NCBI GenBank assembly: GCA_902564025.1
Contig: CACEZK010000005.1
Span: 1-64,000, forward strand
Origin: an uncultured Pelagibacteraceae bacterium
GTDB lineage: Bacteria; Pseudomonadota; Alphaproteobacteria; Pelagibacterales; AG-422-B15
Direction: 5' to 3'
DNA: 64,000 bases
Position 1 is the stretch's first letter. Each line of letters begins with the position of its first letter. Below, in pieces: positions 1-64,000 of this stretch. A program made the position numbers and the translations under genes. Under the pieces are notes generated by a model. The model was given only the letters and a program-made list of their open reading frames with translations. It was not told the origin of the DNA and did no database searches.

Positions 1-1
1 A

Positions 2-712
2 CAGAAATTGGTTCGAAATTTAACTTCAGGTGAAATTATTTCACAACTTCTTTTAGCAAAGGACAATCTTTCAGATTGGCCCAATGGAAAAAATCGTAAA
101 ATTTCAAATATTGTATTTATGGGAATGGGAGAGCCTCTCTATAATTATGAGAATGTTAAAAATGCTGCTGAAATTATGGGAGATAAAGAAGGCATTCAGT
201 TATCTACTAAGAGAATTACCCTAAGTACTTCAGGTATCGTTCCTGAAATTATTAAATGGGGTAATGAAGTTGACTCAAGACTGGCAATTTCTTTACACGC
301 AACAAATGATAAATTAAGAAATGATATTGTTCCTATAAATAAGAAATTTCCTCTTAAGGATCTTATAAAGGCGTGTAGAGAATATCCTCGATCAAAAAAT
401 TCTAAACGCATAACATTTGAATATGTCATGTTGAAGGGAGTAAATGATACAGCGCAAGATGCCCGTAAACTTGTTAAGCTGATTTCTGGAATTCCAGCAA
501 AAATAAATCTTATACCTTTCAATCCTTGGCCTAATTCGCCTTACGAATGTTCTAGTAAGGAAGAAATCAAGAAATTTAGTGACATAATTAAAAATGCAGG
601 TTATGCAAGCCCAGTTAGAAAAACAAGGGGACAAGATATTATGGCTGCATGTGGTCAATTAAAGTCCTCGAGTATAAAAATTAGAAAAAGTGAACTCAGA
701 GCAAATGGATAA
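2..712 (+). CDS. rlmN: 23S rRNA (adenine-C2)-methyltransferase RlmN, C-terminal part (5' truncated by window)
   Basis: Frame open from the window edge ([12 protein letters not shown]); [25 protein letters not shown] and [11 protein letters not shown] motifs typical of RlmN. Confidence 0.93.
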
Positions 713-1898
713 AATAAATAAAGTTGTTCTTGCATACTCAGGTGGCTTGGATACGTCAGTCATTTTGAGGTGGCTAAAAGAAACCTATCAATGTGAAGTG
801 GCAACTTTTACAGCAAATCTAGGTCAAGACGAGGACTATGATCTAGTTAGAGCGAAAGCGGAAAAACAAGGAACTACTGAGATATTTATAGAAGATCTTA
901 AAGACGAGTTTGTGAGTGACTATGTTTTTCCAATGTTTAGGGCTAATCCTCTTTATGAAGGCTATTATTTACTTGGAACATCGATTGCTCGACCGTTGAT
1001 TGCAAAAAAACAAATAGAAATTGTAAATAAGATTAACGCTGATGCGGTATCGCATGGTGCAACTGGAAAGGGAAATGATCAAATAAGATTTGAGCTTGGG
1101 TATTATTATCATAAACCAGACATTAAAATTATCAGTCCATGGAGAGAATGGGATTTATCATCAAGAACGTCACTTGTTGAATACGCTGATAAGTACGGGA
1201 TTGAAATATCAAAAGATAAAAGAGGGGAACAACCGTTTAGCATTGATGAAAATATTTTACACTCCTCTGCTGAGGGAAAGGTTCTTGAAGATCCATGGGT
1301 TGAAGCGCCTGATTATGTTTACACCAGAAGTGTTTCACCTGAAGAGGCACCTGATAAATCAGAAGAAATAACAATTGAATTTAAGAATGGTGATGCCTGT
1401 GCGCTCAACGGAAAGGCTTTAACACCGTTTGAAATATTAAAATCCCTTAATGAACTAGGTGGAAAACATGGAATTGGACGAGTTGATCTTGTTGAAAATA
1501 GATACATTGGAATGAAATCTAGAGGAATATACGAGACTCCTGGTGGAACCATTCTCTATCACGCACACAGAGCTATTGAGAGCATAACACTCGATAAAGA
1601 AGCTGCGCATATGAAAGACGAGCTAGCGCCTAAATATGCTGAACTTGTCTATAACGGTTATTGGTTCTCTCCTGAAAGAGAGATGATGCAATCAATGATT
1701 GATAAATCACAAGAAAAAGTGGAGGGTAAAGTAAGACTCAAACTCTTTAAGGGTAATACAATGATTACAGGAAGGGAGTCGTCTTTAAGTCTATACAACC
1801 CAAATCTTGCGACATTTGAATCAGATCAAGTATATTCTCAAAAAGACGCTGAAGGCTTTATAAAATTAAACGCTCTTAGATTAAGAGAAAAAAAATAA
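705..1898 (+). CDS. argG: argininosuccinate synthase
   Basis: [38 protein letters not shown] at 705 preferred over the GTG at 690; overlaps the rlmN stop. Confidence 0.96.
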
Positions 1899-1899
1899 G

Positions 1900-2784
1900 C
1901 TACTGCTGTCTAAATGCAGCATCTACCGTATTTTTCAATAAACATGCAATAGTCATCGGACCCACACCACCAGGGACGGGTGTAATTGCTGACACAAGAC
2001 TAAATACATCGTCGTAATCAACATCTCCAACAAGCTTTGTTTTACCAGGTTTATCTGGATGGTTTACTCGATTAATACCAACATCAATCACGACAGCTCC
2101 TTCTTTAATCCAATCTTTTTTAACCATTAAAGGACGTCCAACTGCAGCAACAACAATATCTGCTTGTTTTGTAATTTCTTCAATATTTTTGGTTTTAGAA
2201 TGCACTATTGTAACCGTGCATGACTCCTCAAGGAGTAGTTGTGCCATTGGTTTACCAACAATATTAGATCGTCCAATTATTACAGCATGCATCCCTTTTA
2301 AATCAGGTATACTTTTCTTAAGCATTAAATAGCATCCAAGTGGTGTGCAAGGAGTAAAGGTTTTACATAGTAAGTCGCCTCCGATTGAATTTCTACCAAC
2401 ATTTATCGCATGAAATCCATCGGCATCCTTTACTGGATCAATAGCATCAATAATAGCCCTTGAATCAATGTGTGGCGGAAGTGGCAACTGAACAAGAATT
2501 CCATTTACTTTTTGATCATTGTTAAGTTTATCAATCAATTCCAATAACTTTTCTTCAGATACGGTGGTATCTAAAAAATGATCCTCAACGTCCATTCCTA
2601 TCTGTTTTGCCATTTTAGACTTTGTATTAACATAAACTTGACTGGCTGGATCTTCACCTACAAGCACAACAGCAAGGGTCGGAGTTTTATTAAATTTATT
2701 TTTAAAATCCTCAACTTTGATAGCTGTTTCAGCTCTAAGATCTGCCGCAATTACTTTTCCATCAATAATTTTAGTTTCAGGCAT
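1900..2784 (-). CDS. folD: bifunctional methylenetetrahydrofolate dehydrogenase/cyclohydrolase
   Basis: [41 protein letters not shown] motifs. Confidence 0.96.
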
Positions 2785-2786
2785 AT

Positions 2787-3080
2787 TTAAATTGGAATTC
2801 CCAAGTAAAAATATTCATAAAGTAAGTTTCTTATAAAGTATAGTATCAGGATTAGGACCACTGGCGATATATCAATGCCTCCTAAATTTGGAAGAAAATT
2901 TCTTATTGGATTAAGAAGAGGATCTGTTAATCGTTTTGTTCCAAAATAAATAGCAATGATAATTCTATTTTGAGTATTAAATATACTCATTGCAATTAGC
3001 CAACTGAATATCACATTGATGATCAAAACCCAGGTATAAAGATTTATAATTTGATCAAAAAGAATTATGAGTGAGTTCAT
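2787..3080 (-). CDS. YggT family membrane protein
   Basis: 97 aa, two hydrophobic segments, [26 protein letters not shown] motif. Confidence 0.85.
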
Positions 3081-3772
3081 GATTTATCTATAAGAAAATA
3101 ATTATCTAAAAAAGAGTCTAACCACATATTGATTTTTTTACCATGACTAAGTCTTTGATGCATTTGAAATTGACGTTTTTGAGCACCCTTTTCTCTTAAC
3201 ATATAACCTGCATAATACAGCCACCTTAAATGCATTTTAAGATTTACTTCAGGGTGAAATTGAATACCCACTGCATTTTTATACTTAAATGCTTGTTCTG
3301 GAAAAGTTTCACCATAAGCAAGAACATCACAGTCTTTTGGTACCTTGAAGCCCTCTTTATGCCATTGAAAAAATGTTTTTTGGTTTTGAAATATTTTATG
3401 ACCGTCTCCAGTTGGCTGCAAGTCATAAAATCCAATTTCAAATTGTTGATCTTTGGCACGCTGGACAGTTCCACCTAAATTTTTTGCAAGCATCTGAGCT
3501 CCAAGACAAATGCCAAGCAAAGGTTTTTTTGACTCTAAGGCAACTGTAATCCAGTCAATTTCAAGTTTGATATAATCTAAATTGTCATTGGCACTTGGTG
3601 GCCCACCATAAATCACTGCAACATCATGGTCATTCATTGAGTCAGGTAATTTTTCACCAATAACTGGACGGCGAACATCTAGTTCATAACCTCTATCTCG
3701 TAATTTTGATCCAACGTCACCTGTGCTTGATCGAGGCTGGTGAACTATCATTAATGCTTTTTTTGACTTCAT
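3077..3772 (-). CDS. class I glutamine amidotransferase (GMP synthase GATase-like)
   Basis: GICLGAQMLAKNLGG nucleophile elbow, GIQFHPEVN; start trimmed to ATG at 3772 (MKSKKALMIVHQPRS). Confidence 0.85.
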   Translation of the reverse strand: MKSKKALMIVHQPRSSTGDVGSKLRDRGYELDVRRPVIGEKLPDSMNDHDVAVIYGGPPSANDNLDYIKLEIDWITVALESKKPLLGICLGAQMLAKNLGGTVQRAKDQQFEIGFYDLQPTGDGHKIFQNQKTFFQWHKEGFKVPKDCDVLAYGETFPEQAFKYKNAVGIQFHPEVNLKMHLRWLYYAGYMLREKGAQKRQFQMHQRLSHGKKINMWLDSFLDNYFLIDKS

Positions 3773-3788
3773 CGTTACAGGAACGAAG

Positions 3789-4559
3789 TTACATTGCGCT
3801 GAGACCGCCATCAAGAACAATTTCTGTTCCTGTCATGAATTTTGACTCATCAGATGCTAAATATAATATTGCATAAGAAACATCGTCAGTATCACCAATT
3901 TTGTTCATTGGTATTTGACGTGAAAGCTTTGCTACTGCTTCTTCAGCACCAAATGCTTGCTTTATTGGATCAAGAATTGGGGTATTCACAAAAGCGGGGT
4001 GCACTGAATTGCATCGAACATCGTATCCTTTTTTAGCACAATACAATGCTACGGATTTACTTAACAAGCGAACACCTGCTTTTGATGAATTATAAGCAGC
4101 GGTATTCCAACCAGCAACAATTCCAGAAATGGATGAAATATTTATAATTGAACCTTGCCCAGATTTACTCATTACTGGAATAGCATATTTACATCCCAAA
4201 AAAACACTATCTAAGTTTACCTGATGAACTTTCTTCCAAACATCAAATTCCGTTGACACAATATCAGCGCCAAGTGAAATACCAGCACTGTTAATAAGAA
4301 TATTGATTTTACCATACTCACTTTCTGTCTTTTCAATTAAATCAATCCAAGCCTGCTCATTTGTAACATCATGCACAAATGTACCAAATTGGGTTTCGCT
4401 GAAGTCCTTGAGTCTTTCAGGCATTGTTTTCAGCATCTCGTCATTAATGTCTGAGAGCATGACTTTAGCACCTTCACTCATTAATTTCACCGCAGCAGCA
4501 TAACCTAATCCAGAGGCAGCTCCCGTAATAATTGCAACCTTACCCTCTACGCGTGACAT
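3789..4559 (-). CDS. short-chain dehydrogenase/reductase (SDR)
   Basis: TGAASGLGYAAA, NSAGIS, YNSSKAGV catalytic YxxxK. Confidence 0.92.
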   Translation of the reverse strand: MSRVEGKVAIITGAASGLGYAAAVKLMSEGAKVMLSDINDEMLKTMPERLKDFSETQFGTFVHDVTNEQAWIDLIEKTESEYGKINILINSAGISLGADIVSTEFDVWKKVHQVNLDSVFLGCKYAIPVMSKSGQGSIINISSISGIVAGWNTAAYNSSKAGVRLLSKSVALYCAKKGYDVRCNSVHPAFVNTPILDPIKQAFGAEEAVAKLSRQIPMNKIGDTDDVSYAILYLASDESKFMTGTEIVLDGGLSAM

Positions 4560-5689
4560 TAATTAATACTGATTTCATAAAATGTATCTTGAGAAGTTGA
4601 GTCTTCTGATACAAAATTTTGATAGCATTCTTGCATACTATGTTTACGCATACCACTTTCTCCAGCAATTAAAAAAGTATCAATGCTTAATGGGATAACA
4701 GAAGTATTACTTAAACGATCTGAGCGAACACACGTTTTAATATTTTTTTCTCTAACCATATCAATAACACTTATAACGCCACCATTACCACTTAGAACAA
4801 TTCTTCCATCATCTAATAAATTAGCATTTGTTAAACTATTTTTTGTACCAATGAATAAATCATCAAAAGCATACACTTTACAATCACCGCGGTAATACCC
4901 TGACTCATAACATGCTATTGCAGTTGCTTTATCGGGAGGAACTGGATCGTTTAACTCATAGAGTGTAGCAATTGTAATATTTCCTGACATTCCTAATAAT
5001 AGTGATTGTCCTTGATCAACTTTTATACCCGACCAGTATGAACCAAAATAACCGGTTTCAATTGCAAGCCAATTCAATCCACGATCATCCGTTACATAAT
5101 ATTTACCAAGCTCTCCAACTGCATATCCTTCATTTTGAGCTGACTTTCTCCAAGCTTGGTTATCTCCGTATGTGTAATTGAGATGAGGTTGGAATTCATC
5201 ATCGTCAATAAATAAATAATCCCAACTAATTCCACCGTTTGCTGTTCTAAGTGATAATGCAAACGCGCCTATAGCAACACCTTCGTAATCATCATACATA
5301 TGAATTGAGAGGAATGGTGCATCGAACTCTACATCTTGATATTGTATTTGCCAAGTTTCACCAGCATCATACGAGTGAAGAATAGTGGCGTCATGCCCTG
5401 TGGCCCAACATTTATTTTGAGTAGGACAACTTATGTCAGTTAATGTTTTTGTAAATGGTACTTCCTTAGCTTGAGTCCATGTCTCTCCTTCGTCGTCTGA
5501 ATAAACAATAATCCCATGCACGCCAACACCAAAAATTCTATCCCCAGATTTCTCTAATGCATTAATCAATGCTTTATGTGCATTGGGAGATTTTGCAGCA
5601 AATTCTGTTCCAAGATTGAATTGCGAGGAAAAAGAAAAAGTTGTTAAAAATAACAAATTACAAATTATAATGACGAATTTTGTTTTCAT
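4559..5689 (-). CDS. YCF48/BNR-like beta-propeller protein, secreted
   Basis: Signal peptide MKTKFVIIICNLLFLTTFSFSSQ; repeated SDDEGETW / SYDAGETW / TDDRGLNW motifs; start refined to 5689. Confidence 0.8.
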   Translation of the reverse strand: MKTKFVIIICNLLFLTTFSFSSQFNLGTEFAAKSPNAHKALINALEKSGDRIFGVGVHGIIVYSDDEGETWTQAKEVPFTKTLTDISCPTQNKCWATGHDATILHSYDAGETWQIQYQDVEFDAPFLSIHMYDDYEGVAIGAFALSLRTANGGISWDYLFIDDDEFQPHLNYTYGDNQAWRKSAQNEGYAVGELGKYYVTDDRGLNWLAIETGYFGSYWSGIKVDQGQSLLLGMSGNITIATLYELNDPVPPDKATAIACYESGYYRGDCKVYAFDDLFIGTKNSLTNANLLDDGRIVLSGNGGVISVIDMVREKNIKTCVRSDRLSNTSVIPLSIDTFLIAGESGMRKHSMQECYQNFVSEDSTSQDTFYEISIN

Positions 5690-5703
5690 AGCCCATATTA
5701 AAA

Positions 5704-5740
5704 TTAAAACCCGACCTAAAATTTTCAAGTCGGGTTTTAA
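5704..5740. terminator. Intrinsic-terminator-like hairpin between the DUF1329 and YCF48 genes
   Basis: TTAAAACCCGAC...GTCGGGTTTTAA perfect 12-bp stem, T tract on either strand. Confidence 0.75.
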
Positions 5741-5767
5741 ATTAAAGAAAGTAAAAAGATAAGTATT

Positions 5768-6985
5768 TTACCTAGCGTATCGTCTTAAACCGTCTGGCGT
5801 AAAAAAGCTAGCAGGCTTTTCTTCACCATTATAGACAGTTGGTACTGTACTGAAACCAGAACCTAATTGGTTGTTACCAGTGTATGTCCTGGTCGCAAAG
5901 TCAAATGTAAATTCGCCTTGAATATTACACTCATTAGCCTCTGTTCCTTCAATACCTGTAACCATTGTTCCAATTTGATGTCTCATGAGTTCTTGATTAT
6001 CATCATAAGCATCCATAATAGATAAATTATAGAAATCATCATCCATTATATAGAAAGTTCTAGAAGCATATAAATGTCTTTGCCCAGGTTTTAGTTGAGC
6101 GTGAACAACATGAACATCTCTTTCTTCATAACGAACATAATCAGGATTTAAATGATATTGTGAGTGAGTTGTCTCGATTGCATTCTCCGCAAGTGCATCA
6201 TTAGCTGCAGGCACGATCATTGTCTTCTTGCCTTCATAAGTCCAATCGTACTTGTCTTGTGCTCCATTAAAGCCACCATATTGGTCCACAACAACAATAC
6301 CACCACCAGCTAAAAGAACTGTATCATAAGTGATATCAGGTGCTCTTCTCACACGTCTTGTAGCAGGGTTATACTGCCATGCTTTACGCGGCTGGACATA
6401 ACTGTCAATAAAGTCATGAACTAGAGTAGTAGTACCTGCAGATCTTGGTGGTCCTAAGTTTTTCTGCATGAACATCGCATAAATGTTTTTGTCTGCATAT
6501 TGAGAAACAGTATTTGGGTTTCTTGGAAACACAATATTAGTTTCTTGTTGTCCTACAATTATGGACCCATCAGCCTGAACGTTTGTTGACGTAGCAACAC
6601 GGAAAACTGATGATACTAAACTTGAACTCAATCTCATGTTCCAAATAAAGTGTTGAGCTTCTGATGGGTTTGGGAAAGGAATTTGACCCATATTAGCAAC
6701 TTCAAAACCTTCGTTATCATTTATCAGTGTACCATTACTTTGTGAGATAGCTTTAATCTCGGGCGGTACCTGACATGCGCCACTATTATCATAAACATGA
6801 ATTTTATATGTATCAGGATAAGCAGAAAACATTGTGATCTGCCCCGGTGACAACATATCTGTATATTCAGTATAGTTTGAATTATCCACTGTGTACTTAT
6901 GCCCGTCAGCAACAGCTGAGGTTACTGTAAAGCCTAAAGCTACAACAACAGATATAATTAGATTTTTTATATTCATATTATTCAT
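5768..6985 (-). CDS. DUF1329 domain outer-membrane lipoprotein-sorting-like protein
   Basis: Signal peptide; ...PFPNPSEAQHFIWNMRLS..., RAPDITYDT, YASRTFYIMDDDFYNLSIMDAYD; downstream of a DUF1302 gene. Confidence 0.85.
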   Translation of the reverse strand: MNNMNIKNLIISVVVALGFTVTSAVADGHKYTVDNSNYTEYTDMLSPGQITMFSAYPDTYKIHVYDNSGACQVPPEIKAISQSNGTLINDNEGFEVANMGQIPFPNPSEAQHFIWNMRLSSSLVSSVFRVATSTNVQADGSIIVGQQETNIVFPRNPNTVSQYADKNIYAMFMQKNLGPPRSAGTTTLVHDFIDSYVQPRKAWQYNPATRRVRRAPDITYDTVLLAGGGIVVVDQYGGFNGAQDKYDWTYEGKKTMIVPAANDALAENAIETTHSQYHLNPDYVRYEERDVHVVHAQLKPGQRHLYASRTFYIMDDDFYNLSIMDAYDDNQELMRHQIGTMVTGIEGTEANECNIQGEFTFDFATRTYTGNNQLGSGFSTVPTVYNGEEKPASFFTPDGLRRYAR

Positions 6986-7002
6986 TTTTAACCCTTTCCT
7001 AA

Positions 7003-9990
7003 TTAAAATGAGTGCGAAACAGATGCAGTAATGTAGTCTTTGTCTGTTCCAGATCCAACTCTCTCGGTACCCATGTAGTTAGTATAGCTTAAACCAAGCG
7101 ATGTACCGCCAGATGTTGCATTAACACCAAGAGACAACGACATCTTATCTTCAACGAAGCCACCTAAAGAAGAAGGCCCGTATCCGGAAGGGTCGTGAGC
7201 AAATGCAAAGTTTGGAGATAAAGCCCAACGAGAGTTATTAAAGTTGTTATAGGTTGCGGTACCAATAAGTCTGTATGAAAAAGAGGTTTCATCAGCGCCT
7301 GGCTGATCCTCACAGTATCCACCATTACCAAATAAGCCATCGTGAATTGAAGCTCCCAAGCCCACAACAGTAGAAGTACCAGCTGCTGGCTTCATAGATG
7401 TTCCAACTGCTCCCATACATTTGGCAGGAGCATCACCACTAGATGCAAAACCTCCTCTTGCAACATAACCGTTAGAATTATCTAGTCCATCTATCGTAAC
7501 CATTGCAATTTCAGTTAAAAAAGCGGCAGAGTCAGCACCTAAACTTTGAGTGACTGGATCTGAGGCCGTGAATGATGTAGTTGTACCAACATCTACTGAC
7601 CAAACATCGTACTCAATAAATGGTGTACTGTAGTAATCTCCAGCTTTCACTGTTGCTTCGGAAATAGCAGGGAGAGATGAACGTTTGAAGTCTCTCACAA
7701 GATTTTCATATGCGTTACCATCACCATATGCAGCATCAGTTGCAGTTTGTGTAGCCCACAATAATGCTTGAAGAGTGTCGCCAGATACATCAGTTGCATC
7801 ATTGTTTCCACCTCTGGTTGTGTTTGTACCAAGCGCGTTTAAACCTGTATAAGCCACCCAGTTTAACATTTGTGTTGCACCACTAGCATCTGAGATCTGA
7901 TTTATCTGACTAGACGCAGGTGTTGCTAGAGGGAAATCAGGTCTATAAGACACTTCACCTTGAAGCGTTGTAGAGCCTACATTTGTACTAAAGCTTGTTC
8001 CAAAAATTTGATTGTCTTCAGGATAAATGAACTGATAAGTAGCATTATTAAGAGGAGTAATTGCAGCAAGTACGCCTGTTGCAGTTAACTCCAATGCAAA
8101 GTTTGTATCATTTGCACCACCAAGTCCAGATGCAAGGTCTAATCCAGCAGCAAGTGTATTACAACCGGCTGAATTATGAATTAGAGTTTTTTCACCAGTA
8201 ATTTCTGTACCAAAAGTTCTGTCCATGTACAGAGCTTTTTGTTGATCAGTAATTGTATACTTAGTTAAAGACGAATCTCCGTTAAGTGCACCAATTGTTG
8301 CAGAGCCAACAGGACCAGCTAGAACAGCTGAACAAATTGTTCCACCATAAGCTACATCTTTAATAGCCGTGTAAAGCTTGTCACCACCATTGGTTGTAAG
8401 TGCACCACTTAGTGCTGCTGTTGCAGGGTTTGCCGCATAAGCACCTAAGAAGTTATCTGTCACAACTGCACGCAACAATCCATAATAATCTCCTGCGAAT
8501 TGATTCTGCATACCTTTAATACGCACGTATGGAGCTTTACTATGATAATTAGCATAATAGAAACTTAAATCTACTCCGGTTCCTACGTCTTCAAGATAAG
8601 TTCCAAGACGAATACCAAATTGACCATCATCCCTAGCATGTACATGTTTATGGGCATCAGGTAAAATTTCCACACCTGCACGTTGTCTGTCACCATAAGC
8701 ATCCCTGGCAGCTAAAGCCGTTAAACTTGCTGAGAAGCCTGCGGCACCTGCCGTATAGAAGATTTCTGATCCTGCCCCTGTTGTGGTCGAAGCAGCAGTA
8801 TTTGATCCAGCAGCAATACCCAATGCAGCACTACCTGCTGTTAAAACTGTATTATCGACTAAGTCACTTCCAAGACCATTATCACCTGCAGCGCTTCCCA
8901 TTGTCGTAATAGCAAACTGAGTTCGAGCAAGAGTTATACCAGCAGCGTTATCAAGTAAATCTTCGTAAGCGGCATCTAACTGATTTAATACGTTGGATGC
9001 TCTTGATCTTGAAGTGGCTAGAGCGGTTGCATCACAAGTTGATGAAATTGCGGACAAGTTACAAGTACTTCCACCTTGTATCTCATAATCATAGGCTCCA
9101 CCGGCATAAAGACTTCCAGAACCTGTTCCAATGAAATCACTTCCAAAGAATGAGCCCGAAGGGTCAAACTGAACTTGTTCAGCACCTAATTGATAATAAG
9201 CCTCAACTGAAATACCATCCAAATCAGTAGTAACAGTAAGTTGTTCTGTTGGCATTAATGCCTCACGAATAGAAGAACCAGGACCTCTTATTTTAGAAAC
9301 ATCAAGTGCGTTTGTTACCAATCCGTTTGCGCCAACAGGAATGAAAGTTGCTTCACCCCAACTTGTTGCAAAACGACCGATTTGATAATCAACAAAGCCA
9401 CCGTTTGCTGTATCGAATGATCCAGTTACATAAGCGTCATAAAGTGAAAAATCTTGTTCAAATTCATCTTCAGCTTTTGATGTTAGTTTTTTAAAAGACG
9501 GGGAATTAAAATCTAGAGCAGGATTGTATGCAGCACTGTATGAAATTTCAACACCGAGACCATCAGATGTTGAACCAGTTATTGATCCAAATATTTTTTG
9601 TGTTGCATCAAAGATATCTCCTTGACCGAAGTTCAAACTTCCATCATCAGCGTTAGGCTGTGTTCCATGATAGTTATTATATTTTGATGCTGTGTTTCCC
9701 CATGCGTCAGTCCAATAAGGAAGATTTGTATCAGTTAATCTACAACCTTGTCCGTTACCTCTAGTAGTTGTGTTTAACCCCACAGTAATATTTGTCTCTG
9801 TATAAGTGTAACCAGTATAAAGGTCACAATCATAGTCTGCAGATCTTAAACTGAATCCAGAGCTTACAGTATGGTTTGCAGTTCCAGTAAAACCTGGAAT
9901 GTTAATATCAACTGCATAAGCACTTCCAAAAAAAGTTAGTGTATAAATTAATGCAGAAGACAAACTCGTCTTTATTATATTTGGTCTCAT
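7003..9990 (-). CDS. DUF1302 family outer-membrane protein (995 aa)
   Basis: Signal peptide; QIGRFATSWGEATFIPVGANGLVTNALDVSKIRGPGSSIREALMPTEQL; LGTYLEDVGTGVDLSFYYANYHSKAPY; aromatic C-terminus ...ITASVSHSF. Confidence 0.85.
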   Translation of the reverse strand: MRPNIIKTSLSSALIYTLTFFGSAYAVDINIPGFTGTANHTVSSGFSLRSADYDCDLYTGYTYTETNITVGLNTTTRGNGQGCRLTDTNLPYWTDAWGNTASKYNNYHGTQPNADDGSLNFGQGDIFDATQKIFGSITGSTSDGLGVEISYSAAYNPALDFNSPSFKKLTSKAEDEFEQDFSLYDAYVTGSFDTANGGFVDYQIGRFATSWGEATFIPVGANGLVTNALDVSKIRGPGSSIREALMPTEQLTVTTDLDGISVEAYYQLGAEQVQFDPSGSFFGSDFIGTGSGSLYAGGAYDYEIQGGSTCNLSAISSTCDATALATSRSRASNVLNQLDAAYEDLLDNAAGITLARTQFAITTMGSAAGDNGLGSDLVDNTVLTAGSAALGIAAGSNTAASTTTGAGSEIFYTAGAAGFSASLTALAARDAYGDRQRAGVEILPDAHKHVHARDDGQFGIRLGTYLEDVGTGVDLSFYYANYHSKAPYVRIKGMQNQFAGDYYGLLRAVVTDNFLGAYAANPATAALSGALTTNGGDKLYTAIKDVAYGGTICSAVLAGPVGSATIGALNGDSSLTKYTITDQQKALYMDRTFGTEITGEKTLIHNSAGCNTLAAGLDLASGLGGANDTNFALELTATGVLAAITPLNNATYQFIYPEDNQIFGTSFSTNVGSTTLQGEVSYRPDFPLATPASSQINQISDASGATQMLNWVAYTGLNALGTNTTRGGNNDATDVSGDTLQALLWATQTATDAAYGDGNAYENLVRDFKRSSLPAISEATVKAGDYYSTPFIEYDVWSVDVGTTTSFTASDPVTQSLGADSAAFLTEIAMVTIDGLDNSNGYVARGGFASSGDAPAKCMGAVGTSMKPAAGTSTVVGLGASIHDGLFGNGGYCEDQPGADETSFSYRLIGTATYNNFNNSRWALSPNFAFAHDPSGYGPSSLGGFVEDKMSLSLGVNATSGGTSLGLSYTNYMGTERVGSGTDKDYITASVSHSF

Positions 9991-10219
9991 AATTTATTCC
10001 CCTTAAATAAATTTATTTGTTTTAGAACATAAATGTCACAAGACAGAATTTATCTGTGACACTACTAAAACTAGGTAATTAAACTTATATTATGCCTATA
10101 AGTCAAACAATTATAAACATTATTTTTAGCTCTAAATAATAAAGAATGGTGCAATTTTGCAACATCAGGTAGTTCCTCAAATTATAAAAAAACTCCTATT
10201 TTTCGCAAAATATCTAATT

Positions 10220-10942
10220 CTATGATTTTATTTGTCTAATCATCGATAGTTGATTAGGTTGACTGGCTGTATTTATTTTCCTAAAAAATCCTGATTTTTT
10301 AACAACTACCTTAATACGTTCACTTAGAGCATATATATTAATGTCGGTGACATAGTCTTTTAATTTTTCTGACTTTATATGATTAATAAAAATTTGTGCG
10401 GTATGACTAGAAAATAAAACTATTTTTTTGATTTTATGATTTCTTAGAAGACTTATGGTTTTTCTTTTTAAATTTTTTTGCGAAAGAACTTTATAAAGTA
10501 TTTTTCTTTTTACTAAAATTTTTTTACTTTTAAGCTTCTTTAAAAAATCTTTGTTTATTATAGAGCCAGACAGATAAATTATTGCTTTTCTTTGCCTCAA
10601 TAAATGACTATTTTTTTTTAAATAATTAAACATTTCGTCACTGTTCTCGGTAACTTTTTTTATTTTGATTTGTTTTAAATTCTTTAATTCTCTCAGAACT
10701 TTCTTTCCAATTACTAAAAAATTTCCATCAGATAAAACGAGTTCATGTTTCTTTTTAAATTTGGATAAAGCCCTGACTGTTTGAACACTTGAAACAAGAT
10801 AATAGTAGTTTTCATTATATTCAATTTTTTTAAAAAGAATCTTAAAAGAAATAAGTGGATCTAGTACAGATTCAAAACCATACTTACTCAACTCTTTTTT
10901 AAGTATCTTCGCTTCCTCATACGGGCGTGTAATCAAAATCAT
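10220..10942 (-). CDS. hemD: uroporphyrinogen-III synthase (divergent)
   Basis: Starts MILITRPYEEAKILKKEL; VLFSSHTAQIF; overlaps and follows hemC. Confidence 0.8.
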   Translation of the reverse strand: MILITRPYEEAKILKKELSKYGFESVLDPLISFKILFKKIEYNENYYYLVSSVQTVRALSKFKKKHELVLSDGNFLVIGKKVLRELKNLKQIKIKKVTENSDEMFNYLKKNSHLLRQRKAIIYLSGSIINKDFLKKLKSKKILVKRKILYKVLSQKNLKRKTISLLRNHKIKKIVLFSSHTAQIFINHIKSEKLKDYVTDINIYALSERIKVVVKKSGFFRKINTASQPNQLSMIRQIKS

Positions 10943-11882
10943 TTAATTCATCTAGTTTATTTATTTTGTCCTGGCCAATATCATATAAAATAGTTTGTGA
11001 AAGTGACTTTGCCATATTGAAATATTTATTTTTTTCATCTTTAATTTTCTTTGAAAATATTTTACTCCCATCATGATCAAAAATTTCGCACTTTACTGAA
11101 ATCATGTTATCTGTAATTTTTGCATAAACCGAAATAGGACTGTTGCAATTAGCGTTAATATTCTTTAGCACTTGCCTTTCAGTTAATGACTCAATTTCTG
11201 TTTCTTTATGACTTATCAGTTTAAATAATTTCTTTAAATTGTTACCGCGTTTTGACTGTACTCCCACAGTTCCTTGACACGCCGCAGGAAGAAATTGTTC
11301 TTCATTTAGTTTTTCAGTTACGTGATCAAGTAACCCTATTCGTTTAAGACCTGCTAAGCTTAGAATGATTGCATCGTATCTATTATCTCTTAGTTTTTTT
11401 AAGCGAGTATCTACATTGCCTCTTAGCAACTTGATTTTAAGATCTTTTCTTAAGTTAAGGATCTGAGCGCGTCTTCTAATTGAACTCGTTCCGATAACTG
11501 ATCCAGATGGTAAGTCAAAAAAATTTTGACCTGAGTTTGATATTAAGGCTTCACGAGGATCCTCTCTCTTAAGCCAACAAATAATTTCAAGATCCTCGGT
11601 ACTTTCTGCAGCTGGTACATCTTTCATAGAATGGACACCGACGTCAATCTTACAATCAATAATGTGTTGCTCAATTTCCTTTATAAATAAACCTTTGCCG
11701 CCTATTCGATCAAGTCGCTGAGAATTATTAATATCGCCCTGTGTTTTAATAGTTTTAATATCAAAAATGTTACCTCTTACACTGTCGGCAACGCTTATTA
11801 AATGATTGAGAAGTATATCTGTCTGTGCTCTTGAGAGCTTACTATCTCTGATACCAATTGAAATTTTATTTAAATTTGTCAT
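10917..11882 (-). CDS. hemC: porphobilinogen deaminase
   Basis: IGIRDSKLSRAQT, GLFIKEIE, VHSMKDVPA, GTSSIRRRAQ, RGNVDTRLKKL. Confidence 0.95.
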   Translation of the reverse strand: MTNLNKISIGIRDSKLSRAQTDILLNHLISVADSVRGNIFDIKTIKTQGDINNSQRLDRIGGKGLFIKEIEQHIIDCKIDVGVHSMKDVPAAESTEDLEIICWLKREDPREALISNSGQNFFDLPSGSVIGTSSIRRRAQILNLRKDLKIKLLRGNVDTRLKKLRDNRYDAIILSLAGLKRIGLLDHVTEKLNEEQFLPAACQGTVGVQSKRGNNLKKLFKLISHKETEIESLTERQVLKNINANCNSPISVYAKITDNMISVKCEIFDHDGSKIFSKKIKDEKNKYFNMAKSLSQTILYDIGQDKINKLDELNDFDYTPV

Positions 11883-11925
11883 AAATAATTATTCTTAAAT
11901 GTATATATGATACATTATCCATAAT

Positions 11926-13008
11926 ATGACAAAAAAAATAATACGTGTATTAGGGATTGAGTCGAGTTGCGATGAAACATCGGTTTCTATAGTAGAAAAA
12001 TCTGGTAATAAATTCAGAGTTCTATCAAATGTGGTAAAGTCTCAAATAGATATACATAAATTATATGGGGGTGTTGTTCCAGAATTAGCGGCGCGCGCGC
12101 ATTCCGACATAATAGATAAATTGATAATTAAGGCATTATCTGAAGCCGGTATGACTTTTAAGAAAATAGATGCAATATCCGCTACTGCTGGACCCGGTTT
12201 GCTTGGAGGTCTGCTGGTCGGAGTAGTTGCAGGAAAAACACTCGCACATTATTTAAACAAGCCATTTATCGCTGTTAATCATTTAGAGGGACATGCTCTG
12301 TCAATCAAACTTGAGACAGAAATCGAATACCCTTACTTATTGTTATTGGTTTCAGGGGGTCATACTGAATTCACTATAATAAAGAACTTTAATAACTATA
12401 AACGAATAGGCACAACGATTGATGATGCATTGGGAGAGGCTTTTGATAAAACCGCCCGTATCCTTAATCTAGGTTATCCAGGAGGGCCAGAAATTGAGAA
12501 ATACGCTGCATTAGGTAATGAAAATAAATTTGAACTTCCTATGCCACTGATACATGAAAAAAATGCTCATTTTTCCTTTGCAGGTTTAAAATCCGCAGTT
12601 GCCAATATTGTTGCTGAAAATCGTTGTTCAGAAAGGTTTAAAAAAGACATGGCCGCTTCATTCCAAGCAACAATAAATAAAATTATCTTAGCTAAAACAA
12701 GTAATGCAATTCATGAATATAGGTCCTTTGTCAAATCTAAAAAAAATTTAAAAATTGTAGTTGCTGGGGGAGTTGCTGCAAATAAAAGTATTCGCAAATC
12801 ACTCGCAAAACTTGAGAATAAAGAAGCTTGTGAATTTTTATTTCCTTCAATTAAATATTGTACTGATAACGGAGCAATGATTGCTCTTGCTGGAATTGAA
12901 AGATTTGAAAGAAATAAATTTAATAAATTAAATTTCAAACCACGGCCAAGATGGCCACTTGATAAAAATGCTATCTTCATGAAGGGTAAAAGAGCTGTTG
13001 AAGGATAA
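11926..13008 (+). CDS. tsaD: tRNA N6-threonylcarbamoyladenosine synthase TsaD
   Basis: GIESSCDETSVSIVE, GGVVPELAARAH, VSGGHTEF, GGVAANK. Confidence 0.96.
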   Translation: MTKKIIRVLGIESSCDETSVSIVEKSGNKFRVLSNVVKSQIDIHKLYGGVVPELAARAHSDIIDKLIIKALSEAGMTFKKIDAISATAGPGLLGGLLVGVVAGKTLAHYLNKPFIAVNHLEGHALSIKLETEIEYPYLLLLVSGGHTEFTIIKNFNNYKRIGTTIDDALGEAFDKTARILNLGYPGGPEIEKYAALGNENKFELPMPLIHEKNAHFSFAGLKSAVANIVAENRCSERFKKDMAASFQATINKIILAKTSNAIHEYRSFVKSKKNLKIVVAGGVAANKSIRKSLAKLENKEACEFLFPSIKYCTDNGAMIALAGIERFERNKFNKLNFKPRPRWPLDKNAIFMKGKRAVEG

Positions 13009-13996
13009 AACATTGTATAAAATTGGTATAATTGGTGGAGGGGCATGGGGAACTGCATTAGCGAACATCATCGCAAAAAAAGAAAAAGTTATTTTGTGGG
13101 CAAAGGAAAAAAGTGTTTGTGATAATATCAATAAGCTTTCTGAAAATAAAAGATATCTTCCAAAAATTAAATTAAATAAAAAAATAATATGTACGACGTC
13201 AATTGTTGATGTTGCTGAGTGTGAAATATTGTTTTTGGTTTCGCCTGTTCAATATTTATCGACTAACTTACTAAAACTAAAAAAAATTATAAGGACAAAA
13301 ACAATATTCGTTTGCTGTTCTAAAGGTATCGAAATGAATAGCTTGAAACTACCTAGTGAAATAGTGTCCTCTGTATTTCCAAAAAATAAAATCGCTGTTA
13401 TCTCAGGTCCGAATTTTGCAACTGAAATTGCAAAAGGGCTACCAGCTGCTACTGTAGTCGCTTCAAAGAGTGATTTAGCTGCAAACAAAATTGCTCAAAT
13501 TATAAAGTCCCCAACATTGAGGCCTTACTTGTCAGATGATATTGTTGGATCACAAATTGCGGGAGCTCTAAAAAATATTTATGCAATTGCCAGTGGCATT
13601 GTGTTTGGAAAAAAATATGGTGAAAATGCAGTAGCATCGATTATATCAAGAAGTTTTGCTGAAATAAAAATTGTAGCCGAATCTATGAATGCAAAAAAAA
13701 GTACACTTGCTGGGTTATCTGGTATGGGCGACTTGTTTCTTACGTGTTCATCAAAGGAGTCTAGGAATTTTTCTTTAGGAATTGATCTTGCAAAAGGCAA
13801 AACACTTAATCAAATCATTGAAAAAAAGTTTTCAGTAGCTGAGGGAGTATTCACTGTTAGAGCATTAAAAAAACTATCAATTGAAAAAAAATTGGATTTG
13901 CCAATCAATGACGCTATTTACAAAGTTTTATACCGAAAGAAAAATATTGATGTTACAATTCAAGAACTTTTGAATAGACCAATCACAAAGGAATAA
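12998..13996 (+). CDS. gpsA: NAD(P)-dependent glycerol-3-phosphate dehydrogenase
   Basis: GIIGGGAWGTALANI, CSKGIE, SGPNFATEIAKGLP, GMGDLFLTC. Confidence 0.96.
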   Translation: MKDKTLYKIGIIGGGAWGTALANIIAKKEKVILWAKEKSVCDNINKLSENKRYLPKIKLNKKIICTTSIVDVAECEILFLVSPVQYLSTNLLKLKKIIRTKTIFVCCSKGIEMNSLKLPSEIVSSVFPKNKIAVISGPNFATEIAKGLPAATVVASKSDLAANKIAQIIKSPTLRPYLSDDIVGSQIAGALKNIYAIASGIVFGKKYGENAVASIISRSFAEIKIVAESMNAKKSTLAGLSGMGDLFLTCSSKESRNFSLGIDLAKGKTLNQIIEKKFSVAEGVFTVRALKKLSIEKKLDLPINDAIYKVLYRKKNIDVTIQELLNRPITKE

Positions 13997-13997
13997 A

Positions 13998-14414
13998 ATG
14001 AACTACTGGTTAATGAAATCTGAACCTGAAACATGGTCATGGGAAGAGCAAGTAAAAGCTGGCAGTAAAGGTGAGGGCTGGGATGGTGTGAGAAATTATC
14101 AAGCATCCAACAATATGAAAAAAATGGAGAAAGGTGATCTTTGTTTTTTTTATCACTCGGTCAAGGAAAGGGATATTGTTGGTATAGTAAAAGTCGTTAA
14201 GAAATATCATCCTGATCCTACAGATAAATCAAAACGCTTTGGAATGGTATCAGTGGCAGCTGTGAAAGCCCTTAAAAATAAAGTAAACCTGTCTCAAATA
14301 AAAGCGCATCCAAAACTTAATCAATTAGCCTTGGTGAAACAGTCGCGCCTCTCGGTTATGCCAATTGATAAAAAGTCATGGACAATTATTTGCAATCTCG
14401 GTGGTATCAAATAA
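13998..14414 (+). CDS. EVE domain-containing protein
   Basis: MNYWLMKSEPETWSWEEQ...WDGVRNYQASNNMKKM. Confidence 0.92.
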   Translation: MNYWLMKSEPETWSWEEQVKAGSKGEGWDGVRNYQASNNMKKMEKGDLCFFYHSVKERDIVGIVKVVKKYHPDPTDKSKRFGMVSVAAVKALKNKVNLSQIKAHPKLNQLALVKQSRLSVMPIDKKSWTIICNLGGIK

Positions 14415-14426
14415 GATAATTTCCAT

Positions 14427-16367
14427 ATGAGTGAAAATGAAAAATTTGAAGTGAGCAGTGAATGGTCTGCAGAAGCTCAGGTAAATTCCGCTAAATATAA
14501 TGAGTGGTACGAAAATTCGCTCAATAACAATGAAGAATTTTGGAATGAGCAAGGTAAAAGAATTGATTGGATTAAACCATATACAAAAGTAAAAGACGTT
14601 TCTTACAACAAAGATAATTTCTCAATCAAGTGGTACTACGACGGTACACTCAACGCATCAAGCAACTGTATTGATAGGCATTTAAAAGATAAAGCAGATC
14701 AAACCGCAATCATTTGGGAAGGCGATGATCCAGCAGACTCAAAACACATTACATATAAAGAATTGCACAGTGAAGTATCCAAACTTGCTAATGGCATGAA
14801 AACCCTTGGTGTTAAAAAAGGTGATCGGGTAACTATTTATATGCCCATGATTCCTGAAGCGGCTTACGCAATGTTAGCGTGTACGAGGATCGGAGCAATT
14901 CACTCAGTTGTATTCGGAGGCTTTTCTCCAGACTCGTTAGCCGGAAGAATAGGTGATTGTAAATCAGATATTGTGATTACAGCGGATGAAGGCGTAAGAG
15001 GGGGCAAAGCAATTCCATTAAAGAAAAACACAGATGAAGCAATTTCGATTTCAGGTGGAGTTCGTCATTGTATTGTTGTTAAAAGAACAGGTGAAGATAT
15101 TGGTTGGGTCGACGATAGAGATGTTTGGTATCACGAACTAACTGAAAAAGAATCTGATGATTGTCCACCTGAGGAAATGTCAGCAGAAGATCCTCTCTTT
15201 ATATTGTATACATCTGGATCAACTGGCAAACCAAAAGGAGTTATGCACACCACTGGCGGTTATATGGTTTACGCCTCGATGACACATCAATATGTCTTTG
15301 ATTATAAAGAGAGTGACGTTTATTGGTGCACGGCAGATGTGGGTTGGGTTACAGGGCACAGTTACATTGTATATGGTCCATTAGCGAATGGTGCCATCAC
15401 GGTCATGTTTGAAGGTGTTCCAAACTATCCAAGCGCCTCTAGATTTTGGGAAGTGGTCGATAAACATAAGATTAATATTTTCTACACCGCACCAACAGCA
15501 ATTAGAGCATTGATGCGGGAAGGCGAAGATCCTGTAAAAAAAACAAGCAGGTCATCACTTAAATTACTTGGGACTGTTGGTGAGCCAATTAATCCAGAAG
15601 CGTGGATGTGGTATTATAATGTTGTTGGTGACAAAAAATGTCCGATTGTTGATACATGGTGGCAAACTGAAACCGGAGGTATTTTAATCACTCCTCTGCC
15701 TGGTGCAATTGCACAGAAACCAGGATCAGCAACAAAACCTTTCTTTGGAGTAAAGCCCGAAATTTTAGATGCTGAAGGAAATATTCTTGAAGGCGCCTGT
15801 GAAGGTTCTCTTTGTTTAGCAGACTCTTGGCCTGGGCAAATGAGAACAGTTTACGGAGATCATAAAAGATTTATTGAAACCTATTTTTCTCAATTTGATG
15901 GAAAATATTTTACAGGTGATGGTTGCAGGAGAGATGAAGACGGCTATTACTGGATCACTGGAAGAGTTGATGATGTAATAAACGTATCAGGTCACAGAAT
16001 GGGAACAGCAGAAGTTGAGTCTGCATTAGTTGCCCATCCTAAAGTCAGTGAAGCCGCAGTTGTTGGTTACCCTCATGATATTAAAGGGCAAGGTATCTAT
16101 GCATACGTTACGCTCAATGCGGGTGAAGAAACATCAGACGAATTATATAAAGAACTTGTTGCCTGGGTTCGAAAAGAAATTGGCCCAATCGCATCACCTG
16201 ATTTAATACAATGGGCACCCGGACTTCCAAAAACTCGATCAGGAAAAATTATGAGAAGAATTTTACGAAAAATTGCTGAAAATGATTACAGTAATTTAGG
16301 AGACACATCTACATTAGCAGAACCCGCTGTGGTAAATGATCTTGTTGAAAATCGAATGAATAAGTAG
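14427..16367 (+). CDS. acs: acetyl-CoA synthetase
   Basis: [65 protein letters not shown]. Confidence 0.96.
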
Positions 16368-16373
16368 TTTCTT

Positions 16374-16790
16374 GTGAGTGATAAAAGTATCGTTAAAGCT
16401 TTAATCGAAAAACACAAAATGACTCCCCATCCAGAGGGAGGTCATTATGTTGAAATTTTTAGAAATGATGATGTCACTCATATATATTTTTTACTTGAAG
16501 AACACGAGAACTCCCACTGGCACAAAATAACAAAAACTGAAACTTTGCATTTTTATTCAGGCAGTCCTCTAAACATATACACATCAAAAGACGGTGAGGA
16601 ATACCAAGTTAATGAGATAGGATCTAATAATAATTTTATGTACACTGTAGAAAAAGGAACTTGGTTTGCCCTGAAATCTACAGGAGCATATAGCTTGATT
16701 GGGTGTACGGTTGCACCCGCTTTTGAATTTGAGGATTTAGAACTGGCTCCAAAGGATTGGAAGCCATCTAAATTTAATCATAAACTTTGA
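16374..16790 (+). CDS. cupin-5/DUF985 domain protein
   Basis: MTPHPEGGHYVE...IYFLLEEHENSHWHKI; GCTVAPAFEFEDLELA; GTG start. Confidence 0.85.
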   Translation: MSDKSIVKALIEKHKMTPHPEGGHYVEIFRNDDVTHIYFLLEEHENSHWHKITKTETLHFYSGSPLNIYTSKDGEEYQVNEIGSNNNFMYTVEKGTWFALKSTGAYSLIGCTVAPAFEFEDLELAPKDWKPSKFNHKL

Positions 16791-16847
16791 TTTCAAATCA
16801 ATTGGTCGGTATACTTTCTTATTGTTAAAAAAAGTATGGAGTAATAA

Positions 16848-17120
16848 ATGTTTGTATCTTTTACCGATTGGGAATTTGACGGAAATATTGAAAATGCCGT
16901 TGAAAATATGAAAGGTTTTTGGCCTGAGATGAAAAAGCACGGAGCAACTAATATGCGTGCAACAGTCACGGGAGAAAAAACACTTAGAACGATGACCATC
17001 TGGAGCAGTAAAGAACAGCTGGAAGCCAATATCGATGAAATTAGAGCAGCCGCTAGTAAAGCTGTGGGCATGACCACAACAGGGGGAATGATGGGTACAG
17101 TCGCAGTCGAGCTTGACTGA
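16848..17120 (+). CDS. small conserved-type protein of unknown function (90 aa)
   Basis: Complete ORF before a hairpin; no motif confidently recognised. Confidence 0.65.
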   Translation: MFVSFTDWEFDGNIENAVENMKGFWPEMKKHGATNMRATVTGEKTLRTMTIWSSKEQLEANIDEIRAAASKAVGMTTTGGMMGTVAVELD

Positions 17121-17133
17121 TTAATTCATGAGG

Positions 17134-17151
17134 GGGTTGAGAAATCAACCC
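17134..17151. terminator. Stem-loop between convergent genes
   Basis: GGGTTGA-GAAA-TCAACCC perfect 7-bp stem with GAAA loop; no strong T tract. Confidence 0.5.
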
Positions 17152-17163
17152 ACTCAATTAAAT

Positions 17164-17319
17164 CTAAAAATCTGAAGTAATACCTTTTTTTTCCCAGTCT
17201 CCAAAACGGGTTGGCTCTGGACCATCTGCACCGCCTATTTCTTTTCTCTTTTTAGGCAGTTTGGATTCCGTTTTGTTGTCTTCTTTGTCTTCAATAGCTT
17301 CTGTTTTTTTATCGCTCAT
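17164..17319 (-). CDS. DUF1674 / SDHAF4-like succinate dehydrogenase assembly factor (51 aa)
   Basis: Manual translation MSDKKTEAIEDKEDNKTESKLPKKRKEIGGADGPEPTRFGDWEKKGITSDF*; EIGG..GPEPTR.GDWEKKG..SDF is the DUF1674 signature; below the ORF-track length cutoff. Confidence 0.9.
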   Translation of the reverse strand: MSDKKTEAIEDKEDNKTESKLPKKRKEIGGADGPEPTRFGDWEKKGITSDF

Positions 17320-17416
17320 ATATATAATGTAATCTCTATTTATCGCTAATCAAAGTATGAAAATAGTGGGAAACAACAAACCTTTCTGTTATACAAAGAA
17401 ATAATGCTTCACAATA

Positions 17417-18073
17417 ATGTCGGTTAAAATATCACCTTCTATACTAGCATCAGACTTTTCATCATTAGGAGATGAGGTCGTTAATATCACTCAAGCTGGG
17501 GCTGACTACATACACGTAGATGTAATGGATGGACACTTTGTTCCTAATCTCACAATTGGTCCAGATGTTGTTAAATCTATAAGGGATAAATCTTCATTGC
17601 CGTTTGATGTTCATTTAATGATTGATCCTGTGCTACCTTATATTGAAAAGTTTGTTGAAGCTGGAGCAGATATTGTTTCAGTTCACCCAGAGGCAAAAGA
17701 TGATACAGAGGCATGTTTGAATAAAATTAAATCATTAAATGTAAAATCGGGACTTGCAATCAACCCAGATACTGAATGGGAAGTCGTTAAACCTTTTATG
17801 GATAAACTTGATCTCATTTTAGTAATGAGTGTTCATCCTGGTTTTGGCGGTCAGAAATTTATTCCAACAGCTCTCGATAAATTATCCAATCTTCGAGAAG
17901 AAATTAATAAGTCTGGTAAAGAAATTCATTTAGAAGTTGATGGAGGAATTAATTTTGAAAATGTTCAATCAGTAATTGATGCTGGGGCCGATATGATTGT
18001 TGCAGGTACCACAACCTTTAAAGGTGGCCCAAGTGAGTATGCAAATAATATTGAAAAACTAAGGGGCCATTAA
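17417..18073 (+). CDS. rpe: ribulose-phosphate 3-epimerase
   Basis: ISPSILASDFSSLGDEV, HVDVMDGHFVPNLTIGP, VMSVHPGFGGQKFI. Confidence 0.96.
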   Translation: MSVKISPSILASDFSSLGDEVVNITQAGADYIHVDVMDGHFVPNLTIGPDVVKSIRDKSSLPFDVHLMIDPVLPYIEKFVEAGADIVSVHPEAKDDTEACLNKIKSLNVKSGLAINPDTEWEVVKPFMDKLDLILVMSVHPGFGGQKFIPTALDKLSNLREEINKSGKEIHLEVDGGINFENVQSVIDAGADMIVAGTTTFKGGPSEYANNIEKLRGH

Positions 18074-18074
18074 A

Positions 18075-19640
18075 TTGGATATTAAAATTAAAACCGCGCT
18101 GATATCTGTTTCAGATAAATCAGGTTTAGATAAAGTTGTTCAATCACTCAAAGAACATAATATTAAAATAGTTTCAACAGGTGGTACGGCAAAAGCAATT
18201 GCGGACATGGATGTTGATGTGACGGATGTATCAACTTTAACTAATTTCCCAGAAATGATGGACGGACGTGTTAAAACTTTACACCCAAATGTACATGGGG
18301 GATTGCTTTCAAAAAGAGACGACAAGAAACATGTGCAGTCTCAAGAGGATTATGGAATAGAAGATATTGACTTAATAATTGTAAATCTTTACCCCTTTGA
18401 AGAAACAGTAAAATCAGAGGAAAATGAGGAAATTTGTATAGAAAATATTGATATTGGTGGTCCGGCAATGTTGCGATCAGCAGCTAAAAATCATCAATTT
18501 GTCACAGTAGTTACTGATATTAGCGATTACGATGAGCTCATTAATGAGATCAATAAAAACAATGGTTCAACAACTTTGGAGTTTAGAAAGACTCTTGCTG
18601 CAAAAACATTTTCAACAACTGCTTATTACGATTCTTTAATCAGCAATTGGTTTTATAGAAATACAAACAAACCAATTAATAAGTTTTCAACAGCTGCTGA
18701 ATTATCTTCTATACTTCGCTACGGTGAAAACCCTCATCAGTCTGCAAGTCTTTATAAGTCGTCCTTGCAGCGATCAGGGATACCACATGCAAAATTACTT
18801 CAAGGAAAAGAATTGAGTTATAACAATATTAATGATGCTGACGCAGCATTACAATTAATCAAAGAATTTGACGAAGACACTCCTAGTGTTGCAATTATTA
18901 AACATGCGAACCCTTGTGGTGTTGCTAGTAGTAGTTCACTTTGTGAAGCGTATATGAAAGCATTTTCGTGTGATACAACCAGCGCGTTTGGAGGTGTCAT
19001 TGCACTTAACCAAACAATCGATAAAGACACAGCCTATGAAATTATAAAAATATTCACTGAAGTTATTATAGCGCCCGATGTTAGTGATGAAGCTAAAGAA
19101 ATATTTAAATCGAAAAACAATTTACGAGTTCTAACTTTATCGTCAATACACAATGATAATAATTCTCAAAACTACAAAAGTATCGAAGGAGGAATTTTAG
19201 TTCAATCAAATGATGAAGCAAATACGACCAAATCTGATCTTAAAGTAGTTACAGAAAAAAAACCAAGTGATGATGAAATTGATGATATGTTGTTTGCATT
19301 TAAAGTTTGTAAACATGTAAAATCGAATGCAATCATTTATGTCAAAAATAAAAAAACAATTGGTATTGGTGCAGGACAAATGAGTAGAGTGGATAGCGCT
19401 AAAATTGCCTCACAAAAAAATAGTGAAATGAAAAAATCTGATGAAAATTCTCTCGAAAATTCAGTGGTCGCATCAGATGCATTCTTTCCCTTTGCTGATG
19501 GCTTGCTAGTTACAATTTCTTATGGGGCTAAAGCGGTAATTCAACCCGGCGGATCAGTAAAAGATAATGAAGTAATTGATGCAGCTAATAATGCAGGAAT
19601 CTCTATGGTGTTCACTGGAGTACGACATTTTAGACATTAA
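18075..19640 (+). CDS. purH: bifunctional AICAR formyltransferase/IMP cyclohydrolase
   Basis: ALISVSDKSGLD, STGGTAKAI, MMDGRVKTLHPNVHGG, KHANPCGVA; TTG start. Confidence 0.96.
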   Translation: MDIKIKTALISVSDKSGLDKVVQSLKEHNIKIVSTGGTAKAIADMDVDVTDVSTLTNFPEMMDGRVKTLHPNVHGGLLSKRDDKKHVQSQEDYGIEDIDLIIVNLYPFEETVKSEENEEICIENIDIGGPAMLRSAAKNHQFVTVVTDISDYDELINEINKNNGSTTLEFRKTLAAKTFSTTAYYDSLISNWFYRNTNKPINKFSTAAELSSILRYGENPHQSASLYKSSLQRSGIPHAKLLQGKELSYNNINDADAALQLIKEFDEDTPSVAIIKHANPCGVASSSSLCEAYMKAFSCDTTSAFGGVIALNQTIDKDTAYEIIKIFTEVIIAPDVSDEAKEIFKSKNNLRVLTLSSIHNDNNSQNYKSIEGGILVQSNDEANTTKSDLKVVTEKKPSDDEIDDMLFAFKVCKHVKSNAIIYVKNKKTIGIGAGQMSRVDSAKIASQKNSEMKKSDENSLENSVVASDAFFPFADGLLVTISYGAKAVIQPGGSVKDNEVIDAANNAGISMVFTGVRHFRH

Positions 19641-20386
19641 AAATTAATGTAAAAATAGTCTCTTAGTCTTTTGTCATGAGTGTACTTACCCTCTTTAAGT
19701 AGTTTAAAATTACTACTCTCAAGAAATGATGAAATTATTGGATAATTCCTGTTAAATATTTCAATTTGCATAAAGACTTTGTTATTTGTAATTAATTCAA
19801 TTAAACCATTTAGCACTTCTAATTCATATTCCTCTACATCAATCTTTATTGCAATTATTTGATCTTTAAGTTTTATTAAATCATCCCCTTTTTTCTGCCT
19901 GACTGTAAATTGTCCTTTATCACTTATTCTCGCTCCGCCTGACTGACTTGTATCGAATCGATTAAGAGTAAATAACTTTGCTTCTCCATCTTCATTTGCT
20001 AACGCATAAGGATAAGCAGTTATTCTCTCAGAAAAATTATTTTTTTTAATGGCCATTTCCATTCTATTGAAAGCATCTTTATGTGGTTCAAAAGCAATAA
20101 CTTTTAAATCAGGAAATTGTTCTGAAATTGACATTGCGTAAACACCTATATTGGAACCAATATCAATAAAGTAGTTTATGTTAAATTTAAAAATTGAATC
20201 TTTTAAATATGAAACTTGTTCATCTTCGTAATATCCATTGAAATAAATTTCCCTATCTATCGAATCCTTAAGATCTAAAAAAAGAAATATATTATTTAAT
20301 TTATAAAAAAATTTTTCTTTTTTCGTCAAAAATAAAAATCTTCTTAAAATACTTTTTCTTAATTTATAAATTTTTCTTATAAACAT
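19637..20386 (-). CDS. FkbM family methyltransferase
   Basis: FIDIGSNIGVYAMSIS, VIAFEPHKDAFNRM, IKIDVEEYELEVLNG; start refined to MFIRKIYKLRK. Confidence 0.85.
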   Translation of the reverse strand: MFIRKIYKLRKSILRRFLFLTKKEKFFYKLNNIFLFLDLKDSIDREIYFNGYYEDEQVSYLKDSIFKFNINYFIDIGSNIGVYAMSISEQFPDLKVIAFEPHKDAFNRMEMAIKKNNFSERITAYPYALANEDGEAKLFTLNRFDTSQSGGARISDKGQFTVRQKKGDDLIKLKDQIIAIKIDVEEYELEVLNGLIELITNNKVFMQIEIFNRNYPIISSFLESSNFKLLKEGKYTHDKRLRDYFYINF

Positions 20387-20397
20387 TAATAATCTAT

Positions 20398-20889
20398 TTA
20401 AATACGCTTTTTTATTATTCCATAAATCAGAACTGATATTGTTATTACAATGGCAATCCACTTAAATGAAGTAGTCATGCTAGAAAAATAAACATGTGTT
20501 TCATTAATATTTGGGAAGTTTAAAATGAGTCTTGTAATTTGAAGATTCTCTAAGATATCAAAGCTAAATGCTGTTAACGGCAAAAATAAAATTAATTGGG
20601 AACTTTTATATAATTTGACATAGGCTCCAATAAATAACGAAGTATATAAAATGGGATATAGCGTATCCAGTATAAGTGATGAGAGAATATAGATATTTTG
20701 ACCATCAGTACCTATTGCATCTAAGTTTTTGACAACATCTTCTTTGCCATAAAACAGTTCAAGATCGAGCATGTTAGAAAAAATATTATGAGGGAGAAAA
20801 ATAAAAATAAGCCCGCAAATATTGAGAAGTACAAATATGGTAATTTGAGATTTGGTAGAAGAGACAAAATTAAAATATTTACTAATCAT
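20398..20889 (-). CDS. multi-spanning membrane protein, unknown function
   Basis: Several hydrophobic segments; ATGATTAG overlap with the upstream MFS gene stop. Confidence 0.6.
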   Translation of the reverse strand: MISKYFNFVSSTKSQITIFVLLNICGLIFIFLPHNIFSNMLDLELFYGKEDVVKNLDAIGTDGQNIYILSSLILDTLYPILYTSLFIGAYVKLYKSSQLILFLPLTAFSFDILENLQITRLILNFPNINETHVYFSSMTTSFKWIAIVITISVLIYGIIKKRI

Positions 20890-22228
20890 TTTCAGAAACA
20901 AAATACATACCAACAATTCCAATCAAATTAAAAACTATAATTGAGATCATCGCATATTGAAGGCTATCTGTGAAAGCAAGTATTAATGACATTATTCCAG
21001 GAACAAGCCATGCAGTCGATTTACCGGCAAAGGCATAGAGACCAAAAAATTCTGTCATCTTCTCTTGTGGGGCCAGTTTGACCATTAATGCGCGAGAAGC
21101 TGTTTGTGCAGGACCATAAAAAATTGAGATACCAATGACAACGCAGATATATGTAACCTGACTTACAGAATTAAAAATTCCAAATGTGAATTCCTCTACA
21201 CTTGATGAATATTCGTTAACTGTGAAAAAATAAAATATTGTATCTTTGTCAATTGATATTCCTAAAACTCCCGAAAGAAATAATCCCCACAAAGACAAGT
21301 TTATTACATTTTTTGAACCGATCAGATCGTTTAAATAGCCTCCATAAATTGAGCTTGGTCCGGATAATACATTTAAAATTATACCAAGTATTAAGACCTG
21401 TGTGAGTGACATTCCAACAACTAGACTTGCGTAAACTCCGCCAACTACAAATAGAGCATTGAGTGCATCTTGATAGAACATTCTCGTAATCAAGAAAGTG
21501 AATATATTTTTGTAATTTCTGGCTTCTTTGAAAGTATTAATAAAATTTGTAAGTCCAATCTTAATTGAATTAATTACAGTAACATCATTTTTTTTAATGT
21601 CAGGCGTAAATAAAAATAGAGGTATAATAAAAACTGCATACCAAATAGCGCTGAGTGGTCCGACCATTCGTATGTGTTCATATTCACTCGTGTCCAAACC
21701 ATAAAGATTTTCAGTTTCGCCGCCCGGCCAAACAAATAATACTAAAAATAAAATTAATGCGATGAGACCTGCGATATAGCCAACTCCATAACCCATACCG
21801 CTTAACCAACCAGAATTCTCAGGAGTTTCGATGTTTGCCAAAACTGAGTTATTAAAGACCTCAGAAAATCCAACCATTGCAGATGCAAGAATTAATCCAA
21901 ACATCACGAGCCAAATACCGTGAGGAGCACCTGGAGGAGAATACCAAAGCAGTGCCATACCAAATACAAACAATGCAGATGTTATTCCCATTAATAGTTT
22001 TCTGTTCCCTTTAATGTCCGTAATGGATCCAAGAACAGGACTAAAAAGAGCGATAGCTAAACCTGAAATTGTTTGTGTGAGAGTTAATTTTTGGGCACCA
22101 TCATCACCAGCGATAAAGACGTCTGTAAAGTAGACAGAGAAAACAAATGTCATTATCAATGTATAAAAAGGTTGGTTTGCCCAATCAAACATTGTCCATG
22201 AATATCGTCCTAGTTTTGAAGCTCTCAT
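20882..22228 (-). CDS. MFS transporter, UMF1/Atg22-like
   Basis: RYSWTMFDWANQPFYTLIMTFVFSVYFTD; 12-TM-like; SRALMVKLAPQEKMTEFFGLYAFAGKSTAWLVP. Confidence 0.88.
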   Translation of the reverse strand: MRASKLGRYSWTMFDWANQPFYTLIMTFVFSVYFTDVFIAGDDGAQKLTLTQTISGLAIALFSPVLGSITDIKGNRKLLMGITSALFVFGMALLWYSPPGAPHGIWLVMFGLILASAMVGFSEVFNNSVLANIETPENSGWLSGMGYGVGYIAGLIALILFLVLFVWPGGETENLYGLDTSEYEHIRMVGPLSAIWYAVFIIPLFLFTPDIKKNDVTVINSIKIGLTNFINTFKEARNYKNIFTFLITRMFYQDALNALFVVGGVYASLVVGMSLTQVLILGIILNVLSGPSSIYGGYLNDLIGSKNVINLSLWGLFLSGVLGISIDKDTIFYFFTVNEYSSSVEEFTFGIFNSVSQVTYICVVIGISIFYGPAQTASRALMVKLAPQEKMTEFFGLYAFAGKSTAWLVPGIMSLILAFTDSLQYAMISIIVFNLIGIVGMYFVSEND

Positions 22229-22264
22229 AATTTTTAGGATATACAATTAAGCTAATTATGTAAG

Positions 22265-23035
22265 TTAATTTTTTTTGTTTGGGACAAAAACAAAATTATT
22301 ATTTTTTATTTCGTTTGGATTTTGAATACGCTGCAGGCTAAAATTATCATCGACAAAAAAACACTTATAGCCAAGTTGTTCTATCTCATTAATCGCAATA
22401 TTAGGCTGAACTCCAGAATGACGTTCTTCAATTTCAATTAACATTGTTGGCATATTTTTTATGATAAATTTTTTTGCACCACGTAAAATATCTAATTCAT
22501 GTCCCTCAACATCAATTTTTAAAAAACCAATTTGATGTTCAAAATTATACTCATCCAAAGTAATTTTATTAATGGATTTTATAGTCTCAAATTTTTCATT
22601 ATCTAAATTATTGGTTTTATGAATTGTAGCGACTCCTAGTTTATACTTCTCTTCGTAATCAAAACTAGCTGTAATATCTCTTATTGGAATTCTAAGCTCA
22701 GCATCACCACTTTCAGATGAAACTGCCATATTTTCTATTTTAATATTTGTTTTATTTTTGAAACCTTTTAGTAACTTTGAATGCAAAAGTGGGTTAGCCT
22801 CGAATGCGTAGACATATTCACATAAGTTCAATAAAAAATAAGAATATACACCTCTATAAACACCAATATCTATTGAGGCCTTTGCTGGATCTACTAATTT
22901 ATCTAAAACTCTTATTTCATTTTCAGTATTTTTTCTGAGATAACGTTCGGCCCTCCTTTTTAATAAATAAGCCTCTGAGAGTCCAAAAAGCTTTTTTAAA
23001 AAGAATTCGATTTTTTTTTGGTTATAAATTCTCAC
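22265..23035 (-). CDS. FkbM family methyltransferase
   Basis: SIDIGVYRGVYSYFLL, VYAFEANP, GFLKIDVEGHELDILRGA. Confidence 0.88.
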   Translation of the reverse strand: MRIYNQKKIEFFLKKLFGLSEAYLLKRRAERYLRKNTENEIRVLDKLVDPAKASIDIGVYRGVYSYFLLNLCEYVYAFEANPLLHSKLLKGFKNKTNIKIENMAVSSESGDAELRIPIRDITASFDYEEKYKLGVATIHKTNNLDNEKFETIKSINKITLDEYNFEHQIGFLKIDVEGHELDILRGAKKFIIKNMPTMLIEIEERHSGVQPNIAINEIEQLGYKCFFVDDNFSLQRIQNPNEIKNNNFVFVPNKKN

Positions 23036-23049
23036 AGAAAATAAATTTT

Positions 23050-23124
23050 TGGAGCGAGTGAAGGGAGTCGAACCCTCGACCTAAACGTTGGCAACGTTTC
23101 GCTCTACCACTGAGCTACACTCGC
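23050..23124 (-). tRNA. tRNA-Gly (anticodon GCC), CCA encoded
   Basis: GCGAGTG acceptor pairs CACTCGC; D-arm GCTCAGTGGTAGAGC; anticodon loop TTGCCAA; T-loop TTCGACT; TCCA end. Confidence 0.97.
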
Positions 23125-23199
23125 ACTATAAAAATAATATTAAGTATTAGACTAAAAAAATAAATTTTTAAATACTTTTTCTAGGAGCTATCAAAATAT

Positions 23200-24180
23200 T
23201 TAATTTGCCTCAAATATATTTTTTACTTTTTCAAAACTTATACTTCTTATAGATTCATCTGACCTTGGAACATCTTCATCTTTATCAATTGGAACTATTA
23301 AATCTGTATAAATACTTGGTTCACAATCTCCAAAAAGAATAAAACTTTTTTTTCCGTAGGCAAGTGCTAGATGAGAAAACCCTGTATCATGACCAATGTA
23401 TATGGAACTAGTTTTTATATGGGGTATAACTTCTTTAATTGTTTTTTCAGCAGTTAAAATTAATTCAATATCATCACCAGTCTTTTTCATTATTTGTTTT
23501 TCTTTTTCAATTTGATCCATACCAGATAGTATTACAAATTTTTTGAAGCCTCTAATCTTTAAATAGTTTATCAGTTTGATGAAATTTTCTGTTCCCCACT
23601 GTCTTGATGGTCCTGATGATGCCATACAAACCATTATTTTCAATGGGTCAACCCGCTCTTTATAATGAAGAGTAGTAAAAGAACAATTATTAATTTTTAA
23701 AATTTTATTTGTCAGTTCCATACTTTCATCAATTTGATTGATTAAATTAGATTTATAACTCTCATAAAATTTATATTCTTTTTTCAAAAAAAGGTTTTGT
23801 ATACCTATTCCTGGGGCGTAAACTTTTTTAATTCCACTTAAATAACACAAAATAACCATTAGGGCGGAAGAGTGAAAAATAAATATTTCTGAGATATTTG
23901 CTGATCTTAATTTGCTTATCAATTCAAAAACTAATTTAATTTGTCTAACTGCACCCCTGCTATTACTTTGAATATTTATAAATTTTGATATAAAATTTTG
24001 ATCTTCTAAATATGCTTCGGCACTAGAAAACTTTTTGGTTATTAATATAATTTTTTTTTGCCTGGTGTCGGATATTTGTTTGAAACAAGAAATATATGAA
24101 ACAAAGTTCCCCCAACCCTTTCCGGGAGCAAGCACCGCTGTGTTTTCTTCTTTATTATTTCTCGCGTTTAACAAAATCAA
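23200..24180 (-). CDS. glycosyltransferase family 9 (heptosyltransferase-like)
   Basis: MVCMASSGPSRQWGTENFIKLINYL, YIGHDTGFSHLALAYGKKSFILFG. Confidence 0.8.
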   Translation of the reverse strand: MILLNARNNKEENTAVLAPGKGWGNFVSYISCFKQISDTRQKKIILITKKFSSAEAYLEDQNFISKFINIQSNSRGAVRQIKLVFELISKLRSANISEIFIFHSSALMVILCYLSGIKKVYAPGIGIQNLFLKKEYKFYESYKSNLINQIDESMELTNKILKINNCSFTTLHYKERVDPLKIMVCMASSGPSRQWGTENFIKLINYLKIRGFKKFVILSGMDQIEKEKQIMKKTGDDIELILTAEKTIKEVIPHIKTSSIYIGHDTGFSHLALAYGKKSFILFGDCEPSIYTDLIVPIDKDEDVPRSDESIRSISFEKVKNIFEAN

Positions 24181-24324
24181 AAATATTTAAATAGTCTTTA
24201 TATTGCGAGATTATCACATTTTCTATTCATATTGTCCTTATTAGAGCCAAATTTACTGAAAAGCCTTGTTTTTATAAAAACCAGAACTATTTAATTCTTA
24301 GTAAGAAAGAGATACTATAAATAA

Positions 24325-24984
24325 ATGAAATTGTTTTCAAATATTGAGCAACTGCCTCGTACAATTCCAATATTTCCACTAACTGGAGCTGTTCTTTTTC
24401 CGGGTACCCAATTACCGCTTAATATATTTGAACCACGGTACGTAAAAATGATTGATGATGCTCTTTCCAGCCCAGGAAGATTGTTAGGTATGATTCAACC
24501 CGCTTCACAAAATCAAGAAACAGGTAATAAATCACTTAAAAAAGTTGGCTGCGTTGGTCGCATATCCTCTTTTAATGAAGCTGAGGATAGTAGATATTTA
24601 ATTACTTTATCTGGTGTTGTCAGATTTAATGTAGAAGAAGAATTGGATGTCACCACACCTTATAGACAAATTCTAGCAAACTATGACAATTTTAAGAATG
24701 ATACTAAAACTCAAAACAGTGATGGAATAGACAGATCTAAACTTCTTGCTTTAGTCAAAAGGTATCTTGAACATAGAAAAATATTAGCTGACTGGGAAAT
24801 AATTAAACAGACTCCAACTGAACAATTGATAAACTATTCAGGAATACTAGTTCCCTTTACACCAGAGGAAAAACAACTTCTTCTAGAAGCAAAAACATTG
24901 ATCACTAGAGGCCACGCTCTAGAGGCACTTTATCAATCGTATATTTTTGATCTATCGGGTGAAAAGAGTGATCAGCTTCATTAA
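24325..24984 (+). CDS. Lon N-terminal substrate-binding domain protein
   Basis: IPIFPLTGAVLFPGTQLPLNIFEPRYVKMIDDAL; VGCVGRISSF. Confidence 0.9.
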   Translation: MKLFSNIEQLPRTIPIFPLTGAVLFPGTQLPLNIFEPRYVKMIDDALSSPGRLLGMIQPASQNQETGNKSLKKVGCVGRISSFNEAEDSRYLITLSGVVRFNVEEELDVTTPYRQILANYDNFKNDTKTQNSDGIDRSKLLALVKRYLEHRKILADWEIIKQTPTEQLINYSGILVPFTPEEKQLLLEAKTLITRGHALEALYQSYIFDLSGEKSDQLH

Positions 24985-26150
24985 AGTGACTTAAAAAAAT
25001 CTAGCCCTGTTGCACTTTTGATAAAAAATCTCTTAAGATATTTATTCTTTTCAACAATATTAAATCCTTGACGTGTAGCAAAATTCAAAAACTTGTTTTC
25101 ACTTGTAAGAATATCGTTAAGTGAAAATGTTCCAAAAGAATATGCTAAATTATCTAACTTTCTTTTAATTTCAAATTCTTCAAGAATCATTTTGTCATTT
25201 AGCCTATACCCTAAGGAGGTATACTTTCTTATTAATTTTACAAATAATGCGATATCTTTGATACTTAAGTTCAGTCCTTGTCCAGCAATTGGATGTATAT
25301 TATGAGCAATATTTCCAAGTAAAACAGTTTTTTTATAAAAAAGATTTTTTGCGTATGTAAATTGAAGACTATGTTTTTCTAAACTTATGATTTGCATTGA
25401 GGTCACATACTCATGGAGATATTTTTCGATAAGTTGCGTTAGCTCTTTATTTTCTTTAGACAATATTTTTGAATTGTTTTTTAACGACCATACAACTGAA
25501 GCTTCATCATCAGAATACGGTAAAAAAGCTAGTGGCCCATACTTAGTAAATTCCTGGAATGCGCAGTTTTTATTTTTAATTTGAGCTATAATATTTATAG
25601 ATAATGCCGTTTGTTTTAAATCTTTTTTAATAAAAGAAATATTTATTTGTTCTGAAATATTTTTTATTGCTGTTGATAAAATAAGTAAGTTAGAGTTTAT
25701 TTTTTTGTTACCAGAAAATTTTAATTCAATACCAGTTGCTGTATTCTCAATAGAATCAATTTGATTTGTATTAATAACGTCTATGTTGCTTAATTGATTA
25801 ATCTCCTCATTTAGATATTTCTCTAAATCGGAGTTTTTTACAATTTTTCCCAAACTTTTATTTTCATTAGTAAATTTAATCGATTGAGCTTTATCTTTCT
25901 TTAAACTGTTTAAGTGGCACTTAATTTTTTGTATTTCGGGATATTCTTGGAAAAAATTCGCATTCGGTATTATTGATGAAAGATAATTAAGCGAACCAGA
26001 AGATAGGAAAGTAACGAGATTAGTATTTGAAACCTCTTGATTTTGATCTTTATCTAATATTAAGCAAACACTAAAACCATTTTTTGCCAACAGACTCGAT
26101 GTTATTTTGGCTGAAATGCCTGACCCAAATATAGCAAATTCATATTTCAT
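24981..26150 (-). CDS. UbiH/UbiF-type FAD-dependent monooxygenase
   Basis: FAIFGSGISAKITSSLLAKNG; LGNIAHNIHPIAGQGLNLSIKD. Confidence 0.82.
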   Translation of the reverse strand: MKYEFAIFGSGISAKITSSLLAKNGFSVCLILDKDQNQEVSNTNLVTFLSSGSLNYLSSIIPNANFFQEYPEIQKIKCHLNSLKKDKAQSIKFTNENKSLGKIVKNSDLEKYLNEEINQLSNIDVINTNQIDSIENTATGIELKFSGNKKINSNLLILSTAIKNISEQINISFIKKDLKQTALSINIIAQIKNKNCAFQEFTKYGPLAFLPYSDDEASVVWSLKNNSKILSKENKELTQLIEKYLHEYVTSMQIISLEKHSLQFTYAKNLFYKKTVLLGNIAHNIHPIAGQGLNLSIKDIALFVKLIRKYTSLGYRLNDKMILEEFEIKRKLDNLAYSFGTFSLNDILTSENKFLNFATRQGFNIVEKNKYLKRFFIKSATGLDFFKSL

Positions 26151-26255
26151 TTTTTAATAAATAAATTAGTCAGTTAAATCTACAAGTAGATATATAATAA
26201 CATGATGAATCAAAAACTATTAGAATCCGAAAATTTTTATTCAATTTGACAAATA

Positions 26256-28529
26256 ATGAAGCTTTTACCTGACTCTATTAAACTTTTCATAATCAATCGG
26301 TTGCTTGAGATAATTGGAATTACATCAATTTTAATTAGCTTGTTTATTCTAATATCAATAGCAAGCTATTCAAGTTTAGATCCAAGCATTTTCAATTTAA
26401 ACAATTATGAGGTCCAAAATATTGGGGGTTATATCGGAGCAAATATTTCTGAGGTGCTAATACAATTTTTTGGTTATAGCAGTATTCTTATTTGCTTTAT
26501 TTTAACTAGTTGGGCATACAAACTTTTTTTTTCTAAAAATTTAGAATTATTTGCATTAAATTTTTTGCTGTTACCGGTAACTGTTTATTTACTTGCACTT
26601 TTTTTTGAAACAATAAATTTGCCTGTATCAAATGGATTTTTTGCAACTCAATCTCTTATTTTAGTGAATGAAACAAATATAATGACTAGTAATTATTTAA
26701 ATTATTTATTCATTACATCGATTCTCATATTTTTTTTGTTCTCATTATATTTTACTATGGGGCTAAAATTAGATGAATGGATAAAGTTTTTTAAGATTTT
26801 ATGGAGTCTGATAAAAAAATTTTTTATATCTACAAGAAAATTTTTTTATCAGATAAAATCTCATTTTATAAAAGAACCTATTCAGAAAGTTCCTAGTGAT
26901 ACTGTTAATTATAAAAATCTTGAACCTAAAATTGACTTTGACTCAATTAAAAATAAACCGGTTACAGCCTATGAATCTAATCAAAACGATAAAGCAAAAG
27001 TAGATCAACAAGATGAAATCATATTTGAAGAAAATTCATACAGGGCTCCTGATATAAATTTTTTATCTAAGCCTGAACTTAACAAAGGAAGCATTATCGA
27101 TCAGGAAGAGCTTAACTTAAATGCAGAAAAGTTAAAAAACGTATTAACTGATTTTAAAATTGATGGTGAAATTATAAAAGTATCTCCCGGTCCAATAGTA
27201 ACTATGTACGAACTACAACCAGCACCAGGAGTTAAGGCCTCAAAAATAATATCTTTGTCAGACGACATTGCAAGAAATATGAGTGCTATGTCAGCTCGTG
27301 TTGCGATTATACCTGGAAAAAATGTTATCGGAATTGAGATACCTAACACAATCAAGAACCCAGTCTATTTAAGTGAGTTATTCAAGCATGAACAGTTTGT
27401 GAATAATGAGCAAAATTTAATTTTAGCTCTTGGGAAAGATATTAGTGGTTATGCTAAGTTTGCTAATTTAGAAAATATGCCTCACTTACTAATTGCTGGA
27501 ACGACAGGCTCAGGTAAATCAGTGGGCATTAATGTAATGATAACATCAATTCTATACAAACATTCTCCTGAGGACTGTAAGTTTATTTTGATTGACCCAA
27601 AAATGCTAGAACTCTCAGTGTATGAAGGTGTGCCACACCTTATAACGCCTGTGGTGACTGATCCAAAAAAAGCAATTGTTGCTCTTAAGTGGGTAGTAAG
27701 AGAAATGGAGTCACGGTATAAAAAAATGTCTTTATTGGGGGTAAGAAATATTGAAAACTATAATCAAAGAATAATTGAGGCAATAAATAAATCAGAGAAG
27801 ATTGTAAGATCTATACCTTCTGGAATAAACTCAGAAACGGGGCAACCAACAACCAAACAAGTAGAAATAGAAAATAAAAAAATGCCTTTCATTGTAGTTG
27901 TTGTAGATGAGATGGCTGACTTAATGATGGTTGCTGGAAAAGAAATTGAACACGCAATTCAAAGATTGTCTCAAATGGCAAGAGCAGCAGGTATTCATCT
28001 AATCATGGCGACGCAAAGACCAAGCGTTGATGTTATTACTGGAACAATTAAAGCTAACTTTCCAAGTAGGATTAGTTTTCAGGTCAGCTCTAAATTTGAT
28101 AGCCGTACTATTTTGGGTGATGAAGGCGCAGAGAGATTGTTGGGTAAGGGTGATATGTTAATGATGACTGCTGGAGGAGTTACAACACGAATACATGGTC
28201 CATTTATTTCAGACCTGGAAATAGAAAATATTGTCAAGTCGCTGCAAAAACAAGGTAATCCAGAATATGACGATGAAATACTAAAAGAAGAGGAAAGCGA
28301 AAATGATTATGGCATAATTTCTGAAGGTGATCATGATAGTTTATTTAAAGACTGTTTAGAAATAATTAAAAAAGAGGGAAAAGCATCAACAAGTCTTCTA
28401 CAGAGAAAATTGCAAATTGGGTACAATCGTGCAGCAAGAATAATGGACCAACTTGAGGAAGATGGATACATAAGTGCTGCGAATCATGTTGGTAAAAGAG
28501 AAATTAATTTTGATAAGTTTAGTTCCTAA
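26256..28529 (+). CDS. ftsK: DNA translocase FtsK
   Basis: LLIAGTTGSGKSVGIN Walker A, MARAAGIHLIMATQRPSVDVITG, C-terminal gamma winged helix. Confidence 0.96.
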   Translation: MKLLPDSIKLFIINRLLEIIGITSILISLFILISIASYSSLDPSIFNLNNYEVQNIGGYIGANISEVLIQFFGYSSILICFILTSWAYKLFFSKNLELFALNFLLLPVTVYLLALFFETINLPVSNGFFATQSLILVNETNIMTSNYLNYLFITSILIFFLFSLYFTMGLKLDEWIKFFKILWSLIKKFFISTRKFFYQIKSHFIKEPIQKVPSDTVNYKNLEPKIDFDSIKNKPVTAYESNQNDKAKVDQQDEIIFEENSYRAPDINFLSKPELNKGSIIDQEELNLNAEKLKNVLTDFKIDGEIIKVSPGPIVTMYELQPAPGVKASKIISLSDDIARNMSAMSARVAIIPGKNVIGIEIPNTIKNPVYLSELFKHEQFVNNEQNLILALGKDISGYAKFANLENMPHLLIAGTTGSGKSVGINVMITSILYKHSPEDCKFILIDPKMLELSVYEGVPHLITPVVTDPKKAIVALKWVVREMESRYKKMSLLGVRNIENYNQRIIEAINKSEKIVRSIPSGINSETGQPTTKQVEIENKKMPFIVVVVDEMADLMMVAGKEIEHAIQRLSQMARAAGIHLIMATQRPSVDVITGTIKANFPSRISFQVSSKFDSRTILGDEGAERLLGKGDMLMMTAGGVTTRIHGPFISDLEIENIVKSLQKQGNPEYDDEILKEEESENDYGIISEGDHDSLFKDCLEIIKKEGKASTSLLQRKLQIGYNRAARIMDQLEEDGYISAANHVGKREINFDKFSS

Positions 28530-29098
28530 TGAAAAAAATTCTTTCAGGACTCATTATAGGTTTTTTTTTTATTAATAATTCTCTATCAAGTGATGTTATT
28601 TCACAAATTGAGGTGAATTGGAATGAGATTAAGTCAATGTCAGGTGAATTTGAACAAGTTGATCCGGATGAAGTTATATCTAGTGGAGCTTTTTATTTTC
28701 TTAAACCCTTTCAATCTAAGTTTGTATATGAAAACAGTAATGAAGATATAATAACCAATAAAGGCTTAATGATAATTGTAGACAAAGAAGGATTTAAGAT
28801 TGAAAGCTATGCTATAGGCAATAATATTTTAAAAAAACTTTTATCAAATGAAATAAAGATAGAGAATGAATTTGATATTATTGCTCTTACTGATGAAAAT
28901 GAATCGTATAAATTATTTCTAAAACTTAAAAATGATAAATCTGATAATCGCATTCAACTTACGTTTGATCAAATTTCACTAGATTTGAAAAAGTGGGAAA
29001 TTTTTGACGAATTTGGCAACAAAACTGTTTTTAAGTTTACAAAGATCAAAAAAAATATATCTATAAGCCAAAATTTATTCGTGGTCAGATATAATTAA
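28529..29098 (+). CDS. LolA-like outer-membrane lipoprotein carrier
   Basis: Signal peptide; MSGEFEQVDPDEVISSGAFYFLKPFQSKFVYE; downstream of ftsK. Confidence 0.8.
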   Translation: MKKILSGLIIGFFFINNSLSSDVISQIEVNWNEIKSMSGEFEQVDPDEVISSGAFYFLKPFQSKFVYENSNEDIITNKGLMIIVDKEGFKIESYAIGNNILKKLLSNEIKIENEFDIIALTDENESYKLFLKLKNDKSDNRIQLTFDQISLDLKKWEIFDEFGNKTVFKFTKIKKNISISQNLFVVRYN

Positions 29099-29132
29099 AC
29101 CACAGGCAGGTTATAAAAGTATTTCTATTAAA

Positions 29133-30491
29133 ATGACGGTCAGTTCAAGTAAGGAACTTAAGCAGTGGCTTGAGTCTAATAAAATATCTGAAGTTGAGTG
29201 TATCTTTCCTGATATGGCTGGGTCCTCAAAGGGAAAAATTTTGCCAGTACAAAGATTTATAAAATCTGTGGAAGATCAAAGTCTAAAACTCGCTGACTCA
29301 GTATTTGGTCAGACTGTCTCCGGAAAATGGGTATATGAAAGCGAAGTTATAGATTATGTTGAGGAAGATTTATTTATGTCTCCAGACTTTTCAACATTAA
29401 GAAAAATTCCCTGGAATAAAGAACCGACTGCACAAATTATCTGTGATTTAAAGCATGGGAGTAATGAGCCTTCAAAAATTGCTCCAAGGCAAGTATTGAG
29501 TAACATTATTGAACTATTGAAAGAGGAAAATCTAAAAGCTGTCGTTGCTCCGGAGTTGGAGTTTTACCTATGTGAACAAAACCTTGATCCTGACCTGCCC
29601 TTGAAGACACCAGTTGGTAAATCGGGCCGAAGAGAAACAGGTAGCCGAGTTTTTGGGATTGATGCAGTAAATGAGTTTGATGAATTAACGGATGATATTT
29701 ATGACTATTGTGAAATTATGGAGATCGGTGTTGATACACTTGTCCACGAGTCAGGACCATCTCAAATAGAGATTAATTTAAATCATGGTGACCCCCTTGC
29801 TTTAGCCGACCAAGCTTTCATGTTCAAAAGAGCGGTAAGACAGGTTGCTCTTAAACATGGTATACACGCAACCTTTATGGCAAAGCCATACCAAGGTCAA
29901 CCAGGGAGTTCGATGCATATTCACCAAAATTTAGTATCAACAAAGTCAAGTAAAAATCTCTTTAGTGATCCGGATGGCAATAATTCAAAAGAGTTCTTTA
30001 GCTATATTGGAGGACTTCAAACATATTTACCAGACGCGATGCTTTTATTTGCACCGTATGTAAATTCATATAGGCGTTTTGTTATTGATGCTTCCGCGCC
30101 AATAAATACACATTGGGGTATTGAAAATAGAACTGTTGCTTTCAGAGTACCTACCTCTTCACCTGACTCGAGAAGAATTGAAAATAGAATACCAGGTGCA
30201 GATACGAATCCATATTTGGCTATAGCAGCATCTCTTGCTTGCGGTTATCTTGGCTTGAGAGAAAAATCTGAACCTGAAAAACCAATTACTGGTGATGCAT
30301 TTGAAAGAAGACATAATATTCCCAAATACCTGCCTGACGCTCTAAAAAGACTAAAGGTAAGTAATGAACTATCTGAAACTTTAGGAAAAGAATTTGTGAC
30401 ACTTTTTACTGAGGTCAAACAAACTGAACATGATGCATATCAAAATGTAATTAGTGCTTGGGAAAGAGAGCACCTTTTATTAAACGTCTAG
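29133..30491 (+). CDS. glutamine synthetase family protein (gamma-glutamylpolyamine synthetase-like)
   Basis: APELEFYLCE, GPSQIEINLNHGDPL, GSSMHIHQNL, NRTVAFRVP. Confidence 0.9.
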   Translation: MTVSSSKELKQWLESNKISEVECIFPDMAGSSKGKILPVQRFIKSVEDQSLKLADSVFGQTVSGKWVYESEVIDYVEEDLFMSPDFSTLRKIPWNKEPTAQIICDLKHGSNEPSKIAPRQVLSNIIELLKEENLKAVVAPELEFYLCEQNLDPDLPLKTPVGKSGRRETGSRVFGIDAVNEFDELTDDIYDYCEIMEIGVDTLVHESGPSQIEINLNHGDPLALADQAFMFKRAVRQVALKHGIHATFMAKPYQGQPGSSMHIHQNLVSTKSSKNLFSDPDGNNSKEFFSYIGGLQTYLPDAMLLFAPYVNSYRRFVIDASAPINTHWGIENRTVAFRVPTSSPDSRRIENRIPGADTNPYLAIAASLACGYLGLREKSEPEKPITGDAFERRHNIPKYLPDALKRLKVSNELSETLGKEFVTLFTEVKQTEHDAYQNVISAWEREHLLLNV

Positions 30492-30492
30492 T

Positions 30493-31152
30493 TTAAAGAA
30501 TTTCTTTTTTTAAAAAATAGCCTTTGTTATCTGTAAAAATAATTAGATCTTTGAGATAAAGTTTTTTTTCAATTTTCTTTCTTAATGAATATATGTGTGT
30601 CTCAAGAGTGTGCGTATCTATATCTTCATTATAACTCCAAACCTGTTTTAATAGATTTTTTTTTGTAATATAAATACCATTATTGTTATATAGACACATA
30701 AATATCTGCGACTCCTTTTCAGTAAATCTTATATGAAGATCATCGTTGTATAGTGTTCGCATGACTGGATCATAAATAAAATTTTTAAATTTAAGTCTTC
30801 TTGCAGTTTGCGAAGCAATTTGCTGCAATCTATGAGATACACCTAAAAACATTTCATTTAACTTAAGCGGTGTATTAAACATAATCATTTCACCAGCGTA
30901 TTTTTCAATTTTTGCTTTTTTGATATTTGAATTTATTAAAAATATTACTTTAAATTCTAAAATTAATTGCAAATTATCTATTACAAATTCGTCATCAGTA
31001 ACCAAAAAAAATTTTTCATTTTTCTGTAAATCTTTTTTTTCTTTGATTTGTAATTCAAAGTCTGCAAAATTATGACTGTATTCAACAATTTCTTTTATAA
31101 TGGAATGTAATTTTACGTTGCCTAGAGTAATTGGGATTATTCTTTTTTCCAT
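30493..31152 (-). CDS. OmpR/PhoB-type winged-helix regulator with degenerate receiver domain
   Basis: C-term FTEKESQIFMCLYNNNGIYITKKNLLKQVWSYNEDIDTHTLETHIYSLRKKI; N-term lacks a clear acidic pocket/phospho-Asp pattern. Confidence 0.82.
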   Translation of the reverse strand: MEKRIIPITLGNVKLHSIIKEIVEYSHNFADFELQIKEKKDLQKNEKFFLVTDDEFVIDNLQLILEFKVIFLINSNIKKAKIEKYAGEMIMFNTPLKLNEMFLGVSHRLQQIASQTARRLKFKNFIYDPVMRTLYNDDLHIRFTEKESQIFMCLYNNNGIYITKKNLLKQVWSYNEDIDTHTLETHIYSLRKKIEKKLYLKDLIIFTDNKGYFLKKEIL

Positions 31153-31177
31153 TATATAGATGACTATAATATAGTTT

Positions 31178-31672
31178 ATGAAATTATTGGTACATAATAA
31201 TTGTCTACACTCAGATCTAGGTCAGTATTTTTGTGCAATCGGCCATCAAGGCTTAACATATAATAAAATCGAAGGTGACCATAAAACACCTGTTGGAGAA
31301 TTTACATTTAAAAAAATTTACTATAGAGCAGACAAATTAGGAACTATGGTATTCAATTTACCATCTGCCATTATATCAGAAAATGATGGATGGTGTGATG
31401 ATCCAAAAAGTAAATTTTACAATCAATTTATTCAATTTCCTTTTAATTCAAGTGCAGAAAAGTTATACAGAGATGATGATCTATACGACCTGATCTGCGT
31501 GATTAATCATAATACTGACCCGATAATACCTGGAAAGGGCAGTGCAATATTTTTACATGTTTGCAATTCGAATTTTGAGGGAACAGAGGGATGTTTAGCT
31601 ATAGAGAAAAAAAACATTATTCAATTAGCAAAAGTAATAGACAAAAAAACAAAGTTAATTATAAAACTTTAA
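31178..31672 (+). CDS. L,D-transpeptidase/YkuD-fold protein
   Basis: GDHKTPVGEF, AIFLHVC, GTEGCLAI catalytic motif. Confidence 0.83.
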   Translation: MKLLVHNNCLHSDLGQYFCAIGHQGLTYNKIEGDHKTPVGEFTFKKIYYRADKLGTMVFNLPSAIISENDGWCDDPKSKFYNQFIQFPFNSSAEKLYRDDDLYDLICVINHNTDPIIPGKGSAIFLHVCNSNFEGTEGCLAIEKKNIIQLAKVIDKKTKLIIKL

Positions 31673-32322
31673 TTTCTCTCACCAAATATATGTGTACCAA
31701 TTCGTATGTGAGTGGCCCCACATTCTAATGCGATCTGGTAATCTCCTGACATGCCCATACTAAGTTGACTGAGATTAAAATTTTTTCCTAAATCCCGTAG
31801 CTTTAGAAAGTGATGTCGTGGATCCTGGTCGATTGGAGGTAAACACATCAAGCCAATAATATCCAAACTATAGTTTGACATGCATTTTTCAATAAACCTT
31901 TCAGCGTCACGAAGCAATACGCCTGACTTTTGAGACTCATTGCCTGTATTAATTTGAATAAAGTATTTTCTTGGGAGGTTTTTTTCTTTTTCGATTTCAG
32001 AAAATAATTTCACTATTTTCATTCTATCAATTGAGTGAATCACATTACAGTTTTGATGAATTGACACAACTTTTCTACTCTGAATGCTTCCGATAAAATG
32101 AAGAATAATGTTTTTATTATCCTTTTTGAGACTCGGCCACTTTCGTTCAATTTCCTGAATTTGATTTTCACCAAATGATAAATGACCGTCGTTAATAACG
32201 TGTTTTATATCTGCAGCAGCCTTCTTCTTACTAACAGCAATTAATTCAATATCTTCTATTTTTCTGTTAGCATGTTGCGCAGATTTTTTTAACGCATGTA
32301 AAAAATCTTTGTATCTATTCAT
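31669..32322 (-). CDS. YggS family PLP homeostasis protein
   Basis: ELIAVSKKK, FGENQIQEIERKW, LHFIGSIQSRK, LSMGMSGDYQIALECGATHIRIGTHIFG. Confidence 0.94.
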   Translation of the reverse strand: MNRYKDFLHALKKSAQHANRKIEDIELIAVSKKKAAADIKHVINDGHLSFGENQIQEIERKWPSLKKDNKNIILHFIGSIQSRKVVSIHQNCNVIHSIDRMKIVKLFSEIEKEKNLPRKYFIQINTGNESQKSGVLLRDAERFIEKCMSNYSLDIIGLMCLPPIDQDPRHHFLKLRDLGKNFNLSQLSMGMSGDYQIALECGATHIRIGTHIFGERN

Positions 32323-32325
32323 AAA

Positions 32326-32357
32326 AAAATGCCCTACATGTGAATGTAGGGCATTTT
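32326..32357 (-). terminator. Strong intrinsic terminator after the porin gene
   Basis: AAAATGCCCTACAT-GTGA-ATGTAGGGCATTTT perfect 14-bp stem, T run on the minus strand. Confidence 0.92.
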
Positions 32358-32383
32358 AAATCAAAAAACTAATAATTAGATGA

Positions 32384-33340
32384 TTAGAATCCAACTACAT
32401 AGTTAAAGACCCACTTGTCAGTGTCATTAGCTGATCCACCAGCTTCATCTGTTTCAAGATAATCAACACCGAAAGAAGCGGCGCCCATTCCTTTATTAAC
32501 AGATACTCTCATGTAATCAGTATCAGTAGTGAAGTCTCTGTCAGCAAATTGAACACCAACGTCCATCCCTGCTACAGATGTACCAACACCCATGTGAGTT
32601 TCTTCTGATCCGTCGTCTGAGTCATACACTGCATAACCTAAGTTTAGGCCAGCAATTGAATAACCAACAGTTAAGAAGTTTGGATCCTTATCAGCAGTAG
32701 AGCCTGCGTAATCAATTTGAGATACACCAGCTTTGATTGTTGCACCCATGATTGAAGTACTAGCAGCATATGACATTGTAGCGTCATAACCCTCAGTAGC
32801 TGCACTACCAACAGTTAATGGATTTGTTGTAGCGTCACCAGCAACAGCTGCAACACTATCAGCTTCCATACCTCTAGTAACTTTAAATGATACTCCACCT
32901 ACTGAGTTTGAGTACGCAATTGAGTTACCAGATACGCCGTCACCATCGTCATAGACACCAGCTCCGCCGCCTTTACCACTAAATGCTACGTTCCAGCAAT
33001 TTACTAGTGAAAAACATGCAGGGTTTGAGTCCATGCTATCTACAGCAGAGTCTTGGCCGATACCTAGACCGATTGTACCCATACCAGTGTCAAAGTTAAC
33101 ATCAGTTTTGATGCCAGTAGCAGTGATAGACATTGTAAGACCAACGCCCATACCGTTATCCATAGAGTCGCTGTATGAAACGTAAACAGAGTTTGTAGAG
33201 AACGTTGATGCTAATCCACCACCGTCGTTGTCTGTCAACGTACCAGCGAAATAACCGCTAATTGACATTTCAGCTTGTGCTGCGCCAGCAGCCATAACTG
33301 AAGCCAAAGCAGTTGCTCCGATTAATTTTGATCTATTCAT
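32384..33340 (-). CDS. porin (gram-negative-type beta-barrel)
   Basis: MNRSKLIGATALASVMAAGAAQAEMSISGYFAGT signal peptide; glycine-rich beta repeats; terminal VFNYVVGF; start refined. Confidence 0.85.
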   Translation of the reverse strand: MNRSKLIGATALASVMAAGAAQAEMSISGYFAGTLTDNDGGGLASTFSTNSVYVSYSDSMDNGMGVGLTMSITATGIKTDVNFDTGMGTIGLGIGQDSAVDSMDSNPACFSLVNCWNVAFSGKGGGAGVYDDGDGVSGNSIAYSNSVGGVSFKVTRGMEADSVAAVAGDATTNPLTVGSAATEGYDATMSYAASTSIMGATIKAGVSQIDYAGSTADKDPNFLTVGYSIAGLNLGYAVYDSDDGSEETHMGVGTSVAGMDVGVQFADRDFTTDTDYMRVSVNKGMGAASFGVDYLETDEAGGSANDTDKWVFNYVVGF

Positions 33341-33429
33341 AATAATTCCTTTCATATGATAATTGATCATAGTTAAATTTAACTGAATAACCTTTTATCA
33401 AAAATCATCGCCTTTATTAACGGTATTTT

Positions 33430-33469
33430 CATAAATATCACATTTTTATCTTAGCATGTGATATTTATG
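33430..33469. repeat. Perfect 14-bp inverted repeat in the porin/DUF3576 divergent intergenic region
   Basis: CATAAATATCACAT - 12 nt - ATGTGATATTTATG. Confidence 0.9.
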
Positions 33470-33572
33470 CAACAATTAGATTTTGTTGAAAAAATAAGAA
33501 AAATGGATTAATTCAGACTTTTAAATTAAAAAGTGTGTATAATTAAAAATACTTGAAATTCCAGCTCGAATT

Positions 33573-34112
33573 ATGAAAAAAATCCTGATTTTACCCATCT
33601 TAATCACTATTCTCATCTCATGTGCGCAAGTGAAAAGCTTACAAGACGATCCGGAAACCTATGACTCTGAAAAACAAAGGGTGCTAACTGAAAAAGCTAA
33701 AGATAAAGATTTGAACCTACCAACGGGCAGTTCAATACTTGATGGTAACTCTGGATTTACCTTAGGTGGCGTTTTAGGCTTAGATTCAACTAGTGGCCTT
33801 CAAGTAAATTCAATTACTTTCAGTGTAGCTCTCGACAAAGTGAGTTTTATGCCTTTAATTTCTGTTGACTCAGCTGCAGGTATAATTGTAACAGATTGGT
33901 ATAGTTTAGATGATGGGCAAAACAGATTAAAGATTAATATTCGTGTAGTTGACCAAGAAATGACTGATGAAAGTTTGTCTGTAACTTTATTCACCCAATC
34001 CTTGGATGGGAATAGGTGGGTTGATCAAGGAATTAATTTGGACCAAAGTCTAAAAATTAAAGAAAGTATCTTAACTTCAGCAAGATCATTAAAAATCGCA
34101 TCAGAACTCTAA
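33573..34112 (+). CDS. DUF3576-type lipoprotein
   Basis: Lipobox-like ILISCAQ; directly upstream of leuS as is common in alphaproteobacteria. Confidence 0.75.
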   Translation: MKKILILPILITILISCAQVKSLQDDPETYDSEKQRVLTEKAKDKDLNLPTGSSILDGNSGFTLGGVLGLDSTSGLQVNSITFSVALDKVSFMPLISVDSAAGIIVTDWYSLDDGQNRLKINIRVVDQEMTDESLSVTLFTQSLDGNRWVDQGINLDQSLKIKESILTSARSLKIASEL

Positions 34113-34127
34113 GTACTTGATGATTTA

Positions 34128-36701
34128 TTGATGTCCGAAAAATATAATGCAAAAATAATTGAAAAAAAATGGCAGTCCTTTTGGAGTGAACACAAATTAT
34201 TTGAAAGCAAAATAATCGAAGGTAAAAAAAAATATTATATTCTTGAAATGTTTCCATATCCATCTGGAAAAATTCACATGGGTCATGTTCGTAACTATAC
34301 GTTAGGTGATGTAATCGCACGATACAAAAGGGCACAAGGGTTTAATGTAATGCATCCAATGGGGTGGGACGCATTTGGACTGCCAGCAGAGAACGCGGCG
34401 ATTGAAAATCAGACTTCACCGAAGACTTGGACATATGAGAATATCAATACAATGAAAATGCAGTTAAAGCAGATGGGGCTTTCAATTGATTGGTCAAGAG
34501 AAATTGCAACGTGTGATAAACTTTATTATCAAAATCAACAAAAGCTTTTTTTAAAATTTTACAGAAAAAATTTAATTTACAAAAAAGAGTCACTTGTAAA
34601 TTGGGATCCAGTTGAAAAGACAGTCCTAGCAAATGAACAGGTAATTGATGGTAAGGGTTGGAGGTCTGGAGCTGATGTTGAACAAAAAAAACTTTCTCAG
34701 TGGTTTTTTAAAATTACAGATTATGCAAACAGTCTTTTACAAGCGCTTGATAAGATGTCCGGCTGGCCAGATAAAGTGCGATTAATGCAAAAAAATTGGA
34801 TCGGAAAATCTTATGGTTGCGAAATTGATTTTGAAATTTTAACTGAAATTGAAGCATTTAAGGGTGAAAAATTAAGAATTTTTACGACTCGGCCTGATAC
34901 AATTTTTGGGGCTACTTTTTGTGCGCTGTCACCGTTTCACCCGATGGTGGACCGATTAGTTAGTAATAATAAACAACTTAGGGAAGCAGTTACTTCTTTG
35001 AGGTCACAAAAAGTGAGTGAAGAAACAATTGCGAAAAACGAAAAAGTCGGCATTCAAACAGATTTATTTATTAAACATCCTTTTATTGAAAATAAAAAAC
35101 TACCGGTTTTCATAGCAAACTTCATATTGATGGAATATGGATCTGGAGCTATTTATGGATGCCCTGCACATGATCAGAGAGATTTAGATTTTGCTTACAA
35201 ATATAATCTAGAAATCATTCAAGTAATTGATCCGTGTGATCAAACAAAGTTAGACAAAAAAATTGCATATACAGGTAATGGTAAACTTATCAATTCTGAA
35301 TTCTTAAATAATCTATCAATTGAAGATGCTAAGAGTGAAATCATAAAAAGAATTGAGAAGCTAAATCTTGGAAAAAAAACTACGAACTTTAGGCTTCGTG
35401 ACTGGGGAGTTTCTAGGCAAAGATATTGGGGCTGTCCAATCCCAATAATGTACAGAGAAGACGGTAAGGTAATTGAGGTTCCAGAGGAGCTTTTGCCGTT
35501 AGAATTACCAGAAGATATTGACTTAGATGTTCCAGGAAATCCACTCGATAATCATCCTACCTGGAAATACACAAAATGTCCTGAAACAGGTATGAAAGCT
35601 GTAAGGGAGACAGATACCCTTGATACCTTTGTGGACTCAGCATGGTATTTTTTGAGATTCTGTTCACCCCAAGAAATTGAGAAACCATTTAATAATAATG
35701 AAGTAAATTACTGGATGCCTGTGGACCAGTATGTTGGTGGAGTCGAACATGCGATTTTGCATCTTCTATACTCACGATTTTTTACAAAGGCCTTAGACAT
35801 AAAAGGAATTGAGGAGCCATTTAGTAGCTTATTTACACAAGGGATGGTTTGCCACAATACTTTTCAAAATGAGTCGATGGCATGGGTTTACCCAAGAGAT
35901 GTCGAAAAAAAGAATAATGGATATTATCAAATATCAACTGGCGAGAAAGTTACAATCGGTGATATTGAATCAATGTCAAAATCGAAAAAAAATGTAATTG
36001 ACCCAGAGTCAATTATTAACGCGTATGGTGCCGACTCAGCCAGATGGTTTATGCTATCGGATAGTCCGCCAGAAAAAGACATAAATTGGACTGACTCAGG
36101 AATTAATGGAGCATGGAAAATATGCCAAAAAATCTGGACTTTAGTTCGAAAAAACCGCGATAACTTTACCCAAGATATTCAGTCATGTGTCCCAAATTTT
36201 CAAGGTAGAAACTTAGATTTTATAAAATCTATTCACCACAACCTTAATTTAATTACACAAAGCATTGAAAAATTTCAGATGAATGTTGCTATAGCGAAAG
36301 TTTTTGAAATGGTTAATGCAATTTCAAAGTTTGAAATTCAGAATATACAAGATAGAAAAGCAATATATGAGTCATTAAATATTTTGATGAGGGTAATTGA
36401 ACCAATGGTGCCTCATTTAGCGGAAGAATGTTGGGCAGTTTCTGGAAGGAAAGACTCTATTACAAATCAACCATGGCCAAAGGTGAATGTCCAATATTTA
36501 GAAAACGATGAAGTTACCATTGTTGTTCAAATTAACGGTAAAAGAAGAGGTGAAATTATTGTCTCGAGAGATATTTCTGAAAATGAAATAAAAAAAGAAA
36601 TTCAAAACATTAAAAATATTAAAGATGCATTATCGGGAAAAAATATACTAAGATCAATCTATGTTCCAAATAAAATATTAAATATTGTCCTCGCCAAATG
36701 A
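34128..36701 (+). CDS. leuS: leucyl-tRNA synthetase
   Basis: [36 protein letters not shown]. Confidence 0.97.
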
Positions 36702-38404
36702 ATAGACACGAACGAAGAAAACAAAAAAAAAATAATAAAGCTTACCAAACAATAAATACGGAATTGCTTGAAGGAATAAATCAGCATACCCAAAAAAATT
36801 TTAAGAAGGCTGAAACTTTGTACAACAAAGTTCTTTCAGCTGAACCTAAAAACTACGAAGCTTTAAGACACCTTGGTATTCTTTATCAAGATTTAGAACA
36901 ATATGAGAAAGCATATAATTATTTCATACAAGCATTAAAAATTAATCCGAATGGTTTCCAGGCCTTGAGCAACTTGGCAACAATACATATGCTAAATAAA
37001 AATTATGAACTAGCACATAAATGCCTTATTAAATCATTTGAAATCAATTCCAACTATGTACCTACAATAAATAATTTGGCAGGATATTATCATAAAGTTA
37101 ATGATTCAAAAAATGCACTTTATTATTCTCAATTATCAATCAATATTCAACCAAACAACCCACTCGCATTAAATCAATATGCAAAGGCCTTGATCATTAA
37201 TAATCAACCTGAAAAGGCAATTGATTTATTAAAACAGCTAAATAAACAAAGTCCTGACGACGATAGTTATAGGCATAACTTATCTACAGCTTATAGAGAA
37301 ATAGGAGAGTTTGAAGAAGCAAATAAGTTATCAGCTGAGGGATTTAAAAAAGACTATAAAAATATCTCATACTTTCTAGGTTATACTAAAGACAAAGATA
37401 ATGTTTTGACCGCTGAGCAAGTAAAGTATTATGATCAATTAATACAAAAAGAGAGTATTAATTTAGATGATAAAGCACTGATATGTCATGCTTTTTTTGA
37501 GTATTTTAAGAATAAAAAAAACTTCGATAAGGCAGGCGCATACCTAATAAATGGCAATGATGCTCAATATGCGATTAAATCGTTTGACATTGATGCAGAA
37601 AAAAAATTTTTCGATATATTAAAATCTGCTTTTTCGAAAAAAATAGATTTTGTTTGTGACGAACATATAAAAAAACAAATACCTGTTTTTATATGTGGAA
37701 TGCCAAGATCAGGTACTACACTTTGCGAACAAATACTATCTTCTCATTCAAAGATTACAGGTGCAGGTGAGCTCGATTATCTTGCTGAGGTTTTAAACAT
37801 TCGTCTTATCCAACCAAATAAAATGCAAATAAATACCTTTGAAAAAAATTTAAAAAGTAGAAAATTTTTAAAATCTGCTCGAGATGATTATATCGAAAAA
37901 ATATCCCACAAAGATAAAAATGACTCTATTTATATTTGTGATAAAATGCCTCATAATTTTATCTTCATTGGATTAATTAAATTAATATTACCTGAGGCAA
38001 AAATAATTTACTGTAAAAGAAGTCTCATGGATAATTGCTTCTCGCTTTACTCACACAAATTTGTCGAAGTTTCTCATCAATATTCATACAATCAAAAAAT
38101 ATTAGTAAAATACTATAAACTTCATCAAGAAATGATGGAATTTTGGTTAGACGACTATTCTGAAGATATTTTTATATTAGATAATGAAGAATTAGTTAAT
38201 AATCAGGAATTTGTTTCGAAAAAATTGATTGATTTTTGTCAAATCGAATGGGAAGAAAAATGTTTAGAATTTCACAAAAATAAAAGGCAGGTCAGGACAG
38301 CTAGTATCGAGCAAGTAAGGAAACCTATAAACAATAAATCAATTGGAGCTTGGAAAAAATATGAAAAATATTTATCAGAGATGTTATTTGAGGCAAATGC
38401 ATGA
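36698..38404 (+). CDS. TPR-repeat sulfotransferase family protein
   Basis: N-terminal TPRs; [33 protein letters not shown] 5'-PSB-like motif. Confidence 0.9.
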
Positions 38405-38871
38405 ATAAGATCTTTACCATTTTGCTGACGTTCGTAATCTGCACGAGTTGTGGTTTTAAACCAATTTATAAAATTTCAGATAATATTTCAAATTCTGTTA
38501 GTTACTCAGTTAAAATTATTAATGAAGTATCAAGAGAGATTGAAGATGAAATAAACACTAATATTTTATCAGGTGAGAGCCAAAAGTACACTGTCCTACT
38601 TATGATAAGTGAGGATTTAACTCCTTTAATTATTAACACTAATGGGACAATAGCGAAGTATAGAATTGAAGTAGCAATTGGCTATGAACTCATAGACTCA
38701 GATAGCAATGAGTCAATTTCTGTTGGTACTACAAGGGGATATGCGCAGTATGATGTTGTTGAATCGGAGGTTAGTAATGAAGATACCAGAAAAAGTATGA
38801 CGAAAATTGCAACAAAAAATGCGCTTCAAATTATGACTTCCAGAATACAAAGTCGCATTTCTAAACAATGA
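38401..38871 (+). CDS. lptE: LPS assembly lipoprotein LptE
   Basis: Lipobox TSCGFKPIYK; between leuS/TPR-ST and holA. Confidence 0.82.
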   Translation: MNKIFTILLTFVICTSCGFKPIYKISDNISNSVSYSVKIINEVSREIEDEINTNILSGESQKYTVLLMISEDLTPLIINTNGTIAKYRIEVAIGYELIDSDSNESISVGTTRGYAQYDVVESEVSNEDTRKSMTKIATKNALQIMTSRIQSRISKQ

Positions 38872-39893
38872 TTATCAAGGAACATCAGATAAAAAAAATT
38901 ATTGATGAAAAAAATCAATTTTTGAGTTTTCTCATATATGGTCCTAATGAGGGGCTTGTGAGAGAACAGGTTGATAAAATAACTCATAATTACATTGATA
39001 AAAATGAATATGAGCGAATAAGTTTTAATGGCAAAGATCTCGATAATGATCCAACGTCTCTTGATGGAATAATCAGATCTGTTTCAATGTTTTATACAAA
39101 TAAGATCGTTATTGCAGATGCTATAAAAGACAAGCACATCAAAATTATTGAAGAGATTATTTTAAATGCGCCTCAACAAACAATTTTGATTATCAAAGAC
39201 GGTAATCTAAATAAATCCTCAAAAATAAGAAAGTTTTTTGAAAATGATAAAAAGTGCCTATCACTTGCATGTTATGAAGATGATAGCAGATCTATAATAA
39301 AAAATATTGATGAGTTTGTCGAAAGGAATCACTTTGATCTCAATAGAGATATTAAAAATTATCTTCTACAATCACTAAGTAATGATCGTATGATAAGCAG
39401 AGGTGAACTTGAGAAAATAGAAATATTTTTTTACAAATCAAAGACAAAAATTGAGTTAGATGATGTGAAAAAAATACTAAATGACTCAAGTTCTAATAAT
39501 TTAAATAAAATGAATGAGAATGTTATGTTTGGGAACACCTCTAAAAGTTCCAAAATAGTCAACAAACTATTGTCCGAGGGAACAAGTCCCATAAGCCTTA
39601 TAAGAAGTCTTATAAATTATTTATTGAGAATACAACAAACAAAGATAGAAATGAAAAAAGGTAACAACTTTGATATTTCAATAAAGATACTAAGACCTCC
39701 TGTTTTCTGGAAAGATAAGGATAGTTTTCAAAAACATTGTTATAAATGGCCCTTGCAAGGTATTGAGTCAAATCTTAACAAGCTTTTGGAAACTGAAATT
39801 GCATGTAAGTTAAATAGTAAATTAGCTATTTTTAATTGTGAGAAATCAATACTATTAATTGCAAACAATGGGAAACAATATTTTAAAAATTAA
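38868..39893 (+). CDS. holA: DNA polymerase III delta subunit
   Basis: FLIYGPNEGLVREQVDKI; conserved position after lptE. Confidence 0.88.
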   Translation: MIIKEHQIKKIIDEKNQFLSFLIYGPNEGLVREQVDKITHNYIDKNEYERISFNGKDLDNDPTSLDGIIRSVSMFYTNKIVIADAIKDKHIKIIEEIILNAPQQTILIIKDGNLNKSSKIRKFFENDKKCLSLACYEDDSRSIIKNIDEFVERNHFDLNRDIKNYLLQSLSNDRMISRGELEKIEIFFYKSKTKIELDDVKKILNDSSSNNLNKMNENVMFGNTSKSSKIVNKLLSEGTSPISLIRSLINYLLRIQQTKIEMKKGNNFDISIKILRPPVFWKDKDSFQKHCYKWPLQGIESNLNKLLETEIACKLNSKLAIFNCEKSILLIANNGKQYFKN

Positions 39894-40750
39894 TTTTTTA
39901 ATTTAGTAGTTATCAATTCTAATTGATCAAGCGATTTATATTCTATTTTTATTGAACCACCTTTTTTCCCCTTGTGATCAATCGTTACATTGAGCCCAAG
40001 CTTTGCGGTTAAATTATTTTCCAAATCAATAGTATCTGGATCTTTTAATTTTACCTTTTTAATTCCTGGCTTTTTCTGTTTTGCAAGGTCTTCTGCGGCT
40101 CTTACGCTTAAATTTTCACTAACAATTTTTTCTGCTAATTTTTCTGGAAAAGCACTGTTCATAATTGCGCGAGCGTGACCTGATGAAATTTTTCCCTCTG
40201 ATATCATATCTTGAATTGACTGAGGCAACCCAAGGAGTCTGATTATGTTCGCAATATGACTTCTGCTTTTACCAACAATTTCTGCTAGAACTTCTTGGGT
40301 GTGACCGTGATTTTCAATTAATCTTTTATATCCAGCGGCTTCTTCAATTGGTGATAGATCAGAACGTTGTACATTTTCAATGATTGCTATTTCTAAAGCT
40401 TCCACATCGTTTAGATTCCTTACAACAGCAGGAATCTCATGGAGTTGCGCAATCTGTGCTGCTCTCCATCTTCTTTCTCCAGCAATTATTTCGTAAGTTC
40501 CAGACTCTTTAGGTGAAGGTCTGACTAATATTGGCTGAACAAGTCCTTTTGATTTTATTGATTCAGCTAATTCATTAATACTGCTTTTATCAAATAATCT
40601 TCGAGGCTGGGAAGGACTTGGTTTAAGGTTTGCTATTGAGATTTTTGTTTCTTCATTTGAAATTTTATTTTGGTTTGAAATATCTTTTGTATCACCCATA
40701 AGAGATGAGAGACCACGACCTAAACCTTTCTTTGAAATTGATGAACTCAT
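39890..40750 (-). CDS. parB: chromosome partitioning protein ParB
   Basis: KGLGRGLSSLMGD, PSQPRRLFD, GERRWRAAQIA, HTH. Confidence 0.96.
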   Translation of the reverse strand: MSSSISKKGLGRGLSSLMGDTKDISNQNKISNEETKISIANLKPSPSQPRRLFDKSSINELAESIKSKGLVQPILVRPSPKESGTYEIIAGERRWRAAQIAQLHEIPAVVRNLNDVEALEIAIIENVQRSDLSPIEEAAGYKRLIENHGHTQEVLAEIVGKSRSHIANIIRLLGLPQSIQDMISEGKISSGHARAIMNSAFPEKLAEKIVSENLSVRAAEDLAKQKKPGIKKVKLKDPDTIDLENNLTAKLGLNVTIDHKGKKGGSIKIEYKSLDQLELITTKLKN

Positions 40751-41538
40751 TAAGCTGCCTCCTGTTCTTTATTTTGTCTTATGATCTCATCAGCTAATCT
40801 TAAATATGCCTGGCTACCTGCAGCTTTTTGATCATAGATTAGAGCAGGCATTCCAAACGAAGGTGCTTCTGAAACTCTTACGTTGCGAGGTATAATCGTT
40901 TCATATACCTGCTGACTTAAATGTTTTTTAACATCATCAGCAACTTGTGATGAAAGTTTATTTCTTCCATCAAACATTGTTAAAACTATCCCGTCGATTG
41001 TTAATTTTTGATTAAGATTTTGTTTTACCCTTTCAATTGTTTTTATTAATTGACTAAGACCTTCCAATGCAAAAAATTCACATTGAAGCGGAACGATAAT
41101 TGAGTCCGCCGCAGTCATTGCCATGACAGTGAGCAGACTTAAAGCTGGTGGGCAATCGATAAAAACAAAACTAAAATCATTTAATGAGTTTTGGTCAGTT
41201 AAAATTTTTTTAAGAGTAAAAGCTCTATCGTTTACTTCGGCTAGTTCAGGTTCTATGCCTGATAGGTCCACAGTAGATGGTATAATTTTTAAATTTTCAA
41301 TTTCTGTATTTTGAATTGCATCTAATAAATTGCATTGAGATGCAAGAACTTCATAGATTGAGTTTGTTCTCTTTTGATAATCTATACCCAATCCTGTACT
41401 AGCGTTTCCTTGTGGATCGAGATCAATAATTAGAACTTTTTCCCCAATCGCAGCCAAGGCTGTGGATAAGTTTATAGCAGTGGTAGTTTTTCCCACTCCA
41501 CCTTTCTGATTTGATATTGCTATTATTTTATTTTTCAT
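40750..41538 (-). CDS. parA: chromosome partitioning ATPase ParA
   Basis: AISNQKGGVGKTTTAINL, LIDLDPQGNAST. Confidence 0.97.
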   Translation of the reverse strand: MKNKIIAISNQKGGVGKTTTAINLSTALAAIGEKVLIIDLDPQGNASTGLGIDYQKRTNSIYEVLASQCNLLDAIQNTEIENLKIIPSTVDLSGIEPELAEVNDRAFTLKKILTDQNSLNDFSFVFIDCPPALSLLTVMAMTAADSIIVPLQCEFFALEGLSQLIKTIERVKQNLNQKLTIDGIVLTMFDGRNKLSSQVADDVKKHLSQQVYETIIPRNVRVSEAPSFGMPALIYDQKAAGSQAYLRLADEIIRQNKEQEAA

Positions 41539-42161
41539 TAAGTTATTGATTTTATTATATTTTTTAATTCCAAAATAAAAGAACCTTTTTCTTTTTCATT
41601 TTCGTGCAATACATGAGTAAAATTCCAACATTTAGTAGCTTGCACAATCTCTTCATCTATATGTACACCTTTATGCAGAAGCAATGTAGTGTTTTTTTTG
41701 CATATATTATAACTAATTGATAATAAATGGTTTAATTGACTGACTGCTCTTGCTAAAATGATATCAAATTTTTTATTTTCAATTTTTTCAGCTTTGATGG
41801 GAATCACTTCAGTGTTTTTGAGATCTAGTTTAACAATACATTTATTAAGAAATGATACTCTTTTAGATCTATTCTCGCATAAAAAAACCTTATTTTTTGA
41901 GCCAAATAATAACGAAACTGGTATACCCGGAAGGCCAGGACCACTTCCAATATCAATAATATGATTTCCACTGTTAGTTATAAATTGAGCTAATCTCAGA
42001 GAATCATAAAAATGTCTTGTCCAAATAAAATTCCTATCATTCTTTGATATTAAATTTTGGTTTTCTGCCAAAATCATTTCCCTAAATTCAGCCAATTTTT
42101 CAATTGTTTCACGTGAAACATTTGGCAAGAGCTCTTTTAGAGCATCAGGCGAATCAATCAT
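41538..42161 (-). CDS. rsmG: 16S rRNA (guanine527-N7)-methyltransferase
   Basis: NVSRETIEKL, IDIGSGPGLPGIPVSLL, VSFLNKC. Confidence 0.94.
   Translation of the reverse strand: MIDSPDALKELLPNVSRETIEKLAEFREMILAENQNLISKNDRNFIWTRHFYDSLRLAQFITNSGNHIIDIGSGPGLPGIPVSLLFGSKNKVFLCENRSKRVSFLNKCIVKLDLKNTEVIPIKAEKIENKKFDIILARAVSQLNHLLSISYNICKKNTTLLLHKGVHIDEEIVQATKCWNFTHVLHENEKEKGSFILELKNIIKSIT
42105..42120. promoter_or_regulatory. parS centromere site (ParB binding)
   Basis: TGTTTCACGTGAAACA, perfect 16-bp palindrome identical to the canonical parS consensus, about 1.4 kb from parB. Confidence 0.97.
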
Positions 42162-42171
42162 TATTTAGATA

Positions 42172-44040
42172 TTAAGCTAATTTTTGAGATTTAGCTTTGG
42201 TTTTAATATACGATAAAATAACACTAAGAGCTGCAGGTGTAACACCATCAATTCTTGACGCTTGAGATAAGTTTTTAGGCTTAATTTTTGTAAGTTTTTC
42301 AATAATTTCTGTTGATAAACTGGGAATTAATTCGTAATTAAGATTAGTGGGAATTTCAACTTTTTCTTCTTTAGTAAGTGAAATGATCTCACTTTCTTGC
42401 TTTTTAAGATAACCTTTGTAATGAGCCTCTGTTGTTATTTGATCAAGAATTTCACTACTATATTTTTTAAGGTTTAAATCAAAGATCTCATCTATTTTAT
42501 CAACATCGATGTTAGGGTAAGCTAGTAAGTCAAAAGCTGATCTTTTTTTGCCATCTTGATTAATTTGAACTCCAATTTTTGAAAGTGCATTAGGCGTAAC
42601 ATATTGATTTTGTACAATTTTATTTACTTTGTCTAGTTCAACTTTTTTAGCTAAATATTTTTGATATCTATCAGCGTCAACTAACCCTAAATTATAGCCA
42701 ATTTCAGTTAATCGTAGATCTGCATTATCTGCTCGCAATAAAAGTCTGTATTCTGCTCTAGAAGTGAACATTCTATAGGGTTCGGTAACCCCCTTTAGGG
42801 TTAGGTCGTCAATCATTACTCCTATATATGAATCGTTTCTTGAAAAAATATGTTCTTTATTACTTAGGGAGATTGCAGCATTCAAACCTGCTACAAGTCC
42901 TTGCGCTGCAGCTTCCTCGTAACCCGTTGTTCCATTTATTTGCCCAGCAAGATACAAACCTTTTATTTTTTTGGTTTCCAACGTTTGATAAAGTTCTTGA
43001 GGGTCAATAAAATCATATTCAATAGCGTAGCCATGCCTTACTATTTTTGCATTCTCTAAACCATTGATTTTACTTATAAATTCGTCCTGAACATCAGGTG
43101 GAAGTGAAGTTGAGATACCATTTGGATATATCAAATCACTATCCAGTCCTTCTGGTTCTAAAAAAATTTGATGTCTCAATTTATCTGCAAATTTAACTAC
43201 TTTGTCCTCTAGTGAAGGGCAATATCTTGGCCCTGTACCGCTAATTTGACCTGAGTAAATAGCTGATTTTGTTATGTTTTTTTGGATTATATTGTGAACG
43301 ACCTCGTTTGTATAAGTCATGTGGCACGGTAATTGTTCATTATGAGTTTTTGTGGTTAAGAATGAAAAGTAAGAGTGCTCATCGTCAGCTTCCTGTTTTT
43401 CAAGTTTAGAAAAGTCTATTGTATTTTTATCCAATCTGGCGGGTGTCCCGGTTTTTAGACGGCCAATATTAAAACCAGTTTTATAGAGTGAATTCGCAAG
43501 TCCTATTGAGGGTGAGTCACCGTGTCTTCCAGCTGGAATAGTTTTATCTCCCAAATGAATTAAGCCATTCAAAAATGTCCCAGTTGTAATAATGACTTTC
43601 TTAGTCGATATTTTTTTACCACTCGCACAAGTCACGCCTGCAATTTGTTTGTTGGTGTCAAAAATTAAATCTTCAACTGGATCAAATAAAAGATCTAGAT
43701 TTTCTGTATTTTGTATCTCTTCTTGCATATGTTTTTTATAGAGCTTTCTATCTGATTGAGCTCTTGGTCCTCTTACTGCAGGGCCTTTGGTTCTATTTAA
43801 TAATCTGTATTGAATACTTGATAAATCGGCTATACGCCCCATTATTCCATCCAGTGCATCGATTTCCCTTACTAAGTGACCTTTACCAAGACCGCCAATG
43901 GCTGGATTACAAGACATTTCACCAATAGTATCAAATTTATGGCTGATTAAGAGGGTTTTTGCACCAACACGTGCAGATGTAGTCGCAGCTTCACAACCCG
44001 CATGTCCTCCTCCAACTACTACAACATCATAATTAATCAT
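42172..44040 (-). CDS. mnmG: tRNA uridine-5-carboxymethylaminomethyl modification enzyme MnmG
   Basis: VVVVGGGHAGCEAATTSARVG, CNPAIGGLGKGHLVREIDALDG. Confidence 0.97.
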   Translation of the reverse strand: MINYDVVVVGGGHAGCEAATTSARVGAKTLLISHKFDTIGEMSCNPAIGGLGKGHLVREIDALDGIMGRIADLSSIQYRLLNRTKGPAVRGPRAQSDRKLYKKHMQEEIQNTENLDLLFDPVEDLIFDTNKQIAGVTCASGKKISTKKVIITTGTFLNGLIHLGDKTIPAGRHGDSPSIGLANSLYKTGFNIGRLKTGTPARLDKNTIDFSKLEKQEADDEHSYFSFLTTKTHNEQLPCHMTYTNEVVHNIIQKNITKSAIYSGQISGTGPRYCPSLEDKVVKFADKLRHQIFLEPEGLDSDLIYPNGISTSLPPDVQDEFISKINGLENAKIVRHGYAIEYDFIDPQELYQTLETKKIKGLYLAGQINGTTGYEEAAAQGLVAGLNAAISLSNKEHIFSRNDSYIGVMIDDLTLKGVTEPYRMFTSRAEYRLLLRADNADLRLTEIGYNLGLVDADRYQKYLAKKVELDKVNKIVQNQYVTPNALSKIGVQINQDGKKRSAFDLLAYPNIDVDKIDEIFDLNLKKYSSEILDQITTEAHYKGYLKKQESEIISLTKEEKVEIPTNLNYELIPSLSTEIIEKLTKIKPKNLSQASRIDGVTPAALSVILSYIKTKAKSQKLA

Positions 44041-44088
44041 GAATAAGTTAATTAAATTAACTTAGACTAATTGCAATCAATTATTTTT

Positions 44089-45384
44089 TTATTTACCGAT
44101 ACAAAAATCTTTAAAAATAACTTCTAAATATTCCTCAACATCAACATGACCGGTTATTTTTCCGATTTCTTGAATGGCTAATCTTAGCTCCTCAACCATA
44201 AGTTCAGAATTAACTTTTAAATCGATACTTCTTGCACTTAGTAAACTTTGTACAGAATTTTGAACACCTAGGATATATCGAGTCTTTGTTGGTATTGTAT
44301 CGGTGTAACTTATGAATTTATTTGATACTTGCTCAGCAATTTTATTGATTAAATTATCAATACCGCTTCCATTTGAAACTGAAATATTAATACAGCCTTC
44401 TTTTTTGAAATTATTGTGTAAGTCACATTTATTTAGAACCGTAAGTCGATCTTGATGTAACTCAACATTATTTGGATCATCAAATAATTCCAAAACTAAA
44501 TTAGCTTCTTTAATTTTACTTTGAGTTATTTCAATTCCTTTTTTTTCGACCTCGTCCTCAGTATCTCTTAAGCCCGCAGTATCTGTTAAAATGACTGGAA
44601 ATCCAGCAATATTTAGCCTTACTTCAATTGCATCTCTAGTCGTACCCTCCCTATCAGACACAATTGCAACATCACGATTAGCAAGTGAGTTTATCAAACT
44701 TGATTTACCAACGTTTGGGGATCCAATGATAGCGACTTTATAACCGTCTCTTAATATTTCTCCTTGATTACGTTGTTTTAAATGTTCATTCATTTCACCT
44801 AAAAGTTTTTCAATTTTTGAATTGATATTGTTAAGAACGTTTTCAGGAATATCTTCATCTGCAAAATCTATGTCCGCTTCGAGATAAGCAACTAACTCTA
44901 TTAGAGACTTTCTCCATGATAAATATAATTTATTCAGTGAGCCTTTCATTTGAGACAAAGCTTGATTATGTTGAATTTCAGTTTGCGCATTAATTAAATC
45001 ACCCATGGCTTCAATTGCAGTAAGATCCATTTTGTTGTTCACAAATGCTCTTTTTGAAAATTCGCCAGGTTGTGCCAGCCTTAACTGGTCAATATTAGAA
45101 AGTGATTTGAGTAAAAGCTGAACAGTTGTATGGCCGCCATGAATGTGGAACTCAACAACATCTTCACCTGTGAAACTTTTTGGTTTTGAGAAAAACACAG
45201 CAAGACCTTTGTCAATTAAATTACCGCTTTCTGGATCATAAAATTCTGACTTAGTTAAGACGTTTGGATCGAAGTGACTCTTTCTAGAAATGCTTTTAAG
45301 AGCTGTGAGCGCTAGATGTCCTGAGACTCTTACAACCGCTAACCCCGCAACACCGCTGGCAGTAGATAGTGCAAAAATTGTCAT
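44089..45384 (-). CDS. mnmE: tRNA modification GTPase MnmE
   Basis: GSPNVGKSSLIN, GTTRDAIEV, DTAGLRDTED, C-term DFCIGK. Confidence 0.97.
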   Translation of the reverse strand: MTIFALSTASGVAGLAVVRVSGHLALTALKSISRKSHFDPNVLTKSEFYDPESGNLIDKGLAVFFSKPKSFTGEDVVEFHIHGGHTTVQLLLKSLSNIDQLRLAQPGEFSKRAFVNNKMDLTAIEAMGDLINAQTEIQHNQALSQMKGSLNKLYLSWRKSLIELVAYLEADIDFADEDIPENVLNNINSKIEKLLGEMNEHLKQRNQGEILRDGYKVAIIGSPNVGKSSLINSLANRDVAIVSDREGTTRDAIEVRLNIAGFPVILTDTAGLRDTEDEVEKKGIEITQSKIKEANLVLELFDDPNNVELHQDRLTVLNKCDLHNNFKKEGCINISVSNGSGIDNLINKIAEQVSNKFISYTDTIPTKTRYILGVQNSVQSLLSARSIDLKVNSELMVEELRLAIQEIGKITGHVDVEEYLEVIFKDFCIGK

Positions 45385-45701
45385 TTTTTTATTTGGAGGT
45401 TTTCAGGGATACGGTCATTAATAAGATGTTCATTGATTATTTGGTCCACATCTTCTTCTGTTTTACACGAGTACCAAACATTGTCTGGATAGACAACAAG
45501 AGTAGGGCCAAATTCACAATGATCTAAACAGCCTGACGCGTTTATTCTTATTTTCTTATCGGATACTAATTCTTTTGTTTTTTTCTTCATATAGGCTCGC
45601 AGCACTGTTGAATTTTTAGAAGCGCAACAACCTTTTGGATGACCATCGGGTCTTTGATTGGTACAGAAAAATACGTGTCTTTCGAAAAATTTGTTAGTCA
45701 T
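45381..45701 (-). CDS. thioredoxin-like [2Fe-2S] ferredoxin
   Basis: HVFFCTNQRPDGHPKGCCASK ... SGCLDHCEFGPTLVVYP. Confidence 0.9.
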   Translation of the reverse strand: MTNKFFERHVFFCTNQRPDGHPKGCCASKNSTVLRAYMKKKTKELVSDKKIRINASGCLDHCEFGPTLVVYPDNVWYSCKTEEDVDQIINEHLINDRIPENLQIKK

Positions 45702-45731
45702 AAGGTTAAAAAATTATAGTATCTTATATAT

Positions 45732-46187
45732 ATGAGCAGCTACGTTTTCAAATCAATCATTGGCAATATTGAGCTTGTCTCAAGCAAAAATAGAATAATC
45801 GCAGTTCATAGAACAAGGAAAAAACCTAACAAAACAGAGGATAAGCTTCTGAAAAGATCTGCGCTTCAAATTAAAATGTATCTTGCGCGCAAAAGACAAT
45901 CACTTAATTTTCCAACAAAACAAATAGGTACAAAATTTCAAAACCGTGTTTGGAATTATTTACGCAAAATACCTTATGGTAGAACAACAACATATGGTGA
46001 CATTGCAAGGAAATTAAGAACATCACCACGAGCTGTTGGGGGCGCCTTAGGAAAAAATAATCTTATGATGACAGTTCCATGTCACAGAGTAGTTGGAAGT
46101 AACGGCAAACTCACAGGATTTACATCAGTGGGTGGATTAAGTACCAAAAAAAATTTACTAAACATTGAACAAAAAACTAAAAAATAA
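45732..46187 (+). CDS. ogt: methylated-DNA--protein-cysteine S-methyltransferase
   Basis: FQNRVWNYLRKIPYGRTTTYGDIA, VPCHRVVGSNGKLTGF. Confidence 0.93.
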   Translation: MSSYVFKSIIGNIELVSSKNRIIAVHRTRKKPNKTEDKLLKRSALQIKMYLARKRQSLNFPTKQIGTKFQNRVWNYLRKIPYGRTTTYGDIARKLRTSPRAVGGALGKNNLMMTVPCHRVVGSNGKLTGFTSVGGLSTKKNLLNIEQKTKK

Positions 46188-46704
46188 ACTTAAGAAGAAA
46201 ATAAGGGTAATTCCTGATTTCCCTAAAAAAGGTATTCTATTTCAAGACATAACCTCCATAACAGACAATAAGATACTTTTCAAAGAGGTCATCAATGAAA
46301 TCTCGAAGTATGTAAAAAAGAATAAATTTACAAAAATTGCTGCTGTAGAGGCCCGTGGATTTATATTTGGATCCGCAATTTCTTTCAAAACTGAGATACC
46401 ATTCGTTCCTATTAGAAAAAAAGGGAAACTTCCTGGAAAAGTACTTAAGCAAAAATACAAGCTAGAGTATGGAAGTGACGAAATACAAATTCATAAAAAC
46501 TCTATCCATGAAAAAGATAAGGTTCTGATTATTGATGACTTGATTGCAACTGGAGGAACAGCATTTGCATCAGCAAACTTAATTAACAAGTGTAAGGTTA
46601 AGTATATTGAGTTTTACTTTTTGATTGATCTTAAAAATATTGGAGGCTCAAAAAAATTAGGAAAGAAATATAAAGTGTCTTCAATCCTAGAAGCTGAAGG
46701 TTGA
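46165..46704 (+). CDS. apt: adenine phosphoribosyltransferase
   Basis: VEARGFIFGSAI, KVLIIDDLIATGGTA PRPP motif. Confidence 0.94.
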   Translation: MNKKLKNKLKKKIRVIPDFPKKGILFQDITSITDNKILFKEVINEISKYVKKNKFTKIAAVEARGFIFGSAISFKTEIPFVPIRKKGKLPGKVLKQKYKLEYGSDEIQIHKNSIHEKDKVLIIDDLIATGGTAFASANLINKCKVKYIEFYFLIDLKNIGGSKKLGKKYKVSSILEAEG

Positions 46705-47637
46705 TTATTCAAATTCCATTGAGAATTGTGTATCGCCAAACAAAATCGACGTAACGAACCATCCACCACCTCCCGTAGGCACGAATGTAAATCTTGCAGC
46801 GTAATCAGGTGAGTACTTATACGTAACTGTACTTGTTTGGTCGGTAATCGTAACAGGGCTTGAAAATTTATCTTTGATAATTAATCTAGAGGCGTCACTA
46901 TATGTGCTTGCAAGTTCGCCGCTGTCATTGAGCAAGAAAGTTGAACGATAATTGCCGTTGTGAGATAATGGTGTGTTATTTACCAGCGTGTTAAGGAATT
47001 CGGTCGTTGAAAGAGAATTGTATGTAAAGCTGTAAGTATTGAAGGATGACTGTGATTCAGAAAATGCTTCTGTAAAGCCAAAATAAGTGCCGCTAAGAAA
47101 ATCTTCCATAGTCATGTTACGATTACCTCCACCAATAAATCTAGATGCAGGGGGAAAACTCCAACCTGTTCCCTCGCTATTGCCACCGATCATCAATGTC
47201 TCGTCAAATTCAAGTTCCACATTAATTGGAACTGTAGTTGCAATTTCCGCATAAGCTGCTGTATAGGTGCCTGAAGGAGGTAATGTAGCAGGAAAGCTGG
47301 TCTCAGATGATTTTGTTACACCGAAAGAGATGGAGTTATCTCCCTCCGCAGTGTTCCAGACATAATAACAGGGGTCAGTTGTAGAGTTACCCCTTATGAA
47401 ATCATCTGGATCAGAAGTACACATTGCAAGCTTATAAAATGTTAAACTAAAACTATCGACCGGTGCATCACACGTTATCGCACCGCCAGGGTTAGTACCA
47501 ATATTTCCAAGTTCTGATACATCAATCTTACCATCTACCATAGGACAGTTTTCAAAACCATTAACAGCGTAGAGATTTACACTGAATGTTAAGAAGTAAA
47601 ATAGAAATGCAAATGTGAGGAATAATTTTTTTTGCAT
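46705..47637 (-). CDS. secreted protein of unknown family, partner of the adjacent inverse-autotransporter barrel gene
   Basis: Signal peptide LFLTFAFLFYFLTFSVNLYA; Cys-containing mature region; 1 nt after the upstream gene stop (TAAaATG). Confidence 0.75.
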   Translation of the reverse strand: MQKKLFLTFAFLFYFLTFSVNLYAVNGFENCPMVDGKIDVSELGNIGTNPGGAITCDAPVDSFSLTFYKLAMCTSDPDDFIRGNSTTDPCYYVWNTAEGDNSISFGVTKSSETSFPATLPPSGTYTAAYAEIATTVPINVELEFDETLMIGGNSEGTGWSFPPASRFIGGGNRNMTMEDFLSGTYFGFTEAFSESQSSFNTYSFTYNSLSTTEFLNTLVNNTPLSHNGNYRSTFLLNDSGELASTYSDASRLIIKDKFSSPVTITDQTSTVTYKYSPDYAARFTFVPTGGGGWFVTSILFGDTQFSMEFE

Positions 47638-47638
47638 T

Positions 47639-48532
47639 TTAATATCCTACTATTCTAACCGTTCCGGTTCGGTTTGTTTGTTTTTTTATTTTATTTTCTC
47701 TTCTGACCTTTTCATATTTTCGCTCGCCTACATCGCTAAAACTGTAAAGTGTGTAAGGAACAGAAGAATACATTTTTGCCAATTCACTTAATGGTTGGTT
47801 TTTATTGCTCTTAAATTCAAAGAGATTTACATTGAGTGTGACAAATTCTTCATCACGTGCTAATTGATCAAAGCTGGTTTTGCCAAATTCTAGCGTCATG
47901 CCGAGAGGAAATTTACTTTTTAGACTGTAAGTCTCACCCTCAAGATCTCTGGAACTGTTTATACCGTTCCATGAAAAGACTTCAGCATAGAATTTTGACC
48001 TGGGCAGATAAGGAAGTGGAAATGCAATTTGTGCATCATATCCATCAAGAGTATATTCTCTCAAACCGTCTACTACTACATAGTCCGTTACAGCATCATA
48101 ATAATTTAAATGTATGTCTCCAAGACTTGTGAGAAAATCTGCTCCGATACCAAAACGTTCGTGAGAATTGTCTAAATCTAGATCATAAAATAAATTATAC
48201 CCCATGATTAACTTATTTTCATAAAGGCTGTGCCTTTGCACCAAACCAATATTTAACATTTCTATATCTGCTTGGGTTGAAAGGTGGCCCTGAATAAAAG
48301 TATTTCTATTATTTTGGTCATATAAAGGTAGGATTGTACTTATACCGTATGACGGCTTGCCTTTGTAAAAGCCTGAGAGGTCAACTTCAATATTTTCAAA
48401 AATATCATTCACTGCTAATTCAGCTTTTTCCTCAGCCGTTTCAGCTACTTTTTTTAAAAGCGTGTTTGCAACCTCACTTCCAAAAGCAATGGATGAACAA
48501 AAAAGTGTAATAATGAATAGGACTCGTTTCAT
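47639..48532 (-). CDS. inverse autotransporter (intimin/invasin-type) beta-barrel domain protein without passenger
   Basis: Signal peptide; GISTILPLYDQNNRNTFIQGHLSTQ...NIGLVQRHSLYENKLIMGYNLFYDLDLDNSHERFGIGADFLTS; post-barrel linker YEKVRRENKI. Confidence 0.82.
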   Translation of the reverse strand: MKRVLFIITLFCSSIAFGSEVANTLLKKVAETAEEKAELAVNDIFENIEVDLSGFYKGKPSYGISTILPLYDQNNRNTFIQGHLSTQADIEMLNIGLVQRHSLYENKLIMGYNLFYDLDLDNSHERFGIGADFLTSLGDIHLNYYDAVTDYVVVDGLREYTLDGYDAQIAFPLPYLPRSKFYAEVFSWNGINSSRDLEGETYSLKSKFPLGMTLEFGKTSFDQLARDEEFVTLNVNLFEFKSNKNQPLSELAKMYSSVPYTLYSFSDVGERKYEKVRRENKIKKQTNRTGTVRIVGY

Positions 48533-48585
48533 TGGTTATGTAGAATAATTATGGACTGAAAAATTTATAATACTAAATTTTAATA

Positions 48586-49851
48586 CTATTTATTCATTGA
48601 TTGAAAGAAATCTGCGTTGTCTTTTGTTTCTTTTAATTTGCCAAGCAAAAATTCGATGGAGTCCATTGTTCCCATTGGGTTGAGTATACGTCTAAGGACA
48701 TACATTTTTTGAAGCTCGTCTTTATCAAGTAGTATTTCTTCTTTTCGTGTACCGGACTTAGTAATATCAATTGCAGGATATATTCTCTTATCAGCAACTT
48801 TTCTGTCCAATATAATTTCTGAGTTACCAGTACCTTTAAATTCTTCAAAAATTACCTCATCCATTCTACTTCCTGTATCAATCAAAGCAGTTGAAATAAT
48901 GGTTAATGAGCCGCCATCTTCAATGTTTCTTGCTGCTCCAAAAAATCTCTTTGGCCTCTGTAAAGCGTTTGCATCAACACCACCTGTTAAAACTTTTCCT
49001 GAACTTGGAACAACCGTGTTGTAGGCACGACCCAGTCGAGTTATAGAATCTAAGAGAATCACAACATCCTTCTTATGCTCCACTAATCTTTTTGCTTTAT
49101 TGATAACCATCTCTGCGACTTGTACGTGACGCGATGCAGGCTCATCAAATGTTGAGCTGACAACCTCTCCTTTTACAGAACGTTGCATGTCAGTAACTTC
49201 CTCTGGCCTCTCATCAATTAACAAAACCATCAAATAACATTCTGGATGATTATCAGTAATTGAATGTGCAATATTTTGCAGTAGGACTGTTTTGCCTGTT
49301 CTTGGTGGTGAAACAATGAGCGCTCTTTGACCTTTACCAATTGGTGCAACCAAATCAATTACTCTTGAGCTTTGATCGCTTGCTGGTTTTTCTGTTTCTA
49401 ATCTGATTTGCTCATCAGGATAAAGAGGTGTCAGGTTATCAAAGTTAATTTTGTTTCTACTTTTTTCGGTTGCTTCGTAGTTAATTGTATCAATTTTTAA
49501 TAATGCAAAATAACGTTCACCGTCCTTTGGTGCTCTAATCGGACCTTCAACAGTGTCTCCTGATCTTAATCCAAATCTTTTAATTTGACTTGGACTTACA
49601 TAAATATCATCTGGACCCGGAAGATAATTAGCCTCCATTGATCTTAAAAAACCAAACCCATCCTGTAAAACTTCTAAAACTCCTTCACCGTCAATATCTT
49701 TGCTGTCACTCGCAAGAGTTTTCAGTATTTCAAACAGCATATCTTGTGTTCGCATTGAACTGGCATTTTCAACGCCAAGTTCCTCCGCATAAACAAGAAG
49801 TTCTTGTGGAGTTTTTTTCTTAAGGTCTCTTAATTTTAAGTTTTTAGCCAT
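48586..49851 (-). CDS. rho: transcription termination factor Rho
   Basis: [43 protein letters not shown]. Confidence 0.97.
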
Positions 49852-49928
49852 TCGTATTAATGATGATGATAATGTGGAAAATAGTTTGGAAGATGCTTTC
49901 TAACCGTAATCGCTAAATATAGCAAGTT

Positions 49929-50372
49929 TTATATTGGTTTGAAAACAACCAGAAATACCACAATTATCATCAAAACCGTTGGAAATTCATTGATAATTCT
50001 AAAAAAACGCTCTGATTTTGGTCTTTTATCCTCTTGAAACTCTCTTGTTAATTTTGAGAGATACCCATGAACTCCAGACATGAGAATCACAAATATGATT
50101 TTTAATTGAAGCCATAATTGAAACAGCGCATCAATACCCAAATTTGATATCAACGCTAAACCAAACAACCATGAAAATATCATTGCTGGATTCATAATAA
50201 TTTTGAGTAAACGTAATTCCATTAATTTAAAAGTCTCTGACGACTCAGACCCCACCTCTTTACTCCAATGATAAACAAATAATCTTGGCAAATATAATAA
50301 ACCCGCCATCCAAGCTATCACACTGATGATGTGTAAACTAAGAAATAAATTATATAAAAAAATTGAATTCAT
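49929..50372 (-). CDS. hemJ: protoporphyrinogen oxidase HemJ
   Basis: LHIISVIAWMAGLLYLPRLFVYH, RLLKIIMNPAMI. Confidence 0.92.
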   Translation of the reverse strand: MNSIFLYNLFLSLHIISVIAWMAGLLYLPRLFVYHWSKEVGSESSETFKLMELRLLKIIMNPAMIFSWLFGLALISNLGIDALFQLWLQLKIIFVILMSGVHGYLSKLTREFQEDKRPKSERFFRIINEFPTVLMIIVVFLVVFKPI

Positions 50373-51388
50373 CTTAATTCTTGATCACATTGTTTAAACG
50401 TTGCTGGACATATTTTTTGCCTGATATTACCACTCTCAATTTTCTCAGACTCACTAACTATTTCAGATAAGCTTTCTATAAATGTTTGATCAATATTTAA
50501 AGACTCAGATCTATAATAATGCTCACAGCCTAATTCACTTGCAAGTTCTTGGTACTCGATATCTAATTCAACGAGTGTTTCAGAGTGATCCGAGACAAAC
50601 GCAATTGGAACAATAACCAGCGCCCTATCTTCGCTAATTGCATTTTCAATTTCACTTGGTGTTGTTGGTTCAAGCCATTTAACTGGGGTAACTTTACTTT
50701 GATAAGCCAAAACATGATCTTCATAACCATGGATGCCCTGCGTGACCGCCTTAACTGTTTGCTCCACTTGCCACTGATATGGATCACCTTTTTTAATGAT
50801 TGATACGGGTAAACTGTGAGCGGAGAACAGAACTCTTACTTTCTTATCTTTGACGTGGTTTATTTTATCTTGGATCAGTTTTTGATGGGCTTTTATTAAC
50901 TTCGCATCATATGGATAACAACAGGTGTATTTTGTTTTTGCATTTAATTCCTGTTTTTGGGCTTCCTTGAACCATGCGTCCAGAGAAGATTTTGTTGTTG
51001 TTGTGGAGTACTGTGGATACAGTGGCAGTAAAAATATTTTGTCTGGATTATAGTCTTTGACTTTTGAAACGACCTCGGCTGTCATTGGATGCCAATATCT
51101 CATACAAACAAATACCTTGTTCTCGATGCCTTTGTTTTTTAAGTCTTTCTGTAGGGCTTCAGCTTGTGAGTTAGTAATTTCAAGAATGGGTGATTTGCCG
51201 CCAATTTCGGCATAAATTTCAGTAGCCTCTTTGGTGCGACGAGAAGATATAAGCTTTGCCAATAAATACCTGAAGGGATTTGGAAGTCTAAATATATTGG
51301 GGTCATTAAACAGATTAAATAAAAAAGGCTTTACGCTTTCTTGTTTGTCTGGTCCGCCCAAGTTAAATAGAATTACCGCTGTTTTCAT
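50369..51388 (-). CDS. hemH: ferrochelatase
   Basis: AVILFNLGGPD, LPLYPQYSTTTTKS, LFSAHSLPVSII. Confidence 0.95.
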   Translation of the reverse strand: MKTAVILFNLGGPDKQESVKPFLFNLFNDPNIFRLPNPFRYLLAKLISSRRTKEATEIYAEIGGKSPILEITNSQAEALQKDLKNKGIENKVFVCMRYWHPMTAEVVSKVKDYNPDKIFLLPLYPQYSTTTTKSSLDAWFKEAQKQELNAKTKYTCCYPYDAKLIKAHQKLIQDKINHVKDKKVRVLFSAHSLPVSIIKKGDPYQWQVEQTVKAVTQGIHGYEDHVLAYQSKVTPVKWLEPTTPSEIENAISEDRALVIVPIAFVSDHSETLVELDIEYQELASELGCEHYYRSESLNIDQTFIESLSEIVSESEKIESGNIRQKICPATFKQCDQELR

Positions 51389-52371
51389 TTTGATCTTATC
51401 TGTAAGAGCATTTGCTCAACTTTCTCAATTGATGTTTCGGGTAAAACCCCATGTCCTAAATTGAAAATATGCGGTCTTTCTCTAAAAGCAAACAGTATTT
51501 CTTCAATCTTCTGACTAAGGTTTTGGGATTCTTTTAATAGGTGTTTAGGATCTAGATTTCCTTGAAAAACAATTTTATCGTTTAACTCATTAATTTTATC
51601 TAGAGGAAAACTATAATCTAAAGTAATACAGTCAAGATTGTCTATGTTTGAATATTTTTTATAACATGCAAAATTAGTATTTCTGGGAAAGCCAATGATG
51701 GGAATGTCTTTTATTTTTTTTATACTTTCGGTTATTTTTTTTGTCGGTTGAATACACCATTTGTTGAACTGTTCGTCATTCAGGTATCCTGCGGCTGACT
51801 CAAATATTTGAAAAACATCAATCCCACAATCAATTTGCATTTCTGCGTGTTGAATAATGGCTTGTGTCATTTGTTCAATTAAATGATCTATTTGCGAAGT
51901 CTTTTTTGCAACGTCCTCGAATTTTATTTTTTGACGCTCATTCTTTTCATATAAACAATAAAACAGTGTTGTCCATGCTCCGCCAGCAAATCCTATTAAA
52001 GGGATATCTGTATTTTCTTTTATTTTTTTTATTCCTGTTGCAATAGGTAAGGTTTTTTCGTGATTATAACTCATGTTCTCATTAAACTTTACTACTGGAC
52101 CTTGTCCTTCAACAAAACTAACACTTGAGCCTGCAGCAAAAGGGGTTATTAAAATGTCTGAAAACACAATACAGGCATCCATGCCATACCTGTTTACTGG
52201 TTGCAGGGAAACTTCAAGTATTGTCGAAGGATCAAGAAACATATCCATAAGACTTGTAAACCGATTTCTGATATTTATGTATTCAGGCAAATGTCTTCCT
52301 GCCTGTCTCATTAACCAGACTGGTGTCGGGTTTGTTTTTTGTCCTTTAAGTGTGTCTATAAATATACTCAT
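51385..52371 (-). CDS. hemE: uroporphyrinogen decarboxylase
   Basis: PTPVWLMRQAGRHLPEY, FSDILITPFAAG; start refined to ATG at 52371 (MSIFIDTLKG). Confidence 0.95.
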   Translation of the reverse strand: MSIFIDTLKGQKTNPTPVWLMRQAGRHLPEYINIRNRFTSLMDMFLDPSTILEVSLQPVNRYGMDACIVFSDILITPFAAGSSVSFVEGQGPVVKFNENMSYNHEKTLPIATGIKKIKENTDIPLIGFAGGAWTTLFYCLYEKNERQKIKFEDVAKKTSQIDHLIEQMTQAIIQHAEMQIDCGIDVFQIFESAAGYLNDEQFNKWCIQPTKKITESIKKIKDIPIIGFPRNTNFACYKKYSNIDNLDCITLDYSFPLDKINELNDKIVFQGNLDPKHLLKESQNLSQKIEEILFAFRERPHIFNLGHGVLPETSIEKVEQMLLQIRSK

Positions 52372-52644
52372 TATATTATATATATAATTGTAGTTGTTTA
52401 TGTTCCTGTGGAATTGTGTATATATAAAAAGTCGCTTTTTGCCCACAATTCGATACACAGAACAATCGCTTTGAATTATATGCTTTTTAACCTTATACAC
52501 CGACGTGGAAGAAAACTGCAATATCCCCAACAAGTGAACAAAGTTTGCAAAAGTTCTCAATAAAGATAGAAAAATAAGTTAAAAATTACAGATGGGCAAA
52601 GATAGTAAAAGTACTCACAGGTCTTAGAGGGTTTATACAGGTTT
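52372..52644. other. candidate chromosomal replication origin (oriC)
   Basis: Divergent hemE/maf intergenic region (position of Caulobacter Cori); AT-rich TATA tract 52372-52390; DnaA-box-like TTATACACC (52493-52501), ATATACACA (minus, 52415-52423), cgATACACA (52451-52459). Confidence 0.65.
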
Positions 52645-53250
52645 ATGAACAGGGATATAATTTTAGCATCTAAAAGTGAAACAAGAATTAAATTGTTACG
52701 CAACGCCGGCATAACTTTTGAGCCCGTTGCCCATGGTGTTGATGAGGACGAGGTAAAGCTGTCGATGAGCAAAAACACACCCGAAGAGGTTGTGGTTAAA
52801 CTTGCTGAGATGAAGGCCTTGAAGCCTTCCATGTCTAATAAAGGTGCATTTGTTATTGGATCAGACCAGGGTTTGGATCTGAAAGGTGAATTAATTAATA
52901 AGGCTAGGGACAGAAACGAAGCAAAAGACCAATTGTTGAAAATGAGTGGATGTATCCACACACTCATAACTGCCACAACAGTCGCTCAAGACAACAACAT
53001 TATTTGGAAGTATGTAGACAGATCTAAAATGCATATGAGAAAACTAAGCGAGGATCTGATAAAAGAGTATTTAAATAAAGTCGACGATAATATTCTTGGT
53101 CTTGTAGGCGTCTATGCAATAGAGAACGAAGGAATTAAACTTTTTGAAAATATTGGGAGCGACCTTTTTTCAATACAAGGCATATCATTAATTCAATTAA
53201 CCCAGTTCCTTTGGGATAATAATCTTCTATTTGAAAACAATGGCACATAA
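52645..53250 (+). CDS. maf: Maf family nucleotide pyrophosphatase
   Basis: ILASKSETRIKLLRNAGI; GSDQGLDLKGELINKA. Confidence 0.9.
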   Translation: MNRDIILASKSETRIKLLRNAGITFEPVAHGVDEDEVKLSMSKNTPEEVVVKLAEMKALKPSMSNKGAFVIGSDQGLDLKGELINKARDRNEAKDQLLKMSGCIHTLITATTVAQDNNIIWKYVDRSKMHMRKLSEDLIKEYLNKVDDNILGLVGVYAIENEGIKLFENIGSDLFSIQGISLIQLTQFLWDNNLLFENNGT

Positions 53251-54055
53251 AAAAACAGCAGTTATTGGAGACCCAATAGATCATAGTCTTTCACCTAAAA
53301 TTCATAATCACTGGATTGAAAGCAAGCAAATTGATGTGGGCGCCTATCAAAAAATAAATGTAAAAAAAGAAAACTTTATAAGGGATGTTGATGGTTTAAT
53401 AGAAGAGGGTTACTACGGTTTAAACGTTACAGTTCCCCTTAAGGAGGACGCATATAAATATTGTGATAACACATCTGATGTTGCAAGAACCCTCAAAGCA
53501 GTCAACACACTCATAGTAAATAAAGATGGTGTTTATGGGGATAACACCGACCCGATTGGCTTTGAAAAATCAATTGCAAACAAAGGCCTAAATAACAAGT
53601 TGTGTTTGGTGCTTGGAGCCGGTGGATCAGCAAGGGCGGTTGTATATGCGCTAACACACATGAAGTGTGAGATTGGTATCTATAATAGAACAAGAGAAAA
53701 CGCAGAGTCGCTTTGCAGTGATCTTGGTGTTGAAGCAACAGTTTTAACAGAAAAGACAATCAGTGAGTTTATCGGATCCTCACATTTAGTTGTTAACACA
53801 ACAAGCTTAGGACAGCAAGAGGGCGAAGAAAACAATTTAATAGACTTTAGTAGTTTAAATTCATCTGCACATGTTTACGATCTTATATATAATCCAAGTA
53901 AGACAACTTTTCTAAGACAGGCCGAAAAAAATGGCTGTACAGTTCAAAATGGACTGGAGATGCTAATCCATCAAGCTGCCCAGTCCTTCAATGTGTGGCA
54001 CGACATAATGCCTGAAATTGATGAGGAATTAATGAGTGTATTGGGGGCTAACTAA
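53240..54055 (+). CDS. aroE: shikimate dehydrogenase
   Basis: AVIGDPIDHSLSPKIHNHW, VTVPLKEDAYKY, LGAGGSARAVVYAL. Confidence 0.95.
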   Translation: MAHKKTAVIGDPIDHSLSPKIHNHWIESKQIDVGAYQKINVKKENFIRDVDGLIEEGYYGLNVTVPLKEDAYKYCDNTSDVARTLKAVNTLIVNKDGVYGDNTDPIGFEKSIANKGLNNKLCLVLGAGGSARAVVYALTHMKCEIGIYNRTRENAESLCSDLGVEATVLTEKTISEFIGSSHLVVNTTSLGQQEGEENNLIDFSSLNSSAHVYDLIYNPSKTTFLRQAEKNGCTVQNGLEMLIHQAAQSFNVWHDIMPEIDEELMSVLGAN

Positions 54056-54678
54056 TGTTGTTGGTTGGTATAACAGGATCTATTGGAATGGGAAAATCCA
54101 CAGTTGCTCAAATGTTTAAAGAGCACGGTTACGGTGTTTATAATGCTGACGATACAGTTCATTACATCTACGAAAACGATGAAGAGGTTATAGAAAAAGT
54201 AGAGAGACAGTTTCCAGGCTCAACGAAAGATGGTGTAGTCAATCGATTAGCATTAAGAGATATCCTAAATAAAGACCCTGATAAATTTAGAGACCTAGAA
54301 CAAATTGTTCATCCTGTAACAAGGAAATACCAAATAATTTACATAAAAAAATTAATTGAAGAAGGAAAGATGGGTTGTGTTTTAGACATTCCATTACTCT
54401 TTGAAACTGGAGGAGAAAAATATGTAGACGTTTCTGTGGTGGTGACAGCATCTGAAGCAACACAACAATCCAGAGTGGTTTTGGAGAGAAAAGTGCCGTT
54501 AGAAATTTTTAATGCTATTAAAGATCAACAAATGCCAGATAGAGACAAATTAAAAAAAGCAGATTACATCATTTCAACCGATAATAATATTGAAGGTACC
54601 AAATTAGAGGTAAAAGAAGTTGCTGCAAAAATTAAATTGATTAATCCAAAGGCGTGGAATACCTTCTTTAATCAATGA
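54055..54678 (+). CDS. coaE: dephospho-CoA kinase
   Basis: VGITGSIGMGKSTVAQMF, DADD-like YNADDTVH, DIPLLFETGGE. Confidence 0.95.
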   Translation: MLLVGITGSIGMGKSTVAQMFKEHGYGVYNADDTVHYIYENDEEVIEKVERQFPGSTKDGVVNRLALRDILNKDPDKFRDLEQIVHPVTRKYQIIYIKKLIEEGKMGCVLDIPLLFETGGEKYVDVSVVVTASEATQQSRVVLERKVPLEIFNAIKDQQMPDRDKLKKADYIISTDNNIEGTKLEVKEVAAKIKLINPKAWNTFFNQ

Positions 54679-55385
54679 GACAAGTCGTACTTGATACAGA
54701 AACCACCGGACTAAGGCCTTCAGAGGGTCACAGAGTCATTGAAATTGCTGCAATAGAAATAATTGATTATCTACCCACCGGTAAAACATATCAACAATAT
54801 ATTAATCCTCAGCGAGATGTGCCTGATTCATCATTTAAGGTGCATGGATTGAGCTACGAATTTTTAAAAGACAAACCTTTGTTCGAGCATATTGTATCAG
54901 AGTTCTTAGAATTTTTAGGTGCGGACCCAATTATTGCTCACAATGTGGACTTTGATGTTGGTTTCTTAAATTACGAGCTTAATACTTGTGGCAAAGAATC
55001 CCTTAAAAACAATAAAATAGACACCGTCTCGATTGCTAGAGAAAAATTTCCTGGCCAGAGTGTTTCACTTGATGCGCTCTGTAAAAGATTTGCCATTGAT
55101 AACAAGCAGAGAGAAAAACATTCAGCTACAATTGATACCGAGCTCCTAGCCCGTGTGTACATAGAACTAATGGATGCTCGCGAACCAAGCCTGGATCTAA
55201 GCTCCAGGTCAGTAACGGTGAACTCTACCTCATCTTTTGACACTGAAAAGATCAAGAATAGAAATTTAGCACCTCGGATTTCTGATCAAGAAAAAAAACT
55301 GCATGAAGAATTTATTCAAACATTAGGCGAGCACTCTATTTGGAAAAAAATTAATCAATCTAAAAATAATCAAACAAGTGAATAA
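54675..55385 (+). CDS. dnaQ: DNA polymerase III epsilon subunit
   Basis: RQVVLDTETTGLRPSEGHRVIEIAAIE, IAHNVDFDVGFLN. Confidence 0.95.
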   Translation: MRQVVLDTETTGLRPSEGHRVIEIAAIEIIDYLPTGKTYQQYINPQRDVPDSSFKVHGLSYEFLKDKPLFEHIVSEFLEFLGADPIIAHNVDFDVGFLNYELNTCGKESLKNNKIDTVSIAREKFPGQSVSLDALCKRFAIDNKQREKHSATIDTELLARVYIELMDAREPSLDLSSRSVTVNSTSSFDTEKIKNRNLAPRISDQEKKLHEEFIQTLGEHSIWKKINQSKNNQTSE

Positions 55386-56190
55386 CAAGATTAATCATAC
55401 TCCTAGCGATAACGGCAATTATCAACAAGTGCCTACGTCAGCCGCATCAGTGTTGCTTATACGAGACACCAACCAGCGGATAGAAGTGTTTATGATTAAA
55501 AGATCGATGAAAACAAATTTTGGCGGTGTATGGGTATTTCCAGGGGGTAAAATTGACAATGAAGATATCTCTAATAATTATTTAAAATACAGCCCTCGTC
55601 TTGATGATGCCTTGGCATCTGAAAGACTTGGATTAAAAAAAAATGGCCTTTCATATTGGGCTGCATGTATCAGGGAGTGCTTTGAGGAAAGTGGAATTCT
55701 ACTTGCGAATAAAAAGGGAGTAAATTTAAAAAATACTGTTCTCAACAAGGATGATCTAAAAATAATAGATCAATACAAAAGCAAAATTCTAAAAGGTGAA
55801 AATATTTTTTATGAAATGATAGACACTTTAAATCTAGAATTAGCAACAAATGAACTTGCATATATTTCACACTGGGTTACTCCAAAAATAGAGAAAAGAA
55901 GATACAGCACTAGATTTTTTATAGCCCGTACAACCGATCAGGTAGCCGTACACGATGGAGTGGAGGGAGTTGAAAGCAAATGGATTAATCCTGAAGAAGC
56001 CCTTCAAGAGAGTAAATCTGGAAATTTTCCTATGATTATGCCAACAATAAAAAATCTTGAGATGATTTGTGGTTTCAACGATACTGCTGAGCTCTTGTCT
56101 ACTATGAACAACAAAAATAAAAGTGACATACCTAATGTTGAGCCAGTTTTTGAAATTGTGGACGGTGAACCTAAATTAGTTCGCTATTAA
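55378..56190 (+). CDS. NUDIX hydrolase
   Basis: VWVFPGGKID...AACIRECFEESGILL Nudix-box variant; GTG start. Confidence 0.85.
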   Translation: MNNKINHTPSDNGNYQQVPTSAASVLLIRDTNQRIEVFMIKRSMKTNFGGVWVFPGGKIDNEDISNNYLKYSPRLDDALASERLGLKKNGLSYWAACIRECFEESGILLANKKGVNLKNTVLNKDDLKIIDQYKSKILKGENIFYEMIDTLNLELATNELAYISHWVTPKIEKRRYSTRFFIARTTDQVAVHDGVEGVESKWINPEEALQESKSGNFPMIMPTIKNLEMICGFNDTAELLSTMNNKNKSDIPNVEPVFEIVDGEPKLVRY

Positions 56191-56609
56191 TTATTACTTG
56201 TTTTCTTTTTATAAAGTTCAGCAAAGTTCACAGGGTCTAACATAAGTGGTGGTAAAGCACCATCAGCATGTAAGTCGTAAATAATTCTTCTTGCAAATGG
56301 AAAAAGTTGTCTCGGACATTCTACTAGTAAGTAAGCTTCCTTAACATCGTCAGTAAGATTTTCAATTTCAAATATTCCAACGTACTTTAGGTCTACGATA
56401 TACAAACTCTGATTCGCGCGTGAAGCATTTACACTCACGTTTAGCTCGACTTCATAAATATTGGTATCTTTTTTATTTTGTGCTTTGACATCAACATTTG
56501 CATTAATATTGGGTCGATCGCTACCTGGTTGAAATGATCCTGGTCCATTAGGATTTTCAAATGATAAGTCTCTAATAAATTGTGTGATAATTTTTGTTTT
56601 TACATCCAC
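56187..56609 (-). CDS. secB: protein-export chaperone SecB
   Basis: QFIRDLSFENPNGP, CPRQLFPFARRIIYDLHADGALPPLMLDPVNFAELY. Confidence 0.95.
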   Translation of the reverse strand: MDVKTKIITQFIRDLSFENPNGPGSFQPGSDRPNINANVDVKAQNKKDTNIYEVELNVSVNASRANQSLYIVDLKYVGIFEIENLTDDVKEAYLLVECPRQLFPFARRIIYDLHADGALPPLMLDPVNFAELYKKKTSNN

Positions 56610-56611
56610 TA

Positions 56612-57040
56612 TTATTTTTCCTCTTCATCAATATCAATGAATTCACCCTCAATGGTATTTTTATTCTGATTACTTTGCTTACCATATCTAGAAAGAATAT
56701 AACTTGCTACTAACTTTATGAAAATTATTCTAGTGAATGGTATCAATCCTAGAAAACCTAAAGCATCAGTAAAAAATCCAGGAGTAATTAAAAGAATACC
56801 AGAGATAAGGATGACTAGCCCTTCAAACATCGTCTGAACAGGTGTTTCTAAATTTTGCAATTGAAACGTTAACTTTTGAAATGCGCTTATTCCTTGCTGA
56901 CGGACAAAAAATACACCCACAATTGCAGTGATGAATATAAGTATTATGGTGTAGAACGATCCAATAATGCTCCCAATTTCAATAAATAAACTAATTTCAA
57001 TGATTGGGATAAGTATAAAAAGTACAATAAATAAAAACAA
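56612..57040 (-). CDS. fxsA: FxsA family membrane protein
   Basis: IPIIEISLFIEIGSIIG, LVILISGILLITPGFFTDALGFLGLIPFTR. Confidence 0.92.
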   Translation of the reverse strand: MFLFIVLFILIPIIEISLFIEIGSIIGSFYTIILIFITAIVGVFFVRQQGISAFQKLTFQLQNLETPVQTMFEGLVILISGILLITPGFFTDALGFLGLIPFTRIIFIKLVASYILSRYGKQSNQNKNTIEGEFIDIDEEEK

Positions 57041-57107
57041 AATAAGTAAGTAATTGTTGAAAGTTTAGTTTAAATACCTAAATAAGGACTCTATAATATT
57101 TAACTAT

Positions 57108-57722
57108 ATGAGTGAAGCATTTCAATATATTGATATTCTAATCCTAGCGATAATAGCAGGAATAGTTCTTTTGCGCCTTAGAAGTGTTCTTGGAAGGCGA
57201 ACTGGCCACGAAAAAACAGATAAAACTTCATATAACTATGAAACTCCTCAACAATCTTCAGAAGAAAAAATTGTAACTATCGAACCAAAAGTTTCTTCAG
57301 GTTCAAGAGAAGACGGTTGGTTTGATAAAGATGATTTTTTACGCGGTGCATCAAACGCGTATGAAACGATCGTCACAAATTTTGAAAATGGTAATAAAGA
57401 TGCCCTTAAGCCTTTGCTATCTAATGAAGTGTTAAGTAGCTTTACGTCAGTAATAGATGAACGAAACAGTAAAAACGAAACTGTAGAATTTAATTTTATA
57501 GGTATAGAAAAATCTGAAATTGTTCATAAAGATCTGAAAAAAAATCCTATGGAAGTAACAGTGAGATTTATTTCAGAAATGATTACATGTATTAAAAACA
57601 GTAAAGATGAAGTAATTTCAGGAAGCCTTAATCAGGTGCAAAAAATTACAGACGTTTGGACTTTTGAAAAAATAAAAGATAAAAAAACTTCTAATTGGTT
57701 ATTAACCGCGACCTCTGATTAA
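57108..57722 (+). CDS. Tim44-like domain protein
   Basis: YIDILILAIIAGIVLLRLRSVLGRRTGHE; Tim44 domain; conserved position opposite fxsA/secB. Confidence 0.92.
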   Translation: MSEAFQYIDILILAIIAGIVLLRLRSVLGRRTGHEKTDKTSYNYETPQQSSEEKIVTIEPKVSSGSREDGWFDKDDFLRGASNAYETIVTNFENGNKDALKPLLSNEVLSSFTSVIDERNSKNETVEFNFIGIEKSEIVHKDLKKNPMEVTVRFISEMITCIKNSKDEVISGSLNQVQKITDVWTFEKIKDKKTSNWLLTATSD

Positions 57723-58147
57723 TTAATCAAATACTTATTTAACTTTTCTTTTATATTGTCTGGAATTTTAGAAGACTTCATACTTTCTTGGTCTGTATTA
57801 ACCCAAGTAATAACTGCTTCATTTATAATTTCATCGGATCCAGATCTATAAATTTCTTGTGTAAAAGTCATACTCGAGTTTCCGAGTTTTTTTATTCCTG
57901 TGTAAACTTCGAGCTGATCGTTTAATCTTGCAGGACTTTTAAAATTCATTTGCACACCAACCGTGTGAAAATCGTTATTAGTCTTTTTTACATATTCGTC
58001 CTGATCAAAACAATCTTCGAGCATCTCACTGAGAGAAATGTCAAAATATGTTAAATAATGTGAATTATAAACTATTCTCTGACAATCAACTTCTGAGTAA
58101 CGAACCTTTATCTTGTTTAAATGAGTTTTTTTTGTTTTCAGTGACAT
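57719..58147 (-). CDS. acyl-CoA thioesterase, 4HBT/hotdog family
   Basis: VRYSEVDCQRIVYNSHYLTYFD hotdog motif. Confidence 0.88.
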   Translation of the reverse strand: MSLKTKKTHLNKIKVRYSEVDCQRIVYNSHYLTYFDISLSEMLEDCFDQDEYVKKTNNDFHTVGVQMNFKSPARLNDQLEVYTGIKKLGNSSMTFTQEIYRSGSDEIINEAVITWVNTDQESMKSSKIPDNIKEKLNKYLIN

Positions 58148-58152
58148 AAAAA

Positions 58153-59457
58153 TTAGAGAATGTACTTGGAAAGATCAGTATCTTTAGATAACTCATTCAC
58201 GTTATCTTTAACGTAGTTTGCATCAATTGTAATTTTTTCTCCACCTTTATCTGCTGCAGAGAAACTGATATCTTCTAACACCCTCTCAAGAATGGTATGC
58301 AAACGACGAGCGCCAATATTTTCTATAGTTGAGTTTATATTCACAGCTAAGGTTGCTATGGCATCGATTCCGTCCTCACTAAAGCTTATTTTTACATCTT
58401 CAGTACCCATCAGTGCCTCATACTGTTTTATCAAGCTATATTTGGGTTCTGTCAGGATACGTTTAAAGTCCTCTTGTGAGAGTGCTTTGAGATTAACCCT
58501 TATTGGTAATCTGCCCTGTAATTCTGGCAATAGATCAGATGGTTTTGACAGTTGAAAGGCTCCAGAAGCTATAAAAAGTATATGATCAGTCTTGATTGTT
58601 CCGTGTTTAGTATTAACTGTTGTTCCCTCAATTAAAGGTAACAAATCTCTTTGAACACCTTCCCTTGAAACATCACCACCAACCCTTTCACTTCTTGCGC
58701 AAACTTTGTCTATTTCATCAATAAATACAATTCCATTGTCTTCGACTGCTTTTTTTGCCTCATTCACAATGTGATCAGTATCAATTAATTTATCTGACTC
58801 TTCATTAACCAAGATCTCATAAGAGTCGGCAACTGTTGTTTTTTTCTTTTTAGTTTTTGGTCCCATAGCTTTACCAAGCATATCGTTTAGATTTATCATT
58901 CCTATACCAGCACCTTGTCCACCTTGAAGGTCGATTGTTGGAAATGATCCGGTATCTTGAACAGCTATTTCAATTTCTTTTTCATTGAGCTCATTATTTC
59001 TAAGTTTTTTTCTGAAACTTTCTCTTGTAGCAGGCCCAGATCCTGGTCCAACTAAAGCATCTAGTACACGTTCTTCAGCAGCTAATTGTGCTTTTGCCTT
59101 TACTTCTTTTCTTTTTATCTCACGAACCATTGTAATTGCTATTTCAATCAAATCACGAACAATAGATTCAACATCTCTACCTACATAACCAACTTCTGTA
59201 AATTTTGTTGCTTCAACTTTTATAAACGGTGCTTGTGCTAATTTTGAGAGCCTTCTGGAAATTTCAGTTTTACCAATTCCAGTAGGACCAATCATTAAAA
59301 TATTTTTTGGAAGAACCTCTTCTCTCATATCCTCTGGTAATTGCTGACGTCGCCAACGATTCCTTAATGCTATGGCTACAGATTTTTTTGCATCATCTTG
59401 GCCAATAATATATCTATCAAGTTCGGAAACAATTTCCCTTGGTGAAAATGCCTGCAT
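58153..59457 (-). CDS. hslU: ATP-dependent protease ATPase subunit HslU
   Basis: [43 protein letters not shown]. Confidence 0.97.
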
Positions 59458-59460
59458 TAT

Positions 59461-60012
59461 CTAATACTCAATTTTTTCAAGTGTAACATTGCTGTTTGTG
59501 AAAACACAAATTTCGCCAGCAATTTTTAGTGACTTTAAAGCAATTTCCTCAGCGGTAAGATCAGTATCAATCAGCGCTTTAGCAGCGGATAGTGCATAAT
59601 TACCACCGCTACCAATTCCAATAATTGACCCTTCAGGGTCTAACACATCACCCATTCCAGTAATTAGAAGTGAAGTAGAAGAGTCTGCAACTGTAAGAAG
59701 TGCTTCTAGGCGCCTTAAATATTTGTCGGTACGCCAATCTTTCGCCAGTTCAACACATGCTCTGGTAAGCTGTTTAGGATGCTTTTCTAGTTTCGCTTCC
59801 AGTCTTTCAAATAAAGTAAATGCATCTGCAGTTGCTCCGGCAAAACCAGCGATAACACTACCATCACCTATTTTTCTAACCTTTTGGGCAGTTCCTTTAA
59901 TGACTGTATTTCCAAGACTAACTTGTCCGTCTCCCGCGACAACAACCTGATTACCTTTTCTTACACTAATAATAGTTGTGCCGTGCCATGATTGACTTTG
60001 TTGATTTTCCAT
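59461..60012 (-). CDS. hslV: ATP-dependent protease subunit HslV
   Basis: [26 protein letters not shown]. Confidence 0.97.
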
Positions 60013-60127
60013 GTTGTATGTTATGTGGCTATTTATTTATTAACTTCAAGCCCTGACTTTTCATTAAAAATTACATTTTTTATAGATAATTCAGTGATTT
60101 ATTGATAGAAACCGACTGGATTTTGTT

Positions 60128-60727
60128 ATGAGAACAGCAGAGTATAAAAGAGACACGAAAGAAACCTCTATCTCTGTCGATATTAATATCGACGGAACAG
60201 GTAAGTACGATATCAAGACTGGCATAGGATTTCTTGACCACATGCTTGAACAACTGTCAAAGCACTCACTGATTGATATGAAGATAAAAGCAACAGGAGA
60301 TACTCACATTGATTATCACCATACAACTGAGGATACAGGCATTGCAATTGGCGAATGTTTATCAAAAGCATTAGGTAATCGACAAGGTATTACACGTTAT
60401 GCGCACTCATATATTCCCATGGATGAAACGTTATCAAGAGTTGCGCTTGATCTATCAAATAGACCTTATTTAATTTGGAAAGTAAAATTTAGTGCTCCTA
60501 AGATAACATCTTCTCAAGGTGACTTTGATACTGAATTATTTAAAGAATGGTTCCAAGCTTTCGCACAAGCAAGTGGAACAACATTACATGTGGAAAATAT
60601 TCATGGAGAAAACAACCATCATATAATTGAATCTTGCTTTAAGGCTTTGGCAAGAAGTTTAAGAAATGCTGTTGCAATTAATGAGCGAGAAGGAATGAAC
60701 ATTCCTTCTACCAAAGGACAACTTTAA
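60128..60727 (+). CDS. hisB: imidazoleglycerol-phosphate dehydratase
   Basis: [30 protein letters not shown]. Confidence 0.97.
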
Positions 60728-60729
60728 CA

Positions 60730-61188
60730 ATGATTAAAGAAGGCCAAAAGTTACCTTCATTCAAACTTAAAAATCAGAAAGATGAAGAAGTTAAATTTCC
60801 TACAAAAGAGGACACGGTAATTTATTTTTATCCTAAAGCGGATACTCCAGGTTGTACAAAAGAGTCTTGTGATTTCCAAAACAATCTTCGAAAGCTAAAC
60901 AATCTAAAGGTAAGAGTTTATGGTATATCCAAAGATACCGTTCAAAAACAAAACAAATTTGCTGAAAAATACAAATTAAAATTTGATCTTCTTTCTGATG
61001 AGAGTGATAAAATCTGCGAAAAATTTGGTGTATGGATTAAAAAAAGTATGTATGGCAGAACGTACAAGGGCATAGATAGATCTACATTTCTTATTATGAA
61101 AGGCAAGGTCGTAAAGGTATGGAGAAAAGTGAAAGTAAATAATCATGTAGAGGAAGTTATTGATACTATTAAACAAATGAATAAATGA
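60730..61188 (+). CDS. thioredoxin-dependent peroxiredoxin (Bcp/PrxQ-like)
   Basis: YFYPKADTPGCTKESCDF. Confidence 0.93.
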   Translation: MIKEGQKLPSFKLKNQKDEEVKFPTKEDTVIYFYPKADTPGCTKESCDFQNNLRKLNNLKVRVYGISKDTVQKQNKFAEKYKLKFDLLSDESDKICEKFGVWIKKSMYGRTYKGIDRSTFLIMKGKVVKVWRKVKVNNHVEEVIDTIKQMNK

Positions 61189-61823
61189 AGTTAGTAATTA
61201 TCAACTACGGCTCAGGAAATTTACATTCAGTACACAAGGCATTTGAAGCCGTAAACAATAACTTAGAAAATCCATATGAAATTATTGTTACAAACACACC
61301 ATTTGAAATATTAAACGCCGATAAATTAGTTCTCCCTGGAGTTGGAGCTTTTCAAGACTGTAAGAACGCAATTCACAAAATAGACGGTCTATTTGAAAGT
61401 CTTGAACAAGTGGTAATTGGCGAAAAAAAAGCTTTTATGGGCATTTGTGTTGGAATGCAATTACTAGCAGAAAAATCCTTAGAATTTGGTGAATGTGAGG
61501 GCTTTGGATGGATACCCGGAGAAGTAATCAAGATCGAGGCTCCAGCTGATTATAAAATTCCACACATGGGATGGAATGAAGTCACTTTTCGCAATCATGA
61601 ATTATTGAATAATATTTCACAAAATACTGATTTTTATTTTGTGCACAGTTACTACTTTAGAACTCAAAAAAATGAAAATTGTATTGCAACTACAAAATAT
61701 CCAAATCCAATTACTGCAGCAGTACTCAAGGAAAATATTTTTGGTACACAATTTCATCCAGAAAAAAGTCATAATAACGGAAAACAAATAATTACAAACT
61801 TTCTCGAGTGGGAACCTTCATGA
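61185..61823 (+). CDS. hisH: imidazole glycerol phosphate synthase subunit HisH
   Basis: VIINYGSGNLHSV, MGICVGMQLLAEKS, GTQFHPEKSH. Confidence 0.96.
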   Translation: MKLVIINYGSGNLHSVHKAFEAVNNNLENPYEIIVTNTPFEILNADKLVLPGVGAFQDCKNAIHKIDGLFESLEQVVIGEKKAFMGICVGMQLLAEKSLEFGECEGFGWIPGEVIKIEAPADYKIPHMGWNEVTFRNHELLNNISQNTDFYFVHSYYFRTQKNENCIATTKYPNPITAAVLKENIFGTQFHPEKSHNNGKQIITNFLEWEPS

Positions 61824-62542
61824 TTTTATTTCCAGCAATTGACTTAAAAGACGGTAAATGTGTAAGATTAATACAAGGTGATTTTACACAATCTACAACA
61901 TACAATGAGTCACCGTTAGAACAGGCTAAAATTTTTGAAGACTCTGGAGTGGAATATTTGCATTGCGTTGACCTAGATGGTGCGCTTAAGGGCAATTTTG
62001 AAAATATTAAATCTATTGAGCAAATAAAAAAAAATACGAATCTTAGGATTCAGTTCGGTGGCGGAGTAAGGAATATAGAAAGAGTTGAAAGACTCATTAA
62101 TATTGGTGTTAATAATGTTATTATCGGAACATCAGTGTTTGAAAATAAAACTTTTTTTGAGAAATCAGTTTGCAATTATCCTAATAAAATTTCAATCGCT
62201 CTCGACATTAAGCAGAACCAAATTGCTACAAAAGGCTGGAAAGAGGTAAAAGATTTACAAATTTCTGATTTTTTAAAAAGTATAGAAGATCTTAATATCA
62301 ACTCAATAATAATTACTGACGTTATGAGGGATGGCATGAAGCAAGGAATTAACTTTGAAATGCTAGAAAATGTAATGGTTCAAACAAAAATTGACTGTGT
62401 TGCATCAGGCGGGGTATCAAATATCTCGGACCTTATTAACCTAAAGAAAAAAAATTACTCACAAATAAAAGGTGTAATTGTAGGTAAAGCAATTTATGAC
62501 AAAAATATTGATATTGCTGAGGCATTAAAGATAGTTAGATAG
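61820..62542 (+). CDS. hisA: ProFAR isomerase HisA
   Basis: [34 protein letters not shown]; start at [10 protein letters not shown] preferred to the ORF-track start. Confidence 0.95.
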
Positions 62543-62543
62543 A

Positions 62544-63302
62544 ATGCTAAAAAAAAGAATCATACCCTGCTTAGATGTTGATCGAGGGAGAGTTGTTAAA
62601 GGCGTCAATTTTGTTGACTTAATTGATGCTGGTGATCCTGTTGAACAAGCAAAAATCTATAATTCTGAGGGAGCTGATGAACTTTGTTTTCTAGATATAA
62701 CTGCATCAAGTGACGAAAGAGAAACCCTCTTTGAAGTTGTAAAAAAAACTGCTGAAAATTGTTTCATACCACTCACTGTAGGTGGAGGTGTCAGGACCAT
62801 TGATGATATATCTCGTTTGCTTCACCATGGAGCAGATAAAGTGTCTATAAATACAGCTGCAGTTGAAAACATTGACCTGGTTGCAAAAGCAGCAAAGAAA
62901 TATGGTTCCTCAACAATAGTTATAGCAGTGGATGCAAAAAAAAATGGAGATAAAAGTTGGAATATATTTACCCATGGTGGAAGAAAGCCCACAGATATTG
63001 ATGCACTAGAATACTGTATTGAAGTAGCTAATTTAGGAGCTGGTGAAATACTATTAACTTCAATGGACAGAGATGGAACAAAAATAGGATTTGACAATGA
63101 ATTATTGAGTAATGTCTCGTCCTCTATTGATATTCCTGTTATTGCTTCAGGCGGCGTTGGAAACCTTGAGCACTTTGCTGAAGGGGTATTAGAGGGGGGA
63201 GCTAGCGCTCTATTAGCTGCTTCTATTTTTCATTTCGGAGAATATAGTATTAAAGATGTAAAAACATATCTTGCTGAACAAAATATAGCAGTTAGGATTT
63301 AA
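62544..63302 (+). CDS. hisF: imidazole glycerol phosphate synthase subunit HisF
   Basis: [33 protein letters not shown]. Confidence 0.97.
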
Positions 63303-63304
63303 TT

Positions 63305-63592
63305 ATGAAAGGTTATTGGGTTGTAAAAGTCAATGTGTTACATCCGGACAAGCAAAAATTGTATGCAGAGTATGCAACTGAGGCGGTCAAAAAATACAAT
63401 GGTAAATTTTTAGTTCGGGGTGGCGAACAAACAACTATGGAAGGTAAAGAATTTAAAAGAAATGTCATAGTTGAGTATGAGTCAATTGAAATAGCTAAAC
63501 AGGCTTATAACTCGGAAGAATATCAAAATGCAAAAAAAATCTTGGGAGACGAAAAGGATAGAATTTTTGCAATTGTTGAGGGAGTGGAATGA
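63305..63592 (+). CDS. DUF1330 domain protein
   Basis: GYWVVKVNVLHPDKQKLYAEYATEAVKKYNGKFLVRGGEQTTMEG. Confidence 0.92.
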   Translation: MKGYWVVKVNVLHPDKQKLYAEYATEAVKKYNGKFLVRGGEQTTMEGKEFKRNVIVEYESIEIAKQAYNSEEYQNAKKILGDEKDRIFAIVEGVE

Positions 63593-63900
63593 GCAGTAAA
63601 AAAGTTGATGTATTAGTTCGGCTCTTTGATACAATTATTTCACATGCTAATGAAGACCCTTCAAAATCTTATACGGCAAAACTTATATCAGAAGGCAAAA
63701 GCAAATGTATAGAAAAGTTAAAAGAGGAATCGCTTGAAACTGTGGAGGCTGCTGAAGAAAATAATTTAGAGCAGATAATTTATGAATCGGCGGATCTTAT
63801 TTATCATTTGTTAGTTATGTTGAAAAAATTTGATATTACTCCTGATCAAGTCTATGAGGAGTTAGAAAAAAGAGAGGGTAAAACAGGACTTAGAGATTAA
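63589..63900 (+). CDS. hisE: phosphoribosyl-ATP pyrophosphatase
   Basis: SYTAKLISEGKSKCIEKLKEESLETVEAA, ESADLIYHLLVML. Confidence 0.95.
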   Translation: MSSKKVDVLVRLFDTIISHANEDPSKSYTAKLISEGKSKCIEKLKEESLETVEAAEENNLEQIIYESADLIYHLLVMLKKFDITPDQVYEELEKREGKTGLRD

Positions 63901-64000
63901 TGTCGTATGATAAGGAAAATATTTTTGCTAAGATTTTAAGAGGCGAAATTCCTTGTGATAAAATTTATGAGGATGAATATGTCCTATCATTCAAAGATAT
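63900..64000 (+). CDS. HIT family protein (3' truncated by window)
   Basis: Manual translation MSYDKENIFAKILRGEIPCDKIYEDEYVLSFKD; TAATG overlap with hisE. Confidence 0.88.
   Translation, partial: MSYDKENIFAKILRGEIPCDKIYEDEYVLSFKD

Follow-up and report, generated by a model that had tools for sequence, protein, structure and literature searches.

Is the short divergent gap between hemE and maf the place at which this bacterium begins to replicate its chromosome? Bacteria of the SAR11 group rank among the sea's most abundant cells. Our search of the literature on oriC, the origin or GC skew in SAR11 or Pelagibacter brought up no origin determined by experiment, and the oriC of HTCC1062 has been described as 'manually identified' (PMC4033161). 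Origins adjacent to hemE have experimental support in Caulobacter (PMC1914354) and, by marker frequency, in Hyphomonas neptunium (PMC6650430). An earlier note on this DNA had proposed the gap as a candidate oriC, mainly on grounds of synteny. The window, the 64-kb stretch examined here, opens contig C5 of a Pelagibacterales (SAR11-order) assembly of 1.09 Mb (44 contigs, 77% complete); complete genomes within the same order measure 1.2-1.5 Mb. We refer to the window's family as f1, its sister family as f2 and its genus as g1.

Results

Direct reading of the sequence placed the start of hemE (51388-52371, minus strand; URO-D match, E 5e-76) at 52371 and that of maf (52645-53250, plus strand; Maf match, E 8e-37) at 52645, leaving a divergent gap of 273 bp at 52372-52644, exactly as previously drawn. 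Its description as the largest divergent gap of the hemE-maf neighbourhood holds, but it is not the largest gap of any kind in the whole window, as judged from crude ORF calls. A 277-bp stretch at 56831-57107 that had passed for a gene-free gap was rejected as an artefact, because the ORF rule accepted only ATG while fxsA, which lies there, starts with TTG. All 30 same-genus loci (the window included) have a gap of 271-277 bp, in a set where the other loci's hemE proteins are 57-92% identical to that of the window. Between the gap and maf, the f2 loci that we examined have an ORF of ~271-275 aa whose beginning resembles that of a kinase-pyrophosphorylase (pprP/COG1806, as judged by eye), and the gap from hemE to this ORF is also ~270-285 bp. 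This pprP-like gene is absent from that place in f1; the simplest reading is that f1 lost it from the hemE-maf interval and kept the origin. Elsewhere in the window, an inverse-autotransporter beta-domain protein (47639-48532, minus strand; PF11924, E 6e-24) and its secreted-looking neighbour (46705-47637) are located between rho and apt, unlike in several relatives where apt directly adjoins rho.

Read from the hemE side on the plus strand, the gap presents an A/T-rich tract, the trinucleotides TTG-TAG-TTG, a spacer (TTTATGTTCC), an inner box and then boxes A, B, C and D towards maf. The tract (52372-52392, at the start of hemE) is 95% A+T, ranks in the top 0.5% of the window's 21-mers and is a putative unwinding element; TATATTATATATATAATTG begins at 52372 by direct read, beside hemE as the earlier note had it. 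The trinucleotides (52388-52396, plus strand) form a degenerate DnaA-trio stretch, 3'-GTT-GAT-GTT-5' when read away from the box. The inner DnaA-box-like site, AATTCCACA (CCTGTGGAA on the plus strand; 52407-52415, minus strand; score 5.1), falls within the most conserved block and adjoins box A, ATATACACA (52415-52423, minus strand; score 9.7), whose position and strand are the same in four genera and in several genomes of the sister family, where box A reads TTATTCACA. Box B, TTGCCCACA (52439-52447, plus strand; score 8.3), has TTATCCACA at the same place in g2, and is followed by a weaker site, CGATACACA (52451-52459, plus strand; score 6.2), that is kept in close relatives. Box C, TTATACACC (52493-52501, plus strand; score 8.1), is TTATACACA in g3 and TTACCCACA in distant congeners, and a further box-like site, TCTTCCACG, stands at 52504 (minus strand). 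Next come a weak site, ATATCCCCA (52521-52529, plus strand; score 6.9), near the place of TTATCCACA in the distant congeners L025, L026, L029, L031 and L032, and box D, TTGTTCACT (52533-52541, minus strand), which is weak here (score 4.0) and is TTATCCACC in g3 and g4. The last is a weak site, GTACTCACA (52611-52619, plus strand; score 5.8), with ATATCCACA in distant congeners. The three boxes first reported, at 52493 (plus), 52415 (minus) and 52451 (plus), were all found where they had been placed, while the sites at 52407 (minus), 52439 (plus), 52504 (minus), 52521 (plus) and 52611 (plus) had been missed; in line with the earlier remark that none of the boxes was perfect, this species' gap holds no perfect DnaA box. 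A perfect 9-bp inverted repeat at 52376-52384 and 52419-52427 (TTATATATA and TATATATAA) brackets the trinucleotide stretch and the inner boxes.

Conservation is concentrated around these inner elements. The block at 52395-52430 shares 83% identity with distant congeners (L025-L032), compared with 55% for the whole gap and 38-46% for third codon positions of the flanking genes in the same comparison. In all four f1 genera, box-like 9-mers occur on the same strand and at near-equal distances from hemE (A near 44, B near 68, C near 122 and D near 162 bp), some of them weak in individual lineages and some of them perfect TTATCCACA or TTATACACA in relatives; between genera, the box sequences turn over within the DnaA consensus. 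In f2, positions A and B score above shuffled controls and position C does not. Since the position ranges for this cross-genus comparison were chosen after the matches had been seen, and since the lineages are related, exact probabilities are not to be trusted, although the separation from the control is still large. The case for an origin no longer rests mainly on synteny, because the boxes keep their place and orientation from genus to genus.

Box density was scored with a weight matrix for DnaA boxes, which was built by hand on the known consensus and scanned over the window and over G045, a genome of the same genus rated 100% complete (~1.16 Mb scanned). Within the window, segments overlapping the gap are the richest in DnaA-like 9-mers at all thresholds from 0 to 5, and the fraction of segments at least as dense as the gap is 0.001-0.003; at threshold 5 the gap has 12 matches vs 8 for the runner-up. 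At threshold 6, the strictest, it ties with a locus at about 61.6 kb, because the boxes of the window's species are degenerate. That locus is a second peak of DnaA-box-like 9-mers (~61490-61890) inside hisH, and is probably due to chance in coding sequence. In G045, the richest 273-bp segment in the ~1.16 Mb is the orthologous gap, or a segment at most 100 bp away, for all thresholds from 2 to 6. At threshold 6 it has 10 matches, whereas the next locus has 5 and the genome-wide mean is 0.70; of 200 motifs with permuted columns, one placed the gap as high as the true motif did. In G057, a complete genome of the sister family, the box density of the gap does not stand out at the approximate gap position used.

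Conservation of the gap could be explained in another way. Divergent genes need promoters, and the conserved blocks could be transcription-factor sites, in which case the gap would be kept merely as a two-way promoter or regulatory region for hemE and maf while replication starts elsewhere. We consider this very unlikely, as the right-hand gene in f2 is a different one (pprP-like), yet the gap there is still ~275 bp long with boxes A and B, and as the conserved positions follow the DnaA consensus within what is, in G045, the densest box cluster.

An origin at or near dnaA, or elsewhere, with the hemE synteny as a relic, has in its favour that oriC adjoins dnaA in many bacteria and that the G057 record begins at dnaA. 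GC skew bears on this point; the own genome is in 44 contigs, so the skew check put forward in the earlier note was run on relatives. In G057 (1,160,202 bp) the cumulative skew, once detrended, reaches its minimum at 1,072,618, 17 kb from hemE (1,089,028-1,089,996), and its maximum half a chromosome from there, at 493,446; dnaA, at the record start, is ~70 kb from hemE on the side opposite to the minimum. Without detrending, the lowest value falls at the record start because the circular record was cut there. The skew of G045 is too weak for precise placement, which leaves some room for an origin elsewhere: its lowest point, at 385,190 on a 660-kb contig, is 38 kb from hemE (423,672), within a basin that includes hemE but is broad. 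Where dnaA and hemE share one contig in relatives, they are 61-70 kb apart. A better DnaA-box cluster near dnaA, sought as grounds for refutation, was found neither in the own genome, where the ~317-bp gap upstream of dnaA has one box-like match vs 10 in the hemE-maf gap, nor at the dnaA loci of four relatives, with at most 5 per 273 bp. A strict TTATNCACA search found no cluster anywhere in the own assembly, which speaks against a dnaA origin and also makes the strict search uninformative for placing the origin. Taken with the skew position observed in G057, these counts make a start site at dnaA or elsewhere more improbable still than the promoter explanation. Least probable of all is a conserved small RNA or leader encoded here: the gap is a non-coding stretch of high nucleotide conservation, but the conserved positions are box-like and vary between genera within the DnaA consensus, and an Rfam search of the gap gave no match up to E = 1.

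The DnaA of the own genome has an intact box-recognition signature (GGRDHTTVIHA). The dnaA reading frame of G050 (L194, C1:36316-37728) carries one TAA stop, either an assembly error or a real lesion.

We also compared the hemE end of the gap with the basal unwinding system (BUS), using the published trio rule simplified to one box: three or more 3'-NAN-5' trios no further than 16 bp from a box that has at most 2 mismatches (PMC8287927). Boxes, a short spacer, a trinucleotide stretch and A/T-rich DNA follow one another in the window in BUS order and strand polarity (PMC8287927). The window's trinucleotides differ in being GTT-GAT-GTT, so that fewer than three consecutive trios have a central A, and neither the window nor six other same-genus gaps tested contain the arrangement that the simplified rule describes. 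It is present at the corresponding spot in L080 (g2), L077 and L079 (g3) and L082 (g4), and in five f2 loci (L073, L074 and L088-L090), and absent from L078, L081 and several f2 loci; shuffled sequence yields it in 3-14% of cases. Repeats of TAGTAGTAG lie at the same place in g2, g3 and g4. The GTT-GAT-GTT form is kept in the window's close relatives, and G050 has GTT-GTT-GTT.

A perfect 16-bp parS palindrome, TGTTTCACGTGAAACA (42105-42120), lies 10.3 kb from the gap, in agreement with the distance of about 10 kb given before, and parB and parA (39890-41538, minus strand) encode a protein with ParB domains and an AAA_31/ParA-type ATPase. The gap has half sites for CtrA and no full site (TTAA-N7-TTAA), and no full match to a strict IHF site or to GANTC; a ctrA ortholog has been reported absent from Pelagibacter (PMC2877005). 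GcrA (PF07750) was detected in six of nine genomes searched (G045, G001, G007, G055, G057 and G058) and was not found in the own, incomplete assembly; genomes of the SAR11 order thus have GcrA, even though GANTC is absent from the origin gap examined here.

Discussion

The box-density peak, the conservation of boxes across genera and the lack of a better cluster at dnaA together support the earlier oriC call, and we predict that the hemE-maf gap is the chromosomal replication origin with a probability of roughly 0.93. As read from its sequence, it would be an oriC of the hemE-linked alphaproteobacterial type, ordinary in location, with weak and degenerate DnaA sites. We infer that DnaA would bind an array of mostly weak 9-mer boxes spread across the gap, and that the two adjoining boxes at 52407-52423 would steer it leftwards, across the degenerate trinucleotides, to the A/T-rich tract at the start of hemE, which would then melt. 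Helicase loading would follow, and two forks would depart, one through hemE and the other through maf; ParB bound to parS 10 kb away may then aid segregation of the new origins.

Like Cori of Caulobacter crescentus, the window's gap lies beside hemE, with several weak DnaA sites and an A/T-rich part (PMC1914354, PMC4285127), and the Caulobacter order hemE-ori-COG1806 (PMC1914354) is retained in f2 as hemE-gap-pprP. It differs from Cori in having no full CtrA or strict IHF site, and in having maf rather than pprP as neighbour. In the origins of Wolbachia and the Rickettsiales, too, hemE is a boundary gene and DnaA sites are conserved (PMC1914354); in contrast to the window, these origins mostly have CtrA and IHF sites, and the partner gene in Wolbachia is a CBS-domain gene. 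Control of the window's origin is likely exerted at the level of DnaA itself.

In Bacillus subtilis the central adenine of the trio is important: strand separation and initiation are both reduced when thymine replaces it (PMC10721633). Given this effect and the window's departure from the trio rule, its origin may either work with a trio that is weaker or of variant form, or depend on the boxes to direct melting of the neighbouring A/T tract. Speculatively, and we think it on the whole unlikely, the trio in the window's genus may have drifted from repeated 3'-GAT-5' to 3'-GTT-GAT-GTT-5', such that the origin is opened largely without the central adenines that DnaA is thought to read. The DnaA of this genus has Phe at what we take to be the place of the adenine-contacting Asn187 of B. 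subtilis. A co-evolving DnaA residue behind the trio change is nevertheless unsupported, since relatives with intact GAT repeats also carry Phe there, and the protein change therefore does not track trio loss.

In conclusion, the window's gap would represent an alphaproteobacterial origin that is compact and lacks recognisable CtrA sites. The drift from GAT to GTT, if it occurred, would put the stringency of DnaA-trio recognition to a natural test. A defined origin would anchor read-depth growth estimates at hemE, and not at dnaA, where the G057 record begins.
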